Source: Rathayibacter rhapontici
Lineage (GTDB): Bacteria > Actinomycetota > Actinomycetes > Actinomycetales > Microbacteriaceae
Length of the DNA: 58,868 nucleotides
Assembly: GCF_001995175.1 (NCBI RefSeq)
Contig: NZ_MUKN01000020.1
Coordinates: 1 to 58,868 of the forward strand
Direction: 5' to 3'
The notes under the pieces: generated by a model
Told to the model about the DNA's origin: nothing
What the model saw: only the letters and a program-made list of their open reading frames with translations
Database searches by the model: none
Program-made: the position numbers and the translations under genes
Shown: one piece after another, positions 1 through 58,868 of the stretch
Layout: each line of letters opens with the position of its first letter
Numbering within the stretch: position 1 is the stretch's first letter

Positions 1-312
1 GCCGCGACCGGCCGAGGGCCGGTCGCCGAGAGCGGCGCCCGCCTCCATCCCGCGCCGGGCGACGGCCGCCGGGTCGCCGATGTTCCCCGCGAGCGCGCCG
101 TAGTAGGCGACCGCGTCCGGCACCGTCGCCTCGGCCGGCTCCGGAGCGCCCAGGTACGCCTCGACGGTGAGGATCGCGCGCGAGGCGTGCCCCGCGAGCC
201 CGCGGACGTCCCACTCGCCCAGGGCGGGCAGCGTCCACTGGTCGTCGCGGATCCGCTCGAGCAGGCGGACGAAGGCGGCGGCGGAGGTCTCGAACAGCGC
301 GGAGTCGGCCAT
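1..312 (-). CDS. DinB-like / mycothiol-dependent maleylpyruvate isomerase N-terminal domain protein (partial)
   Basis: The 3' end of the gene lies outside the window; 104 N-terminal codons are present. The segment LLERIRDDQWTLPALGEWDV followed by RGLAGHAS matches the first helices of the mycothiol-dependent maleylpyruvate isomerase / DinB-like fold, where the His after the LAGH motif is one of the metal ligands. Family members are small metal-binding four-helix proteins, some of them mycothiol S-transferases, typical of actinobacteria. The start is ATG at 312; an in-frame ATG at 321 is an alternative. It is divergent from the acetyltransferase at 377. Substrate cannot be assigned. Confidence 0.7.
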   Translation of the reverse strand, partial: MADSALFETSAAAFVRLLERIRDDQWTLPALGEWDVRGLAGHASRAILTVEAYLGAPEPAEATVPDAVAYYGALAGNIGDPAAVARRGMEAGAALGDRPSAGRG

Positions 313-376
313 GGACCCCATGCTGGCACGCGCTCTGGACCTCTCACCGGGGCGGTCGGGACCCCAGAATGGCCGG

Positions 377-988
377 ATGACCGACTCCGCCCCCGTTCAG
401 CCGCGCCGCCCCGCACCGGTGCGCCTCGTCGGCCGCACGGTCGTGCTCGAACCGCTCGGCGAGGAGCACGTCGACGGCCTGCGCGCCGCGATCGCGCGCC
501 CCGAGGTCTTCGCCGGCGGCTACGGAGGGGGAGCAGCGGGACTGGATCCCGATCCGGCCGCCTTCCGTGCGTTCGTCCGCCGCTACTACCCGTGGTCGGG
601 ACTGCCCTGCGCCGTCCTCGTCGACGGTCGCGTGGTCGGGGTGACGGCGCTCGCCGACTTCGACGAGGCGCGCGAGGCGGCGCACCTCGGCTGGACCGCC
701 TACGCACCCGAGGTGTGGGGCACCGCGGTGAACCCCGAGACGAAGCGGCTGCTGCTCGGTCTCGCGTTCGACAGCGGCTACTCCCGGGTGAAGCTGCAGG
801 CCGACGCGGCCAACACGCGGTCGCGTGCGGCGATCCTCCGCCTGGGGGCGACCTTCGAGGGGGTGCTGCGGCACGACCAGCGGCGGGCCGACGGATCGTG
901 GCGCGACACGGCCGTGCACTCGATCCTCCGCGAGGAGTGGCCGGCGGTGCGCGACGGCCTCGACCGGCGCCTCGAGGCGCTCCGATAG
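377..988 (+). CDS. GNAT family N-acetyltransferase (RimJ/RimL type)
   Basis: A 203-residue protein with the RimJ/RimL-type GNAT layout. It has an N-terminal strand VRLVGRTVVLEPLGEEH (about residues 15-31), a central beta strand CAVLVDGRVVGVTAL, a helix around NPETKRLLL, and the C-terminal segment VKLQADAANTRSRAAILRLG followed by ATFEG. This is the classic NxxSxxxxxxxGF-like acetyl-CoA-binding end of protein/antibiotic acetyltransferases. The ATG at 377 is preferred because the open frame further upstream reads as low-quality arginine/serine-rich sequence and would overlap the divergent gene. The acceptor substrate is unknown. Confidence 0.85.
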   Translation: MTDSAPVQPRRPAPVRLVGRTVVLEPLGEEHVDGLRAAIARPEVFAGGYGGGAAGLDPDPAAFRAFVRRYYPWSGLPCAVLVDGRVVGVTALADFDEAREAAHLGWTAYAPEVWGTAVNPETKRLLLGLAFDSGYSRVKLQADAANTRSRAAILRLGATFEGVLRHDQRRADGSWRDTAVHSILREEWPAVRDGLDRRLEALR

Positions 989-1050
989 CAACGGCGGACC
1001 CGCTCCCGCAACCGGTGCCCCCTGATGCGGGACAGGAGTAGGAAGAGGGC

Positions 1051-1416
1051 ATGGAACGGATCCACTACGCGGGCAGCTCGGTGCTGACCGGCAGCGCCAT
1101 CGCCCGGTCGCTGGTGCACTACGCCGAGGCGCTCGCGCTGCGAAGGGGGTCCGCGGCGGTCGAGATCCCCGTCCGGCGCCCGGACGGCGGACTCGGCACG
1201 GCGGCCCTGCTCATCGGCCCCGCGAGCCAGCTCCTCAGCGAGCCGGAGGAGAGCGACGCCGAGGAGATCGTGGACGAGGAGCTCGTGGCGCGGATGACGC
1301 GCGAAGCGGGGCGTCTGGGCGTGTCGCACCCGGTCGCCGAGCCGCAGGACTCGGAGAGCGCGCTGCACCTGCCCGACCTGGACTTCACGGGGTTCGACGA
1401 CGACGAGGTGCGCTGA
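1051..1416 (+). CDS. Conserved hypothetical protein, 121 aa
   Basis: A 121-residue soluble acidic protein beginning MERIHYAGSSVLTGSAIARS, with no signal peptide or membrane segment. A GGAAGAGGG-like stretch lies just before the ATG. The C-terminal third is very acidic (EESDAEEIVDEE and FDDDEVR). I do not recognise a family. It sits 120 bases upstream of the DUF7882-like pair on the same strand and may share their transcript. Codon use is like that of the neighbours, so it is probably a real gene. Confidence 0.6.
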   Translation: MERIHYAGSSVLTGSAIARSLVHYAEALALRRGSAAVEIPVRRPDGGLGTAALLIGPASQLLSEPEESDAEEIVDEELVARMTREAGRLGVSHPVAEPQDSESALHLPDLDFTGFDDDEVR

Positions 1417-1536
1417 AGTGGCCGCACGAGGACCTCTCGGTAGGATCGGCACCTGCCGCGACCACCGGAGCGGAAGCGCTGCCCCGGCGTCCCCCGGCCC
1501 CCACCGAGCACCGCGGCCCGAACGGAGAGTGGCCTG

Positions 1537-1866
1537 ATGGGCCGACTGATCTACGACTCCACCCTGGAGGCCGACTTCGACGACCGCCTGCTGGCGCACA
1601 TGCAGATCGTCATCGGATCCAAGCTGTCGCGGAACGAGTCCTTCTACTTCTCGTGGAAGGACTCGCAGGCGGTCGGCGACGGGCGCACCTCGATCTGGCT
1701 CCACCCCGCGATCCCGCTGCGCTTCAAGTACCACGGGGGCCGCGCGCCCTCGATCAACCCCGACTGGATCCGTCAGCTGCTGGCCGATTCGCACACCGCA
1801 CACGGTCTGCGCATCAGCGAGGAGCCGCACGGCAGCAGTCGACCGAGCGAGGAGCCCATCCTGTGA
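1537..1866 (+). CDS. DUF7882-type small protein (often mislabelled ATP-dependent DNA ligase)
   Basis: A 109-residue protein starting MGRLIYDSTLEADFDDRLLA and continuing with HMQIVIGSKLSRNESFYFSW and SIWLHPAIPLRFKYHGG. This pattern (MGxLxY, FDDRxLAHxQ, KLRRxESFxFSW, WLxPxIPLxFxY) is the one I know from small Microbacteriaceae proteins now grouped as DUF7882. It shows no ligase motif. The stop overlaps the GTG start of the next gene as GTGA, so the two are likely translationally coupled. Function unknown. Confidence 0.7.
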   Translation: MGRLIYDSTLEADFDDRLLAHMQIVIGSKLSRNESFYFSWKDSQAVGDGRTSIWLHPAIPLRFKYHGGRAPSINPDWIRQLLADSHTAHGLRISEEPHGSSRPSEEPIL

Positions 1867-2069
1867 AGCGTGTCGAGATCATCTACGGCGGATCGCCCTA
1901 CAGCCTGAGCGACACGAGCGCCGCGGAGGTGCGCGCCGAGGTCGAGCGGGCGCTCGACGGCGAGGCGTCGCGCTGGCTCGTCGTGAACCAGGGCGAGGGC
2001 GAACCGCGGAAGACGGCGATCCTGATCACTCCGGGAGTCGCGTTCTCGGTCGCGGACGTCGCGCTCTGA
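1863..2069 (+). CDS. Small partner protein of the DUF7882-type gene, 68 aa
   Basis: A 68-residue protein read from GTG at 1863, which overlaps the stop of the upstream gene by four bases (GTGA). It begins VKRVEIIYGGSPYSLSDTSA and ends in WLVVNQGEGEPRKTAILITP followed by a short hydrophobic tail. The start is chosen for the overlap; longer upstream reading would run through the neighbour. Related two-gene arrangements occur in Microbacteriaceae, but I know of no function. The compact beta-rich pattern suggests a small soluble domain. Confidence 0.6.
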   Translation: MKRVEIIYGGSPYSLSDTSAAEVRAEVERALDGEASRWLVVNQGEGEPRKTAILITPGVAFSVADVAL

Positions 2070-2080
2070 GCGGTCGCGCC

Positions 2081-2120
2081 TGCTGATCGAGTAGGGCACG
2101 CAGCGGCCGTCTCGAGATCC
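2081..2120. repeat. Half copy of the GTCGAGTAG/TATCGAGA intergenic repeat
   Basis: The sequence TGCTGATCGAGTAGGGCACG followed by CAGCGGCCGTCTCGAGATCC is one arm of the repeat family also seen near 17.3, 26.9 and 48.4 kb. It lies between the convergent small gene ending at 2069 and nnrD. Confidence 0.7.
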
Positions 2121-2141
2121 GCGATGTCTGGAGCGGGTGGC

Positions 2142-2993
2142 TCAGGGGCGCAGCAGGGGCGGGAACTCGGCGGGGATCTCGCTCGCCAGGTAGCCGGCCG
2201 CGCCGATCCGCTCGCTGAGACGGGAGTCGGCCTCGGTGTGCAGGTGCACCGCCCAGGCCGCCGCGCCGGCGCCGTCGAGTCCTCGTGCCCGCAGGCCGGC
2301 GGTCGCTCCGGCGAGCACGTCGCCGCTCCCGGCCGTCGCGAGGCCCGGATGCTCGCCCTCGGCGCGCACGAGCACGCCGTTCGGGCTCGCGACGACGTTG
2401 AACAGGCTCACGACCGCCTCGTAGCGTCGCGCGATCGCGACGGCGGCCGTCTCGACGTCCTCGATCTCCGCACCGAGCAGCCGCTCGGCCTCGGCGGTGT
2501 TCGGAGTCATCAGGAGCCGTCCCGCGAGCGAGCGGGCGACCCGCTTCTGGCCCGGCAGGACGCCGAGCGGGAACGCGTCCAGGTGCACGGCGGGCACGTC
2601 CCGCAGCAGCGGAGCGAGGGCCCGCAGCGTCGCGGCCGTCGCCTTCGGATCGTCCAGGCCGGGGCCCACCAGTGCGACGTCGGCCGAGGCGAGCTCGCCT
2701 TCGAGCGCCTCGAGACCGCGGCCGGTGATCGACCCGGTCCGCGACTCCTGCAGCGGGACGACGCCGCACTCGGGGAGCGCCACCGCGGTCGCGGAGGCGA
2801 CGGACTCGGCGACGCAGAGCGTGATGCGGCCCGCGCCGACCCGCAGCGCCGAGATCCCCGCGAGCAGGGCGGCACCGGGGGTCTTCCGGGCCCCGCCCAC
2901 GACGACCACGTCGCCGCGCGCGTGCTTGGATCCTCCGGGCTCGGGCAGCGGCCAGCGCCCCTCGAGCAGTGCGCGGTCGATGACCTCACTCAT
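2142..2993 (-). CDS. nnrD: ADP-dependent NAD(P)H-hydrate dehydratase
   Basis: A 283-residue protein of the YjeF C-terminal (ribokinase-like) family, which repairs hydrated NADH/NADPH using ADP. Visible motifs are GARKTPGAALLAG (residues 34-46), VGPGLDD (109-115), LMTPNTAEAERLLG (161-174) and the anion-hole/catalytic GSGDVLAG (222-229, Asp225). The N-terminal epimerase (YjeF_N) domain found fused in many bacteria is absent, so this is the stand-alone dehydratase. Its start overlaps the end of the histidine phosphatase gene by eight bases, indicating one operon. Confidence 0.93.
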   Translation of the reverse strand: MSEVIDRALLEGRWPLPEPGGSKHARGDVVVVGGARKTPGAALLAGISALRVGAGRITLCVAESVASATAVALPECGVVPLQESRTGSITGRGLEALEGELASADVALVGPGLDDPKATAATLRALAPLLRDVPAVHLDAFPLGVLPGQKRVARSLAGRLLMTPNTAEAERLLGAEIEDVETAAVAIARRYEAVVSLFNVVASPNGVLVRAEGEHPGLATAGSGDVLAGATAGLRARGLDGAGAAAWAVHLHTEADSRLSERIGAAGYLASEIPAEFPPLLRP

Positions 2994-3738
2994 GCGGGTC
3001 TCCCTCTCCTTCGTCGCGATCGTCGTGCCGGGTGACCGGCGCGCCGGTCCGCTCCAGGTGCTCGGTGCTCGAGAAGCGCTCGACGCTCCAGCCGTCGTCG
3101 CCGCGGATCAGGCGCGTCACGGACGCGTTGGCCACGGGGGTGGAGGCTCCGATGTCGAGGAGCTCGCGCTCGGACAGGCCCTCGCAGACGTAGCGGGTGA
3201 TCAGCACGACGGCGTCGTGGCAGAAGAGCACGGCGGGCCCGGTCGGCGCGACGGCGTCGAGGTGGTCGAGGAACGAGCGCATCCGGAGCGCGAGGTCGGT
3301 CCAGGACTCGCCGCCCGGCGGCCGGTAGTAGAACTTGCCGTGCCACTCCCTCCGCGCCGCCTCGTCGGGGTGGCGGGCACGGAACCCGGAGGTGGTCAGC
3401 CGGTCGGCGATGCCGAGGTCGCGGTCGCGGAGGCGCTCGTCGATCCGGAGCGGCAGGTCGAGGCCGGCCTCGGCGAGGGCGAGGTGCGCGGTCGACGAGG
3501 CGCGGACGAAGGGCGAGCTCCAGGCCGAGACCGGGGCCGCCTCGCCGCCGAGCCAGCGTCCGAGCGCCTCGGCCTGCTCCCGCCCGGCCCCGGACAGCTC
3601 GACGTCGGCGTCGCGCCGGTCGACCGCGATCTCGAGCGCCCCCTCGGCCTCGGCCGCGCTGGCCGCGACGTTGGCGACGCTCTCGCCGTGGCGCACCAGG
3701 AGGAGCTCGGTCGGTCCGGTCGTGCGCGGGGGAGCCAT
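2986..3738 (-). CDS. Histidine phosphatase family protein (phosphoglycerate mutase-like)
   Basis: A 250-residue protein with the branch-1 histidine phosphatase signature LLLVRHGES (Arg16-His17-Gly18; His17 is the phospho-acceptor). It also has the second arginine in SSPFVRA (Arg79), an acidic residue after IDERLRDRD (about 101-107), and the distal histidine in LFCHDAVVL (His174). PGGES at 141-145 is typical of the family. It lies directly upstream of nnrD with an eight-base overlap. The substrate (phosphosugar, phospholipid or nucleotide) cannot be told from sequence. Confidence 0.88.
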   Translation of the reverse strand: MAPPRTTGPTELLLVRHGESVANVAASAAEAEGALEIAVDRRDADVELSGAGREQAEALGRWLGGEAAPVSAWSSPFVRASSTAHLALAEAGLDLPLRIDERLRDRDLGIADRLTTSGFRARHPDEAARREWHGKFYYRPPGGESWTDLALRMRSFLDHLDAVAPTGPAVLFCHDAVVLITRYVCEGLSERELLDIGASTPVANASVTRLIRGDDGWSVERFSSTEHLERTGAPVTRHDDRDEGEGDPHE

Positions 3739-3863
3739 GGAACCAGCATCCGCTCGGCGCCCCCGGACGGGTAGGGGTTTGCGACCGGGGAGGAGCGCGC
3801 GCTACGGGCTCTCGACTCCTCCCGGCGCACGGACGAGACTGGGAGGACGACCTGAGGAGACCC

Positions 3864-4151
3864 ATGATCCCGACGCTGTCCTCGCGCGCCATGCTCGTCA
3901 TCGGCCTCGTCGCCGTGGTGCTGCGCATCCTCCTGATCGACATCGCGCCGTTCGTCTGGGGGCCCTACCAGGGGTCGTCGCCGACGCTGGCGCTCCTGCT
4001 CCAGGTGCTCTCGATCACCGCCGGAGTCGCGTCGGGCGTCGGCTACGCGTTCCTCGCGGGCGCCTTCGTCGTGCGGCACCTGGAGGTGCGCGAGGAGGCG
4101 GAGCGGCGCCGCTCCGTCCACTTCGTCGGGCGGTCGGCGGCGAAGGAGTAG
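3864..4151 (+). CDS. Small two-helix membrane protein, hypothetical
   Basis: A 95-residue protein with two clear hydrophobic segments (about residues 8-29, AMLVIGLVAVVLRILLIDIA, and 41-70, LALLLQVLSITAGVASGVGY onward). A short charged tail follows (REEAERRRS), which suggests N-out/C-in or hairpin insertion in the cytoplasmic membrane. GAGGAGACCC precedes the ATG. It converges on the hydrolase gene ending at 4164. I recognise no family. Confidence 0.65.
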   Translation: MIPTLSSRAMLVIGLVAVVLRILLIDIAPFVWGPYQGSSPTLALLLQVLSITAGVASGVGYAFLAGAFVVRHLEVREEAERRRSVHFVGRSAAKE

Positions 4152-4163
4152 GCGCTCAGGCGC

Positions 4164-4846
4164 TCAGGCGCTCTCCTCGGCCGACACCGCGGTGATCACG
4201 GCCGCGAGCGTCTCGGGGTTCCCGAGGATCCGGAAGTGGCCGCCGGTCTCGATCCGCACGTTCACCGCGCCCTCGAGCATGCTGCCCTCCGGGATGTGCG
4301 GGTCGAAGACGCCGAAGACCGAGGTGATGCGCGCGTTCGCGCCCGCCCGGCTCGCGAGCAGCAGCGTCGTGGCGTCGCGCGGCGAGAACGAGCGGAGGCT
4401 CTTCAGCACGAGGTAGGGGGCGTAGCGCGAGCCGCCGAACGGGGTCGAGACCGCGACCATCCGGTCGACCCGGCCGTCGGGGTCGAGCTCGGTCATGACG
4501 TACTTGCCGATCAGCCCGCCCTTGCTGTGCGCGACGATCACCACGTCGCGCAGGTCGTGGCGCTCCAGGTAGGCGGCGACGTCCTCCGCCGTGCGGGCGA
4601 CCGGGCGCCCGTTGCGGCCGAGGTCGTCGAGCACGTGCAGAGGGTGCCCGCGGCGGTGCAGCGGGTCGATGATCGGGCGCAGGAAGGACCAGGTCTCCCA
4701 GATGCCGGGCAGGACGAGCACGGGGCGGCGGTCGCCGTCGAGGTAGTCGTCGGGCGCGCGGCGCGAGACGAAGCCGCGCACCTGCCAGCGACGGCGTAGG
4801 CGTAGTCCTGGATCCACCAGAGGCCGTCGCGCAGGATCCGGTTCAC
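4164..4846 (-). pseudogene. Alpha/beta hydrolase (esterase/lipase-like), one apparent frameshift
   Basis: The body reads as an alpha/beta hydrolase: PVLVLPGIWETWSFLRPIID near the N-terminus, the nucleophile elbow AHSKGG, then STPFGGS and a C-terminal GGHFRILG that supplies the catalytic His. This frame opens only at GTG 4817. A better start is GTG 4846, which overlaps the stop of the upstream hydrolase as GTGA and encodes VNRILRDGLWWIQDYAYA, but it is one base out of phase. Adding one base near 4786-4800 joins the two parts into about 227 residues. Either the sequence has an error or the gene is broken. Confidence 0.7.
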
Positions 4847-5658
4847 CGGACGACCTCGATGACGCCGGTGTCGGCGGTCGTCCCGCCGCGGGTCGCGGTG
4901 GGCGTCTCGATGGAGGTGGCGAAGCGCCCCAGTTCGCGGGCCAGCTCCTCGGGCTCGGTGCGCGGGACCACGTGGCGGGAGCGACCGAGCTCGATCACCC
5001 GGGCGTCCGAGCACGCGGCGGCGAGACGCGCGCACCAGTCGCGCGTGCCGATCGGGTCGTCGTGGCCGCGGACGATCAGCACCGGCTGCGCGAGCACGGC
5101 CGCCCGTTCGACGATCGGGTGGTGCAGCATCTCAGGGAGCTGCCGGAGGTACCAGCCGATGCCTCCGCGCAGGTAGTCGCCGAGGACGAGCGCGTCGACT
5201 CCGATCGGCTCGCCGAGGCAGTCGCGGGCGAGCGCGAGGCCCTGCCGGACGGCTCCGGGGCGGGCGGGATCGACGACGGGCCCGATCAGGACGACGCCCT
5301 CGACGACCTCGGGGACGAGCGCGGCCAGCTCGACCGCGACCTGCGTGCCCATCGAGTGGCCGACGGCGACAGCGCGGGTGACGCCGCGATCCTCCAGCAC
5401 CCGCGCCACGAAGCGGGCGTGATCGGCGATGCCGACGCGTCGCTTCGGCGGACGGTTGGCGCCGAAGCCCGCGAGGTCGACGGCGACGACGCGCCCGTAC
5501 CGCCGCAGCGGGGCGACCAGGCGCGAGAACGTGCGGTGCGACATCCCGATGCCGTGCAGGAGCACGAAGGTGCGGGGCGCGTCGAGCGGGCCGAGCGCGT
5601 AGGAGCGCAGCTGCACGCCGTCGACCTCGTGGTGGACGGCGGAGACTCGACGGGGCAT
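4843..5658 (-). CDS. Alpha/beta fold hydrolase
   Basis: A 271-residue hydrolase with the full canonical set. The oxyanion-hole strand is VLLHGIGMSHRTF (33-45); the nucleophile is Ser102 in GHSMG; the acid is in HDDP (Asp200/201); and the base is His229 in SRHVV. The segment between (about 130-185) is the lid. No signal peptide is present, so it is cytoplasmic. Its stop codon overlaps the start of the next hydrolase by four bases, indicating a two-hydrolase operon. Substrate unknown. Confidence 0.87.
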   Translation of the reverse strand: MPRRVSAVHHEVDGVQLRSYALGPLDAPRTFVLLHGIGMSHRTFSRLVAPLRRYGRVVAVDLAGFGANRPPKRRVGIADHARFVARVLEDRGVTRAVAVGHSMGTQVAVELAALVPEVVEGVVLIGPVVDPARPGAVRQGLALARDCLGEPIGVDALVLGDYLRGGIGWYLRQLPEMLHHPIVERAAVLAQPVLIVRGHDDPIGTRDWCARLAAACSDARVIELGRSRHVVPRTEPEELARELGRFATSIETPTATRGGTTADTGVIEVVR

Positions 5659-5721
5659 GCCTCCAAGGCTAGGCAGCCGCCGGATGCCGCGCGCGGGGAT
5701 GCGCGGGGGCGGTGGCCTGGG

Positions 5722-6297
5722 CTAAGGGGCGTCGCTGCCCGGCTCGGAGGCGAGCGCCTGGGCCGAGGCCGTCGCGCCGGCGGCGCAGGAGGGAGCGGGC
5801 TGCTCGGAGTACTCTCCCGTCGCGCACGCGGCGGCGTCGATCCGGGCCTCGCGGGACGTCACCTGCAGATCCGGACCCGCGACCTCGATCGTCGCTCCGC
5901 CGATCGCGTCGAGCAGCCACGTCTGCCGGGTCTCGGCCTCGCCGATGCAGCCGGCGTACGTCATCGCGGGGTCGGGGAGCGCCGACCAGGAGTCGGCGCC
6001 CGCGTCCACGAGTGCGAAATCGAGGAAGTTGCACGCCCCGCTCACGTGGAGACGCGTCTCCGAGTCGCGCGTCACGAGCGCGAGAGTGAGGGAGCGGGTC
6101 CAGTCGAGCTGCTCCTGCCCCTCCGACGCTCCGGTCACGCCGTAGGTCCCGAGCGCGTCCGCTCCGGTCGTGGACGCCGGCGACGGGTCCGTCGGGGCGC
6201 CGCCGTCGGCAGGAGGGGACTGCGAGCATCCGGACGCGGCGATCAGCACCGCCGCGGCCAGCGCGGCCAGAGTGCCGCGGAGGAGGGTCTGCCGCAT
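5722..6297 (-). CDS. Putative lipoprotein, hypothetical
   Basis: A 191-residue protein with a lipoprotein signal: MRQTLLRGTLAALAAAVLIA then ASGC, with the lipidated cysteine at about position 24. A Ser/Pro/Thr-rich spacer (QSPPADGGAPTDPSPASTTG) follows. The mature part contains three cysteines (SGACNF, YAGCIG, AACATG) that could form disulfides outside the cell. I recognise no family. It is preceded by GGAGACGAC and followed by the alpha/beta hydrolase operon on the same strand after about 60 bases. Confidence 0.75.
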   Translation of the reverse strand: MRQTLLRGTLAALAAAVLIAASGCSQSPPADGGAPTDPSPASTTGADALGTYGVTGASEGQEQLDWTRSLTLALVTRDSETRLHVSGACNFLDFALVDAGADSWSALPDPAMTYAGCIGEAETRQTWLLDAIGGATIEVAGPDLQVTSREARIDAAACATGEYSEQPAPSCAAGATASAQALASEPGSDAP

Positions 6298-6465
6298 GTC
6301 GTCTCCTGTTTCTCCGCCGGGGTGGCCGGTGCCCGCGTCGTCGGGCGGATCTCGCTTCGTCCGCGCCGAGTCGACGGGGAGGCTCTGAAGACGACTGTAG
6401 GAGGTGGACCGGCTCGGCGGCCTCGATCCGCACCATCGCTGCCGGCGTGCAGGAGCAGGCGCCGG

Positions 6466-7905
6466 TCAGTACAGTGCGGCGAAGAGCTCGCTGCGGGTGG
6501 TGACGCCGAGTTTGCGGTAGACGCTGCGGAGCTGGGTCTTCACGGTGTTCGGGCTGACGTGCAGCGCGGAGGCGATGTCGGCGGTCGATCCGCCGAGGGC
6601 GGCGCGCTGGGCGACCTCCTGCTCCCGGGCGGTCAGCAGCGGGGGAGCGAGGGCCGGGGTGGGCTCGAGCGCGCCCGCGGGGGCGACACGCGGCTCCCGC
6701 CGGGCGAGCAGGCCCGAGACCGTGGCGCGGTCGTGCTCGGGGAGCACGGTGAGGAGCCAGTAGAGCCCGTGCTCGGACGCGAGTGCTGCGATGCGCTCGA
6801 GGTCGTCCGGGGAGCGGTCCGGCCCGACGACGAGCACCAGGAGCTCGGCGCGGGGAGCGAGCCGGATCGCGCGGAGCGGAGCGAGGAGGTGACGGGCGTC
6901 GGCCGCGCGTCCTTCCCGGGTGAGGACGAACGCGCGGAGGGCCGCGGTGAAGTGGTCGAGGATCGTGCTGATCGACGTCCCGGAGCCCAGGGCGTCGATC
7001 GCACGACCGGGCCGAGCAGCGGCCGCGTGCAGGAGGTAGCGCGTGATCCGCACGGATCCGGCATCGATCTCGGAGAGCGTCGACAGCGGCCTCGCTCTCA
7101 GCTGGGTATCCAGCTCGGCTCTGAGGACGCGCGGTCGCTGCTCCCATTCGACGATCGCGCGGACGTGGAAGTAGTGCGCCCAGCGGTGCCTGATGGTGGT
7201 CGGATCGATGCCGTCGACGAGGCGGCGGGCTCCCTCGCGATCGAGGACGTCGAAGCGCAGGAGCGCCTCGGCGAGTGCCGCCGAGGCGCCGCCGCCAAGA
7301 GGCTGCTCCGCCCCGCCGCAGAACTCGTCGAGGGAGCGCTGCGCTCGGGCCCGCTCCCCGTGGAGGGCGGCGAGGAGGGCGGCGGCCCCGCCTGCCAGCG
7401 ACCGCATCCGGCCGGCCGACGGTGCGCACTCCGTCGCACGGGCAGCGGCTTCGTAGAGATCGATCGCGTCGCTCGTGGCGCCGACGTCTTCGAGAGCGCG
7501 AGCCCACTGGAAGAGCCGCTCGGACCGCCCGCCGGCCGTCGTCGCCTCGCCCTGCGGAGTCGCGTCCGCCAGGGTCCGGCACTGCGCGACGAGCGGGAGA
7601 GCCTCCGCTGCACGGCCTGCTCGTCTCAGTTCGACGATCCGGGAGGTGAGGGCAGGGATCCCGCACGGATCCTCGTCGGCGTCCGGTGCGGCGCTCGAGC
7701 GGCTGCGGACGAAGTCCCGGGCCCGGATCCACCGCGGACGCTCGTCCAGGACGCTCTCGGGGATCCGATCGAGGATCGCCAGAAGCTCGGCCCGGCGGAC
7801 GTGGACGAGACGCGGCCAGTGCTCCTCGAGGAGCTCGACGGTGCGATCCCACTCCTCCGACTCGGCGGCGCTGCGGAGGGCGGCGAGGTGTCGGCTCTCG
7901 GGCAC
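6466..7905 (-). CDS. LuxR-type helix-turn-helix transcriptional regulator
   Basis: The last 60 residues are a clear GerE/LuxR DNA-binding domain: LLTAREQEVAQRAALGGSTA then DIASALHVSPNTVKTQLRSV and YRKLGV. The rest (about 400 residues) is helical and alanine/arginine rich with TPR-like spacing, resembling the C-terminal part of MalT/LAL regulators but with no P-loop. I take GTG 7905 as start because CCGGAG sits nine bases upstream. The frame stays open to 8139, but that extension looks non-coding. With this start the protein is 479 residues. Target genes unknown. Confidence 0.75.
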   Translation of the reverse strand: MPESRHLAALRSAAESEEWDRTVELLEEHWPRLVHVRRAELLAILDRIPESVLDERPRWIRARDFVRSRSSAAPDADEDPCGIPALTSRIVELRRAGRAAEALPLVAQCRTLADATPQGEATTAGGRSERLFQWARALEDVGATSDAIDLYEAAARATECAPSAGRMRSLAGGAAALLAALHGERARAQRSLDEFCGGAEQPLGGGASAALAEALLRFDVLDREGARRLVDGIDPTTIRHRWAHYFHVRAIVEWEQRPRVLRAELDTQLRARPLSTLSEIDAGSVRITRYLLHAAAARPGRAIDALGSGTSISTILDHFTAALRAFVLTREGRAADARHLLAPLRAIRLAPRAELLVLVVGPDRSPDDLERIAALASEHGLYWLLTVLPEHDRATVSGLLARREPRVAPAGALEPTPALAPPLLTAREQEVAQRAALGGSTADIASALHVSPNTVKTQLRSVYRKLGVTTRSELFAALY

Positions 7906-8303
7906 GAAGCGGTTCTCCGGAGGACGGGGTGCGGACTTTCCAGGACGTCGTCGCCGTTCGTCCTGCACGCTCGAGCGACGACGAGAAGCTGCTTGCGCGA
8001 AGTCTAGTGGCGCCGCGGGAACGACCAGCGGATGATGGACGCGCTTCCGGTTCCGCCCCGCGCGCGATCGAAGTCCACTGCTCGAGTAGAAGCGATCATG
8101 TCCTTCTCGCGGGACTGCTGGTGGGAGCAGAAGGAACACGGGAAGAGTGATCGCGCGACGCGAGTCGGTCGGCCGAGATCGCTCGTTCGAGAACGACGTC
8201 TCCGTCGTCCGCGCCTCGCAGGCGGTCGCCCGGGTTCAGAGGGACGCGGGTCCGTCGCTCCGATCGAGCGGCCCCCGGTTCTCCGCTCGGGTCGTACTCG
8301 GCC
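7906..8303. other. Intergenic region, no gene recognised
   Basis: About 400 bases lie between two minus-strand genes. Open frames here have Arg/Ser-rich, non-protein-like translations. The LuxR gene could extend to 8139 in frame. I see no convincing promoter, terminator or repeat. Confidence 0.4.
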
Positions 8304-8771
8304 TCATCGCGACGGCGAGAGAGCGGTCGACTGATCGATGGCCAGGAACTCGGCGTTCTGGATCTCGGCGAAGGACGCACCGGCCAAGCGCTCGATCACC
8401 GCGATGTGCCCGTCCTCGGCGTCGTCGTCCTCCGTCAGGGCCGCCTCGGCTTCGAGCGGCGCACCGGTGTCCTCGATCAGCTCGCCCGCGAGCTGCACGC
8501 GGAGTCGCTCCTGCGGCCCGATTGCCTGGATGACGTACTGATCGGCTGTTCCACCGAGGATCACGAGGAAGAGCTGCGCGTCACCGGCCACCACCTTCGC
8601 CGTCTCGCCGAACATCGGATCGGCGAGGACGACGTGCGGTCCGACCTGCGCCGCGGTCAGCGCCTCAGCGGTCATCCCCGTGGCGTCGAAGAAGGAGGTG
8701 GACGGGCCGGTCGCCCCCACGCTCTCGAGAGTGCGGTGCGGGAGGATGCCGAGCGCGATGTCGTAAGCCAT
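8304..8771 (-). CDS. Hypothetical protein, 155 aa
   Basis: A 155-residue soluble acidic protein starting MAYDIALGILPHRTLESVGA with ATG at 8771. It contains a hydrophobic beta-strand core (AQLFLVILGG, QYVIQAIG) and an acidic loop (ALTEDDDAEDG). The open frame continues upstream to 10016, but that translation is arginine/proline-rich and antisense to nothing plausible, so it is rejected. I recognise no family. The gene stands alone between the LuxR regulator and the CPBP gene. Confidence 0.65.
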   Translation of the reverse strand: MAYDIALGILPHRTLESVGATGPSTSFFDATGMTAEALTAAQVGPHVVLADPMFGETAKVVAGDAQLFLVILGGTADQYVIQAIGPQERLRVQLAGELIEDTGAPLEAEAALTEDDDAEDGHIAVIERLAGASFAEIQNAEFLAIDQSTALSPSR

Positions 8772-9004
8772 GGAGCCAGCCTCGCAGAGTCGCAGGAGAC
8801 GGTCATGGGACCCGGCGCAGATCGTCGGCGGCGGACAGGGCAGTGGACGGGCGCCGTGCGACGAGCAGAGCGGGACGCGGTCGGGACCCGGCCGCGACCG
8901 GCGCCGATCAGGCGTGTTGCCCTGGAGCGGGCCGGTGCACCACCCCGGATCACATCGCCGGATCCCCTTCGGTCGCAGTGAGCCGGGTCGGCGGGAGGGC
9001 GAGC

Positions 9005-9766
9005 TCAGCGGACGGCGTCCGGCTCCGGCGCGAAGGTCAGTGTGCGGAGGCGGCCGGAGGGCCAGATCCGGCGGGCGTAGGCGAGGACCGCGGCCGCGAC
9101 GAGGAGCAGAGCGAGCATTCCGAACAGCCCTGCTTCCGGTCCGTACGATCCGCCCGAGAGGATCCCGTCGTCCGTCGGCCGGGTGCTGAAGCGGCCGGGG
9201 ACGACGGTGATCCCGCTGATCGGGAGGCCCCAGACGGCCAGGGCGAGGTTCCAGGACGCGTGCAGGGCCAGCGGGAGCCAGAGTGACCGGGTGACCACGA
9301 AGGCGATGCTCCACAGTGCGCCACCGAGCGCCGTGCCGACGGCGCCGACGGCGGTGGCATCGGGGTTGCCGAGGTGCAGGAGTCCGAAGACGACCGAGGT
9401 CGCGGCGACTCCGATCCAGCGGCCCGCGGGCAGGCTCCGGACGACCTCCACGACGCCGGTCAGGAGCAGGACCCGGAACATCAGCTCCTCCACGAGGGCC
9501 ATCGCTCCGATGACGGCGGTCCACAGGCCCAGCTCCGGGAGGGACGGCTCCACCGCCCGGACGTCGATCACGCCGAGTGCCTGCTCGACGAGGAACACGA
9601 GGGTCACCGCGGAGAAGGACGCCGCGATCCCGACCGTGAGGTGCAGCGGTGTGCGGCGGTCGATCGCGAGTCCGAAGCTCCTGACCATCGGACGACCGGA
9701 GCGGCGGAACCGCAGGGCTGCGACCAGAGCGAGACCGACGGCGACGAGCAGGACGAGCAGATCCAC
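9005..9766 (-). CDS. CPBP family intramembrane metalloprotease-like protein
   Basis: A 253-residue polytopic membrane protein of the CPBP/ABI (CAAX protease and bacteriocin-processing) family. The three membrane-embedded motifs are present: EELMFR (93-98), FGLLHLGNP with His131, and HASWN (169-173). Hydrophobic segments occur at about 1-18, 44-62, 80-104, 116-132, 140-160 and near the C-terminus. The GTG at 9766 is chosen because GAGGAG lies four bases upstream and the first membrane helix begins immediately. Members process prenylated or secreted peptides, or act in immunity; the substrate here is unknown. Confidence 0.85.
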   Translation of the reverse strand: MDLLVLLVAVGLALVAALRFRRSGRPMVRSFGLAIDRRTPLHLTVGIAASFSAVTLVFLVEQALGVIDVRAVEPSLPELGLWTAVIGAMALVEELMFRVLLLTGVVEVVRSLPAGRWIGVAATSVVFGLLHLGNPDATAVGAVGTALGGALWSIAFVVTRSLWLPLALHASWNLALAVWGLPISGITVVPGRFSTRPTDDGILSGGSYGPEAGLFGMLALLLVAAAVLAYARRIWPSGRLRTLTFAPEPDAVR

Positions 9767-10171
9767 GGGGCTCCTCGGGAGATGACGAAAACTCGATTCT
9801 AGGAGAGGGATCGAGGGGGAGCAGCGGGCGGCGCGCTCCGGTGGCGAGGCCTCGCGTTCCGCAGCGTCTCCCTCGCCGAAGGCCGAGCGGAGCGACGGCG
9901 CGGCGGACACGGTGCAGCGACACGTGTGCAGATCCCGCCTCGATGCACGTGTGCCTCAGGCGCTCAGCCGTGCCGCCCGCTGTCGGCGGCGACGCGGCGA
10001 TGCGGGACGACCGCATCAGAGGGGTCGTGGGTGCTTCCCGTCAGCGTGCTGCATGCTCGAGCGGGGAGGGTCACGGCCGGCGCCGGGCCCGAGAGCCGGC
10101 CGTCGAGGTCGCGCCGAGAGATTCGGGCCGAGAACGGTCGTCCTCGGTCGTCCGAGGAGTGGCCGCTCCGG
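9767..10171. other. Intergenic region upstream of the CPBP gene
   Basis: About 405 bases with no credible gene. On the minus strand a TAGAAT hexamer (plus coordinates 9796-9801) could be the -10 box of the CPBP gene, but I find no matching -35. The rest shows nothing I can name. Confidence 0.35.
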
Positions 10172-11062
10172 TCATCTCGGGGGCTTCAGATCGGACGCTT
10201 TCAACGCGCGACGCAGTGCGTGGTGAGAACCGAATCCCGTTCGGCGCGCCAATGCGTTCATATCCACTCGATCACCCGATTCCCGAGTGTCCTCGAGGAA
10301 GTCGACCGCCGCTTGACGTCGGTGAGCGCGCAGAGCATCACGCGGTGAGATCGACAACTCCGCGGTGAAGACGCGCCACAGGTATTCGCGAGTGACGCCG
10401 AGTTCCGAGGCGAGCTTCTCGACCGTGAAATCGGGATCGGGAGCTCGTCTCTCCAGCGCTTCTCGGGCACGGCGGACCAGAGACTGCGCTCCCGTCTGCG
10501 TGACGACTGCGACAGGTGCGTCCGAGTGAGCGACGAAGCCCTCGAGGCAGGAGTGGATCGTCACGGCCAATCGAGAGGTATCGACCAGAGGAAGTGCCGG
10601 GTCGGTGTTCAAGACGATGTTGACCAGCGATATCAGCGCCGCGTGCGGCCATTCCTGGCGGGCGTTCGACCATCTGGCCGCAGGGAACGACGACGGATCC
10701 AGCGCGGAGAGAGTGCCGGTGGCGGGCGCTTCGATCTCGATCCGCGCGCTCGGTCTCCGCACGTCCATCCGCGCGCGCTGCCCGGGGGCCAGGGCGAACG
10801 AACTTCCCGCAGAGATCACGACCGATCCATCGCTTCCCGCAGTCTTCTCGGGCGGACTGATGGTGATCTCGGCGTCGAGCTGAAGAACGAACAGTGCCGA
10901 TCCGGGCGGTGCCGTCACGACGCCCGTCGCGGCACCGTGCCATGTTCTCGTCAGGAGATGACCGGACACGTACCGCTCGTCGACCGAGATCTCCACAGCG
11001 CCGGAACTCGTGAGACCTCTCGCCGAGAACCACGCTGCGGCTGCATCATCGCGGAGGATCAC
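10172..11062 (-). CDS. AraC family transcriptional regulator
   Basis: A 296-residue regulator. The C-terminal 90 residues carry the double helix-turn-helix: FTVEKLASELGVTREYLWRV then FTAELSISPRDALRAHRRQA, and FGSHHALRRALK in the second recognition unit. The N-terminal two thirds is a beta-rich ligand/AraC-binding-like domain. Local base composition is less GC-extreme than most neighbours. It is divergent from the secreted repeat protein at 11269, sharing about 200 bases, so that gene is a natural candidate target; this is inference only. Confidence 0.85.
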   Translation of the reverse strand: MILRDDAAAAWFSARGLTSSGAVEISVDERYVSGHLLTRTWHGAATGVVTAPPGSALFVLQLDAEITISPPEKTAGSDGSVVISAGSSFALAPGQRARMDVRRPSARIEIEAPATGTLSALDPSSFPAARWSNARQEWPHAALISLVNIVLNTDPALPLVDTSRLAVTIHSCLEGFVAHSDAPVAVVTQTGAQSLVRRAREALERRAPDPDFTVEKLASELGVTREYLWRVFTAELSISPRDALRAHRRQAAVDFLEDTRESGDRVDMNALARRTGFGSHHALRRALKASDLKPPR

Positions 11063-11268
11063 TGGTTACTCGCTTCGGACGGGAATGACGCCTTCTCGCT
11101 TCAGGTCGGGATATCGCGGCCGTTGCGCTGCCCCTCAAAATATCGACGCGGCCGTCGTCCGCCGGTGCTTTCTCTCCATGTGAATCAACATTCTCGCTAA
11201 GTGACTAATCGCCCTGTTCTTCTGGACCGGACAGCGAGGAGACGTCACGATCGGCTCGTCCCTAGAGA

Positions 11269-12363
11269 ATGCGAAAGGTCCTCATGAACAGCACTCAGCC
11301 CGACCCGATCCTTGGCTCCGCAGAAGGCGTCCAGCGGCGCACGATCGTCGCCGGCGCGGCCTGGACGATCCCGGTCATCGCGACCGCCGTCGGCGCTCCG
11401 CTGGCCGCCGCGTCGGATCAGCCGACGCTCACGTTCACCAACGGGCCCTACAGCGCGAACGGCTGCGGGACGCTCGGAGATGTCGTCATCCGCGCGACCA
11501 CCGACGGTACGACTCCAGTCACCTCGGGAACGCTCATCAGCGTCACCCTTCCGGCGGGCTTCACCTGGTCGGACGGCTTGACCGGACCGCGGGCGTTCCC
11601 GGCCGATGGCAATGGTGAGGTCGCGGTGAGCGGGATCCGTGTCCCCGCAACGGCGACGAACGCCACCCTCACCGCGTCGACCGGCGGGCTGACCGCCGCA
11701 GCGCCCGTCAGCGTCACTGCGAACCAGAGCGTCTTCGCCGCCGATGGCAGCCCGCTCGGGACCGGGCAGCCGGTCGGTCTGGTCGGCCTCAAGGGCGACG
11801 GGGCGAACGCGTGGGGTGTGACCTCCAGCGGAGACCTCTGGCTCACCAACGGCGGACCGTGGGCGCCGATCGCGGGCGGCACTGGCGTCAGCGACTACTA
11901 CGTCAACGGCGGTGGCGGTGCCTATCTGAAGGACGGTGTGGTCTACGGTGCCGGCGGTGCCGTCTTCGGGTCGGGTCAGCCGGGAACCCTCGTCAGCATC
12001 GAAGGCGACGGGGCCAACATCTGGGGTGCCGACGCCGCCGGCAACCTGTTCCTCTCGGGTGGAGGAGCATGGCTGCCGATCGCGGGTGCCACCGGCACCA
12101 GCGACTACTACGTCAACGGAGGCGGCGCAACGTACCTGAAGAACGGTGTGGTCTACGGTGCCGACGGTACCGTCTTCGGGTCAGGTCAGCCGGGAACCCT
12201 CGTCAGCATCGAAGGCGACGGGGCCAACATCTGGGGTGCCGACGCCGCGGGCAACCTGTTCCTCTCCGGCGGAGGAGCATGGCTGCCGATCGCGGGTGCC
12301 ACCGGCGCCAGCGACTACTACGTCAACGGCGACGGCGGTGCCTACCTGAAGGGCGCCTGCTAG
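11269..12363 (+). CDS. Secreted protein with Tat-like signal and three 70-residue repeats
   Basis: A 364-residue protein. Residues 23-49 form a signal with a twin-arginine pair (QRRTIVAGAAWTIPVI) and an AAA-type cleavage region (LAAAS). An immunoglobulin-like/Big-like domain follows (about 50-155). Then come three tandem units, each containing DGANxWG, an aromatic strand (GGxWxPIAG), SDYYVNG and YLKxGVVYG. The pattern is like a small beta-propeller or tectonin-type lectin, but this is not established. The last unit is cut short at YLKGAC. ATG at 11269 or 11284 may be the start. It is divergent from an AraC regulator. Confidence 0.75.
   Translation: MRKVLMNSTQPDPILGSAEGVQRRTIVAGAAWTIPVIATAVGAPLAAASDQPTLTFTNGPYSANGCGTLGDVVIRATTDGTTPVTSGTLISVTLPAGFTWSDGLTGPRAFPADGNGEVAVSGIRVPATATNATLTASTGGLTAAAPVSVTANQSVFAADGSPLGTGQPVGLVGLKGDGANAWGVTSSGDLWLTNGGPWAPIAGGTGVSDYYVNGGGGAYLKDGVVYGAGGAVFGSGQPGTLVSIEGDGANIWGADAAGNLFLSGGGAWLPIAGATGTSDYYVNGGGATYLKNGVVYGADGTVFGSGQPGTLVSIEGDGANIWGADAAGNLFLSGGGAWLPIAGATGASDYYVNGDGGAYLKGAC
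11743..12360 (+). repeat. Three in-frame 210-base coding repeats
   Basis: The units are 11743-11952, 11953-12162 and 12163-12360 (the last is truncated at the stop codon). Units 2 and 3 are nearly identical at nucleotide level over almost the whole length, while unit 1 has diverged. This implies a recent in-frame duplication. Confidence 0.9.
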
Positions 12364-12524
12364 GACTCGACGTGCGGGTGGGCGTTCGATCGCCCACCCG
12401 CCGCGCTGTCTGCCGACTACCTCCGCTCCGAGTCGCTCCGACCTGTCAAGCCGCCGCGCAGCCCCCCGAGCACTGCCTAGCCTCGGAGCACGGCGGCGCC
12501 TGCCGGCCGGGGGAGGACATCGAC

Positions 12525-13538
12525 ATGCGGATCGCGATCGTCGGAGCGACGGGCAATCTGGGCACGGCGCTGCTGCGGCGCCTGGAGGGGGAGGAGTCGG
12601 CGGAGGTCGTCGGCATCGCTCGCCGGGCGCCGAGGCCCGACTCCTCCGAGTACCGGGGAGCGACGTGGAAGGAGATCGACGTCGCGTCGAGCGCGGCGTC
12701 GCGGCAGCTGCGCGAGGCCTTCGAGGGCGTCGACGCGGTCGTGCACCTCGCGTGGGCCATCCAGCCCAGCCACGACCCGGCGTTCCAGCGGCTCGTCGAC
12801 GTCGGGGGCACCGCGAAGGTGCTCGAGGCGGCGGCCGCGAGCGGGGTCGGCCAGGTGCTGGTCGCCTCCTCCGTCGGTGCGTACAGCGCGGCGCCCAAGT
12901 CGGAGCGGGTCGACGAGAGCTGGCCCACGGGCGGGCTGCACACGTCGACGTACAGCATGCACAAGGCGGCGAACGAGCGGGCGCTCGACGTGTTCGAGGC
13001 GGAGCATCCGGGGATCGTCGTCACGCGGCTGCGGCCGGGCATCGTGTTCCAGAAGGCGGCGGCGACCGAGATCGCCGGGCTCTTCGCGGGGCCGCGCTAC
13101 CCGACGCGGTGGCTCGGAGCGATCCGGCCGCCGGTGCTGCCGCTGCCGCGCACCATGATCTTCCAGGCGGTGCACGCGGACGACGTCGCCGACGCCTTCT
13201 GGCGGGCGATCGACCGCCGGGCGGGCGGTGCGTTCAACATCGCGGCCGAGCCGGTGCTCACGCCGCAGCGGATCGCGGACCTCCTGGGCGCCCGCTGGAT
13301 CCCGGCGCCGACCGGCCTGATCCGCTCGCTCGTCACCGCCACCTGGCATCTGCGGATCCAGCGGACGGACGCGGGGTGGATCGACATCGCGACGAACGTG
13401 CCGGTGATGTCGACCGAGCGCGCTCGCGAGGTGCTGGGGTGGGAGCCGGCGCGCACGGCCGAGGACGCGTTCCGCGAGCTCCTCGCCGGGCTCGGCGACC
13501 GCACGACGAAGGCGGGATCGCCGCCGCTGCGGGGCTGA
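12525..13538 (+). CDS. NAD-dependent epimerase/dehydratase family protein (extended SDR)
   Basis: A 337-residue extended short-chain dehydrogenase. The N-terminus IAIVGATGNLG (3-13) is the Rossmann nucleotide-binding loop, VDAVVHLAW is the conserved third strand, SSVGAYS carries the Ser, and TYSMHKAANE contains the catalytic YxxxK. The C-terminal part (VLTPQRIADLLG and EVLGWEPARTAEDAF) is the substrate domain. The ATG at 12525 is chosen because GGGAGG lies about eight bases upstream and the frame before it is the antisense of repeats. The substrate is probably a nucleotide sugar or similar; not determined. Confidence 0.88.
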   Translation: MRIAIVGATGNLGTALLRRLEGEESAEVVGIARRAPRPDSSEYRGATWKEIDVASSAASRQLREAFEGVDAVVHLAWAIQPSHDPAFQRLVDVGGTAKVLEAAAASGVGQVLVASSVGAYSAAPKSERVDESWPTGGLHTSTYSMHKAANERALDVFEAEHPGIVVTRLRPGIVFQKAAATEIAGLFAGPRYPTRWLGAIRPPVLPLPRTMIFQAVHADDVADAFWRAIDRRAGGAFNIAAEPVLTPQRIADLLGARWIPAPTGLIRSLVTATWHLRIQRTDAGWIDIATNVPVMSTERAREVLGWEPARTAEDAFRELLAGLGDRTTKAGSPPLRG

Positions 13539-13544
13539 CGGGAA

Positions 13545-13588
13545 CACGGGAAGGGCGGCGGATCCGAGGATCCGCCGCCCTTCCCGTG
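13545..13588. terminator. Bidirectional intrinsic terminator
   Basis: A perfect 20-base-pair inverted repeat (13545-13564 and 13569-13588) with a CGAG tetraloop lies between convergent genes ending at 13538 and 13602. There is no long T-run, as is common in high-GC actinobacteria. Confidence 0.9.
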
Positions 13589-13601
13589 CGAGGGGGAGAG
13601 G

Positions 13602-14204
13602 CTACGCCTGTCCGTTCTCCTGCACCGCGTGCTTGGCCTCGCGGGCCGAGTCCTTGACGTCCTCGGACGCGGACGTGCCGGCGTCCTTGACGTTCGCCGC
13701 GGCGTCGGTCGCGGTCTCCTTGACGGACGCGAAGGCCTGCTGCGCGGGCTCCTGGAGCTCGCTCGCCGCCTCCTTCGCCGCGTCGGTGACCTTGTCGACG
13801 ACCGGCTGAGCCGAGTCCTTGACCTTCGACGCCGCCTGCTTCTCGGCGTCGGACGCCGGGATGAGGGAGGCGACGAGCAGGCCTGCGCCCAGCGCGATCA
13901 GGCCGACCGCGAGCGGGTTGCCCTCGGCCTTGCCCTTGACCGAGCCGGCGGCGCCCTTGACGGAGTCGCCCGCTCCGGAGACCGAGCCCGAGACCGAGTC
14001 GGTCGCGTCGTGGACGGTGCCCATCACGCGGTCGCGGACCGAGCCGACAGCGTTCTTGACCTTGTCGGTCTGGCGCTGCGCGATGGCGTGCGGGCTGACC
14101 TTCTCGGCCAGCGCGTCCACATCCGTGCCCAGCTCGCCGCGGGTGCGCTCGATGTCGGCGCGGATCTCGTCCGCGGTCTTGTTCTGTGCTGCGTCGTACG
14201 TCAT
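13602..14204 (-). CDS. DUF3618 domain-containing membrane protein
   Basis: A 200-residue protein. The N-terminal segment TADEIRADIERTRGELGTDV is the DUF3618 signature, followed by a long Ala/Lys/Asp/Ser-rich amphipathic helix. One membrane span follows (NPLAVGLIALGAGLLVASLI, about 104-123), then a C-terminal coiled, LEA-like tail of KDxAxxAxxx repeats. It is the third gene of a tightly coupled operon (ATGA overlap with the holin-X-like gene). Such proteins are associated with stress and envelope functions, but no biochemical role is known. Confidence 0.85.
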   Translation of the reverse strand: MTYDAAQNKTADEIRADIERTRGELGTDVDALAEKVSPHAIAQRQTDKVKNAVGSVRDRVMGTVHDATDSVSGSVSGAGDSVKGAAGSVKGKAEGNPLAVGLIALGAGLLVASLIPASDAEKQAASKVKDSAQPVVDKVTDAAKEAASELQEPAQQAFASVKETATDAAANVKDAGTSASEDVKDSAREAKHAVQENGQA

Positions 14205-14644
14205 CGTCCTGCCCCGTTCGGCTTGAGTGATTCGGGAATCTTCTTGAGGGAGTCGACCGTCTCGGGTGCGCCCTCCACCTGCTTGAGGCTCTTGCGCCCG
14301 ACGGAGTAGAGGATCGCGGCGATGACGCCCCAGATCACGGCGACGACGACGGCCGACCAGCCGTTGTCGATCAGGTGACCCAGCCCCCACCAGAGGGCGA
14401 TCGAGAGGAACAGCACGGCCATCAGCGCGGCGTAGCCGGCGCCTCCGAGCAGTCCTGCACCCTTGCCCGCCTTGCCGGCGGACTCCTTGATCTCGGCCTT
14501 GGCGAGCGCCATCTCCTGACGGATCAGCGTGGAGAGGTCGCGGGACACCTCGCCGAGCAGCTCGCCCAGCGATGTGGTGGCGGCGCGTTCGTCGGGGGTC
14601 GGCTCACCGAACCCGGCGCGATGCGCTCCGGTGGGGTCGGTCAT
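14201..14644 (-). CDS. Phage holin family / holin-X-like membrane protein
   Basis: A 147-residue protein. An amphipathic N-terminal helix (SLGELLGEVSRDLSTLIRQE then MALAKAEIKESAGKAGKG) is followed by two membrane helices (about 58-80 and 87-110). This is the layout of the actinobacterial 'putative superfamily III holin-X / DUF1469' proteins. Despite the name these are chromosomal membrane proteins, not phage lysis proteins. It overlaps both neighbours by ATGA, forming a three-gene operon with the DUF3618 protein and the 277-residue protein. Confidence 0.82.
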   Translation of the reverse strand: MTDPTGAHRAGFGEPTPDERAATTSLGELLGEVSRDLSTLIRQEMALAKAEIKESAGKAGKGAGLLGGAGYAALMAVLFLSIALWWGLGHLIDNGWSAVVVAVIWGVIAAILYSVGRKSLKQVEGAPETVDSLKKIPESLKPNGAGR

Positions 14645-15474
14645 GGCCGGCTCCCGCCCGGGAAGGTGTCGTAGCCCGTCGAGGTCGGCGGCGTGCTCAG
14701 CGGGTCGGCGACCGGCACTGTGGGCAGGTGGTCGCGCTCGAGCGAGCTGCTGCCGGTGGTCCCCGTGTAGGTGTCGTCGACGAAGGGGCTGTCGATGTAC
14801 GCGGTGTCGACGCTGGACGCGGCGGGGGCGCTGTACTCGGGGCCCGAGGTCGAGGCGGCGGCCTCCTTCTCGTCCTTCGCCTCGGAGGTGAGGGCGCGGA
14901 TCAGGCGTCCGCCGACGAGGCCGGTGGCCGCGGCGATCAGGATGAACGCACCCGGACGGCGGCGGGCGAAGGACTTGACGTCCTCGAGCAGCTCGGCGGG
15001 CTCGCGGTCCTCGAGCCACGACGCCACGCCCTGGGCGCGGTCGGCGAGCTGCGAGACGAGGTTCGTGGCGGCGTTGCTGCCGCCCTCGCCCTTGGCGAGA
15101 GAGGTGAGGTCGTCGCTGAAGGCGCGGACTCCCTTGGCGGCGTTGTCCTTCTGGGCGTGCGCCTGCTCGGTCAGCTGGCCGCGGCTCTGGTCGAGGAGGT
15201 CCTTGACCTGCACCTTGGCCTCGTGGGCGACGTTCGCCGCCTCCTGCTTGCCCGTGGAGAGCACGTCGCCGGCGGCCTGCTTGGCGTCGCCGGCGACGGA
15301 GCCGGCCTGCTCCTTGGCGGTGCCGACGGCCTCCTTCGCGGCGTCGACCTTGCCGGAGGTCCCGGAAGTGCCGGTGGTCCCGGTGGTCGTCGTGGTGTCG
15401 TAGCTCGCCTCGGTCGCGCCGTAGTTGGCTGCGCCGTTGCCGAACGGAGGTGAATCGGGATCGATGGTGGACAT
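14641..15474 (-). CDS. Low-complexity stress-type protein with one membrane segment
   Basis: A 277-residue protein, the first gene of the operon. After a Thr/Gly/Ser-rich N-terminus come LEA-like/CsbD-like repeats (KVDAAKEAVGTAKEQAGSVA, GDAKQAAGDVLSTGKQEAAN), then a helical region. A short hydrophobic segment (RRRPGAFILIAAATGLVGG) lies at about 171-189, and a Pro/Ser/Thr-rich tail ends the protein. The composition suggests a desiccation- or envelope-stress protein; no defined family is recognised. It is divergent from the manganese catalase gene, with 379 bases between. Confidence 0.75.
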   Translation of the reverse strand: MSTIDPDSPPFGNGAANYGATEASYDTTTTTGTTGTSGTSGKVDAAKEAVGTAKEQAGSVAGDAKQAAGDVLSTGKQEAANVAHEAKVQVKDLLDQSRGQLTEQAHAQKDNAAKGVRAFSDDLTSLAKGEGGSNAATNLVSQLADRAQGVASWLEDREPAELLEDVKSFARRRPGAFILIAAATGLVGGRLIRALTSEAKDEKEAAASTSGPEYSAPAASSVDTAYIDSPFVDDTYTGTTGSSSLERDHLPTVPVADPLSTPPTSTGYDTFPGGSRP

Positions 15475-15853
15475 CGTCAGTCCCTTCCAGGATCGAGTCG
15501 GGGGAATTTAGGTGTGCGTGCCGACGTGCCGCTCCGAGGATCGGTGCACCGGCAAGGGACAGTCTGGGCAGCGCTCCCAGGAAGCGGGAAGGGCGTAGCG
15601 CTCGAGCGCCGGAGAGGTCTACCATCGCGCTCCCGCGACGCTCGGAGCGGTCCTGCGAACGACGACGGGCCGCGGGAACCGGGGCGCCTTGGAGCACACT
15701 GCGACGACGCCGGGAAAGCGCTGCCAGTCCGAGACTCCCGCGCTCGCGGCGCCGCGCAGTCAAGCCCCTTCTGACCCGTCAACAGGCCTGCCTACGGTCG
15801 AAAGGACACCGGGTCGCACCCGTCCGTATCTGCGAGGAAAGGGAACCACCAGC
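15475..15853. other. Divergent promoter region of the stress operon and manganese catalase
   Basis: 379 bases without a credible gene separate the divergent starts at 15474 and 15854. It must hold promoters for both directions, but I can match no consensus confidently. GGAAAGGGAACC just before 15854 can serve as the catalase ribosome-binding site. Confidence 0.5.
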
Positions 15854-16735
15854 ATGTTCTTCCACAAGCAGGAGTTGCAGTTCAAGTCGTCGCCGTCCAA
15901 GCCCGACGCGGTCTTCGCGAGGAGGTTCCAGGAGGTGCTCGGCGGGCAGTACGGCGAGATCACCGTCGCCATGCAGTACGGCTTCCAGTCATGGAACTCG
16001 CACCAGCCCGGCAAGTACCGCGACCTGCTCTTCGGCATCGGCGCCGAGGAGTTCGGCCACGTCGAGATGATCGCCGTGATGATCGCCCAGCTGCTCGAGA
16101 AGGCCCCGATCGAGCAGTCCGAGGACGCGATGAAGAAGGATCCGGTCCTCGCCGCGGTGATCGGAGGAACCGACATCCAGCACGCGATCGTCGCCGGCGC
16201 AGGCGCCCGCCCGGTCGACAGCATGGGCAACCCGTGGCAGGGCTCCTACATCACCGCCAGCGGCAATCTGCTCGCCGACTTCACCGCCAACGCCAACGCC
16301 GAGATGCAGGGCCGCCTCCAGGTGGCGCGGCTGTACCACATGACCGACGACCACGGCGTGCGCGACCTCATGTCGTTCCTCCTGGCCCGCGACACCATGC
16401 ACCAGAACCAGTGGATGGCGGCCGCCGCCGAGCTGCGCGCCGAGGGCAAGGAGGACCTGCCGGTGCCCTCGAACTTCCCGCTCGCGAACGAGGAGCGCTC
16501 GGTCTCGTACCAGTACCTCAACTTCTCGGACGGGCAGGCGGCCAAGGAGGGCACCTGGGCCTCCGGCCCCACCCCGGACGGCAAGGGCGAGTTCAGCTAC
16601 CACGACGGGCCCACCACCAGCGCCCCGATGCCGCCGGCCACCCAGCCGGACCCGCGCTTCTACGGCACCGACCCGAAGCCGAACATCGTCGAGAAGGTCA
16701 CCGGAGCGGTCAAGGACGCGGTGAGCAAGAAGTGA
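15854..16735 (+). CDS. Manganese-containing catalase
   Basis: A 293-residue non-heme dimanganese catalase that disproportionates hydrogen peroxide. The metal ligands of the family are visible: Glu35 (GEITVAMQ), Glu66 and His69 (AEEFGHVEM), Glu150 (NANAEMQ) and His183 (DTMHQNQW). Length and order match the ferritin-like four-helix-bundle enzymes. The ATG at 15854 begins the conserved MFFHKQELQF. The tail ends in a Lys/Val helix (VTGAVKDAVSKK). The stop overlaps the GTG of a small lipoprotein gene. It sits between stress operons, and a heme catalase lies elsewhere in the window. Confidence 0.95.
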   Translation: MFFHKQELQFKSSPSKPDAVFARRFQEVLGGQYGEITVAMQYGFQSWNSHQPGKYRDLLFGIGAEEFGHVEMIAVMIAQLLEKAPIEQSEDAMKKDPVLAAVIGGTDIQHAIVAGAGARPVDSMGNPWQGSYITASGNLLADFTANANAEMQGRLQVARLYHMTDDHGVRDLMSFLLARDTMHQNQWMAAAAELRAEGKEDLPVPSNFPLANEERSVSYQYLNFSDGQAAKEGTWASGPTPDGKGEFSYHDGPTTSAPMPPATQPDPRFYGTDPKPNIVEKVTGAVKDAVSKK

Positions 16736-16931
16736 CCGCCCGACGGATCCTCGGGGCGCTCGGCGCCTCCGCTCTGATGGTCGGCCTGCTGGCCGGCTGC
16801 ACGGGCGACGCGCAGACGCCGAACCAGTCCGGCAGCGCGGTGCGACCAGCGCCGACGACGGATCGACGCAGACGCCCACGAATCCGCCGTCGGACACTCC
16901 GGCATCGGAGACGGCGACTCCCGCGACCTGA
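16732..16931 (+). pseudogene. Small lipoprotein, one apparent frameshift
   Basis: The GTG at 16732 overlaps the catalase stop (GTGA) and opens VTARRILGALGASALMVGLL then AGC, a lipoprotein signal with the lipid-acceptor Cys about residue 23. After TGDAQTPNQSGSAV the frame turns into an arginine-rich out-of-phase translation. One base added near 16836-16850 restores a natural Ser/Thr/Pro-rich tail (SADDGSTQTPTNPPSDTPAS) ending at a TGA at 16929-16931, about 66 residues in total. Function unknown; co-transcribed with the manganese catalase. Confidence 0.6.
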
Positions 16932-17045
16932 GGGGCGGAGCTTGGCCCTCCCCGGGCCGGGAAGCAACCCCCTGCCCCCGTTCAGGTGGCCGCGAGCTTC
17001 GGTGCCTAACGTCGTGCTCAACGATCAGTGAAGGAGGCACCACCT

Positions 17046-17216
17046 ATGGGGCTCGATGACAAGATCAAGAACGCCGCTCAGGACATCGCCGGAAAGGCGA
17101 AGGAAGCCGTCGGCGACCACAACAACGACAGGGACCTGAAGGCCGAAGGCCAGAAGGACCAGACCGCCGCATCGACCAAGAAGGTCGGCGAGGACGTCAA
17201 GGACGTCTTCAAGTAG
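17046..17216 (+). CDS. CsbD family protein
   Basis: A 56-residue CsbD-like general stress protein. It starts MGLDDKIKNAAQDIAGKAKE and continues AVGDHNNDRDLKAEGQKDQT, with the typical GxxDxKxxxxxQDxxGKxKEAxG pattern. AAGGAGG lies about ten bases before the ATG at 17046, which decides the start against an upstream in-frame ATG at 17028. The protein is hydrophilic and probably helical. Biochemical role unknown; CsbD proteins belong to sigma-B regulons in other Gram-positive bacteria. Confidence 0.88.
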   Translation: MGLDDKIKNAAQDIAGKAKEAVGDHNNDRDLKAEGQKDQTAASTKKVGEDVKDVFK

Positions 17217-17232
17217 GCAGTCGCTCACGTCG

Positions 17233-17260
17233 GCGGCGCTCCCCTCGGGGGGCGCCGCTT
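17233..17260 (+). terminator. Intrinsic terminator after the CsbD gene
   Basis: A 12-base-pair stem (GCGGCGCTCCCC with GGGGGGCGCCGC, one G-T pair) with a two-base loop, followed by TT. It begins 17 bases after the stop codon. Confidence 0.8.
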
Positions 17261-17280
17261 CGTGCGTTGAAGCCCTTCTT

Positions 17281-17431
17281 TGCTGGTCGAGTAGCCGGGC
17301 AGCGGTGTATCGAGACCGACGTCCGCACGAAGTTCGGGAGTGCGTGGATCTCGATACGCAATCTGCGAGGGCTACTCGATCAGCAGGGGGGCCTGCTGAT
17401 CGAGTAGCCGCACAGCGGCGTATCGAGACCC
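17281..17431. repeat. GTCGAGTAG/TATCGAGA intergenic palindromic repeats
   Basis: A full inverted copy (arms 17281-17317 and 17346-17386) is followed by a half copy (17393-17431). Each arm runs CTGvTCGAGTAGCC, a short GC stem, then TATCGAGACC. They fill the gap between CsbD and the dehydrogenase, which are convergent. Confidence 0.85.
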
Positions 17432-17446
17432 GCGTCCAACGAGTGC

Positions 17447-18622
17447 CTACGGCTGCAGGACGACCTTGATGCAGCCGTCCTCCTTCTTCTGGAACGTCTC
17501 GTAGAGGCCCGGCGCATCCTCGAGCGGCGCGTGGTGCGTGACGAGGTCCATGACGCCCAGCGGGTCGCTCGGGTCCTCGACCAGCGGCAGCAGCTCGTCG
17601 ATCCAGCGCTTCACGTTGCACTGGCCCATCTTGAGGGTGACCTGCTTGTCGAACATCGACTTCAGCGGCAGCGGATCGGCCTCGCCGCCGTACACGCCGC
17701 TCAGCGACACGGTCCCCCCGCGCCGCACCAGCTCGAGCCCGCCCTGGATCGCCGCGAGCCGGTCCACTCCGACCGTGTCCATCGCCTTCCGCGCGAGCGG
17801 ATCGGGCAGCAGCCCGGCCATCGACTGCGCGAGCGATCCGACGGGCGAGCCGTGCGCCTCCATGCCGACCGCGTCGACGACGGAGTCGGGGCCGCGCCCC
17901 TCGGTCAGGTCGCGCAGCTCGGCGACCACGTCGTCCGTGAGGTCGAACACCTCGACGCCGTGACGCGCCGCCATCGCGCGCCGCTCGGCGACCGGGTCGA
18001 TCGCGAGCACCCGGAAGCCCTTGTGCACGCCGATGCGGGCGGCGAACTGACCGACCGGGCCGAGCCCGTAGACGGCCAGCGTGCCTCCCTCCGGCACCTG
18101 CGCGTAGTCGACGCCCTGCCAGGCGGTCGGCACGATGTCGCTGAGGAAGAGGTAGCGGTCGTCGGGCAGGTCGGAGCCGACCTTGACGGTGTTGTAGTCG
18201 GCGAGCGGCACGCGGAGGAACTCCGCCTGGCCGCCGGGGACCTGGCCGTACATCTTCGTGTAGCCGAAGAGCGCGGCGCCCGACTGGTACTCGGTGACCT
18301 GCGTCGTCTCGCACTGCGACTGCAGTCCGCGGCGGCACATGAAGCACTCGCCGCAGGCGATGTTGAAGGGGACGACGACGCGGTCGCCGACCGACAGCGA
18401 GGTCACTCCGGCGCCCACCTCCTCGACGACGCCCATCGGCTCGTGGCCGAGGATGTCGCCCTTGTCGAGGTACGGCCCGAGGAGGCGGTACAGGTGCAGG
18501 TCCGATCCGCAGATCGCGGTCGAGGTGATGCGGACGATCGCGTCCGTGGGCTGCTGGATGCGGGGGTCGGGGACGGTCTCGACCGAGACCTTCTCGATGC
18601 CCTGCCACGTGAGTGCGCGCAT
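17447..18622 (-). CDS. Zinc-dependent alcohol dehydrogenase, formaldehyde-dehydrogenase-like (MDR)
   Basis: A 391-residue medium-chain dehydrogenase. Catalytic zinc ligands are Cys38 (AICGSDLH) and His60-Glu61 (GHEPMG). Structural zinc cysteines are 90, 93, 96 and 104. The NAD-binding loop is YGLGPVG (185-191). The long insert and the C-terminal substrate region (LARKAMDTVG, GGVYGG-like) resemble glutathione-independent formaldehyde dehydrogenase-type enzymes of the FdhA/TDH subgroup. Start ATG is at 18622. It stands next to ohr and the manganese catalase, consistent with aldehyde or redox detoxification, but the substrate is not proven. Confidence 0.88.
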   Translation of the reverse strand: MRALTWQGIEKVSVETVPDPRIQQPTDAIVRITSTAICGSDLHLYRLLGPYLDKGDILGHEPMGVVEEVGAGVTSLSVGDRVVVPFNIACGECFMCRRGLQSQCETTQVTEYQSGAALFGYTKMYGQVPGGQAEFLRVPLADYNTVKVGSDLPDDRYLFLSDIVPTAWQGVDYAQVPEGGTLAVYGLGPVGQFAARIGVHKGFRVLAIDPVAERRAMAARHGVEVFDLTDDVVAELRDLTEGRGPDSVVDAVGMEAHGSPVGSLAQSMAGLLPDPLARKAMDTVGVDRLAAIQGGLELVRRGGTVSLSGVYGGEADPLPLKSMFDKQVTLKMGQCNVKRWIDELLPLVEDPSDPLGVMDLVTHHAPLEDAPGLYETFQKKEDGCIKVVLQP

Positions 18623-18837
18623 GCTTGCTCCGTTCTGACCGGCGCTCGCCGGTCGTGCCCCTCCAGGCCACACCGCGCGGGGAGGGGCTGTCAGGGGGTT
18701 GACGCCCCGGCGCTCGGATCGTCGGCGGATACTCGGGCGACCGGGCCGGGGATCCTCGGGTCGCGGGCAGCGCGCACTGGGAGGACGTGCATACGGCGTT
18801 CACCTCGCACACGGGCGGCGGGTGGTGTGATGGAGGG

Positions 18838-19256
18838 ATGGAAGCTCTCTACACCGCTATCGCCCACGCCTCCGGTGGAGGACGCGACGGCCACGTCCGC
18901 ACCGAGGACGACCGCCTCGACCTCGACACCCGCCCGCCCCAGGAGCTCGGCGGCTCCGGGGACGGCACCAACCCCGAGCAGCTGTTCGCGGCCGGGTACT
19001 CCGCCTGCTTCCTCGGCGCTCTGCACGGCGCGGCCGGGAGCTGAAGATCGACACGACCGACGCGGCCGTGTCGGCGAGCGTCTCGATCGGCAAGAACGAC
19101 GACGGCGGCTTCGGCCTCGCCGTCGAGCTCGACATCCACGTGCCGAACGCGAGCCCGGAGCAGGCCCAGCAGGTCGCCGAGAAGGCGCACACGCTGTGCC
19201 CGTACTCGAACGCGACGCGCGGGAACATCCCCGTGGAGCTCACGATCGTCTCCTGA
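18838..19256 (+). pseudogene. ohr: Organic hydroperoxide resistance protein (Ohr/OsmC family), one apparent frameshift
   Basis: The first part reads [20 protein letters not shown] ... [20 protein letters not shown], with the peroxidatic Cys57 of Ohr. The second part, in another frame, contains VSASVSIGKNDDGGFGLAVE and HTLCPYSNATRGN, with the resolving Cys of the Ohr pair. The frames meet at GCGGCCGGGAGCTG near 19035. One extra C would give AARELKID and a normal 139-residue protein, so this is probably a consensus error. Ohr reduces organic hydroperoxides with dihydrolipoyl thiols. It is divergent from the dehydrogenase; no OhrR regulator is adjacent. Confidence 0.85.
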
Positions 19257-19266
19257 CGATCCGCTC

Positions 19267-19307
19267 CGACGACGGCCCCTGCTCCTCTCGGAGCGGGGGC
19301 GTCGTCG
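19267..19307 (+). terminator. Intrinsic terminator after ohr
   Basis: A GC-rich imperfect stem, CGACGACGGCCCCTGCTCC paired with GGAGCGGGGGCGTCGTCG with small bulges and a four-base loop. It starts eleven bases after the ohr stop codon. Confidence 0.75.
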
Positions 19308-19334
19308 TCGACGGGGTCCGTTAGGGTCGGACGC

Positions 19335-19655
19335 ATGACCGAGAACCCGTCGCGCGAGGAGTCGGAGGCCCGGGCCGAGCTCGAGCAGATCCGGCAGAGC
19401 ATCGACAACATCGACGCCGCCCTGATCCACCTGCTCGCCGAGCGCTTCAAGTTCACGCAGAAGGTCGGGCGGCTGAAGGCGGCGCACGGACTGCCGGCCG
19501 CGGACCTCGACCGCGAGGCGCGCCAGATCGCGCGGCTGCGGTCGCTGGCCGAGGAGTCGCACCTGGACCCGGCGTTCGCCGAGAAGTTCCTGGGCTTCAT
19601 CGTCGCCGAGGTCATCCACCACCACGAGCAGATCGCGAACGGCGCGGAGGCCTGA
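19335..19655 (+). CDS. Chorismate mutase (AroQ class)
   Basis: A 106-residue all-helical protein of the AroQ chorismate mutase type. RQSIDNIDAALIHLLAERFK is helix 1 with the first active-site Arg, and VGRLKAAHGLP holds the Lys/Arg pair. DREARQIARLRSLAEESHLD and FAEKFLGFIVAEVIHHHEQI make helices 2-3 with the conserved Glu/Gln. The enzyme converts chorismate to prephenate for Phe/Tyr synthesis. It has no signal peptide, so it is cytoplasmic. A monofunctional enzyme; no DAHP synthase or prephenate dehydratase is adjacent. Confidence 0.9.
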   Translation: MTENPSREESEARAELEQIRQSIDNIDAALIHLLAERFKFTQKVGRLKAAHGLPAADLDREARQIARLRSLAEESHLDPAFAEKFLGFIVAEVIHHHEQIANGAEA

Positions 19656-19672
19656 GGGCCTGAGCGGCGCCT

Positions 19673-20075
19673 GCGCGATCTGCAGGTGCTCGTGCGATCT
19701 GCAGGCGCTCGTGCGATCTGCAGGGGATCCAGGCTGATCCGCGTCCCGCGACGCGGTGGGAAGCGCGTTCCCGCGCGGATCCCCTGCAGACGGTACGAGG
19801 GCTGCTCGGCTGCGGTGCCGCCTGCGGAGTGGTGCTCGTGCGATCTGCAGGCGTTCGTGCGATCTGCAGGGGATCCGGCTCCGATGCCTGCTGGTCGCGC
19901 GGTGGGAAGCGCGTTCCCGGGCGGAATGCCTGCAGATGGTACGAGGAGTGACCGGGAGGGTGCAGCCTCCGGAGTGGCGCTCGTGCGATCTGCAGGGGAT
20001 CCGGGCGGATCCGCGCCCGCGGCGCGGTGGGAAGCGCGTTCCCGCGCGGATCCCCTGCAGATCGTGCGACGAGCC
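19673..20075. repeat. Cluster of three CTGCAG-centred palindromic elements
   Basis: Three related copies lie at about 19673-19799, 19833-19946 and 19979-20075. Each begins with one to three direct units of 19 bases built on GTGCGATCTGCAGG, then GGATCC, a variable core with GGTGGGAAGCGCGTTCCC, and an inverted end CCCCTGCAGATCGTACGAG. The two ends of the last copy can pair for over 20 bases. A fourth copy is at 52.1 kb. The gap between chorismate mutase and the YhgE/Pip gene holds nothing else. Confidence 0.85.
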
Positions 20076-20077
20076 GC

Positions 20078-22290
20078 CTACGCCTCCGCGGGGCGGCCCA
20101 GCGCGCGCACCGAGGTGACGCGGCGGCGGGCGATCGCGGCGACCGTCAGCAGCAGGCCGAACAGCAGCCAGAGCACGAGGCCGACGACCGCGCCGCCGAC
20201 GCCTCCGGTGCTCTCGACCACGCCCGACAGCGCGTTCTGCGCGGCCGACAGCGGCAGGAACCCGAGGGCGTCCTCGAACACGCCGGGCACCGTCGAGATG
20301 ATGCCCGCGCCCAGGCCGATGACCGCGGCGAGCATCGCGAGGAAGCGCCCCACTCCGCCCAGCAGCGCCACGAGGCCCTGGTTGACGGAGGCGAACGACG
20401 CACCCACCAGCATCGACAGCAGGGCGAAGCCGACGAAGGCGCCGGCGTCGAGATCGGCGACGAACTGCATCACGATCGCGACGGCGAGGCCCTGCACGAG
20501 CCCGATCCCGAGCGCCGGGGCGTAGGAGGAGAGGGCGAGCGCCGCGGAGGACCGGGTCGAGGTCAGCGCGCGGTGCGAGAACGCGGCGAGCACCAGGAAC
20601 GACGCGAGGGCGCCGAGCCAGAGGGCGATCGTGGTGAAGAACGGCACCGAGGAGGCCCCGAACAGCGACGTGGAGCTGCTCGCGTTCTCGACGGGATCCG
20701 CGACCACGTCGGCCAGGTTCTGCGACTCCGCCTCGGTGTAGGTCGGCAGCTGCGCGACGGCCGAGTCCAGGCCGGTGGCCAGGGTCCGCGTGCCGTCGGC
20801 GAGCTGCAGGGCTCCGTCCGAGACTCCGACGGCTCCTTCGGCGAGCTGGTCCGCTCCGTCGGCGGCCGAGGAGGCGCCGGTCGCGAGCTCGGCGGCGCCG
20901 TCGGCGGCCGAGGTCGCGCCGGTCGCCAGCTGAGCGGCACCGGTCGCGGCCGCCGAGGCTCCGGTCGAGAGCTGGGCCGCTCCGGTCGCGGTCTGGTCGG
21001 CTCCGTTGGCGAGCTGTCCGAGGCCGGTCGAGAGCGACGTGACTCCGGTCGCGACCTGGCGGGCGCCGCCCGCGGCCTGCTGCGTGCCCACGACGAGCGA
21101 GGGCGCCTCGGGGGTGCCGACGCGGATGCCCGCATCGAGCGCCTGCGTCGCTCCCGCCGCCGTCGCGGTCAGTGCGACCGGGCCGTCGGCGGCGGTGAGG
21201 GCGTTCGCGACGATGCCGCTCGCGGCCAGGCACTGCGGGTCGGCGCAGCCTCGAGCGCCTGCTGCAGCGCCGCGAAGGTCCCCGCGGTCGACTGCGCCGC
21301 GCCGCCCGAGAGCTGCGCGATCTGCTGGGTGCTCTCGCCGATCGTGACGGTGCTCGCGCTCAGCTGGTCGAGCCCGTCGGCGACCGCGGTCGCTCCGGTG
21401 CCCAGCTGCGCGGCGCCCGTCGCCGAGTCGCGGGCGCCGGTGGCGAGCTGCGCCACTCCGCCCGACAGCGCCGACGTGCCCGTGCCCAGCTGCGCCACTC
21501 CGCTCGACAGGTCGGACGCGCCGGTGCCCAGCTGCGCGACTCCTTCGGACAGCGCCGACGCGCCGGTCGACAGCTCGTCGATGCCGTCGGCGAGGGAGCT
21601 GGTGCCGTCGGCGAGCGAGGAGGCGCCCGTGCCGAGCTCGGTCGCTCCGTCGGCGAGCGTGCCCGCGCCCTCGGCCGCCTGGCCGATCTGCTCGTTCAAG
21701 TTGTTGAAGCCGACGTAGACGTTCTCGAGGTACGCGGTGGTGAGCTGCGTGTTCAGGAGGGACGTCGCGGTGCTCGTGACCGTCGCCGAGATCGCGTCGT
21801 CGACGAGCTTCGCCTTGTCGCTCGTGGCGATGTCGATGGTGGCCTTGGTCGCCGCCGCCGCGTCGCCCGCGTACGAGGTCGCTGCCGCTGAGAAGTTCGA
21901 GGGGATGGTGACGACGGTGGCGTAGGAGCCGTCGGCCAGTCCCTGGGCGGCGTCGTCCTTGTCGGTGAGGACCCAGGTGAAGTTCGAGGTCGAGTCGGAG
22001 CCCGAGACGTTCGCCACCGGAGTGGGGGACGCGGTCGGCGTCTCCTCGGTGCCGCCCGTGACCAGCCCCGCCGCGAGCTGGCGCCCGAGCGGCACGGTCT
22101 GCCCGTTGAGGTCGACCGGGGTGTCCTCGTTCACGACCGCGGCCGTGACCTGGTCGAGGCGCTGGGTCGGGTCCCACAGGGCCCAGACGAGCAGCCCGCC
22201 GATGGCGAGGGGGACCAGGACGATCCCGAGGAGGGTGAACCAGGACACCTTCTTGGCGCCGCGGGGACGCTCGAGGGAGAAGAGAGCCAT
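20078..22290 (-). pseudogene. YhgE/Pip-family membrane protein, one apparent frameshift
   Basis: The N-terminal part (MALFSLERPRGAKKVSWFTL, then a membrane helix to about 41) and the periplasmic DxTxV region (VVNEDTPVDLNGQTV) are typical of YhgE/Pip proteins. A long pseudo-repeat follows (ADGAxxLxTGAxxLxxG). The C-terminal part, with five membrane helices (SSVPFFTTIALWLGALASFL and on), is in another frame. They join at CTCGAGGCTGCGCCGACC near 21250; one extra base gives a normal protein of about 737 residues. It lies four bases from the MMPL stop on the same strand, so they form one transport operon. Confidence 0.82.
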
Positions 22291-22293
22291 CTG

Positions 22294-25107
22294 TCAGAGG
22301 ACCTTTGCGATCGCGCGGTCGGATGCCGCAGTCGGGACCGCGCGCACGTCGCGGTCGGAGGGGAGGAGGTCGTCGAGCGCGTCGGGCTCGACGGCCGAGG
22401 CGACGACGGTGAACGGGCGCTCGTGCTCGAGCGCGTGCGCCCGGGCGCCGTCGAGCTCGGCCCGCAGGTCGTCGCGCAGCCGCGGATCGGTGACCGCGTC
22501 GACGTCGTCGAGCACGAGGAGCGCCGGGTGCGTCGAGAGCGCCGCGCGCACCTCCTCGATCGGATCGGCGGCGCCGGCCAGGCGCACGAGGCCGACCCGG
22601 CCGCGCACCGCGGAGGCGCGGATCGGCACGACGAGTCCGTCGACCTTCAGGCGACCGGAGTCGGGGGCCAGCCGGCCCGCCAGCGTCAGCAGCAGGGCGG
22701 TGCGTCCCGAGCGGTGCGGTCCGTGCACGACGAGCGCCGCTCCGGCCGGCACCCGCACGGCGACGTCGCGGTAGAGCGGTCCGTCGGGACCGTCGAGCGA
22801 GAGGCCGTCGGCGGCGATCGCGTCGGTCGCTCCGGGCTCGGGCCACTCGGCGAGCGCGAGCTCCTTCGTCAGGCCCTCGCCCTCCACGTCGAAGGAGGGG
22901 AGGAGGCGGTCGAGCCAGCGGGGCATGTGCCACGCGCGGTCGCCGAGCAGGTGCAGGACCGCCGGGACCAGCGTCATCCGGACGATGAAGGCGTCGACGA
23001 ACACGCCCACGGCCAGGCCCAGCGCGATCGGCTTGATGTTGGTGTCGCCCTCGGGCACGAACGCCGCGAAGACCGAGAACATGATGACCGCGGCCGCCGT
23101 GACGACCTTCGCCGAGCCGACGAAGCCCGACTCCACCGCGGTCCGCGCCGAGCGCCCGTGGACGTAGTCCTCGCGCATCCGCGAGACGAGGAACACCTCG
23201 TAGTCCATCGCGAGCCCGAACAGCACGCCCATCAGGATGATCGGCATGAAGCTGATGATCGGGCCCGTCTTGTCGACGTGCAGGGCGTCGGCGAACCAGC
23301 CCCACTCGAAGACCGCGGCGACGGCGCCGAACGACGCTCCGACCGACAGCAGGTAGCCCAGCGTCGCCTTCAGCGGCACCCACAGCGAGCGGAACACCAT
23401 CGTCAGCAGGACCAGCGACAGGCCGACGACCAGGATGCCGAACGGCAGCAGGGCGTTCGCGAGCGTGTCCGAGATGTCGATGCCGACGGCGGTCTGGCCG
23501 GTCACCGCGAGGTCGACGCCGTACTCCTCCTGGAAGTAGTCGTGCCTGTCGCGGATCTCGGCGACCAGCGCCTTGGTCTCCTCCGAGTCCGGTCCGCCCT
23601 CGGGGATCACCTGGATGATCCCGGTGTCGGCGGTCTCGTTGGGAGTGGCCAGCGGCACGGAGGCGACGCCGTCGAGGCCCTCGATCTCGGTCTTGAGGTC
23701 GGCCATCAGGCCCAGCGGGTCGGTCGAGCCGATGATGGTGCCGGTGACGATGAGGGGGCCGTTGTAGCCGTCGCCGAAGTTCTCGGCGAGCAGGTCGTAC
23801 GTGTCGCGGGCGGGCGTGCCCTCGGCCTGGTAGCCGGCGTCCGGCAACGCGAGGCGCAGGCTCAGCGCCGGGATGCTCGCGACTCCGAGCACGCCGATGA
23901 CGGCGATGATCGTGACGATCGGGAACCGGGTGACGGCGCGGACCCAGCCGCGGAAGAAGCCCCGCGGGACCTCGGCGTGCGCGTGCGTGCCCGGCGAGGC
24001 GGGAGCCGCGTCGGGCTCGACATCGGTATCGGCGTGGGCTCCGGCGACCTGCTTCGCGGTCGCCTTCTTCTTCGCGCGCCGCTCCTTCGGGCGCAGGCGC
24101 TCGCCGGCGAATCCGAGCAGCGCCGGAGTGAGGGTGAGCGCGATGACCACCGCGATCGCGACTCCGCCCGCCGCCGCGATGCCCATGGTCGTCAGGAACG
24201 GGATGTTCGCGACCGACAGACCGACCAGTGCGATGATCACCGTGAGGCCGGCGAAGACCACCGCGGAGCCGGCGGTCGCGACCGAGCGCGCGGTCGACTC
24301 CTCCGGGTGCATGCCCTGCTTCAGCTGGTCCTGGTGGCGGCTGATGATGAAGAGGGCGTAGTCGATCCCGACTGCGAGCCCGAGCATCAGGGCGAGCAGC
24401 GGAGTCGTCGACGAGATCGACGCGAAGCGGGTCGCGATGAAGATGGCCGACATCGAGAGCGCGACGCCGAGCAGTGCGGTGACGAGCGGCATGCCGGCGG
24501 CCAGGAACGAGCCGAAGGTCAGGACCAGGACCACGAGGGCGACGATGAGGCCGATGGCCTCGGTGAGCGTCACTCCGGGCAGGTTCTGCGAGAAGAGGTC
24601 GCCGCCGAGCGACACGACGGAGCCGGCGGGCAGCGCCTCCTCAAGGGTCGTCGCCTCGGCCTGGAGGGCCTCTCGGGACTCCTCGGAGGTGGTGGTCGCG
24701 GAGCCCTCCATCTGCGCGGTGATGACGAGGGCGTTCCCCTCGTCCGAGATCGTGCCCTCGACGGTGTCGGAGTAGGGGTCGGTGACCGCCGCGACGCCCT
24801 CGATGCCGGTGAGCGCCGCGACGGCGTCGGCCACCGGCCCGGTGATGTCCGCGTCCTCGACGCCGCCGCCGTCCGGAGCGACGACGACGTAGCGCGCGGA
24901 GGTGCCGCTGACCTGCGGGAACGTGCGCTCGAGCTGGTCGAGCGCGGTCTGCGACTCGGTGCCCGGGATCGAGAAGCTGTTGTCGGTGCCCTGGTTCAGC
25001 AGCACGGCGCCGCCGCCCGCGAGCACGACGACGGCCAGCCAGAGGACGGCGACGAGACGGTGGGCCTGGTAGACCCATCGCCCGAGTCGGTAGAGCAGCG
25101 ACGACAC
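22294..25107 (-). CDS. MMPL/RND family transporter with C-terminal ABC-ATPase-like domain
   Basis: A 937-residue protein. Residues 1-735 are an MMPL-type transporter: a first helix at about 15-37, a large extracytoplasmic domain, a helix cluster with GIDYALFIISRH, a linker rich in Lys/Ala, a second such half, and AMDYEVFLVSRMREDYVHG. From about 764 an ABC-ATPase-like tail follows: DGPLYRDVAVRVPAGAALVV, a P-loop-like GPHRSGRT (796-803, Lys replaced by Arg) and Walker-B-like LLVLDD (863-868). No LSGGQ signature is visible. Such a fusion is unusual and ATP hydrolysis is doubtful. Its operon includes the YhgE/Pip gene and is divergent from a TetR gene. Confidence 0.9.
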   Translation of the reverse strand: MSSLLYRLGRWVYQAHRLVAVLWLAVVVLAGGGAVLLNQGTDNSFSIPGTESQTALDQLERTFPQVSGTSARYVVVAPDGGGVEDADITGPVADAVAALTGIEGVAAVTDPYSDTVEGTISDEGNALVITAQMEGSATTTSEESREALQAEATTLEEALPAGSVVSLGGDLFSQNLPGVTLTEAIGLIVALVVLVLTFGSFLAAGMPLVTALLGVALSMSAIFIATRFASISSTTPLLALMLGLAVGIDYALFIISRHQDQLKQGMHPEESTARSVATAGSAVVFAGLTVIIALVGLSVANIPFLTTMGIAAAGGVAIAVVIALTLTPALLGFAGERLRPKERRAKKKATAKQVAGAHADTDVEPDAAPASPGTHAHAEVPRGFFRGWVRAVTRFPIVTIIAVIGVLGVASIPALSLRLALPDAGYQAEGTPARDTYDLLAENFGDGYNGPLIVTGTIIGSTDPLGLMADLKTEIEGLDGVASVPLATPNETADTGIIQVIPEGGPDSEETKALVAEIRDRHDYFQEEYGVDLAVTGQTAVGIDISDTLANALLPFGILVVGLSLVLLTMVFRSLWVPLKATLGYLLSVGASFGAVAAVFEWGWFADALHVDKTGPIISFMPIILMGVLFGLAMDYEVFLVSRMREDYVHGRSARTAVESGFVGSAKVVTAAAVIMFSVFAAFVPEGDTNIKPIALGLAVGVFVDAFIVRMTLVPAVLHLLGDRAWHMPRWLDRLLPSFDVEGEGLTKELALAEWPEPGATDAIAADGLSLDGPDGPLYRDVAVRVPAGAALVVHGPHRSGRTALLLTLAGRLAPDSGRLKVDGLVVPIRASAVRGRVGLVRLAGAADPIEEVRAALSTHPALLVLDDVDAVTDPRLRDDLRAELDGARAHALEHERPFTVVASAVEPDALDDLLPSDRDVRAVPTAASDRAIAKVL

Positions 25108-25150
25108 GCGGTCTCCTGATGATCGAGGGGGAGGAGGACGATACGACGGT

Positions 25151-25195
25151 GTACCCGATACACGAATGTATCCGATACAGGAACGTATCCGATAC
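25151..25195. promoter_or_regulatory. Three evenly spaced palindromic operators (TetR-type)
   Basis: Near-perfect palindromes GTACCCGATAC (25151-25161), GTATCCGATAC (25168-25178) and GTATCCGATAC (25185-25195) repeat every 17 bases. They lie between the divergent MMPL (start 25107) and TetR (start 25244) genes, where a TetR repressor typically binds to control both. Confidence 0.85.
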
Positions 25196-25243
25196 AGTGA
25201 TTCCGCTCAACGCCCCTTGACAGCTCTCGGAGAGGATCCAGGA

Positions 25244-25897
25244 ATGACGGTGATCGACGCTCCCGAGCAGTCCTCCCGACGCAGCCGCACCCGCGAGCGG
25301 CTGCTCGACGCGGCCTACGACGTGTTCGCCGAGACCGGAGTGCACTCGGCCTCGGTCGAGCAGGTGTCGGAGCGGGCCGGCTTCACGCGCGGCGCGTTCT
25401 ACTCGAACTTCACGAGCAAGGAGGAGCTGTTCTTCGCCCTGATGGAGCGCGAGAACGGCGCCCGCCTCGCCGGGCTCGTCGAGCAGATGGGCCGCACGCT
25501 GCCCAAGCTCGCCGGCACCGCCGAGCCGCTGACCGCAGAGGCGCTGGGCGCGGTGGTGCTCGACTTCCTGCACGGCCCCTTCGACGACGACCGCCGCTGG
25601 TGCCTCGTGCAGGCCGAGTTCGAGCTGCTGGCCCTGCGCGACCCCGCCATCGCGACGCGCTACAGCGGGTTCCGGGCGCGCTTCGACGCCTCCCTCGTCG
25701 ACATCATCGGCTCGGCTCTGCGGGAGGTCGGCCGGGACTTCGCGCTCGAGCCCACCGCCGGGGTCCGGCTCGTGCTGGCGAGCTACGAGGGCGCCGTGAA
25801 GCAGTCCCTCCTCGACGGCGACTCCGACGGCCAGAGTCTCGAGCGGCTCCGCTCGTCCCTCACAGGAGTCGTGATCGCGGTCTCGACGCCGGTCTGA
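25244..25897 (+). CDS. TetR/AcrR family transcriptional regulator
   Basis: A 217-residue regulator. The N-terminal domain RSRTRERLLDAAYDVFAETG then VEQVSERAGFTRGAFYSNFT SKEELFFALME is the classic TetR helix-turn-helix. The C-terminal ligand domain is helical (TAGVRLVLASYEGAVKQSLL). The ATG at 25244 with GAGAGGA upstream is preferred over in-frame codons inside the operator array. Position and operators argue that it represses the MMPL-YhgE operon and itself; the inducer is unknown, likely a lipophilic or toxic compound. Confidence 0.92.
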   Translation: MTVIDAPEQSSRRSRTRERLLDAAYDVFAETGVHSASVEQVSERAGFTRGAFYSNFTSKEELFFALMERENGARLAGLVEQMGRTLPKLAGTAEPLTAEALGAVVLDFLHGPFDDDRRWCLVQAEFELLALRDPAIATRYSGFRARFDASLVDIIGSALREVGRDFALEPTAGVRLVLASYEGAVKQSLLDGDSDGQSLERLRSSLTGVVIAVSTPV

Positions 25898-25941
25898 GCC
25901 CGCGGTCCCCGCCGGCCCCCGCGCGCGGCGAAGATGGACCC

Positions 25942-26828
25942 ATGGAACTGCGTCAGCTCGAACACTTCCTCGCCGTGGCGAAGGAGCAGCACTTCACCCG
26001 CGCCGCGAGCGCGCTGCAGATCTCGCAGTCCGGGCTCTCGGCCTCCATCCGCGCGCTCGAGAGCGAGCTGGGCAGTCCGCTGTTCACCCGCAGCACCCGG
26101 CGCGTGGAGCTGACGCCCGCCGGCCGGGCGATGCTCGAGGAGTCGGAGCGGTCGGTGGCGAGCGCTCTCGCCGCGCGGGATGCGGTGCGGGCGGTGCAGG
26201 GCGTGCTGCGGGGGAGCCTCGCGGTCGGCACGGAGGAGTGCCTGGGCGGCGTGCACCTGCCGCGCGAGCTCGCGACCTTCCGAGGCGAGCACCCCGGAGT
26301 GGCGCTGCGGCTGACGCACGACGGATCCGGCGCGCTGCTCGAGGCGGTGGCCGCCGGTCGCTCGATCTGGCGCTCGTCGCCGACATCGGAGCGACGCCCG
26401 CGGGCGTGCGGACCCTGCCGCTCGCGAGCGAGGGCTTCGCGGTCCTGGCGCACCCCGATCATCCGCTCGCCGACCGCGCGGTGTGCCGCGTGCCCGATCT
26501 CGTCGGCGAGACGATCGTGGGGCTGCAGGGGCACTGGGGTGCGAGCCACTTGGCCGCGCAGGCGTTCGCCGAGCACGGGCTCGGGTTCGAGGTCGAGCTC
26601 GAGGTGAACGACGTGCACACGCTGCTCGATCTGGTCGGCTACGGCATGGGCGTCGCGGTGGTGCCGGCGCACTTCGCCGAGAAGCGCCCCGAGGCGCTGA
26701 CCGCGGTGCCGCTCGAGGATCCGCTGCTCGTCTGGCGCACGATGGTGGCGGTTCCGGAGCGGCCGACCGCGGCGGCCCGCGCCTTCGTGTCGGCGCTGCC
26801 GTCGCCGTCGGCGGTGCCGGTCGAGTAG
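25942..26828 (+). pseudogene. LysR family transcriptional regulator, one apparent frameshift
   Basis: The N-terminus MELRQLEHFLAVAKEQHFTR then AASALQISQSGLSASIRALE is a LysR winged helix-turn-helix. The effector-binding half begins in another frame (LDLALVADIGATPAGVRTLP ... LLDLVGYGMGVAVVPAHFAE). They meet at GCCGGTCGCTCGATCTG near 26355; adding one base gives about 295 residues, the normal LysR length. A consensus error is most likely. The stop codon TAG lies within a partial copy (GGTCGAGTAG) of the intergenic repeat that follows. Target genes may include the aldo/keto reductases downstream; this is conjecture. Confidence 0.8.
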
Positions 26829-26838
26829 CGCCGCCCTG

Positions 26839-27006
26839 CTGCTGGTCGAGTGGCCCCGGAGGGGCGTATCGAGACCCGCGGGTCCGGCGGTGGTGGATCT
26901 CGATACGCCCGCTGCGCGGGCTACTCGATCAGCGAGTGCTCCCTGCTGGTCGAGTAGCTCCGCCCTGCTGCTGGTCGAGTAGCCGCGGAGGGGCGTATCG
27001 AGACCC
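26839..27006. repeat. GTCGAGTAG/TATCGAGA intergenic palindromic repeats
   Basis: One complete inverted copy (26839-26933) is followed by a degenerate one (26943-27006) between the convergent LysR and aldo/keto reductase genes. The stem regions differ (CCCCGGAGGGG, CGCGGAGGGG), but the arms TGCTGGTCGAGTAG and CGTATCGAGACC are kept. Confidence 0.85.
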
Positions 27007-27016
27007 CGCCCGGCGC

Positions 27017-27874
27017 TCAGTCGAGCGACGCGAGCTCCTCCGGGGTCAGCTCCAGGTCGGCCGCCGTGGCCGAGTCGCGGATGCTCTCGGGACGCGACGA
27101 GCCCGGGATCGGCAGCACGATCGGCGCCTTCGCCAGCTCCCACGCCAGGCAGACCACCTGCGGCGAGACTCCGTGCGCCTCGGCGACGTCGGCGAACGCC
27201 GAGTAGCGCGAGCCCAGCTCAGCGGCCGACGAGATCCCGCCCAGCGGGCTCCACGGCAGGAACGCGATGCCCAGCTCCGCGCAGAGCTCGAGCTCCGGCT
27301 CGCTCGAGCGGAACGACGGCGAGAACTGGTTCTGCACCGAGACGAGGCGACCGCCGAGGATCCCGTGCGCCTCCCGGATCTGCGCCGGGTCGGCGTTCGA
27401 GATGCCGGCGCGCACGATGACGCCCTCGTCGAGCAGCTCGACGAGCGCTCCGATCGAGTCGGCGTACGGCACCGCCGGGTCGGGCCGGTGGTACTGGTAG
27501 AGCCCGATCGCCTCGACCCCGAGACGCTGCGCGGACGCGCGGGCCGCCTCCTTCAGGTGCTCGGGACGCCCGTCCTGCGTCCACACGCCGGGCTCGGGGC
27601 GCAGGTGCCCGCCCTTCGTGGCGACGAGCACTCCGGAGGTGTCGCCGCCGTAGCCCCGCAGCGCCTCGGCGATCAGCAGCTCGTTGTGGCCGAGGTCGTC
27701 CTCGCCGCCCAGGTGGTAGGCGTCGGCGGTGTCGACCAGGGTGACGCCGGCGTCGAGTGCCGCGTGGATCGTGGCGATCGACCGGTCGCGGTCGGGCCGG
27801 CCCTCGATCGACATCGGCATGCCGCCGAGGCCGATCGCGCCGACGGTGATGTCGCCGAGTGCGCGCTGCTTCAT
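27017..27874 (-). CDS. Aldo/keto reductase
   Basis: A 285-residue (alpha/beta)8 aldo/keto reductase. The catalytic tetrad region is visible as TLVDTADAYHLGGEDDLGHN (Asp/Tyr), VLVATKGG (Lys) and GLYQYHRPDP (His). FLPWSPLGG and LPIPGSSRPE mark the NADPH-binding end. It is shorter than the AKR upstream in the same operon-like pair and belongs to another subfamily. There is a 50-base gap between the two minus-strand genes. The substrate is unknown. Confidence 0.9.
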   Translation of the reverse strand: MKQRALGDITVGAIGLGGMPMSIEGRPDRDRSIATIHAALDAGVTLVDTADAYHLGGEDDLGHNELLIAEALRGYGGDTSGVLVATKGGHLRPEPGVWTQDGRPEHLKEAARASAQRLGVEAIGLYQYHRPDPAVPYADSIGALVELLDEGVIVRAGISNADPAQIREAHGILGGRLVSVQNQFSPSFRSSEPELELCAELGIAFLPWSPLGGISSAAELGSRYSAFADVAEAHGVSPQVVCLAWELAKAPIVLPIPGSSRPESIRDSATAADLELTPEELASLD

Positions 27875-27923
27875 GAGTCCTCTTCGTTCGGGGGGAGTGC
27901 GGAGTGGGAGACGGGGACCGGGG

Positions 27924-28930
27924 TCACCAGGCGTAGTCCTCGGGCGCCGTGCGGTGCCCGGGGAAGATCTCGTCGAGGCGGGCCAGGTCGTCGGAGTCGA
28001 GCGCCACGTCGACCGACGCGACCGCGCTCTCGAGCTGCTCCATAGTGCGCGGGCCCGTGATCGGTCCGGTCACGCCGGGCTGGTGCAGGAGCCACGCGAG
28101 CGCCAGCTCTCCCGGGGCGACGCCGCGCTCGCGGGCGAACGCCTCGTACTGCTCGAGCGCCGGGCGGTTCTTCTCGATCGCCTCGGCCGAGCGGCCGGCG
28201 TTCCGACGGCTGCCCGACTCCGTCTTCTCGATCACTCCGCCCAGCAGCCCGCCCTGCAGCGGCGACCAGGGGATCACGCCGAGCCCGTAGTGCAGCGCGG
28301 CCGGCAGCACCTCGCGCTCGATGTCGCGGGTGAGCAGGTTGTAGATCGACTGCTCCGACGCGAGGCCGGTGAAGTGCCGCGATCGGGCCGCCTCCTGCGC
28401 CTGGGCGATGTGCCAGCCGGCGAAGTTGCTCGAGCGACGTAGAGGACCTTGCCCTGCTGCACGGCGACGTCCATCGCCTGCCAGATCTCGTCCCACGGCG
28501 TCGAGCGGTCGACGTGGTGGAACTGGTAGAGGTCGATGTGGTCGGTCTGCAGGCGGCGCAGGCTGTCGTCGAGGGCGCGGCGGATGCTGAGGGCCGACAG
28601 GCGGCCGCCGTTGGGCCAGGAGTCGCGGCCGCGCTCGGCGCCGGGCGCCGCGTACTGCTCCATGTCGCCGTAGACCTTGGTCGCCAGGACGGTGCGCTCG
28701 CGGCGCTCGCCGCCCTGCGCGAACCAGCGTCCGACGATCTCCTCGGTGCCGCCGCGGTTCCCGTCGCCGCCGTAGACGTTCGCGGTGTCGAAGAAGTTGA
28801 CTCCCAGCTCCTGCGCCCGGTCCATGATCGCGAACGAGTCGGGCTCGCTGGTCTCGGGTCCGAAGTTCATGGTGCCGAGGACGGCGCGGGAGACGGACAG
28901 GCCGGTGCGGCCGAGATTCGTGTACTGCAT
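27924..28930 (-). pseudogene. Aldo/keto reductase, one apparent frameshift
   Basis: The N-terminal part MQYTNLGRTGLSVSRAVLGT, NFFDTANVYGG (Asp and Tyr of the tetrad), VLATKVYGDM (Lys) and DHIDLYQFHHVD (His) is intact. The C-terminal part SSNFAGWHIAQAQEAARSRH ... VIPWSPLQGGLLGG ... GPRTMEQLESA is in another frame. The join is at CTCTACGTCGCTCGAGC near 28440. One more G would give LYVGSSNFAGW, and a normal 335-residue enzyme results. The ATG at 28930 is chosen since the sequence upstream of it is not family-like. Probably a consensus error. Confidence 0.82.
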
Positions 28931-29057
28931 GCTCCCATCCCACGCCGCCCCGGCCCCCGTGTCCAACAGGGGCTCGTCATGGCATTCAGCGTTGGCGGAG
29001 GTCAATGCGCCGGCCGCGCGGCGGCGGCGGCGGGCTCGGCCGCGTTAGAGTCGCCGG

Positions 29058-29633
29058 GTGGCACGGCAGACGACGACCCAGCGCATCCTGATCGCCCTCT
29101 CCTCGACGCTCCTGCTGGCCGGGTGCACGTCGCCGGCCCCGAGCCCGAGCGCTCCGGCCGAGACTCCGGCCGCGACGACGGAGCCCGCCGCCGCTCCGCG
29201 CCCCGTCCCGAGCGAGGTGCTCGCGCCGGTCCCCCTGGCGGGCGCCTCCGGATCGACGCCGTCGACGGGATCCTGCGCCTCGGCCGCCGCCGCGCCGTCG
29301 GGATCGATCGGCGACGTCGACCTCGAGTCCGTCCGGGACAGCGGTCCCAAGACCGGTGCGACCGGCGCCGTCACGACCGCGACCGACGGGAGCCCCGCCT
29401 CCTATCTCGTCGCCGGGGGCGACATCAGCGCCGAGATCGCCGAGCGCTTCTGCGTCAGCCCCGAGTTCCTCGACGCGCTCAACTCGGCGCGCCGCGACGG
29501 AGTGGGCATCGACTCGCTCTACGCCGGCGACACGCTCAACCTGAGCCCGTCGGCCGTGCTGAGCGTCGGCGACCAGAACGGCCGCGTCCTCGACAACGAC
29601 GCTCCGAGCCCGCTGCCCGAGCAGGAGGACTGA
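29058..29633 (+). CDS. Lipoprotein with C-terminal LysM-like domain
   Basis: A 191-residue protein starting at GTG 29058. The signal QRILIALSSTLLLAGC places the lipidated Cys near residue 23. A long Ala/Pro/Thr-rich spacer follows to about residue 80. The C-terminal part YLVAGGDISAEIAERFCVSP then FLDALNSARRDG and LYAGDTLNLSP is a LysM-like peptidoglycan-binding module. It is thus probably a surface lipoprotein contacting the cell wall. The start is the only codon before the signal; the gene stands alone. Confidence 0.78.
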   Translation: MARQTTTQRILIALSSTLLLAGCTSPAPSPSAPAETPAATTEPAAAPRPVPSEVLAPVPLAGASGSTPSTGSCASAAAAPSGSIGDVDLESVRDSGPKTGATGAVTTATDGSPASYLVAGGDISAEIAERFCVSPEFLDALNSARRDGVGIDSLYAGDTLNLSPSAVLSVGDQNGRVLDNDAPSPLPEQED

Positions 29634-29649
29634 CCGCCGCGCGGTGTCG

Positions 29650-30015
29650 TCAGGCCGCGACGAGGCCCAGGAGCACCGCCGTCACCGCGACGGACGCGGC
29701 GAACCCCACTCCGCGCCGGCCGGCCTTCTCGCCCTCGGCGAGCCAGGGCAGCGACTCCCAGCGCAGGGCGGCTCCGGCGACAGCGGCCGCGGTCACCGCG
29801 ACCAGCGCGAACCACGGAGCGAGCGTCACCGCGGTCCAGTCGGCGAAGACCCGGACGAGCGCGAGCACGAGCGCCGCGTCGACCAGGTGCGAGAGCAGGC
29901 GGAAGCGGTCGCGGGCGAGGAGCGTCCCGAACCGGGGCAGCGGCACCGCGGCCAGAGCGGTGCGTCCGACGACGTAGACGCCGATGACGAGTGCGACGAG
30001 CGTGGCGAGGATCAC
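29650..30015 (-). CDS. Hypothetical membrane protein, 121 aa
   Basis: A 121-residue protein with four hydrophobic segments (VILATLVALVIGVYVVGRTA, HLVDAALVLALVRVFADW, APWFALVAVTAAAVAGAA, VGFAASVAVTAVLLGLVAA). GTG at 30015 overlaps the stop of the serine hydrolase gene by four bases (GTGA), which fixes the start. It is the last gene of a three-gene operon (regulator, hydrolase, membrane protein). No family recognised. Confidence 0.75.
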   Translation of the reverse strand: MILATLVALVIGVYVVGRTALAAVPLPRFGTLLARDRFRLLSHLVDAALVLALVRVFADWTAVTLAPWFALVAVTAAAVAGAALRWESLPWLAEGEKAGRRGVGFAASVAVTAVLLGLVAA

Positions 30016-31097
30016 GACCCCTCCTCCAGGACGTGGGCGAGCAGGTCCAGGCCGACGTCGTCGACCGAGGTGGCGGTGCTGCCGTTCACGAAGACGGCGA
30101 CTCCGCGCTCGCGGTCCATCGCGAGCATCGTGGAGTAGCCGGACGTGCCTCCGTCGTGCCACGTCGTCTCGCGGCCGTCGGCCGCCTCGGACGTGAACCA
30201 CGCGAGGCCGACGCGATCGGATCCGCCGGCGTCGTGGCGAGGAGCGAGCACTTCGTCGGCTGCGACTCCGAGAGCCGGATCGTCGGTGAGCAGCGCCTGC
30301 GCGTAGCGGGCCATGTCGGCGGCCGTCGAGCGCACGCCTCCGGCCGGGGCGTAGCCGCCCATCGCCCAGGCGTCGACGGAGCGGCCGCTCGCGGCGTAGC
30401 CGGTCGGTGCGTCGGGGCCGAGGCCGTCGGCGGTCGTCGGGACGCGGCTGTCCGCCATGCCCAGCGGTGTGAGGATCCGCTCCTGCACGAGATCGGCGTA
30501 GTCGCTCCCCTCCGCCCTCGCGAGGGTCTGGCCGAGCACCGCGGCGCCCAGGTTCGAGTAGAGGAACGGCTCGTCGACACTCGACGCGTCGGCCGCGTGG
30601 CGCAGCACGTCGTCGGCGGAGTAGCCCGCGTAGGGATCGGTTCCCCGCAGCTGCGAGAGCAGCGAGCGTCCGATCGTGCCGAGTCCGCTCGACAGGCGCG
30701 GCAGCCCGGACGTGTGCGTCGCGAGCTCCTCGAGGGTGCCGTCGAAGCCGCCGACGTCGGCGTGATCGGCGGCCCGGTCCTCAAGAGCGACGGTGCCCGA
30801 GGCGGCGCTCTGCGCGAGCAGGAGCGCGGTCATCGTCTTGGTGACCGAGCCGATCTCGACCTCGGTCCTCTCGTCCGCGCCGAAGCCGGCGAAGCGCACG
30901 CCCTCCGGAGTGACGACCGCGGCCACGATCTCGTCGCGGACGCCGTCGCCGAGGTGCTCGGCGATCCAGGTGGCGAGCTCCGCGTCCCCGGTCGCCTCGG
31001 GGGAGAGGGACGGGGTCGGCGGGCGGAGGAGCACGCCGGCGGCGAGGACCGCGGCGGCGGCCGCGGCGGCCACGACGACACGGGTGCGGCGCGTCAT
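30012..31097 (-). CDS. Serine hydrolase (beta-lactamase / class C PBP-like)
   Basis: A 361-residue protein with an N-terminal membrane anchor or signal (VVVAAAAAAAVLAAGVLL). Its active-site motifs are those of the class C beta-lactamase/DD-peptidase fold: SVTK (SxxK nucleophile), YSN (YxN) and HDGGTSG in place of KTG. It is therefore an exported serine hydrolase, possibly an esterase or D-aminopeptidase rather than a beta-lactamase. It overlaps both neighbours by ATGA/GTGA in an operon led by an ArsR-like regulator, so expression is probably coupled to that regulator. Confidence 0.88.
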   Translation of the reverse strand: MTRRTRVVVAAAAAAAVLAAGVLLRPPTPSLSPEATGDAELATWIAEHLGDGVRDEIVAAVVTPEGVRFAGFGADERTEVEIGSVTKTMTALLLAQSAASGTVALEDRAADHADVGGFDGTLEELATHTSGLPRLSSGLGTIGRSLLSQLRGTDPYAGYSADDVLRHAADASSVDEPFLYSNLGAAVLGQTLARAEGSDYADLVQERILTPLGMADSRVPTTADGLGPDAPTGYAASGRSVDAWAMGGYAPAGGVRSTAADMARYAQALLTDDPALGVAADEVLAPRHDAGGSDRVGLAWFTSEAADGRETTWHDGGTSGYSTMLAMDRERGVAVFVNGSTATSVDDVGLDLLAHVLEEGS

Positions 31098-31609
31098 CGG
31101 GGGCCTCCGGCGGCGAGCAGGATCACCAGCAGCGGGACGAGTCGCTCCGGAGGGACGCCGTAGCGTCCGCGGCCGCGCGCTTCGAGCCAGCCCGCCGCGA
31201 CGAGCTGGTTGACGTGGTGGTAGATCTGGCCGGTGGTGCCGGCGCCCTCGCTCTCGGCGAGCTGCGCGACCGTCTCGACTCCGCCCGCGACGGCCTGGAG
31301 GAACCGCAGGCGCACCGGACTGCCGAGGGCCGCGAGCGCGGCGGGGCCGGGGCTGGCGCCCCAGTCGCGCTCGAAGAACGCGTCGGTCGTGAGCCCGTAC
31401 TGCCACTCGACGGGGCCGGCCGGAGTGCCGACGGAGCCCGCGAAGACGACGCCGCCGGGAGGGGGGAGCCGGTCGCGGAGGGCCGTGATCGCCCAGAGCG
31501 GGTCGTCGTGCGGGGGTCCGGGGACGGGAGCGACGGCTCCGCCCGCCTCGAGCCGGTCGAGACGGGCGCGGAGCTCGTCGAGCTCGGCGGCGAGGTCGCG
31601 GGAGGTCAT
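31094..31609 (-). CDS. ArsR-like winged helix-turn-helix regulator
   Basis: A 171-residue protein. Residues 1-25 are a coiled coil (LAAELDELRARLDRLEAG), the middle has a small beta domain (PPPGGVVFAGSVGTPAGPVE), and residues 90-150 carry the winged helix: ALGSPVRLRFLQAVAGGVET VAQLAESEGAGTTGQIYHHV NQLVAAGWLEARGRG. No metal-binding cysteines are present. First gene of the operon with the serine hydrolase. An inverted repeat TTCCGT-AATA-ACGGAA lies 20-35 bases upstream of the start and probably is its operator. Confidence 0.82.
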   Translation of the reverse strand: MTSRDLAAELDELRARLDRLEAGGAVAPVPGPPHDDPLWAITALRDRLPPPGGVVFAGSVGTPAGPVEWQYGLTTDAFFERDWGASPGPAALAALGSPVRLRFLQAVAGGVETVAQLAESEGAGTTGQIYHHVNQLVAAGWLEARGRGRYGVPPERLVPLLVILLAAGGPR

Positions 31610-31628
31610 GCCTCCATTCTTGCAACTA

Positions 31629-31644
31629 TTCCGTAATAACGGAA
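31629..31644. promoter_or_regulatory. Inverted repeat, candidate operator of the ArsR-like regulator
   Basis: TTCCGT and ACGGAA are separated by four bases (AATA) and lie just upstream of the regulator start at 31609. The size and site are as expected for an autorepressor of this operon. It is set in an AT-richer patch than its surroundings. Confidence 0.55.
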
Positions 31645-31664
31645 CCCTCCTGCGCGCCCCTCCT

Positions 31665-32228
31665 CCAAAAGTTGCGGGAAGCGTGAGTACTCACCGCAAC
31701 TATTGGCGAAGCGCGCCGGGCGGCGGCCCCGAGCGGGCAGGAGTCCGTGCGTCGTCCTGCCGCCCTCGAGTCCTCCGAAGTCGTCGTACTCGAGCCCCAG
31801 TGCGACGACTCTTGGACAGCGGACGGGCGACGTGCTCGGAGACGCGGCGATCCTCCAGAAGTTGCGGGAAGCGCGAGCGTTCACCGCAACTTCTGAGGAA
31901 GCGAGCGGGCGGGATTACGCGCGTCGTCCTGCGGCCCTCGAGTCCTCCGAAGTCGTCGTACTCGAGCCCCAGTACGACGACTCTTGGACAGCGGACTCGA
32001 CGACCTAGGAGACGCCGCGATCCTCCAGAAGTTGCGGGAAGCGCGAGCGTTCACCGCAACTTCTGGCGAAGCGCGCCGGGCGGCGGCCCGGAGTGCGCGC
32101 CCATCCTCCAGAAGTTGCGGGAAGCGCGCGCCGTTACCGCAGCTTCTGCGGAAGCGAGCCAGCAGGAGCCCGCGCGGCGATCCTCCGGAAGTCGGCGGAA
32201 CCGCGCGCGCTCACCGCGACTTCTGCGG
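31665..32228. repeat. Array of alternating hairpin repeats (types H and Y)
   Basis: Five H hairpins (CCAGAAGTTGCGG, 16-base loop, CCGCAACTTCTGG in the best copy) start at 31665, 31855, 32025, 32108 and 32185. Two Y hairpins (AGTCGTCGTACT, 8-base loop, AGTACGACGACT) at 31779-31810 and 31951-31982 alternate with the first three. The H-Y unit repeats every 170-172 bases. The array fills the non-coding gap between the purL stop and the ArsR-like start, where I see no gene. Confidence 0.88.
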
Positions 32229-32242
32229 AAGCGCCGCCGGAA

Positions 32243-34537
32243 TCAGGCGAAGTGCTTCGGCAGCACCGCGCTGTTCACCGTGCGCAGCTCCGCGAGCGGC
32301 AGCGTGAACAGCCCCTGCACCTCGACGGCCGGAGTCGCCGCGTCCGTCACGCCGATGCGCAGCACGGGGTACCCGCGCCCCTCGCACAGCCCGCGGAACT
32401 TCACGTCGTCCTCGCGCGGCACCGACACCAGCACGCGGCCGGTCGACTCCGAGAAGAGCGCCGCGGTCGCGTCGACCCCGTCGCGCTCCATCAGCTCGTC
32501 GAGCCAGATCCGCACACCCACGCCGAAGCGCAGCGCCGACTCGGCGACGGCGACCACGAGCCCGCCGTCGGCGAGGTCGTGGGCGGAGGCGATGAGCGAC
32601 TCCCGCGCGCCCGCCGCGATCAGCTCGGCGAGGGCCTTCTCCTGGCCGAGGTCGAGCTCGGGCGGCAGGCCGCCCAGGTGGTCGTGCACGGTGCCGGCCC
32701 AGGCCGAGCCGTCGAGCTCGTCGCGGGTCGTGCCCAGGAGGTAGACGTTGTCGCCCTCGTCCTGCCAGCCCGAGGGGATGCGGCGCGCGACGTCGTCGAT
32801 CACGCCGAGCACGCCGACGACCGGGGTCGGGAAGATCGGCACGTCGCCGGTCTGGTTGTAGAACGAGACGTTGCCGCCGGTGACGGGGATCTCGAGCTCG
32901 AGGCAGGCGTCGGCGAGGGCGGTGACCGCCTCGCGGAACTGCCACATGACCTCGGGGTTCTCGGGGCTGCCGAAGTTGAGGCAGTCCGAGACGGCGACGG
33001 GGGAGGCGCCGGTGACGGCGACGTTGCGGTACGCCTCCGCCAGCGCGAGGCGGGCGCCCTGCGCCGGGTCGAGCTGGCACCAGCGGCCGTTGGCGTCGGT
33101 CGCGACGGCGAAGCCGAGGCCCGACTCCTCGTCGACGCGGACCATGCCGCCGTCGTCGGGGTAGCTGAGCGCGGTGTTGCCGAGCACGTAGCGGTCGTAC
33201 TGCGAGGTGATCCAGCTCTTGTCGGCGAGGTTCGCCGAACCCAGCAGCGCGAGGGTCTCGGCGCGCAGCCCGTCTCCGGACGACTTCCGGGGCAGGCGCG
33301 AGGACGAGTCGGCCTGCAGCGCGTCGAGCCAGGCCGGGTACTCGAGGGGCCGCTCGTAGACCGGTCCGTCGACCGCGACGGTGCGCGGGTCGACGTTGAC
33401 GATCTCCTCGCCGTGCCAGTTGATGATCAGGCGGCCGGAGTCGGTGACCTCGCCGAGCACGCTGGTCTCGACGTCCCACTTGCCGACGACCTCGAGGAAC
33501 GCGTCGAGCTTCTCGGGCGTCACGACCGCCATCATGCGCTCCTGCGACTCCGACATGAGGATCTCCTCGGCCGTGAGCGAGGGGTCGCGCAGCAGCACCG
33601 AGTCGAGCTCGATGAACATGCCGCCGTCGCCATTGGAGGCGAGCTCGGAGGTCGCGCACGAGATGCCGGCCGCTCCGAGGTCCTGGATGCCCTCGACGAG
33701 ATCGCCGCGGAACAGCTCGAGGCAGCACTCGATGAGCACCTTCTCGGCGAACGGGTCGCCGACCTGGACGGCCGGGCGCTTGGTCGGTCCGCCGTCGGCG
33801 AAGGTGTCGGAGGCGAGGATCGACGCGCCGCCGATGCCGTCGCCGCCCGTGCGCGCCCCGAAGAGCACGACCTTGTTGCCGACTCCGCGGGCGTTCGCGA
33901 GGTGCAGGTCCTCGTGGCGCAGCACTCCGACCGCGAGGGCGTTCACGAGCGGGTTGCCCTGGTAGACGGAGTCGAAGTAGGTCTCGCCGCCGATGTTCGG
34001 CAGGCCGAGGCAGTTGCCGTAGAAGGAGATGCCGGCGACCACGCCGTGCACGACGCGCGCCGTGTCGGGGTCGTCGATCGCTCCGAAGCGCAGCGCGTCC
34101 ATGACCGCGACGGGCCGCGCGCCCATCGAGATGATGTCGCGGACGATGCCGCCCACTCCGGTCGCCGCGCCCTGGAACGGCTCGATGTAGCTCGGGTGGT
34201 TGTGGCTCTCGATCTTGAAGGTGACGGCCCAGCCCTCGCCGACGTCGACCACTCCGGCGTTCTCGCCCATGCCGACCATGAGGTTCTTCTTCATGGCGGG
34301 GGAGACCTTCTGCCCGAACTGGCGGAGGTACATCTTCGACGACTTGTAGGAGCAGTGCTCGCTCCACATCACCGAGTACATCGCCAGCTCGCCGCTCGTG
34401 GGGCGCCGGCCGAGGATCTCGCGGATGCTCGCGTACTCGTCGGGCTTGAGGCCGAGAGCCGCGTAGGGCTGCTCCTTCTCGGGAGTCGCCTCCGCGTTCG
34501 CGGTGGTGTCGGGGACGGCGATGCGGCTCTGTGCCAT
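32243..34537 (-). CDS. purL: Phosphoribosylformylglycinamidine synthase subunit PurL
   Basis: A 764-residue small-type PurL, the ATP-dependent synthetase subunit of the fourth step of purine synthesis. It acts with PurQ and PurS, found 14 kb away. Visible motifs are [12 protein letters not shown], the nucleotide/substrate loop [32 protein letters not shown], and [12 protein letters not shown]. Late motifs include [10 protein letters not shown] and HDLADGG. The start ATG at 34537 is followed by the usual short variable N-terminus. The downstream gap carries the hairpin array, which could serve as terminator. Confidence 0.97.
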
Positions 34538-34691
34538 GTGCTCGAGGCTCCTGGAGAGGGGGCGGGGGATGCGCGTCGATCCTACCGGCCGCCGCCCGCG
34601 CGGCCCCGGCCGGGAGGCGGCGCCGCGGACCGGCCGCCGGGAGGCCTCCCGCGACCTCTCGGCTGCCGCACACAGCGCATAGGATCGCCGG

Positions 34692-36089
34692 ATGAAGTGG
34701 GCGGCTCTCCTCGTGACCGTCCTCTGGGGTCTCGTGCAGTGCTTCGGGAACCTGAGCGCCGCGAACGTGAACTCGGACGAGCCCGTCTACCTCTCCGCCG
34801 GCTGGGACTACCTCCACGGCGACGTGAGCGCGAACCTGGAGCACCCGCCGACCGCCAAGTACGTGCTCGGCGTCGCGCAGCTCCTCCTGGGCGAGGGGCT
34901 CCTCGCCGGCCGCCTCGCGGCCGCGGCCGCGACGTTCCTCACCGGCGCGATCCTCTGGTTCTGGCTGAAGCGCGAGCTCGGCTTCGTGCTCGCCCTGATC
35001 CCGGCCGGCCTCTTCCTCCTCCTCCCCCGCTCGAGCGCGGGCGGGCCGGGGCGGATCGACCGGTTCGCGATCCTCGAGCCGTTCATGATCCTGTTCGCCG
35101 TCGCCGCGATGGCGGCCGCGTGGGCCTGGGCCCGGCGCGAGGGCGCGCGACCCTGGCTGATGCCGCTCGCCGGCGCGCTCCTCGCCCTCTCGGTCACGTC
35201 GAAGCTCACGACCGCGGTGCTCGCGCCGGTCGTGCTGATCCCGCTGCTGATGGTCGGCCGGCGGAGTCGCCGGCGCGCGTGGCTCGGCGCCGCGGGCTTC
35301 TCCGCCGCCTTCCTCGTCGCCGCCGTGCTCGCCTACCTGCCCGTGCATCCGGTGGAGGCGATCCGGTACCTGGTCGAGTTCCAGTCCGAGCACAACGCCG
35401 ACGGGCACCTGATCGACGTGGCCGGCGCCGCCTACGCCTTCCCCCCGTGGTGGGCGAACCTCTGGTTCACGGCGGTGGGGCTCGGAGTCCCGGCGCTCGC
35501 CGTGCTGCTCGCCGGGGTGCTCCTGGCGCTGATCGCGCCACGGCAGCGCGCGCTCGTGCTCTATCTCGGCTCGGCGACGGCGCTGCTGCTCGTCTTCCAC
35601 CTGGCGATCAGCTCGGTCGCCCTGCCGCACTACTACGCGGTCTGGGCGTGGCTGCTCTGCGCGCTCGCCGGAGTGGGCGTCGCGGAGGCACTGCGCGGGC
35701 GCCTCTCCCTGCCGCCCCGGGTCGCCCGCGGGGTCGGGGCGGTCCTGCTGGCCGCCTCCGTCGTCATCGGGGCCGTCTCGACGCTCGGGGTGCTGCAGGA
35801 GCGGCCGACCGGAGTCGCGCGCGTCGCCGACGCCCTCCGCGAGTGCGGTCTCGACGAGGGCCTGGTGCTCGTGCAGGGAATGTCCTCGGGCGTCTACGTC
35901 CCGTACCTCGGCGACCGGTACACGACCGATCCGGCCTCGGAGGGGATCGTCGCGATCGCGATCCAGGAGTCGGCCCGTTTCCCGGTCGACCCCGCGGTCA
36001 CGGCCTACCTCGAGGGCCCCGGCGCCTCGGACGAGGTGCTGCGGCTCGACGGCCTGGACCTCGTGCTCACCCGCGGTCCCCTCGACTGA
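34692..36089 (+). CDS. Glycosyltransferase family 39-like membrane protein
   Basis: A 465-residue polytopic protein with about ten membrane helices. The first extracytoplasmic loop holds [18 protein letters not shown], carrying the acidic DE motif of GT-C dolichyl-phosphate mannosyl/arabinosyl-type transferases. A second loop has [11 protein letters not shown]. The C-terminal 90 residues ([20 protein letters not shown]) form an extracytoplasmic domain. Such enzymes use polyprenyl-phosphate sugars as donors outside the membrane. The acceptor is unknown. It is divergent from purL and convergent with the MarP gene. Confidence 0.8.
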
Positions 36090-36092
36090 CTC

Positions 36093-37274
36093 TCAGCGCG
36101 AGACGCAGGCTCCGGGGTCGACCGCCGCGCTCAGCGACGGCGCCTCGGCGGCCACCGGCGACAGCACCGACAGCGGGATCGCGTAGCCCACGTTGTCCAC
36201 CGACGCCGCCTTGCCGAACACGACCCCCGAGACCGTGCCCTCGAGCGAGAGCAGCGGGCCGCCGGAGTTGCCCTGGTTGACGACGGCCGCGAGCGTCAGC
36301 ACCTCGCGCGAGGTGGGTGCGCCGTCGACCATCAGCGACACGGTGGCGTCGGAGGAGACCTGCGCCGATCCGAGCGTCAGCGGCCCGCCGAAGGGGTAGC
36401 CGGCGACCACCGCGTCGTCGCCCGCGGCGACGGCGTCGTCGAGCGCGAGCGGAGCGGCGGACAGGCCGTCGACCGCGACGACCGCCAGGTCGGCGGCGGC
36501 GTCGACGTAGACGACCCGGCCGGTGCGCGGCGGCTCGCCCGGTGCCTCGACGACCGGCTCCGACACTCCGGCGACGACGTGCGCGTTGGTGACCACGCGG
36601 TCGTCCGACACGACGAAGCCGCTGCCCGTCACTCCGACGTCGCAGGCCCAGGCCGTGCCCGAGACCCGCACGACGGAGTCGGAGGCGGTCGCCACCTCGG
36701 GGTCGTCGGTGGCGACGTCGGCGATGCTCGGCGCCTGCGTCGGAGCGTCGATCGCCTCGACGATCCACGACGTGCCCTCGTCGACGACCGTCGACTGGAG
36801 CTGCGCGAGGAAGCCGCGCACGGGATCCGGAGTCAGGTCGTCGATGGTGCGGATGACCGTGGAGCCCGCGACGGAGGTGGTCACGAGCGGCACGCCCAGG
36901 AGCGAGACGGCCGAGGTGATCGCGATCCAGACGAGACCCGAGATCGCGACGCCCGCGACTCCTCCGGCGAGCCGATCGAGCACGCCGAGCTTCACCTTGT
37001 CGGCCCCGCGGCCGAACGCGGCGCCGATGGAGGCGCCGATCGCGTAGCCGATGCCGAGGCAGAGCACCGCGGTGCCGATCACGGCCAGCATGCGCCACTC
37101 GCTCCCGGCGGCCCAGGCCGAGACGGCGGGCACCGCGAAGGAGGCGCCGATCGCGCCGGCGACGATGCCCGCGAGTCCGCCGGCGGTGCGGAGGAACCCG
37201 CGGCGCAGGCCGTCGACCAGCGCGCCGATCAGGCTCAGCACGACGATGACGTCGACGATCACGGATGCACCCAC
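36093..37274 (-). CDS. marP: MarP family membrane-anchored serine protease
   Basis: A 393-residue protein with four N-terminal CvpA-like membrane helices (about 5-22, 36-56, 62-85, 103-130) and a C-terminal chymotrypsin-like protease. The triad is visible: His232 (TNAHVVAG), Asp262 (AADLAVVAVD) and Ser337 (GNSGGPL). Cys211 and Cys390 are placed as the redox-controlled disulfide of mycobacterial MarP. The family protects against acid and oxidative stress by periplasmic proteolysis. The domain order and length match, so the assignment is firm. Confidence 0.92.
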   Translation of the reverse strand: MGASVIVDVIVVLSLIGALVDGLRRGFLRTAGGLAGIVAGAIGASFAVPAVSAWAAGSEWRMLAVIGTAVLCLGIGYAIGASIGAAFGRGADKVKLGVLDRLAGGVAGVAISGLVWIAITSAVSLLGVPLVTTSVAGSTVIRTIDDLTPDPVRGFLAQLQSTVVDEGTSWIVEAIDAPTQAPSIADVATDDPEVATASDSVVRVSGTAWACDVGVTGSGFVVSDDRVVTNAHVVAGVSEPVVEAPGEPPRTGRVVYVDAAADLAVVAVDGLSAAPLALDDAVAAGDDAVVAGYPFGGPLTLGSAQVSSDATVSLMVDGAPTSREVLTLAAVVNQGNSGGPLLSLEGTVSGVVFGKAASVDNVGYAIPLSVLSPVAAEAPSLSAAVDPGACVSR

Positions 37275-37449
37275 GCGGACCTCCAGGTTGGGGGGTCCTC
37301 CAGCATGACCGACGCCGCATGCGGGGACGCCCGGAGGAGCCTGCGAGTCGCGAGGCCTGCAGAAGTAAGGCTCAGCGTTCCGACTGGGGCGGTCGCGGCC
37401 CGGTTCCGGCTCTCAGCCTCAGCTCTGCGGCTCCGAACGCCCTGCCGGA

Positions 37450-38733
37450 TCAGAAGAACGAGATGCAGTACGGCTCCGCGACCGGCGCGAAGAAGCGGTC
37501 GACTCGCTCGCGGTCCTCCGGAGCCAGCACCACGGCGCCCGCGCGGGCGAGCGTCGACGGGCGGGCCGAGCCGAGCAGCAGCGTGCCGAGGTCGGCGACG
37601 TCGAGCTCGAGCACCGCGGCCGCGTCGGTGCGCTCGACGCGCCCTTCCCCGCCGTCGACCGTGATGCGGTAGCCGCCGTCGACGAGCCCGAGGGCGTCCC
37701 GCACCGCGATCACCAGCTCGCCGTCGGTCGTCCAGGGACGCGCGCCGAACGCCGCCGCGACATCGAGGACCCGGGTCCAGATCAGGTCGGAGACCGTGGT
37801 CACCTGCACCACGCGCGCGTCGCGCAGCGCCCAGGTGAGCGGGTCGTCGAGCGGAGCCATGTCCCACGTGACGGTTGACGCGAGGTCGACGGCGCCGAGG
37901 AAGCCCCAGAGGCCGAGGTACGCGTCCTCCGTCGCGGCGACGAGGTCGACGACCGCGAGGGTGCGGTCGTCGTCGTCCGGCCCGGTGGCGCGGTAGGTGA
38001 CGTAGCCGTCGAGCACGCCCTCGGAGTCCAGGTGCACGGCCGAGCGGACGGAGGGTCCCGACACGGTCTCGCCCGTCTCCATGCCGACCGCGTTGCCCGC
38101 GGCACGCGACTGGCGCGTGATGGACCCCGGGGTGCGCGCGTGGAACGCCGCGAAGACCTCCTCGACCCGCGACTGCAGCCACGGGGTCGAGACGACCTCG
38201 ACGCGTCCGGCCGGCTCGACCTGCAGGGCGAAGCGCGGACCGGTGTCGACGCGGATCGAGCGGGTGAAGGCGGAGCGGCCGAAGCCGAAGCGGCGGTAGA
38301 TGGAGGCCTCGCTGGCGGTCAGCAGCGCGACGGCGGCGCCGGCCTCGCGGGCGCGGTCGAGGTCGTCGGTGATCATGGCGCGCAGGATCCCGCGGCGCCG
38401 GTGGGTCGCCCGCACGGTCACCTGCGAGACGAGGTGCGCCGGGAGCTCGCGGCCACGGCCGACCTGCAGCGTGCCGGGGAACGCGGCGTACGTGGCGACG
38501 GGCACCGCCGCGCCGTCGAGGCCCTCGGGGGCGTCGGAGTCGTGCACCGCGGTCAGGAAGCGCTGGTCGGCGACCATGTGCTCGGCCCAGTCACGCCACT
38601 GCTCGGCCGAGTACTCCTTCTCGTGGAACCCCGCGTTGATCGCGGTGCCCCAGGCGCGGGTGGCGGCGTCGGGACCGCCCTCGGCGGTCAGTGCGGCGGG
38701 GAAGTGGCGGAAGTCGAGACCGGGGAGGGACAT
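37450..38733 (-). CDS. eis: Eis-like GNAT N-acetyltransferase (enhanced intracellular survival family)
   Basis: A 427-residue protein with the three-part Eis architecture: an N-terminal GNAT domain (LVSQVTVRATHRRRGILRAM is the acetyl-CoA-binding segment, about 100-125), a second GNAT-like domain, and a C-terminal SCP-like domain. It ends in a free Phe carboxylate (CISFF), as expected, since the terminal carboxylate acts in catalysis in the family. Members acetylate aminoglycosides or protein lysines. It lies 175 bases downstream of marP in the opposite transcription order, on the same strand. Confidence 0.9.
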   Translation of the reverse strand: MSLPGLDFRHFPAALTAEGGPDAATRAWGTAINAGFHEKEYSAEQWRDWAEHMVADQRFLTAVHDSDAPEGLDGAAVPVATYAAFPGTLQVGRGRELPAHLVSQVTVRATHRRRGILRAMITDDLDRAREAGAAVALLTASEASIYRRFGFGRSAFTRSIRVDTGPRFALQVEPAGRVEVVSTPWLQSRVEEVFAAFHARTPGSITRQSRAAGNAVGMETGETVSGPSVRSAVHLDSEGVLDGYVTYRATGPDDDDRTLAVVDLVAATEDAYLGLWGFLGAVDLASTVTWDMAPLDDPLTWALRDARVVQVTTVSDLIWTRVLDVAAAFGARPWTTDGELVIAVRDALGLVDGGYRITVDGGEGRVERTDAAAVLELDVADLGTLLLGSARPSTLARAGAVVLAPEDRERVDRFFAPVAEPYCISFF

Positions 38734-38776
38734 CCGACCAGCCTATTCACCGGCCCGTGCTCGCGGGGGCCGCGCC

Positions 38777-39508
38777 TCACAGCACGCCCCAGCGCTTCTC
38801 CAGCGCCGCATCCACCGCGACGGCCAGCTCGTCCATACGCGCCGACGGGTCCGACGCCCGGAGTTGCTCCGCGAGGGCCGCGATCGCCGCGCGCCGCCGG
38901 GGCAGCGTCGCCGTGAACGCGCAGTCCCGCAGCACCAGCAGGAGCGTCTCCGCCGGCGCCTCCACGCGGGACAGCACGGTCAGTCGCCGCTCGAACGGCG
39001 ACTCCGGAGCGATCACCCGCAGGAACCCCTCCGGATCCTGGTACGCCGCCGGCGGGTCCGGCACCCGGGCGAGCAGCGCCAGTGCCGACGCCAGCCCGTC
39101 CAGGTCCGCCGCCGCCGCGAGCGCGTCCAGCCGCGAGTCCACATCCGCCCCCGGCCCCGCCCCGAGCACGACCGCGGCGAGCGCCTGCCCGTCGATCCGC
39201 CGCTCCTGGGCCTCGTCGGGCACCGTCTCGTCGGCCGACCACCACGAGAGCAGCGGAGTCGCGGCCACCGCGAAAGAGCCTGCCCGCCGCTCCAGCGCCA
39301 CGAACAGGTCCTCTCGCGCCGCGAGCGCGACGAGCGCGTCGACATCGATCGCGAGCACCGTGCCCGAGGTCTCGGGCAGCACGAGATGCCGACCCGACGG
39401 AGGAGCGAGCTCGGCGCGGGTCCGCGCGCCCGGCCCGCGCGTGCTCGCCTGCAGGATCGCGTCTTCGAGAGTCGGCTCCGTGCGTCGTCGTCCGCTTCCC
39501 AGCACCAT
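38777..39508 (-). CDS. DUF2254-like soluble protein
   Basis: A 243-residue protein. TVLAIDVDALVALAAREDLF then VALERRAGSFAVAATPLLSW resembles the C-terminal soluble region of DUF2254 membrane proteins, which usually have four membrane helices first. Here these are missing, so it is a truncated or divergent relative. FLRVIAPESPFERRLTVLSR fits the same family's later segment. It is divergent from the DUF1697 gene with only 22 bases between the starts, and ends 40 bases before eis. Function unknown. Confidence 0.6.
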   Translation of the reverse strand: MVLGSGRRRTEPTLEDAILQASTRGPGARTRAELAPPSGRHLVLPETSGTVLAIDVDALVALAAREDLFVALERRAGSFAVAATPLLSWWSADETVPDEAQERRIDGQALAAVVLGAGPGADVDSRLDALAAAADLDGLASALALLARVPDPPAAYQDPEGFLRVIAPESPFERRLTVLSRVEAPAETLLLVLRDCAFTATLPRRRAAIAALAEQLRASDPSARMDELAVAVDAALEKRWGVL

Positions 39509-39530
39509 GCCGTCACGCTACCGTCGCGGC

Positions 39531-40052
39531 ATGACCCGCTACCTGGCGCTGCTGCGCGGAGTGAACGTCAACGGCCGCACGGTCCGCAGCGCCGACCTCG
39601 CGGCGGTCGTCGAGCGAATCGGCGGCGCGGGAGTCCGCACGGTCCTCGCGAGCGGCAACGCGGCCTTCGACTCCGACCGCGACCCCGCCGAGCTGAAGCC
39701 CGCCCTTGAGGCCGCGCTGGAGGAGCGCTTCGGCTACGACGCCTGGATCGTCCTCATCGAGCAGGAGGCGCTCGCCGCGGTCGCCCGCGCGTACCCGTTC
39801 GAGCGGATCGACGACGTCGCGCATCCGTACGTCGTCTTCGGCTCGAGCGACGCCGCACTCGACGACGCCCTCGCCGCGATCGGCACGAACGACGTCGACC
39901 TTCTGCAGAGGGGCGCGGGAGTCCTCTACTGGCGCTGCCCGCGCGGGTCGTCCACGGACACTCCGGCGGCGAAGGTCCTGGCCCGCGCCGCCTACCGCGC
40001 CACCACGACCACCCGGAACCTCCGCACGGTCGAGAAGCTCGCCGCAGCCTGA
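39531..40052 (+). CDS. DUF1697 domain-containing protein
   Basis: A 173-residue protein starting MTRYLALLRGVNVNGRTVRS with ATG 39531. The pattern YxALLRGVNVxG, VRTVLASGNAAF and the C-terminal RATTTTRNLRTVEKLAAA (TxRNWxTVxKL) is diagnostic of DUF1697, a ferredoxin-like small cytoplasmic protein. Length is close to typical (about 175-180 residues). Function is unknown in the family. The gene is alone on this strand before the next membrane-protein gene. Confidence 0.92.
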   Translation: MTRYLALLRGVNVNGRTVRSADLAAVVERIGGAGVRTVLASGNAAFDSDRDPAELKPALEAALEERFGYDAWIVLIEQEALAAVARAYPFERIDDVAHPYVVFGSSDAALDDALAAIGTNDVDLLQRGAGVLYWRCPRGSSTDTPAAKVLARAAYRATTTTRNLRTVEKLAAA

Positions 40053-40108
40053 CGGTTCACCCGATCTGGGGTGCCGCTCCGAGTGCGGACGGCGGGGATA
40101 CTCGCTCG

Positions 40109-40768
40109 GTGATCCCCTCCCGATTCCCCCGCGCCCTCGGTTATCTGCTCCTCATCCCGCTCGGCGTCGTCGTGGGCGTGGCACCCGTGGCCGTCGGCGA
40201 GGGGCGATCGTCGGGGATCGTGCCGATGATCGTCGTCATGCTCGTGATCTTCGTCCCCCTCGTCGCCTGGATCCTCTCGGTGCGGTGGCGGACCGACGCC
40301 CTTTGGGACCGTCTGCGCACAGCCCATCCGGATGCCGTGATCCTCGAGGCCCAGCGGACCCCCGAGACCGTGTCGGCACTGCCTCGCGTGCAGAGCAACC
40401 GCTTCTTCTCCCTGGCGATGATGTACTTCCTGGTCATCGATGAGGACGGAGTGGCGATCCACAGCTCCAGCGCCGGGTCGGAGAAACCGGTCGTGCTCGC
40501 GTGGGACCGGCTGGGGCCGTTCTCGACGGGCGCAGTGCGGATCGGCAGACACTCCGGTACCGCCCTCGTCGTCACGGTGGCGCCCTCAGGGGAGCAGCTG
40601 CCCGTTGCCGTCCGCGACAGCGGGCCGATGGCGGCGGTGCGGATCTCGCCGACTCCGGCGGGAGTCGCGGCCCTCATCGAGGCTCTCGAGGAGGTGCGAC
40701 GGCGGCCGAGGGAGGGACGGACGCCGAGCACACCGACGGCGGGCGGCCCAGCGCAGGAGAAGGACTGA
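40109..40768 (+). CDS. Hypothetical membrane-anchored protein, 219 aa
   Basis: A 219-residue protein read from GTG 40109. Two membrane segments are predicted (ALGYLLLIPLGVVVGVAPVA and IVPMIVVMLVIFVPLVAWIL), then a cytoplasmic beta-rich domain (VVLAWDRLGPFSTGAVRIG, SGTALVVTVAPSG, LPVAVRDS) reminiscent of a PH-like fold, and a Pro/Thr-rich tail. No family recognised. Its end is 22 bases before the iron box of the next operon. Confidence 0.7.
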   Translation: MIPSRFPRALGYLLLIPLGVVVGVAPVAVGEGRSSGIVPMIVVMLVIFVPLVAWILSVRWRTDALWDRLRTAHPDAVILEAQRTPETVSALPRVQSNRFFSLAMMYFLVIDEDGVAIHSSSAGSEKPVVLAWDRLGPFSTGAVRIGRHSGTALVVTVAPSGEQLPVAVRDSGPMAAVRISPTPAGVAALIEALEEVRRRPREGRTPSTPTAGGPAQEKD

Positions 40769-40790
40769 CAGTCTGAAGAATCCCTCACAT

Positions 40791-40809
40791 ATTGGTTAGG
40801 CTATCCTTA
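40791..40809 (+). promoter_or_regulatory. Iron box (IdeR/DtxR/DmdR type)
   Basis: ATTGGTTAGGCTATCCTTA matches 15 of 19 positions of the actinobacterial iron box TTAGGTTAGGCTAACCTAA, including the whole central GGTTAGGCTA. It lies 52 bases upstream of the siderophore-binding protein gene, so transcription should be repressed when iron is plentiful. Confidence 0.85.
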
Positions 40810-40860
40810 CTCTCGGTCCACCCGGCCGACACTCCTGGAACCGCCTTCCGAAAGGGAACG

Positions 40861-41883
40861 ATGCCCCGCGTCACCAAGCCGCTCGCACTCCTCGCGACCG
40901 CACTGCTCACCGCCGGTCTCGCCGGCTGCTCGTCCGCCGCGACCGGCTCCGAGGACGCCGCCTCGGGCGACTTCACCCCCATCACCATCGAGCACGCGCT
41001 GGGCACGACGACCATCGAGTCCCAGCCCGAGCGCGTCGCGACCGTCAACTGGGCGAACCACGAGGTCCCCCTCGCGCTGGGCGTCGTCCCCGTGGGCATG
41101 GCCGCCGCCAACTTCGGCGACGACGACGGCGACGGACTGCTCCCGTGGGTCTCCGCGAAGCTCGAGGAGCTCGGCGGCGAGACCCCGGTCCTGTTCGACG
41201 AGACCGACGGCATCGACTTCGAGGCCGTCGCCGACACGCAGCCCGACGTGATCCTCGCCGCCTACTCCGGCCTGACGCAGGAGGACTACGACACCCTGAG
41301 CGAGATCGCTCCCGTCGTCGCCTACCCCGAGACCGCGTGGGGCACCTCGTGGCGCGACACCATCACCTTCAACAGCGAGGCCATGGGCATGGCCGCCGAG
41401 GGCGAGGAGCTCGTCACCGAGCTCGAGGGCGAGATCCAGGAGGCCGCCGCCGCGTACCCGCAGCTCGAGGGCACCTCCGCCATGTTCCTCACCCACGTCG
41501 ACCCGACCGACCTCAGCCAGGTCAGCTTCTACACGACCCACGACACCCGTCCGGCCTTCTTCGCCGACCTCGGCCTCGCCACCCCCGGCAGCATCGAGAC
41601 CGCCTCGGCGACCACCGACGCGTTCTCGCTCACCCAGAGCGCCGAGCAGGCCGACGCGTTCGACGACGTCGACGTGATCGTGACCTACGGCGACGACGAG
41701 CTCGTGAACACGCTCAAGGCCGACCCGCTGCTCTCGCAGATCCCGGCCGTCGCGAACGACGCCATCGTCCGCCTCCCATCCACCCCGCTGGGCACCGCCG
41801 CGAACCCGACCCCGCTGTCGATCTCGTACGTCCTCGACGACTACCTCGGCCTGCTGGCCGAGGCCGCCGACAAGGCGAAGTGA
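40861..41883 (+). CDS. Iron-siderophore ABC transporter substrate-binding lipoprotein
   Basis: A 340-residue type III (FhuD/FecB-like) binding protein. The signal ends in LTAGLAGC (Cys23 lipidated). Mature motifs are ITIEHALGTTTIESQPERVA, TVNWANHEVPLALGVVPVGM, the long helix-led linker, and PDVILAAYSGLTQEDYDTLS. It captures ferric siderophore (or heme-free iron chelate) outside the membrane and passes it to the two permeases encoded next. AAAGGGAACG precedes the ATG at 40861. First gene of a four-gene operon behind an iron box. Siderophore type unknown. Confidence 0.93.
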   Translation: MPRVTKPLALLATALLTAGLAGCSSAATGSEDAASGDFTPITIEHALGTTTIESQPERVATVNWANHEVPLALGVVPVGMAAANFGDDDGDGLLPWVSAKLEELGGETPVLFDETDGIDFEAVADTQPDVILAAYSGLTQEDYDTLSEIAPVVAYPETAWGTSWRDTITFNSEAMGMAAEGEELVTELEGEIQEAAAAYPQLEGTSAMFLTHVDPTDLSQVSFYTTHDTRPAFFADLGLATPGSIETASATTDAFSLTQSAEQADAFDDVDVIVTYGDDELVNTLKADPLLSQIPAVANDAIVRLPSTPLGTAANPTPLSISYVLDDYLGLLAEAADKAK

Positions 41884-42923
41884 CCCTCACCGCCCCGCCT
41901 GCCGCCGCGGGCGTCGCCGCTGTGCGACGTCCGCGGCGTCTGCGTGCGCTCTGGCTGCTCGTCGCGGTCGGAGTGCTCGTCGGCGCGGGCGTGCTCTCAG
42001 TCATGGTCGGCTCGCGCGACGTGGCGTGGAGCGACGTCGTCGCGGCGTTCGGAGGCTCGACCGACGGCTTCGGGCAGGCCGCGGTCGCCAAGCGCCTCCC
42101 GCGCACCGTGCTCGCCATGATCGCCGGAGCCGCCCTGGGCGTCGCCGGCGTGCTCATGCAGGGCGTGACCCGCAACCCGCTGGCCGACCCCGGCATCCTC
42201 GGCGTCAACACCGGCGCCTCCCTCGCCGTCGTCACCGGCATCGTCTTCTTCGGTCTCAGCACCGCCACCGGCTTCATCTGGGTCGCCATCGGAGGCGCCG
42301 CCGTCGCGGCCGTGTTCGTCTACGTCGTCGGCTCCCTCGGCCGCGGGGGAGCGACTCCGCTCAAGCTCGCGCTGGCCGGCGCCGCCACCTCGGCCGCCCT
42401 CGTCTCGGTGATCAGCGCGATCATCCTTCCGCGCGCCGACCTCTCGGGCGGCATCCGCTCGTGGCAGATCGGCGGAGTGGGCGGCGGCACGTTCGCGAGC
42501 ATCGGCCAGGTCCTGCCGTTCCTCGCGGTCGGCTTCGCGATCTGCGTGCTCTCGGCCAAGAGCCTCAACACCCTGGCGCTCGGCGACGAGCTCGCCGCAG
42601 GCCTCGGCGAGCGCGTCGCCGTCGCCCGGGGCGCCGCGGCTTTGGGCGCGGTGGTCCTCTGCGGAGCGACGACCGCGATCACCGGACCGATCGGCTTCGT
42701 CGGCCTCGTCGTCCCGCACGCCTGCCGCCTGATCGTCGGCGTCGACCACCGCTGGCTGCTGCCGTTCTCGGCCGTCGCCGGCGCGGTCCTCCTCACCGGC
42801 GCCGATGTCGTGGGCCGCATCGTCGCGCGCCCGAGCGAGATCGACGTCGGCATCATCACCGCGCTGATCGGCGCTCCCGTCTTCATCGCGATCGTCCGCC
42901 GCCAGAAGGTGCGCGAGCTGTGA
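41880..42923 (+). CDS. FecCD family iron-siderophore ABC permease
   Basis: A 347-residue permease with about nine to ten membrane helices, GTG start overlapping the previous stop (GTGA). Diagnostic segments are RLPRTVLAMIAGAALGVAGV and LMQGVTRNPLADPGILGVNT near the N-terminal third, and GPIGFVGLVVPHACRLIVGV (the cytoplasmic coupling loop) near the C-terminus. It is one half of the membrane channel of a BtuC/FhuB-like importer. The operon order binding protein-permease-permease-ATPase is typical. Confidence 0.94.
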   Translation: MTLTAPPAAAGVAAVRRPRRLRALWLLVAVGVLVGAGVLSVMVGSRDVAWSDVVAAFGGSTDGFGQAAVAKRLPRTVLAMIAGAALGVAGVLMQGVTRNPLADPGILGVNTGASLAVVTGIVFFGLSTATGFIWVAIGGAAVAAVFVYVVGSLGRGGATPLKLALAGAATSAALVSVISAIILPRADLSGGIRSWQIGGVGGGTFASIGQVLPFLAVGFAICVLSAKSLNTLALGDELAAGLGERVAVARGAAALGAVVLCGATTAITGPIGFVGLVVPHACRLIVGVDHRWLLPFSAVAGAVLLTGADVVGRIVARPSEIDVGIITALIGAPVFIAIVRRQKVREL

Positions 42924-43975
42924 CCGCGGTGCTCGAGCGGAGCCACTCCGCCACCGCCGCCGCCGTCGCGTCCGGTCGTCGTCGTCGCGGGGCCCGCCGC
43001 CGCGCCGTCGTCGCCGTGCTGGCCGTCGCGGTCGTCGTCGCCTTCGCGCTCTCACTCGTCTACGGCCAGACCGTCTACACGCCCGACGAGGTGCTCCGGG
43101 TGATCCTCGGTGAGCAGGTGCCGGGCGCCTCCTTCACCGTCGGCCGCCTGCGCCTCCCGCGCGCCGTGCTCGCGGTGCTCGTCGGCCTCTGCTTCGGCCT
43201 CGGCGGCGTCAGCTTCCAGACCATGCTGCGGAACCCCCTCGCGAGCCCCGACATCATCGGCATCAGCGCGGGCGCCTCCGCCGCCGCGGCCTTCGCCATC
43301 GTGACGCTGTCGCTGGGATCCACGCAGGTCTCGATCCTCGCGATCACCGCCGGTCTCGCCGTCGCCCTGGTGGTCTACGCCCTCGCCTACCGCAGCGGAG
43401 TCGCGGGCACCCGGCTGATCCTCATCGGCATCGGCGTCGCCGCCATGCTCGACAGCGTCACCGCCTACATCCTGTCCCGCGCCGCCGCCTTCGACTTCCA
43501 GGAGGCGAGCCGCTGGCTCACCGGCAGTCTGAACGGCGCCCGCTGGGAGGAGGTCGTCCCGGTCCTCGTCGCCGTGGTCGTCCTGACCCCGGTGCTGCTG
43601 CTCAGCTCCCGCGACCTCGCCGGCACGCAGCTCGGCGACGACACCGCCTCCGCTCTCGGCATCCGGGTGAACCGCACGCGTCTCGTCGTGATCGTCGCGG
43701 CCGTCGGCCTCATCGCGTTCGCCACCGCGGCCGCCGGCCCCATCGCGTTCGTCGCGTTCCTCTCCGGGCCCATCGCCGCGCGCCTCATCGGCCCGGGCGC
43801 CTCCCTCCTGGTGCCGTCTGCCCTGGTCGGAGCCCTGCTCGTGCTCGTCGCCGACCTCGTCGGGCAGTACGCGCTGGGGCTGCGCTACCCGGTCGGCGTC
43901 GTGACCGGGGTCCTCGGCGCCCCGTACCTGATCTACCTCATCGTCCGCAGCAACCGATCGGGAGGGTCCCTGTGA
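42920..43975 (+). CDS. FecCD family iron-siderophore ABC permease
   Basis: A 351-residue second permease. The N-terminal Arg-rich stretch (GRRRRGARRRA) is followed by the first helix. RLPRAVLAVLVGLCFGLGGV, SFQTMLRNPLASPDIIGISA and GPIAFVAFLSGPIAARLIGP are the FecCD hallmarks. GTG overlaps the first permease stop (GTGA) and its own stop overlaps the ATPase start. It should form a heterodimer with the first permease, since the two are only distantly similar. Confidence 0.94.
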   Translation: MTAVLERSHSATAAAVASGRRRRGARRRAVVAVLAVAVVVAFALSLVYGQTVYTPDEVLRVILGEQVPGASFTVGRLRLPRAVLAVLVGLCFGLGGVSFQTMLRNPLASPDIIGISAGASAAAAFAIVTLSLGSTQVSILAITAGLAVALVVYALAYRSGVAGTRLILIGIGVAAMLDSVTAYILSRAAAFDFQEASRWLTGSLNGARWEEVVPVLVAVVVLTPVLLLSSRDLAGTQLGDDTASALGIRVNRTRLVVIVAAVGLIAFATAAAGPIAFVAFLSGPIAARLIGPGASLLVPSALVGALLVLVADLVGQYALGLRYPVGVVTGVLGAPYLIYLIVRSNRSGGSL

Positions 43976-44805
43976 CCGCCGAGCACACCCTGACCGTCGA
44001 GAGCCTCACCCTCGGCTACGGCGACCGCACCGTGGTCGACGGCCTCGACCTCGTCGTCCCGCCCGGCCGGATCACCGCGATCGTCGGCGCGAACGCCTGC
44101 GGCAAGTCGACCCTCCTCCGCTCGATGTCGCGCCTGCTCGCCCCGCGCGCGGGCACCGTGCTACTCGACGGCAAGGCCGTGCACCGGATGCCCGCGAAGC
44201 AGCTGGCGCGCACGCTCGGCCTCCTCCCGCAGTCGCCGATCGCTCCGGAGGGGATCACCGTCGCCGATCTCGTCGGCCGCGGACGCCATCCGCACCAGGG
44301 CCTCCTGAGCCGCTGGAACGCGCACGACGACGAGGCCGTCGCGACGGCCCTGGACGCGACCGACACCGCCGCCCTCGCCGACCGCGCGGTCGACGAGCTC
44401 TCGGGCGGGCAGCGCCAGCGCGTCTGGATCGCCATGGCCCTCGCGCAGGAGACCGACCTGCTGCTGCTGGACGAGCCGACCACGTTCCTCGACGTCAGCC
44501 ACCAGGTCGAGGTGCTCGACCTCCTCGTCGACCTCAACCGCACGCGCGGCACGACCGTGGTCATGGTGCTGCACGACCTCAACCTGGCGGCCCGCTACGC
44601 CGACCACCTCGTCGCCCTGGCCGACGGCACCGTGCACGCCGCCGGCACCCCCGCCGAGGTGCTGACCGAGGACGTGGTGCGCGCCGTCTTCGGGCTCGAC
44701 AGCCGCATCATCACCGACCCGACCTCCGGCACGCCGCTGATGCTCCCGCTCGGCCGCCACCGGCTCGCTCCGCCCGCCGAGGACGCCTCCGCCCCGCAGA
44801 ACTGA
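43972..44805 (+). CDS. Iron-siderophore ABC transporter ATP-binding protein
   Basis: A 277-residue FecE/FepC-type ATPase: Walker A GANACGKST (39-47), Q-loop in LLPQSP, signature LSGGQ (143-147), Walker B LLLLDEPT (163-170) and switch His in VLHDLN. It energises the importer formed with the two permeases. The GTG start overlaps the permease stop. The C-terminal tail after GLDSRIITDPTSG is short and variable. The operon ends here; no terminator hairpin is obvious. Confidence 0.95.
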   Translation: MTAEHTLTVESLTLGYGDRTVVDGLDLVVPPGRITAIVGANACGKSTLLRSMSRLLAPRAGTVLLDGKAVHRMPAKQLARTLGLLPQSPIAPEGITVADLVGRGRHPHQGLLSRWNAHDDEAVATALDATDTAALADRAVDELSGGQRQRVWIAMALAQETDLLLLDEPTTFLDVSHQVEVLDLLVDLNRTRGTTVVMVLHDLNLAARYADHLVALADGTVHAAGTPAEVLTEDVVRAVFGLDSRIITDPTSGTPLMLPLGRHRLAPPAEDASAPQN

Positions 44806-44954
44806 GGCTCGCGGCGCCGCGATCGCTTCACTTCGACGCGGAGAGCACTGCAGCCTTACTTCTGCGGACGATCGGCGACCGACGGCGAGTCCCGGACTCG
44901 ACAGCGGCGGATCGCGCCCTGAGGGCACGCCGCGAGGCGCGCACGTGACGGACG

Positions 44955-44968
44955 TGTAAACGGTTCCA
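44955..44968. promoter_or_regulatory. LacI-type operator upstream of the phosphorylase operon
   Basis: TGTAAACGGTTCCA matches the LacI/GalR-family operator core (TGTAANCGNTTNCA). It lies about 105 bases before pgmB in the gap after the iron operon. No LacI gene is found in the window, so the regulator must be elsewhere. Confidence 0.6.
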
Positions 44969-45071
44969 GACACCACCCCGGGCGGCGTATACGATTCTTC
45001 ACAGTCCGTGGCGGGCAGCCGTCGTCGGCACACTCCGCCGCATCCTGCCCCCGACCAGAGGTTCCCCCGCC

Positions 45072-45848
45072 GTGTCTGCACTCTCCGCGCGCCCCGACGC
45101 CTCCGCTCTCCGCGGGCTCCGTGCGCTCCTGTTCGACCTCGACGGCGTCCTGACGCCGACCGCCGATGTGCACATGCACGCGTGGTCGCGGCTCTTCACG
45201 TCGTACCTCGAGTCGAAGGGGATCGCCGAGGGCTACTCCGACGCCGACTACTTCCGCTCCATCGACGGGCGCCCGCGCTACGACGGCGTCCGCGCACTCC
45301 TCGCCTCCCGCGGCATCGTGCTGCCCGAGGGCGAGCCGTCCGACGACCCCGCGCTCGAGACGGTCTGCGGGCTCGGCAACCGCAAGAACGCGGCGTTCAA
45401 CGCCGTGCTCGAGGCGGAGGGGGTCGCGCCCTACCCCGGCTCGCTCGCGTTCCTCGACGCGGCGATCGCCGCGGGCGTCGAGGTCGCCGTCGTGACCTCC
45501 TCCCGCAACGGCGTGCCCGTGCTCGTCGCCGCCGGGCTCCGCGACCGCTTCGAGGTCGTCGTCGACGGCCTGCTCGCCGCCGAGCGCTCCATCGCGGGCA
45601 AGCCCGCCCCCGACACCTACCTCTACGCCGCCGAGCTGCTCGGACTCACGGCCGCCGAGTGCGCCGTCGTCGAGGACGCGCACTCCGGAGTCGCCGCCGG
45701 CCGCGCGGGCGCCTTCGGGCTCGTCGTGGGAGTCGACCGCGGAGTCGGCGCCGAGGCCCTGCTCGAGCACGGCGCCGACCTCGTCGTGGACGACCTGGCC
45801 GAGCTCCTCCCCTTCCTCCCCGTCTCCACCCCCGAGGACGCCGCATGA
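45072..45848 (+). CDS. pgmB: Beta-phosphoglucomutase family HAD hydrolase
   Basis: A 258-residue HAD-superfamily protein. ALLFDLDGVLTPTA gives motif I (Asp22, Asp24), VVTSSRNG is motif II, AGKPAPDTYLYA has the motif III Lys, and VVEDAHSGVAAG is motif IV. A helical cap (about 38-95) is present. Being immediately upstream of a GH65 phosphorylase (ATGA overlap), it probably converts beta-glucose 1-phosphate to glucose 6-phosphate. GTG 45072 is the start; AGAGG lies ten bases before. The preceding gap has a LacI-type operator. Confidence 0.9.
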   Translation: MSALSARPDASALRGLRALLFDLDGVLTPTADVHMHAWSRLFTSYLESKGIAEGYSDADYFRSIDGRPRYDGVRALLASRGIVLPEGEPSDDPALETVCGLGNRKNAAFNAVLEAEGVAPYPGSLAFLDAAIAAGVEVAVVTSSRNGVPVLVAAGLRDRFEVVVDGLLAAERSIAGKPAPDTYLYAAELLGLTAAECAVVEDAHSGVAAGRAGAFGLVVGVDRGVGAEALLEHGADLVVDDLAELLPFLPVSTPEDAA

Positions 45849-48349
45849 ACCCCATCACCTCCGACCCGCTCGACCGCAACCGCTTCCCGGTCGACGAGTG
45901 GGCCCTGCTCGAGACCGAGTTCGCGAGCGAGCTGCAGGGGCGCACCGAGACGCTCTTCGCGACCGGCAACGGCTACCTCGGCCTCCGCGGCAACGTCGAG
46001 GAGGGTCGCGACGGCTACGCCTACGGCTCCTTCATCAACGGCTTCCACGAGACCTGGCCGATCCGCCACGCGGAGGAGGCGTTCGGCTTCGCCCGCGTCG
46101 GGCAGACCATCGTCAACGTCCCGGACGCGAAGATCATCCGCCTCTACGTCGACGACGAGCCGTTCGTGCTCAGCGAGGCGGACATCCTCTCGTACTCGCG
46201 CCGCCTCGACTTCGCGAACGGCGTGCTGCACCGCGAGCTCGAGTGGCGCACGCCGTCGGGCAAGCGCGTGCTGATCCGCTCGCGCCGCCTCGTGTCCTTC
46301 ACCGACCGTCACCTCGCGATCCTCGACTACGAGGTGGAGCTGCTCGACGGCGACGCGTCGGTGCTCATCTCGAGCCAGATCCTCAACCGCCAGGACGGCG
46401 TGGACGAGTACCACGCTCCCTCGGGCAGCGAGGCGGCGGGCTTCGACCCGCGCAAGGCCGAGTCCTTCGAGGACCGCGTGCTCCAGCCGCGCCTCAAGCG
46501 CGTCAACGGCACCCGCTACCTGCTCGGCTACCGCACCACCAACTCGCAGATGACGATCGCGTGCGGCGCCGAGCACGTCCTCGAGACCGAGAACGAGTGG
46601 GACCAGACCGCTCAGATCGACGACGACCTCGCCAAGCACGTCTACCGCGTGAAGGCGAAGGCGGGCAGCCCGATCCGCCTGGTCAAGACGCTGACGTACC
46701 ACACGTCCCGCGGCGTGCCGGTGCGCGAGCTCGCCGACCGCTGCGACCGCACGCTCGACCGCGCACGCGAGACCCCGGTCGAGGAGCAGTTCGTCAAGCA
46801 GCGCGAGTGGCTCGACGACTTCTGGGCCCGCTCCGACGTGCAGATCGACGGCCAGCCCGCGATCCAGCAGGCCACCCGCTGGAACCTCTTCCAGCTCGCC
46901 CAGTCGACCGCGCGCACCGACGGCGGCGGAGTCGCGGCCAAGGGCGTCTCGGGGTCGGGATACGGCGGCCACTACTTCTGGGACACCGAGGTCTACGTCC
47001 TCCCGTTCCTCAGCTACACCGCGCCGCTCGTCGCGCGGAACGCCCTGCGCTTCCGCCAGAACATGCTCGAGGCGGCGCGCGCCCGTGCCGCCGAGCTCAA
47101 CCAGCGCGGAGCGCTGTTCCCCTGGCGCACCATCAACGGCCAGGAGTCGTCGGCGTACTACGCCGCCGGCACCGCGCAGTACCACATCGACGCCGACATC
47201 TCGTATGCGCTCATGCAGTACGTGGCCGCGACGGGCGACGACGACTTCCTCGCCCGCGGAGCGATCGACATCCTCGTCGAGACCGCGCGCATGTGGGCCG
47301 ACCTGGGCTTCTGGCGCAGCAACGGCGACGACCACTTCCACATCCACGGGGTGACGGGGCCGGACGAGTACACGACCGTCGTCAACGACAACCTCTACAC
47401 GAACGTCATGGCGCGCTCGAACCTCCGTGCCGCGGCGCGCGCGGTCGAGCTGCTGAAGGCGGTCGAGCCCGCCGCGTACGAGCGGATGGCCGTCCGCCTG
47501 ACGCTCGACGAGGACGAGGTCATCGAGTGGGCCCGCGCGGCCGACAAGATGCACATCCCCTTCGACCAGCGCGCCGGCATCCACCCGCAGGACGCCGCGT
47601 TCCTCGAGAAGGAGCTGTGGGACCTCGAGAACACCCCCGCGAGCAAGCGCCCGCTGCTGCTGCACTTCCACCCGCTGGTCATCTACCGCTTCCAGGTGCT
47701 CAAGCAGGCCGACGTCGTGCTGGCGCTGCTCCTGCAGGGCAACGAGTTCACCGCCGAGCAGAAGCGCGCCGACTTCGAGTACTACGACGCGCTCACGACC
47801 GGCGACTCGACCCTCTCGGCGGTCGTGCAGTCGATCATCGCGGCCGAGGTCGGCTACCACGAGCTCTCGAAGCACTACTTCCTGTCGGCTCTCTTCGTCG
47901 ACCTCGCCGACCTGCACCGCAACACCGCCGACGGCATCCACGTCGCCTCGACCGGCGGTGTCTGGAGCGCCCTCGTCTACGGCTTCGGCGGCATGCGCGA
48001 CCACGGCGGGCGGATCACGCTCGACCCGCGCCTGCCCGGCGACTGGGAGCGGTTGACCTTCCGGATCACCCTGCACGGCACCCGCGTGCGCGTCGAGGTC
48101 ACCCAGGACGCGGTGCTGCTCACCGTCGAGACGGGTGACGCCGCGGCGATCACCGTGCGCGACGAGCGCGTGCACGTCGAGGCGGGCAACCCCGTCCGCG
48201 TGGGCCTCGGGCACCAGGGCCCGCGCCTCATCGGCGCGCCGACCACGTCCGACATCGAGGGCACCCGCCGCTCCGACGGCACCGTCATCACCGCCTCCAT
48301 CCCCACGATCTCGATGACCCCGGAGCCCGAGGTCCTCACCGGCCCGTAG
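45845..48349 (+). CDS. Glycoside hydrolase family 65 protein (maltose/kojibiose-type phosphorylase)
   Basis: An 834-residue GH65 inverting disaccharide phosphorylase. The N-terminal beta-sandwich (LFATGNGYLGLRGNVEE, about 37-53) is followed by the (alpha/alpha)6 catalytic barrel: KGVSGSGYGGHYFWDTEVY (366-384), FPWRTINGQES (425-435), and the general acid Glu508 in TGPDEYT. FHPLVIYRFQVLKQADVVLA holds the phosphate-binding region. A C-terminal beta domain closes the protein. It splits maltose or a related alpha-glucoside with phosphate into beta-glucose 1-phosphate and glucose; the exact sugar is not predictable. It overlaps pgmB. Confidence 0.93.
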   Translation: MNPITSDPLDRNRFPVDEWALLETEFASELQGRTETLFATGNGYLGLRGNVEEGRDGYAYGSFINGFHETWPIRHAEEAFGFARVGQTIVNVPDAKIIRLYVDDEPFVLSEADILSYSRRLDFANGVLHRELEWRTPSGKRVLIRSRRLVSFTDRHLAILDYEVELLDGDASVLISSQILNRQDGVDEYHAPSGSEAAGFDPRKAESFEDRVLQPRLKRVNGTRYLLGYRTTNSQMTIACGAEHVLETENEWDQTAQIDDDLAKHVYRVKAKAGSPIRLVKTLTYHTSRGVPVRELADRCDRTLDRARETPVEEQFVKQREWLDDFWARSDVQIDGQPAIQQATRWNLFQLAQSTARTDGGGVAAKGVSGSGYGGHYFWDTEVYVLPFLSYTAPLVARNALRFRQNMLEAARARAAELNQRGALFPWRTINGQESSAYYAAGTAQYHIDADISYALMQYVAATGDDDFLARGAIDILVETARMWADLGFWRSNGDDHFHIHGVTGPDEYTTVVNDNLYTNVMARSNLRAAARAVELLKAVEPAAYERMAVRLTLDEDEVIEWARAADKMHIPFDQRAGIHPQDAAFLEKELWDLENTPASKRPLLLHFHPLVIYRFQVLKQADVVLALLLQGNEFTAEQKRADFEYYDALTTGDSTLSAVVQSIIAAEVGYHELSKHYFLSALFVDLADLHRNTADGIHVASTGGVWSALVYGFGGMRDHGGRITLDPRLPGDWERLTFRITLHGTRVRVEVTQDAVLLTVETGDAAAITVRDERVHVEAGNPVRVGLGHQGPRLIGAPTTSDIEGTRRSDGTVITASIPTISMTPEPEVLTGP

Positions 48350-48390
48350 GCCAGCGCTGAGCGGGCGGCCCGGGCAGCGGGCGCCCGTCC

Positions 48391-48540
48391 TGCTGATCGA
48401 GCAGCCCGCGCAGCGGGCGTCTCGAGATCCCCCGTGTCCAGTGAGGGCGGGTCTCGATACGCCCCTCCGGGGCTACTCGACCAGCGGGGACCGGGTTCCC
48501 CTGCTGATCGAGTAGCCCGCGCAGCGGGCGTATCGAGATC
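48391..48540. repeat. GTCGAGTAG/TATCGAGA intergenic palindromic repeats
   Basis: A complete inverted copy (48391-48485) is followed by a half copy (48502-48540), after the GH65 gene. The arms contain CTGATCGAGTAGCCCGCGCA and GCGGGCGTATCGAGATCC, matching the copies at 2.1, 17.3 and 26.9 kb. Confidence 0.87.
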
Positions 48541-48570
48541 CCCGTCCACCAGCAGTTAAGCCCCCGGAAC

Positions 48571-48612
48571 GACGGAACGGCCGGGCCCCCGAAGGGTCCC
48601 GGCCGTTCCGTC
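48571..48612. terminator. Bidirectional intrinsic terminator
   Basis: A perfect 15-base-pair stem, GACGGAACGGCCGGG (48571-48585) with CCCGGCCGTTCCGTC (48598-48612), lies between the convergent GH65 and purQ genes. Confidence 0.88.
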
Positions 48613-48624
48613 GGAGCTCGAGCG

Positions 48625-49323
48625 CTACGCCGCCGCGACCAGCGCGCGCACCGCGGACGTGAAGAACGTCAGCCCGTCCACGCCCGAGCGCATCGCGGCG
48701 CGGGTGTCGGGGCCGAAGCCGGGCTCGACCGCGTGCTCCGGGTGCGGCATGAGCCCCACCACGTTGCCGCGGGCGTTGCTGATCCCGGCGATGCCGTTCA
48801 TCGAGCCGTTCGGGTTCTCGCCGAGGTAGCGGACGACGACTCGTCCCTCCGCCTCGAGCCGCAGCAGGGTGTCGGCCGACGCGATGTAGCCGCCCTCGCC
48901 GTTCTTCAGCGGGATCGTGATCTCCTGGCCGGGCTCGAAGCCGTTGGTCCAGGCGGTGGCGGTGCTCGCGACCATCAGGCGCTGGTCGCGGCAGACGAAC
49001 GATCCGGCGTCGTTGCGGATGAGGCCGCCGGGCAGCAGGTGCGCCTCGGTCAGCATCTGGAAGCCGTTGCAGATGCCCAGGACCGGCATGCCGGCGTTCG
49101 CCGCGGCGATGACCTCGCGCATGATCGGCGAGTGCGAGGCGATCGCTCCGCAGCGCAGGTAGTCGCCGTAGGAGAAGCCGCCGGGCAGCACGATCGCGTC
49201 GACGCCCTGCAGGTCGTGGTCGCCGTGCCAGAGCGCGACGGGCTCGGCGTCGGCGAAGCGGATCGCGCGCTGCGCGTCGCGGTCGTCGAGCGAGCCGGGG
49301 AAGGTGATGACGCCGATCCGCAT
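48625..49323 (-). CDS. purQ: Phosphoribosylformylglycinamidine synthase subunit PurQ
   Basis: A 232-residue class I glutamine amidotransferase that supplies ammonia to PurL. The nucleophile is Cys85 in LGICNGFQ, and the His-Glu pair is in [10 protein letters not shown] near residue 205. [18 protein letters not shown] is the PurQ signature. Start ATG 49323 is five bases after the purS stop, so the two are one operon. PurL is 14 kb away rather than adjacent. Confidence 0.96.
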
Positions 49324-49328
49324 GTGCT

Positions 49329-49577
49329 TCAGACCTCCGGGTAGTGGATGCCGACGACGTCCTCGATGACCGAGTTCGAGAGCATCTCGTCGGCGATGCG
49401 GGCGATCGAGGCGCGCACCTCGTCGGTGACCTCGTCGACCGTGATCTCGAAGCGCTTGCCGACGCGGACGCCGCTCACCGAGGAGTGGCCGAGGCGCGAG
49501 AGGGCGCCGGCGACGGCCTTCCCCTGGGGGTCGAGCAGCTCTGCCTTGGGCATGACCTCAACGACGATCGTGGGCAT
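49329..49577 (-). CDS. purS: Phosphoribosylformylglycinamidine synthase subunit PurS
   Basis: An 82-residue PurS, the small structural subunit that lets PurQ dock with small-type PurL. The sequence [20 protein letters not shown] then [25 protein letters not shown] is characteristic: the family pattern is VxVxxKxxxxDPQGxAV and VRxGKxxxI. The length is typical. ATG 49577, with GGAGAGACACG upstream. First gene of a purS-purQ operon. Confidence 0.95.
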
Positions 49578-49659
49578 CGTGTCTCTCCGGAGTGTCGGGG
49601 GAGTGTGCGGGAGTCCGCGCGCCCATGGTACCGCCCGCCGAATCCCGGAGGTGGTGCGC

Positions 49660-50543
49660 TCAGCAACCCGCGGCCGTCACCCGGATCGCGTTCGCCCACG
49701 GGTCCTCGAACCCGAGCGTGCGGCCGTCGTCCTGCGTCGCGATCGACGCGTGGCGCAGCCGCTCCTCGAGCGCGCCGAGGTCGTCGCGCCGGGCACGACG
49801 ATCTCGACCTGCCCGAGTCCGAGGGCGAGCTGCCGCCGTCCGGCGCCGAGCGAGTTCCAGGTGTTCATGGCCATGTGGTGGTGGTAGCCGCCGGCCGAGA
49901 CGAAGAGCGCCTGCCCGCCGTACGCGATCGTGGTCTCGAAGCCGAGGCGGTCGACGTAGAACTCCTTCGCCGTGGCGACGTCGCCGACGCTCAGGTGCAC
50001 GTGCCCGACCGAGGCGCCGCCGAGGCGGGGCTGCGCGATCGACTGCTCGGTGAGGTGCTCCTGGAGGAACGTGTTCGGGTCGAGGAACACGGTGCCCATC
50101 TCGATCCGCCCGTGCGTCCACGACCACTGGGTGCGGTCGCGGTCCCAGTAGAGCTCGACGCCGTTGTGCTCGGGGTCGTCGAAGTAGAAGGCCTTGCTGA
50201 CCAGGTGGTCGGAGCTGCCGGTGAAGGAGCCGGGGTGCCGGGTCGCGACGCTGTAGACGGCTGCGGCGAGCGCCGCCTCCGACTCGAACAGGATCGCGGT
50301 GTGGAAGAGCCCGGCCGCGCGGGGGCCGGCGTGGCGCAGCTCCGGGGCGTGCTGCAGGATCACGGCGGCGACGCCTCCGCGGCCCAGCACGGCGACGGAG
50401 CCGTCCCGCGACAGGACGTCGAGGGTGACGGCGTCGCGGTAGTACGCGACCATCCCGTCGAGGTCGGCGACGCGCAGCGTGACCGCGCCCATCGTCGTGT
50501 CGGGCGCGAGCAGATCGGGGGAGGCGGCGTTCATCGTGTTCAC
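49660..50543 (-). pseudogene. VOC family (extradiol dioxygenase-like) protein, one apparent frameshift
   Basis: Two vicinal-oxygen-chelate modules are seen: MGAVTLRVADLDGMVAYYRD ... HTAILFES ... NGVELYWDR, then VGHVHLSVGDVATAKEFYVD RLGFE ... HHHMAMNTW. Metal-ligand candidates are His and Glu in these segments. The last 45 residues (DDLGALEERLRHASIATQDD ... FEDPWANAIRV) are in another frame. Adding one base at GGCGCGACGACC near 49795 gives 294 residues, like catechol-2,3-dioxygenase-type proteins. The start is GTG 50543 or ATG 50534. Probably a consensus error. Confidence 0.8.
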
Positions 50544-50557
50544 GCTAGACCCAACTC

Positions 50558-50573
50558 AGTTGTAGCCACAACT
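50558..50573. promoter_or_regulatory. Inverted repeat upstream of the VOC gene
   Basis: AGTTGT and ACAACT with a four-base spacer (AGCC) sit 15 bases before the VOC start and about 125 before the divergent protease gene. The size fits a MarR-like operator. No such regulator is adjacent. Confidence 0.45.
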
Positions 50574-50696
50574 ATTTCCTCGGGGCCTGACCGACTTCCA
50601 TAGACGGCTCATCGGATCCGTCCAGCCCGTCCCGACACGACGGACGTGGAATGGAGTCCTGCCGCCGAGAAGGGCGGCCCGGCTGGAGGACGAACC

Positions 50697-51983
50697 ATGG
50701 ACGAGACGCAGGCAGCAGACGGAGCGGAGCGCCGACCCGGCGCCGAGCGGGCACTGGAGCAGGTCGAGGATCGCGCCGCGCTCCGCGTCGACGACCGGCG
50801 CCGTCGGCGCCGCGCACTGATCGCGGGTGGCGCCGGGCTCGCCGTGCTGATCGGCGTCGCGGCGGGCGGAGTCTCGTACGCGGGCACCACCGAGGCCGCG
50901 TCGTCGTCCTCCTCGAGCACCGCGACGATCGTCTACCCGGGCGGCTCGCACGGGTCCTTCGGCGGCGGCTCGATGATCTCCCCGTACGGCAGCGGGTACG
51001 GGTACGGCTCCGGCTCCTCGTCGAGCACGAGCACGAGCACGAGCACCTCGACCGACGCCGTCCCCGCCTCGACCGCGCAGACGACCGGAGTCGTCACGAT
51101 CGTCTCCGACCTGACCTACCAGGGAGCGCGCTCCGCCGGCACCGGCGTGATCCTCACCTCCGACGGCATGATCCTGACCAACAACCACGTGGTCGAGGGC
51201 GCGACGAGCATCGCCGTCACCGTCGAGGCGACCGGCGAGACCTACACCGCCCGCGTCGTGGGCACCGATGCGACGAACGACGTCGCCGTGCTGCAGCTCG
51301 AGGGCGCCGTCGGCCTCACCCCCGCGACGCTCGACACCGACGGCGTCGCGGTCGGCGACTCCGTGACCGCGGTGGGCAACGCCGAGGGCACCGGCGATCT
51401 GGTCGCCGCGGCCAGAACCGTCACCGCGCTCGAGCAGAGCATCACCACGCGGTCCGAGACCGGTGCCGCCGGCGAGACGCTGCAGGGCCTCATCCAGGTC
51501 GACGCCGACATCGTCTCGGGCGACTCGGGCGGACCCCTGGTCGACGCCGCCGGCGCGGTGGTCGGGATCGACACCGCGGCGTCCAGCGGATCCGCGGACA
51601 TCACGGGATTCGCTATCCCGATCGCGACCGCACTCGACATCGTCGCGCAGATCGAGGCGGGCGCCGACACCGCCACCATCGAGATCGGCTACCCGGCGTT
51701 CCTGGGCGTCTCGCTCTCGGGCGCGACCCCGTTCTCGTCCTCGACGGGGGCGGCGGGGGCCGTCATCGGCGGAGTGATCGACGGCACCCCGGCGGCGACG
51801 GCCGGTCTCGCCGCCGGTGACGTTGTCACAGCCGTCGACGGCACTCCGGTCGCCTCGGCCGACGCGCTCTCGGCGGCGCTCGCCGACCGCGAGCCCGGCG
51901 AGTCCGTCACCCTCTCGTGGACGGACGCCTCCGGAGCCGCCCACTCCGCCCCCGTCACCCTCACCGAGGGCCCCGTCGCCTGA
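50697..51983 (+). CDS. HtrA/DegP-like serine protease with PDZ domain
   Basis: A 428-residue membrane-anchored protease. A cytoplasmic Arg-rich N-terminus is followed by one membrane helix (ALIAGGAGLAVLIGVAAGGV, about 40-59), then a long Ser/Thr/Gly linker (66-125) that includes an in-frame GAGCAC microsatellite. The trypsin-like domain has His164 (TNNHVVEG), Asp195 (TNDVAVLQL) and Ser277 (SGDSGGPL). The C-terminal PDZ domain reads TPAATAGLAAGDVVTAVDGT. It works outside the membrane in protein quality control. ATG 50697 follows GGAGGA by seven bases. Confidence 0.92.
   Translation: MDETQAADGAERRPGAERALEQVEDRAALRVDDRRRRRRALIAGGAGLAVLIGVAAGGVSYAGTTEAASSSSSSTATIVYPGGSHGSFGGGSMISPYGSGYGYGSGSSSSTSTSTSTSTDAVPASTAQTTGVVTIVSDLTYQGARSAGTGVILTSDGMILTNNHVVEGATSIAVTVEATGETYTARVVGTDATNDVAVLQLEGAVGLTPATLDTDGVAVGDSVTAVGNAEGTGDLVAAARTVTALEQSITTRSETGAAGETLQGLIQVDADIVSGDSGGPLVDAAGAVVGIDTAASSGSADITGFAIPIATALDIVAQIEAGADTATIEIGYPAFLGVSLSGATPFSSSTGAAGAVIGGVIDGTPAATAGLAAGDVVTAVDGTPVASADALSAALADREPGESVTLSWTDASGAAHSAPVTLTEGPVA
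51023..51046 (+). repeat. Four tandem GAGCAC hexamers in the protease linker
   Basis: A perfect hexanucleotide microsatellite encoding Ser-Thr repeats. Copy-number change would lengthen or shorten the linker without breaking the frame. Confidence 0.8.
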
Positions 51984-52089
51984 CCTCGGGCGGAGTGAAG
52001 CCCCTGTCCGCGCATTCGTCGCCGTCCGCAGTCGGCCGCCCTCTCCACCACCACCCGCCCTCCACCACCACCACCCGCCCACTCCGTCG

Positions 52090-52282
52090 GCACCCGCACG
52101 ATCTGCAGGCACCCGCACGATCTGCAGGCATCCGCACGATCTGCAGGTGTCTGCACGATCTGCAGGTGTCTGCACGATCTGCAGGCACCTGTACGGTCTG
52201 CAGGCGATCCGGACGGGAATGCACTTTCCTTCGCAAGCCGGAGTCGCATGCCCGCCGCCTCCCCTGCAGATCGCACGAGCAC
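52090..52282. repeat. CTGCAG-centred palindromic element with six 19-base leader units
   Basis: Six direct units on GCACGATCTGCAGG (19-base period, about 52098-52212) lead to GCGATCCGG, a core containing GACGGGAATGCACTTTCC, and the inverted end CCCCTGCAGATCGCACGAGC (to 52282). It is a fourth, more diverged copy of the elements at 19.7-20.1 kb. It occupies most of the gap between the protease and furA. Confidence 0.85.
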
Positions 52283-52304
52283 CCTCCCGACTCGCCGCGT
52301 TGTT

Positions 52305-52334
52305 TTGACTCACTCAACACAACTGCGGTAGTGT
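52305..52334 (+). promoter_or_regulatory. furA promoter with overlapping palindrome; probably leaderless
   Basis: A -35 TTGACT (52305-52310) and a -10 TAGTGT (52329-52334) with 18 bases between would start transcription at about 52341, on or next to the GTG start codon at 52342. The -35 is part of the near-palindrome TTGACTCACTCAA, which could be the FurA autoregulatory site. Confidence 0.6.
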
Positions 52335-52341
52335 CACCGGC

Positions 52342-52764
52342 GTGACGACACAGGACGACCGCCTCCGAGCCTCCGGGCTCAAGGCCACCGCCACGCGGCG
52401 CGCCGTCCTGCACGCACTCGAGGAGCACCCGCACTCCGGGGTCGACGAGGTCCTGGCGCGCGTGCGCCTCGAGCTCCCCGACACCTCCGCGCAGGCGGTC
52501 TACGGAGTGCTCTCCGCGTTCACCGACGCCGGTCTCACCCGCCGCATCGAGCCGGAGGGGCACCCCCGCCGCTTCGAGCTGCGGGTGGGCGACAACCACC
52601 ACCACGTCGTCTGCCGCGCGTGCGGCGCCGTGGCCGACGTCGACTGCGTCGTCGGAGCGGCACCGTGCCTGCACCCGTCCACGTCGAGCGGCTTCGCCGT
52701 CGACACGGCCGAGGTCACGTTCTGGGGCACCTGCCCCGACTGCCTTCGGGCGTCCGCGAACTGA
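52342..52764 (+). CDS. furA: Fur family transcriptional regulator (FurA/peroxide-type)
   Basis: A 140-residue Fur protein. The winged helix is [20 protein letters not shown] ... [20 protein letters not shown]. Metal sites follow: HHH at 86-88 and four structural-zinc cysteines, Cys91, Cys94, Cys131 and Cys134. It lies directly upstream of a heme catalase, as mycobacterial FurA lies before katG, and probably represses itself and the catalase until peroxide or iron loss inactivates it. GTG start. The promoter overlaps a TTGACTCACTCAA palindrome. Confidence 0.9.
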
Positions 52765-52820
52765 CCCGACCCCATCACCGCAGTGGTGCGCCGATCGGGC
52801 GCGCCGCCGACAGGAGGAAC

Positions 52821-54320
52821 ATGACCGAGGAACGATTCACGACGACGAACTCCGGAGCGCCGGTCGCGAGCGACCAGCACTCGCTGAGCGTCGGGGCCGA
52901 CGGCCCCCTCGCGCTCCACGACCACTACCTCCTCGAGAAGCTCGCGCAGTTCAACCGCGAGCGCATCCCGGAGCGCGTCGTCCACGCCAAGGGCGGCGGA
53001 GCGTTCGGTCGCTTCGTCACCACCGGCGACGTGAGCGCCTACACCCGCGCCGCGCTCTTCCAGCCGGGCGTCGAGACCGAGATGCTCGCCCGCTTCTCGA
53101 CCGTCGCCGGCGAGCAGGGCTCGCCCGACACCTGGCGCGACCCGCGCGGCTTCGCGCTGAAGTTCTACACGAGCGAGGGCAACTACGACCTCGTCGGCAA
53201 CAACACCCCGGTGTTCTTCCTGCGCGACGGCATCAAGTTCCCCGACTTCATCCGCTCGCAGAAGCGCCTCCCCGGCACGCACCTGCGCGACCACGACATG
53301 CAGTGGGACTTCTGGACGCTGTCCCCGGAGTCGGCCCACCAGGTCACGTGGCTCATGGGCGATCGCGGTCTGCCGAGCTCGTGGCGTCACATGGACGGCT
53401 TCGGATCGCACACGTACCAGTGGATCAACGCGGCCGGCGAGCGCTTCTGGGTGAAGTACCACTTCAAGACCGACCAGGGCGTCGAGATCCTGAGCCAGGA
53501 GCAGGCCGATCAGATCGCCGGAGAGGACGCCGACTTCCACATCCGCGACCTGTCCACCGCGATCGACAGTGGCGACTTCCCGACCTGGAGCCTCTCGGTG
53601 CAGGTCATGCCCTACGAGGACGCGAAGTCGTACCGGTTCAACCCGTTCGACCTCACGAAGGTCTGGCCCCACGCGGACTACCCGCTGATCCCGGTCGGCA
53701 CGATGATCCTCGACCGCAACCCCGAGAACTACTTCGCGCAGATCGAGCAGGCCGCGTTCGCGCCGTCGAACTTCGTGCCCGGCATCGCCGCGAGCCCCGA
53801 CAAGATGCTGCTCGCGCGCATCTTCAGCTACGCCGACGCGCACCGCTACCGCGTGGGCGCCAACCACGCGCAGCTGCCGGTCAACGCTCCGAAGTCGCCG
53901 GTGCACTCGTACTCGAAGGACGGGGCCATGCGCTTCGACTTCCAGAAGTCCGAGGTCCCGGTCTACGCGCCCAACACCCTGGGCGGCGCTCACGCCGACC
54001 CCGCTCGCGCGGCGGAGTCGACCGGCTGGGAGAGCGACGGCGAGCTGACGCGCGCCGCGGCGACCCTGCACGCCGAGGACGACGACTTCGGCCAGGCGGG
54101 CACGCTCTACCGCGAGGTCCTCGACGACGCCGCCCGTGCGCGACTCGTCGCGAACATCGCCGGGCACGTGTCCAAGGTCACGCGTCCCGAGCTGCGCCAG
54201 CGGGTGCTGCAGTACTGGGCGAACGTCGACAGCTCGCTGTCGCAGCGCGTCGCCGAGGCGCTCGAGCCCTCCGCGCCGGGTGCCGACGTGGCCCCGGAGG
54301 AAGTGGGCATCGGGGCCTGA
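52821..54320 (+). CDS. katA: Heme catalase (KatA, small-subunit type)
   Basis: A 499-residue monofunctional heme catalase. Distal His55 ([12 protein letters not shown]), Asn128 ([10 protein letters not shown]) and proximal Tyr337 ([15 protein letters not shown]) are all present, as are the NADPH-type clade-3 segments. The start ATG 52821 is preceded by AGGAGG at ideal distance. It breaks down hydrogen peroxide in the cytoplasm. It is 56 bases downstream of furA, suggesting co-transcription. A dimanganese catalase at 15.9 kb gives the organism a second, iron-free enzyme. Confidence 0.97.
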
Positions 54321-54339
54321 CCCCGCCGCCCGAACGAGT

Positions 54340-54371
54340 GCGCGGTGCCGGGCTGGACCCCGGCACCGCGC
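54340..54371 (+). terminator. Intrinsic terminator after katA
   Basis: A perfect 13-base-pair stem, GCGCGGTGCCGGG (54340-54352) with CCCGGCACCGCGC (54359-54371), starts about 20 bases after the katA stop. Confidence 0.88.
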
Positions 54372-54408
54372 GAGTCCGATGTACCCCCGACTTCGAGAGA
54401 CGAGAGAG

Positions 54409-54588
54409 ATGACCACCGAACGATCTTCAGAGTACGTGCCTTCGCCCCTGTGGGGCTCCTACGTGTCGAGCGGATCGGCGACCACGCCGGTCGTCGGCCG
54501 CTACACCGATGTCGAGCCCGCTCGGCCCCGCCGCTCCCGCGAGTACGCGGCCGCCGTGACCGGAGCCGTCGCGCTGCCGTCGACCTGA
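54409..54588 (+). CDS. Small hypothetical protein, 59 aa
   Basis: A 59-residue open frame starting MTTERSSEYVPSPLWGSYVS with a GAGAGACGAGAGAG ribosome-binding stretch before ATG 54409. It is Ser/Pro/Tyr rich, with no membrane segment. It lies after the katA terminator and converges on the MMPL gene. The ribosome-binding site and start argue that it is real, but no family is recognised. Confidence 0.5.
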   Translation: MTTERSSEYVPSPLWGSYVSSGSATTPVVGRYTDVEPARPRRSREYAAAVTGAVALPST

Positions 54589-54687
54589 CCTCCGCCTCCG
54601 CGGACCACGATCAGCGGACGGTGCGGGCTGTCGCGTGCGGCCCCGCATCGTCCGCTTCCCTCTGCGGCCGACGTCCCCCGACGTCGG

Positions 54688-56784
54688 TCAGCGCGTCCCC
54701 GCTCGGTCGAGCGGGGCGGCGTGCGTGCGCCTGCCGCGATCGGTCCGGCGCACGCCCGGCCACCAGAAGGCGTCGCCCGTGAGGAACACGAGCGCCGGCA
54801 CCAGGACCGTCCGCACCACGAGGGTGTCGAGCAGGACTCCGATGCAGACGATCACGCCGATCTGCGTGAGGGCGACGACGGGGAGGACTCCCAGCACGGC
54901 GAAGACCGCGGCGAGGAGGATCCCGGCGCTGGTGATGACGCCTCCGGTCGACGCGAGCGCCCGCACCATGCCCTCGCGGGTGCCGTGCGCTGCCCGCTCC
55001 TCGCTGGCCCGGGTGACGAGGAAGATGTTGTAGTCGACGCCGAGCGCCACGAGGAACAGGAACGCGAACAGCACCACGTTCGCGTCGAAGGCCGGGAATC
55101 CGAGCAGTCCCCGGAACAGGAGGTTCGCCGCTCCGAGACTGGCGAAGAAGGTCGCGAGCACGCTGGCGATCAGCAGCACCGGAGCGACGAGCGAGCGCAG
55201 GAGCAGCGCCAGGATCAGGAACACGATCGCCAGGATGATCGGGATGATCAGCGCCTGGTCCCGCTCCGAGGCCGCCTGGGTGTCGAGCGCGGTCGCGTCG
55301 CTCCCTCCGACGAGGCTCTCGGAGGCGTCGCCGTCGGCCGCCGAGTACGCGTCGCGGAGCGCGCCGATCGTCTCGAACGCCGCAGCGCTCTCCGGCTCGC
55401 CGGCGAGGGTGAGGCTGAGAGCGGTCCGTCCCTTCGCGCTCTCACCCGGGCGGACGGAGTCGACGCCGTCGGTGCCCTCCGCGATCGCGACCGCGTCCTC
55501 GACCGCGTCGTCCGGAGCGAGCACCGTCGTCTGCGCGGTGAGGCCCGCCCCGAAGGACTCGTCGATGACCGCCTGCGCCTGCACCGATTCGGGATCCCCG
55601 AGCAGCTGATCGGTCTGCGAGAGCCCGACCTGCGCTCCGATCAGCCCGAGCGAGAGCAGGGCGACGCCCAGCGTGGCGGCGACGGCGACCCGCGCGGGCC
55701 GGCGGGAGACCCCGCGGCCGAGCCGGGTCCAGAGTCCCGGTCGGTCGGGGGTGCTGCCGACGCCGGGTCGCGGGACGAACGGCCAGAAGAGTCCGCGCCC
55801 GCAGAGGACGAGGGCGGAGGGGAGCACCGCGAGGGCGAACAGGATCGCGATCGCGACGCCGATCGCGCAGGCGAATCCGAGTGCGCGGTTCCCGGCGAGC
55901 TCGGCGAGCAGCAGCGTCAGCAGGCTCAGCGCGACGGTGCCTCCGCTCGCCGCGATCGCGGGCCCGGCGCTTCGGACGGCGGTGGACATCGCCCGGTACC
56001 GGTCGGGTTCGCTCAGCAGCTCCTCCCGGTAGCGGGCGACGAGCAGCAGCGCGTAGTTGGTGCCCGCTCCGAACACCAGGACCGACAGGATCCCGCTGAC
56101 GGAGGCGTCGAGCGCGATCCCCGCCGCGTCGGCCAGCGCTCCGGCGACGATCCGCGCCAGTCCGTCGGCGACGCCGACCACTGCGAGAGGGACGATCCAG
56201 AGCACTGGGCTGCGGTAGGTGGCGATGAGCAGCACCGCGACCACCAGCACGGTGACGAGCAGCAGACGCAGGTCCGCTCCCGCGAAGGCGTTCGAGATGT
56301 CGGCCTGGAAGCCGACGGCCCCCGTCAGGAAGCCGTCCAACCCCTCCGGCAGTCCTTGCGATCCCGCGGAGCGCAGCTCGACGGCGACCGCCTCGACGTC
56401 GGCCTCCACGGAGGACTCCGCCAGCGGCACCGCGACGAGGGCCGCCTCGCCGTCGTCGCTGAACTGCGGCCGGACCGCCTCCGGAGTCGTCGACAGGAGG
56501 GCGAGAGCCTCCGCGCGCTCGGCGATCGCCGAGCGGTCCTCGTCGGTCAGGCCGTCGGGGCGGCTCCACAGCAGGACGCCCGCCGTCGTGTCCGCCGACG
56601 GGAACTCCTCGAGCAGGGCGGCCACCTCCGCCGATTCCGCGGAGTCGGGCAGCCCCGACTGCGGGAAGCCCGACTCGGTGCTCGAGGGCAGCAGGGCGAA
56701 CAGCGCCCCGACTGCGAGCAGCGCGGACAGCAGGGTGAGCCAGGCGCGGCGACGGGAGCGGACGAGGAGGACGAGCGGTGTCAT
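54688..56784 (-). CDS. MMPL/RND family transporter
   Basis: A 698-residue MMPL-type transporter with two matching halves. Each has one helix, a large extracytoplasmic domain (about 36-165 and 380-495) and five helices. Conserved intramembrane motifs are GAGTNYALLLVARYREEL and ALGVDYNIFLVTRASEER. Unlike the MMPL protein at 22.3-25.1 kb it has no C-terminal cassette. It probably exports lipids or hydrophobic drugs. A perfect palindrome lies just upstream of its start, but no regulator is adjacent. Confidence 0.92.
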   Translation of the reverse strand: MTPLVLLVRSRRRAWLTLLSALLAVGALFALLPSSTESGFPQSGLPDSAESAEVAALLEEFPSADTTAGVLLWSRPDGLTDEDRSAIAERAEALALLSTTPEAVRPQFSDDGEAALVAVPLAESSVEADVEAVAVELRSAGSQGLPEGLDGFLTGAVGFQADISNAFAGADLRLLLVTVLVVAVLLIATYRSPVLWIVPLAVVGVADGLARIVAGALADAAGIALDASVSGILSVLVFGAGTNYALLLVARYREELLSEPDRYRAMSTAVRSAGPAIAASGGTVALSLLTLLLAELAGNRALGFACAIGVAIAILFALAVLPSALVLCGRGLFWPFVPRPGVGSTPDRPGLWTRLGRGVSRRPARVAVAATLGVALLSLGLIGAQVGLSQTDQLLGDPESVQAQAVIDESFGAGLTAQTTVLAPDDAVEDAVAIAEGTDGVDSVRPGESAKGRTALSLTLAGEPESAAAFETIGALRDAYSAADGDASESLVGGSDATALDTQAASERDQALIIPIILAIVFLILALLLRSLVAPVLLIASVLATFFASLGAANLLFRGLLGFPAFDANVVLFAFLFLVALGVDYNIFLVTRASEERAAHGTREGMVRALASTGGVITSAGILLAAVFAVLGVLPVVALTQIGVIVCIGVLLDTLVVRTVLVPALVFLTGDAFWWPGVRRTDRGRRTHAAPLDRAGTR

Positions 56785-56807
56785 GGGTCACTTCCGACGG
56801 GGTCGAG

Positions 56808-56833
56808 GAATTAGTCAGCCTACTGACTAATTC
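56808..56833. promoter_or_regulatory. Perfect palindrome upstream of the MMPL gene
   Basis: GAATTAGTCAG (56808-56818) and CTGACTAATTC (56823-56833) are separated by four bases. The site lies 24 bases before the MMPL start and overlaps the stop of the upstream fusion gene. It is likely a TetR- or MarR-type operator. Confidence 0.75.
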
Positions 56834-58350
56834 TGTTCCGCGTCCGGGAAGAACCCGGGGAAGCCGAGCCGGCGCTTCGCGTCGGCGAGCCGCTCCCCGC
56901 TGACGTCGAAGAGCTCCGTCCCCCGGTGAGGGGAGTCGATCTCGGTGCTCGTCACCCGGACCCCGTCGGCGGACACGTCGACGATCGAGGCGCCGGATGC
57001 GGCCACCGACCTCTCGTGGCGCGGGCCGGCGAGCACGTCGGTCCGATTCGCCGCTCCCGGAGCGACCACGACGGGGGCGGGCCCCGTGGTGTCGACGAAC
57101 GCGTGGTGCCAGTGCCCGGCGAGGACCGCGAGGACGGTGCCTCCGGACGCCGCCTCCCACAGGTCGTGCGGATGCACGAGGCCCATCACCGTGTGCAGCG
57201 GAGCCGCCGCCTCGATCGGCGGGTGGTGCAGCACGATCACCACGGGCGCGGCGGGGTCCTCGGCGATCCGGTCGCGGAGCCACGCCAGCGTCGGCTGCTC
57301 GAGGAGCCCCCACGAGGCGCCGCCCGGCACCGAGGAGTCGAGCGCGAGGATGCGCACTCCTCGGACGGCGGTCTCCGTGTTCCACGGGCCGGCGGACCCG
57401 AAGCCCTCCCGGTCGTCGTGATTGCCGAGCGCCAGGACGAGCTCGGCTCCGCGGTCGGCGCACCAGGCTGCGAGCGTCTTCCGGAGCGCGGAGTAGGACT
57501 CGGGGGAGCCGTCGTCCGCCAGGTCTCCCGAGACGACGACCGCGTCGATCCCCTCGACGGCGTCGTGAGCGGCGAGCAGCCGGTCCAGCCCCGCCCTCGT
57601 CTCCAGGATCCGGTTGTACCGCCCCTCCGGATCCGCGAGCAGGTGCGTGTCCGAGAGGTGGAGCAGCCGGAGCGGACGCTCGGACCCCGGTTCGAGGACG
57701 ACGTCGGCGGACCGCGCCGCGGCCTCGATGCGCTGCGCGTTCGTCGCGTCGGGGCCGTCCGTCCAGGCGATCGCCTCGTCGAGCGTCTTGCCGAAGCGGA
57801 GGTGCCTCGCCACCAGCCGCGCCCGCCGCGTGCTCGGAGGCACCCGCAGATGGATCCGCAGATCGAGCAGTGCGCCGACGTCCTCCCACCCCTCGTCCCG
57901 GAGCAGCAGGTAGTTGCCCTCGACCAGGACGACCGTCCCGTCCTCGACGGGGAGACTCAGAGCGCCGGGGACGGGCTCCTCGATCGAGCGGTCGAAGGAG
58001 GAGGCGCTCACCGTGGATCCGGGCGGTGCCGACCGCAGCATCCGGAGCACGGTCATGAACCCGTCGGTGTCGAACGTGTCGGGGGCGCCCATGCGGTCCC
58101 GCCGGCCCAGTTCCCGGAGTCGGTGCTGGGGGAGGTGGTACCCGTCGAGCGGGAGGACCACGGACCGCGGGATCCGTCGATGCAGCTGCTCGGCCAGGGT
58201 GGACTTCCCCGATCCCGGTGAGCCGGTGATCCCGACGATCAGCAGGGGCCGCTCCCGCCGAACGGCGCCGACGAGGGAGACGGCATCGGCGAGCGAGCCG
58301 AGGGTCGGTGGACTGCTCGGGGAGGGAGAGCGTGCATCGGAGCGGGTCAT
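56827..58350 (-). CDS. Fusion of uridine-kinase-like P-loop kinase and metallophosphoesterase
   Basis: A 507-residue two-domain protein. Residues 1-220 are a nucleoside/nucleotide kinase-like P-loop domain: Walker A GSPGSGKST (43-51), LPLDGYHLP, TFDTDGFMT, VLVEGNYLLL and a lid RRARLVARHLRFGKT. Residues 225-507 are a CpdA-like metallophosphoesterase: HLSDTHL (Asp234, His236), GDLADDG (275-281), GNHDD (309-313), HHPP and GHWHH. The two join in frame without a stop. ATG 58350 is preferred over a codon at 58419 as the extra residues look non-coding. The kinase relatives act on sugars or pantothenate-like substrates; the substrate here is unknown. Confidence 0.88.
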   Translation of the reverse strand: MTRSDARSPSPSSPPTLGSLADAVSLVGAVRRERPLLIVGITGSPGSGKSTLAEQLHRRIPRSVVLPLDGYHLPQHRLRELGRRDRMGAPDTFDTDGFMTVLRMLRSAPPGSTVSASSFDRSIEEPVPGALSLPVEDGTVVLVEGNYLLLRDEGWEDVGALLDLRIHLRVPPSTRRARLVARHLRFGKTLDEAIAWTDGPDATNAQRIEAAARSADVVLEPGSERPLRLLHLSDTHLLADPEGRYNRILETRAGLDRLLAAHDAVEGIDAVVVSGDLADDGSPESYSALRKTLAAWCADRGAELVLALGNHDDREGFGSAGPWNTETAVRGVRILALDSSVPGGASWGLLEQPTLAWLRDRIAEDPAAPVVIVLHHPPIEAAAPLHTVMGLVHPHDLWEAASGGTVLAVLAGHWHHAFVDTTGPAPVVVAPGAANRTDVLAGPRHERSVAASGASIVDVSADGVRVTSTEIDSPHRGTELFDVSGERLADAKRRLGFPGFFPDAEQN

Positions 58351-58482
58351 GCGCCCATTCTCGTGACCGCTGCGACCGCGTCCGAGCGTCGGGATCGGCT
58401 CCGGTGGAGGGATCTCCACCTCATCCCCTGTGGAGGGCAGCCGATCTCGACACGCCCGGGATGCGCGATTTCGGCCCGTCGT

Positions 58483-58511
58483 TTGACAGCGTGCCGATCG
58501 CTGCGTAACTT
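58483..58511 (+). promoter_or_regulatory. Tandem rrn-like promoter P1
   Basis: TTGACA (58483-58488), 17 bases, TAACTT (58506-58511), then TATTCCGAGTCGCCAC. It shares its layout and downstream block with P2 at 58763. Confidence 0.6.
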
Positions 58512-58762
58512 ATTCCGAGTCGCCACAAAGGCCGCAGGGAAACGGAAAGAGCAGGGCTCGCAAGAGCCTCTCCTACGTCCCGGCCTCAATCGGGACCATC
58601 CACTCGCCAGGCAGCTTTTCGGAGCACGCCTCGTGTGCAGGATGTAAAGCTTTCGCAGGATCCCTCGGATCCAGCATCTTCGCCGCTCGGCGATGGACTT
58701 CGGTCCGGCCCGGGCAACGTCGGAGCGCCTTCGAGCGTGAGGACATCGCGAAGAAGCCGGAT

Positions 58763-58790
58763 TTGACACGGCCTGCGGATGTGCTAAGTT
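58763..58790 (+). promoter_or_regulatory. Tandem rrn-like promoter P2
   Basis: TTGACA (58763-58768), 16 bases, TAAGTT (58785-58790) with TGC before it (extended -10), then ATACAAGTTGCCAC. This resembles rRNA operon promoters of Micrococcales. Confidence 0.65.
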
Positions 58791-58868
58791 ATACAAGTTG
58801 CCACGGCGGCGGTGAGAATAACTTCTCTACAGCTTAGCCGGTCACACAGTGACAAGCAACAAGGATTT

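Follow-up and report, generated by a model that had tools for sequence, protein, structure and literature searches.

An MMPL-family (RND) pump encoded in Rathayibacter rhapontici ends in 174 residues that, by sequence profile, are descended from an ABC nucleotide-binding domain, and the next gene downstream encodes a YhgE/Pip protein, a putative permease. On balance, we think that this tail, having lost its catalytic residues and its helical subdomain, most likely docks the pump onto Pip, which would let the proton gradient rather than ATP drive Pip. Docking itself, for which gene linkage argues, is the firmer part of this explanation and appears probable; proton-driven coupling, with MMPL as the energy source of Pip, goes a step further and is the weaker part, which we put forward tentatively.

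The MMPL pump and its C-terminal tail

The window, by which we mean the whole 58,868-nucleotide stretch analysed here (contig NZ_MUKN01000020.1, assembly GCF_001995175.1), contains the following features.

25166..25897, plus strand: divergent open reading frame, which from its sequence we take to be a TetR-type regulator
22891..25107, minus strand: MMPL (RND) pump core, residues 1–739 of an open frame with a GTG start (PF03176, E 1.5e-90)
24358..24363, minus strand: first Asp-Tyr pair, residues 249–250, the putative first proton-relay pair by analogy with MmpL3
23200..23205, minus strand: second Asp-Tyr pair, residues 635–636, from the alignment
22819..22890, minus strand: conserved linker beginning DVEGEGL, residues 740–763, from the tail alignment
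22297..22818, minus strand: predicted degenerate ABC nucleotide-binding domain without helical subdomain, residues 764–937
22699..22722, minus strand: Walker A with Lys replaced by Arg, GPHRSGRT, residues 796–803
22504..22521, minus strand: Walker B-like LLVLDD, residues 863–868, with Asp replacing the catalytic Glu
20078..22290, minus strand: YhgE/Pip gene, next downstream of MMPL, its frame broken in the window assembly (first piece 21169–22290, the rest in another frame to 20078)

The pump core matches PF03176 in two stretches (304 bits in the profile search, cut-off 20.5) and carries both Asp-Tyr pairs, in TM4 and TM10, of MMPL/RND transporters. In an alignment of 91 MMPL rows, residues 635–636 are DY throughout (91/91); at residues 249–250, 88 rows have letters, 86 of them DY and two different, and the remaining three have gaps. 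In MmpL3, the Asp-Tyr pairs are the residues of proton passage, according to the accessible part of the source (PMC10466384); as both pairs are kept, the core should by analogy be proton-driven. A 58-base gap (25108–25165) separates the MMPL gene from the divergent TetR-type gene. A TetR-like frame is present at 67 of 80 tail loci and divergent in 59; five of the 80 (L114–L118) repeat L030, L031, L034, L035 and L056, and are not double-counted in the linkage figures below.

The tail is joined to the core by a linker in which D740, E742 and G743 are invariant among 92 aligned tails. A sequence-only reading had described residues about 764–937 as cassette-like, with Lys replaced by Arg in the P-loop, an LLVLDD motif and no LSGGQ, and both our motif reading and the fold prediction that it proposed bear this out: the tail is confidently predicted to adopt an ABC cassette fold, consisting of a RecA-like core and an antiparallel β subdomain. 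An AAA domain was rejected: PF00004 scored slightly above its cut-off, but all of the profile and fold matches listed (60, 50 and 50 rows) are ABC proteins. The best solved folds are those of TM_1403 (4yer_B), LolCDE (9rlj_D) and an ECF module (8bms_A). Unlike these nucleotide-binding domains, the window tail has Arg802 at the Walker A Lys position and Asp868, not Glu, following the Walker B Asp; motif reading found neither an ABC signature anywhere in it nor a switch His at residues 900–907. Moreover, the strand before the Q-loop is separated from Walker B by 20 residues, as compared with 73, counted by eye, in a canonical cassette from locus L150, so the helical subdomain is gone. Going by these motifs, the tail should not act as a normal ATPase, and its assignment as an ordinary ABC ATPase was rejected. 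The topology of MMPL proteins implies that the tail should be cytosolic.

Tails matching at E ≤ 0.001 occur in at least 105 proteins among the best 7996 candidates, which were scored, with named carriers in Rathayibacter, Cellulomonas, Leifsonia, Agromyces, Microbacterium, Isoptericola and others; the nearest named relative among the matches listed is Rathayibacter sp. SD072 (97% identity over the best segment). The database names of these proteins, where given (MMPL family transporter, RND superfamily putative drug exporter, efflux RND transporter permease subunit), do not mention the tail. In the window's family, the tail is present in 81 of 249 genomes and 30 of 85 genera at E ≤ 1e-12. It is thus conserved in relatives, and its recurrence as a fused frame led us to reject a chance or artefactual origin. 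The sequence-only reading had named two outcomes that would overturn it, a tail without an ABC fold or without conservation, and neither was observed.

Gene order of tails, Pip proteins and ABC-like partners

At all 85 tail places in the 81 genomes, window included, a Pip match lies on the same strand, its start offset by −4 to +85 bases relative to where the tail-bearing frame ends; at one of these places (L089), the tail-bearing frame has no visible MMPL core. Pip also follows the tail in 17/17 named loci with room downstream, at least two of whose contigs are also in the family set, and at the class level it follows all 23 MMPL frames that carry a long extension, of which 17 are new and 21 match the tail query. 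L189 and L190 were counted as tail-bearing by length and reading, with no tail-query match at E 1e-3, and L219, whose 155-residue extension gave no match to the tail query, was counted as tail-less. Omitted from the linkage counts were L014, L018 and L022, which have no room downstream, and L226 and L228, which likewise have none and are second pieces of L210 and L214. The class search with a 248-residue query also caught the MMPL core, and its tally of 192/296 is not a tail count. As a control, 17 tail-less MMPL genes had no Pip within 1.0–1.5 kb downstream; six of them belong to the class set, and the other 11 are paralogues in 15 genomes, drawn from the 30 of 46 match rows that have loci. 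Tail and Pip thus go together.

Most Pips elsewhere also have an ABC-like gene before them. In 16 family genomes, 21 Pips above the family cut-off do not follow the tail, and directly upstream of 19 of these lies an ABC-like gene (in 17 cases) or an MMPL-fused cassette (in two); the cassette profile was seeded from 13 of 20 of the same loci, and five of the seven non-seed loci matched. The exceptions, L164 and L165, are second-kind Pips of the window's genus, preceded by a gene that is not ABC-like and looks TetR-type on reading; Pip can therefore do without an ABC partner. At the class level, where 17 of 79 genomes have a Pip match, each of the 13 Pips that score above the cut-off and lie outside the genome of the window has an ABC-like partner (12 separate and one MMPL-fused). 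Pip-like matches below the family cut-off have no such partner, either in the five cases at the class level or at L142; a further match below it, G055:284440, was left out of this count. These observations favour the suggestion, made in the sequence-only reading, that the tail may serve its YhgE/Pip neighbour.

The cognate ABC-like partner of Pip, as seen by gene order, is catalytically degenerate. Among 28 aligned separate partners, the Walker A position holds Lys in two, Arg in 10 and His in two, and is lost in 14, so the Lys-to-Arg change is common in Pip partners; neither SGG nor the catalytic Glu is found in any of the 28, and one (L236) has a His close to the switch position but not at it. 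Because cassettes decay at Pip loci without a fused MMPL too, an MMPL energy source alone cannot explain the decay. In four genomes of one class family (f25; 7.9–9.7 Mb), the Pip partners above the cut-off (L230, L231, L233 and L234) carry GPSG[ST]GRT, and in this sample of four the Arg P-loop looks fixed. The window's genome itself has a second Pip locus (L162, G000:C96:1000-7000), where a TetR-like gene accompanies a separate ABC-like gene whose P-loop is lost (TETEQRPT).

In some Firmicutes, phage infection requires YhgE/Pip proteins. The first piece of the window Pip scores above the cut-off of the YhgE/Pip N-terminal domain model TIGR03061 (120.8 bits against 96.15, E 4.1e-35) and also matches PF12698 (E 4.7e-9). 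Its frame, split in the window, is a single open frame in close relatives (for example, L009), and the split is either a real mutation or an assembly error. A structural model of moderate quality (pLDDT 78.9, pTM 0.60) suggests a membrane fold of the ABCG type, as in ABC-2/type V permeases. Foldseek gave no match to this model at E ≤ 0.001; the first row, an MmpL5 complex chain (9mvz_D, E 0.0085), superposes with TM 0.12 and 40 Å rmsd, and was taken as a chance match of long helices. The available parts of two sources describe Pip homologues as including putative ABC-2 superfamily transporters (PMC3924187) and the YhgE/PIP domain as having no known function (PMC4999554). Genes tagged F1721_04135 and F1721_04140 (YhgE/Pip and MMPL) are both listed with raised expression in the accessible part of PMC9782250, in a table whose caption placement is ambiguous and to which we give no weight.

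Evolution of the tail and competing explanations

The loci form a graded series, the direction of which the tree does not fix: a separate cassette; MMPL with a full-length cassette and a Lys P-loop (L174, L175 and L178–L180, with Pip starting 20 bases on); MMPL with a full-length cassette lacking the P-loop (L188, L189, L191, L192, L166 and L167); and MMPL with a trimmed tail, as in the window. Lys is kept in five of the 11 fused full-length cassettes (GPSGSGKT in L178). Presence of the helical part was set by length and reading, and was assigned to L166, L167, P0085, P0087 and eight tails, all eight of which lack the P-loop. On a tree of 94 MMPL cores, built by a quick method, the helical part changes once and the P-loop state at least six times. 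The five fused relatives that retain both the helical part and an intact Lys P-loop would suit a working ATPase, the whole being an ordinary ABC transporter to which a pump is fused, but in these same five the signature core SGG is absent, as are the catalytic Glu and the switch His (four aligned; L178 read from its sequence), and the window tail lacks Lys and the helical subdomain as well, making this explanation extremely improbable. It is also unlikely, though less so, that the tail is a nucleotide sensor that binds ATP or ADP without hydrolysis and switches MMPL, Pip or both. G-[KR]-[ST] is found in 20 of 90 tails from loci (eight with Lys, such as GPHRSGKS, and 12 with Arg), and it is mainly this minority, to which the window tail belongs, that leaves room for a sensor. 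Across 94 rows, the P-loop and the second Walker B Asp occur jointly in 22, in the window's clade, and both are absent from 71, with the Asp alone in one and the P-loop alone in none. However, this joint pattern rests on four independent pairs (p 0.125), too few for significance, and 70 of 90 tails have lost the P-loop yet keep their linkage to Pip, so nucleotide binding cannot be the common function. In the window's clade, the nucleotide site may still be held, for example by binding without hydrolysis; elsewhere it is dispensable.

Several features fit a decaying relic that is retained because it lies in frame. The tail evolves faster than the core, with dN/dS of 0.36–0.46 against 0.15–0.19 in comparison with four Rathayibacter, and of 0.61 and 0.71 against 0.33 and 0.30 for two more distant strains, and its P-loop state changes repeatedly. 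Yet tail dN/dS is below 1 in all six comparisons; among the 85 places in 81 genomes, a stop interrupts the match only in G199 and the frame is markedly shorter only in G227; and the fold-core residues G811, R812, G818, V822, G824, P828 and R835 are near invariant (91–99% of 92 tails). We consider a functionless tail very unlikely. Slightly less so, though still quite improbable, is a tail that regulates or scaffolds MMPL itself, like a cytosolic partner of a mycobacterial MmpL, with Pip merely a co-regulated neighbour. The tail is covalently attached to MMPL, and such a partner is known, cytosolic AcpM being bound to MmpL5 according to the accessible part of PMC12346298. In a mirror-tree analysis of 70 loci, the tail tracks the core (partial correlation 0.43 given Pip) and not Pip beyond the core (partial rank correlation 0.09, with 27/300 permutations as high), leading us to reject a special co-evolution of tail and Pip. 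Against a role confined to MMPL stand the lack of Pip behind the 17 tail-less MMPL genes and the ABC-like partners that adjoin Pip even without a fused MMPL. With a core–Pip correlation of 0.71 given the tail, as against 0.09 for tail and Pip, the mirror-tree result favours MMPL and Pip as a unit over a specific tail–Pip interface.

Docking of the pump onto Pip remains our preferred explanation. The tail is the counterpart of the cassette on which an ABC permease would depend, is putatively cytosolic and has motifs unfit for a normal ATPase; the most economical reading makes it a part that docks MMPL and Pip together. Weighing against this explanation are the mirror-tree result, the decay of cassettes at Pip loci without a fused MMPL, the partnerless Pips of L164 and L165, the moderate Pip model with no Foldseek match at E ≤ 0.001, and the broken Pip frame of the window. 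An ABC nucleotide-binding domain would have become the trimmed, catalytically impaired tail of MMPL; the tail would take the place of the cassette under the predicted ABCG-like Pip; and the proton gradient, not ATP, would work Pip through MMPL. A broader proposal is speculative and on present evidence doubtful: that MMPL replaced ATP hydrolysis as the motor of Pip in an RND–ABC hybrid machine, with the dead cassette as its mechanical coupling, and that actinobacterial YhgE/Pip proteins are as a whole a class of ABC-type permeases with hydrolysis-dead cassettes.

Significance and comparison with known systems

In the literature searched, which includes a minority of subscription papers, we found no account of MMPL–ABC fusions or of ABC-like Pip partners; YhgE and MMPL are mentioned together, in no case concerning such a fusion in the parts of the sources available. 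The parts are of known kinds, and their combination was not found in that literature. Gene order gives YhgE/Pip a dedicated ABC-like partner in Actinomycetes, and a single polypeptide ties Pip to an MMPL pump in many genomes of the window's order and some beyond. The role of Pip thereby becomes testable, as does the question of whether ABC-type permeases can run on a driver other than ATP, and the series from separate through fused full-length to fused trimmed cassettes presents an enzyme becoming an apparent structural part.

The window protein shares PF03176 and both Asp-Tyr pairs with MmpL/MMPL transporters of the RND superfamily such as MmpL3, and the NCBIfam MmpL3 model aligns to its residues 33–735, far below the cut-off (196 of 1400 bits). 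It differs in having an ABC cassette remnant, followed by Pip; the accessible part of PMC10466384 mentions no ABC-derived tail for MmpL3. The window Pip likewise belongs with the YhgE/Pip family (TIGR03061; TC 9.B.74), for which the sources consulted make no mention of a dedicated ABC-like partner, whether encoded separately or as an MMPL fusion. Compared with the ABCG/type V exporters (ABCG2, ABCG1 and ABCG5/8), to which its identity is about 11%, Pip carries no cassette itself and includes a long helical stretch of heptad repeats. TAP1, CFTR NBD1 and ABCG5 are degenerate cassettes of asymmetric ABC transporters, each paired with a competent second cassette. The tail resembles them in that catalytic residues are lost and the cassette is apparently kept as a structural partner, whereas it is the sole cassette-like sequence noted between MMPL and Pip, and is fused to an RND pump.
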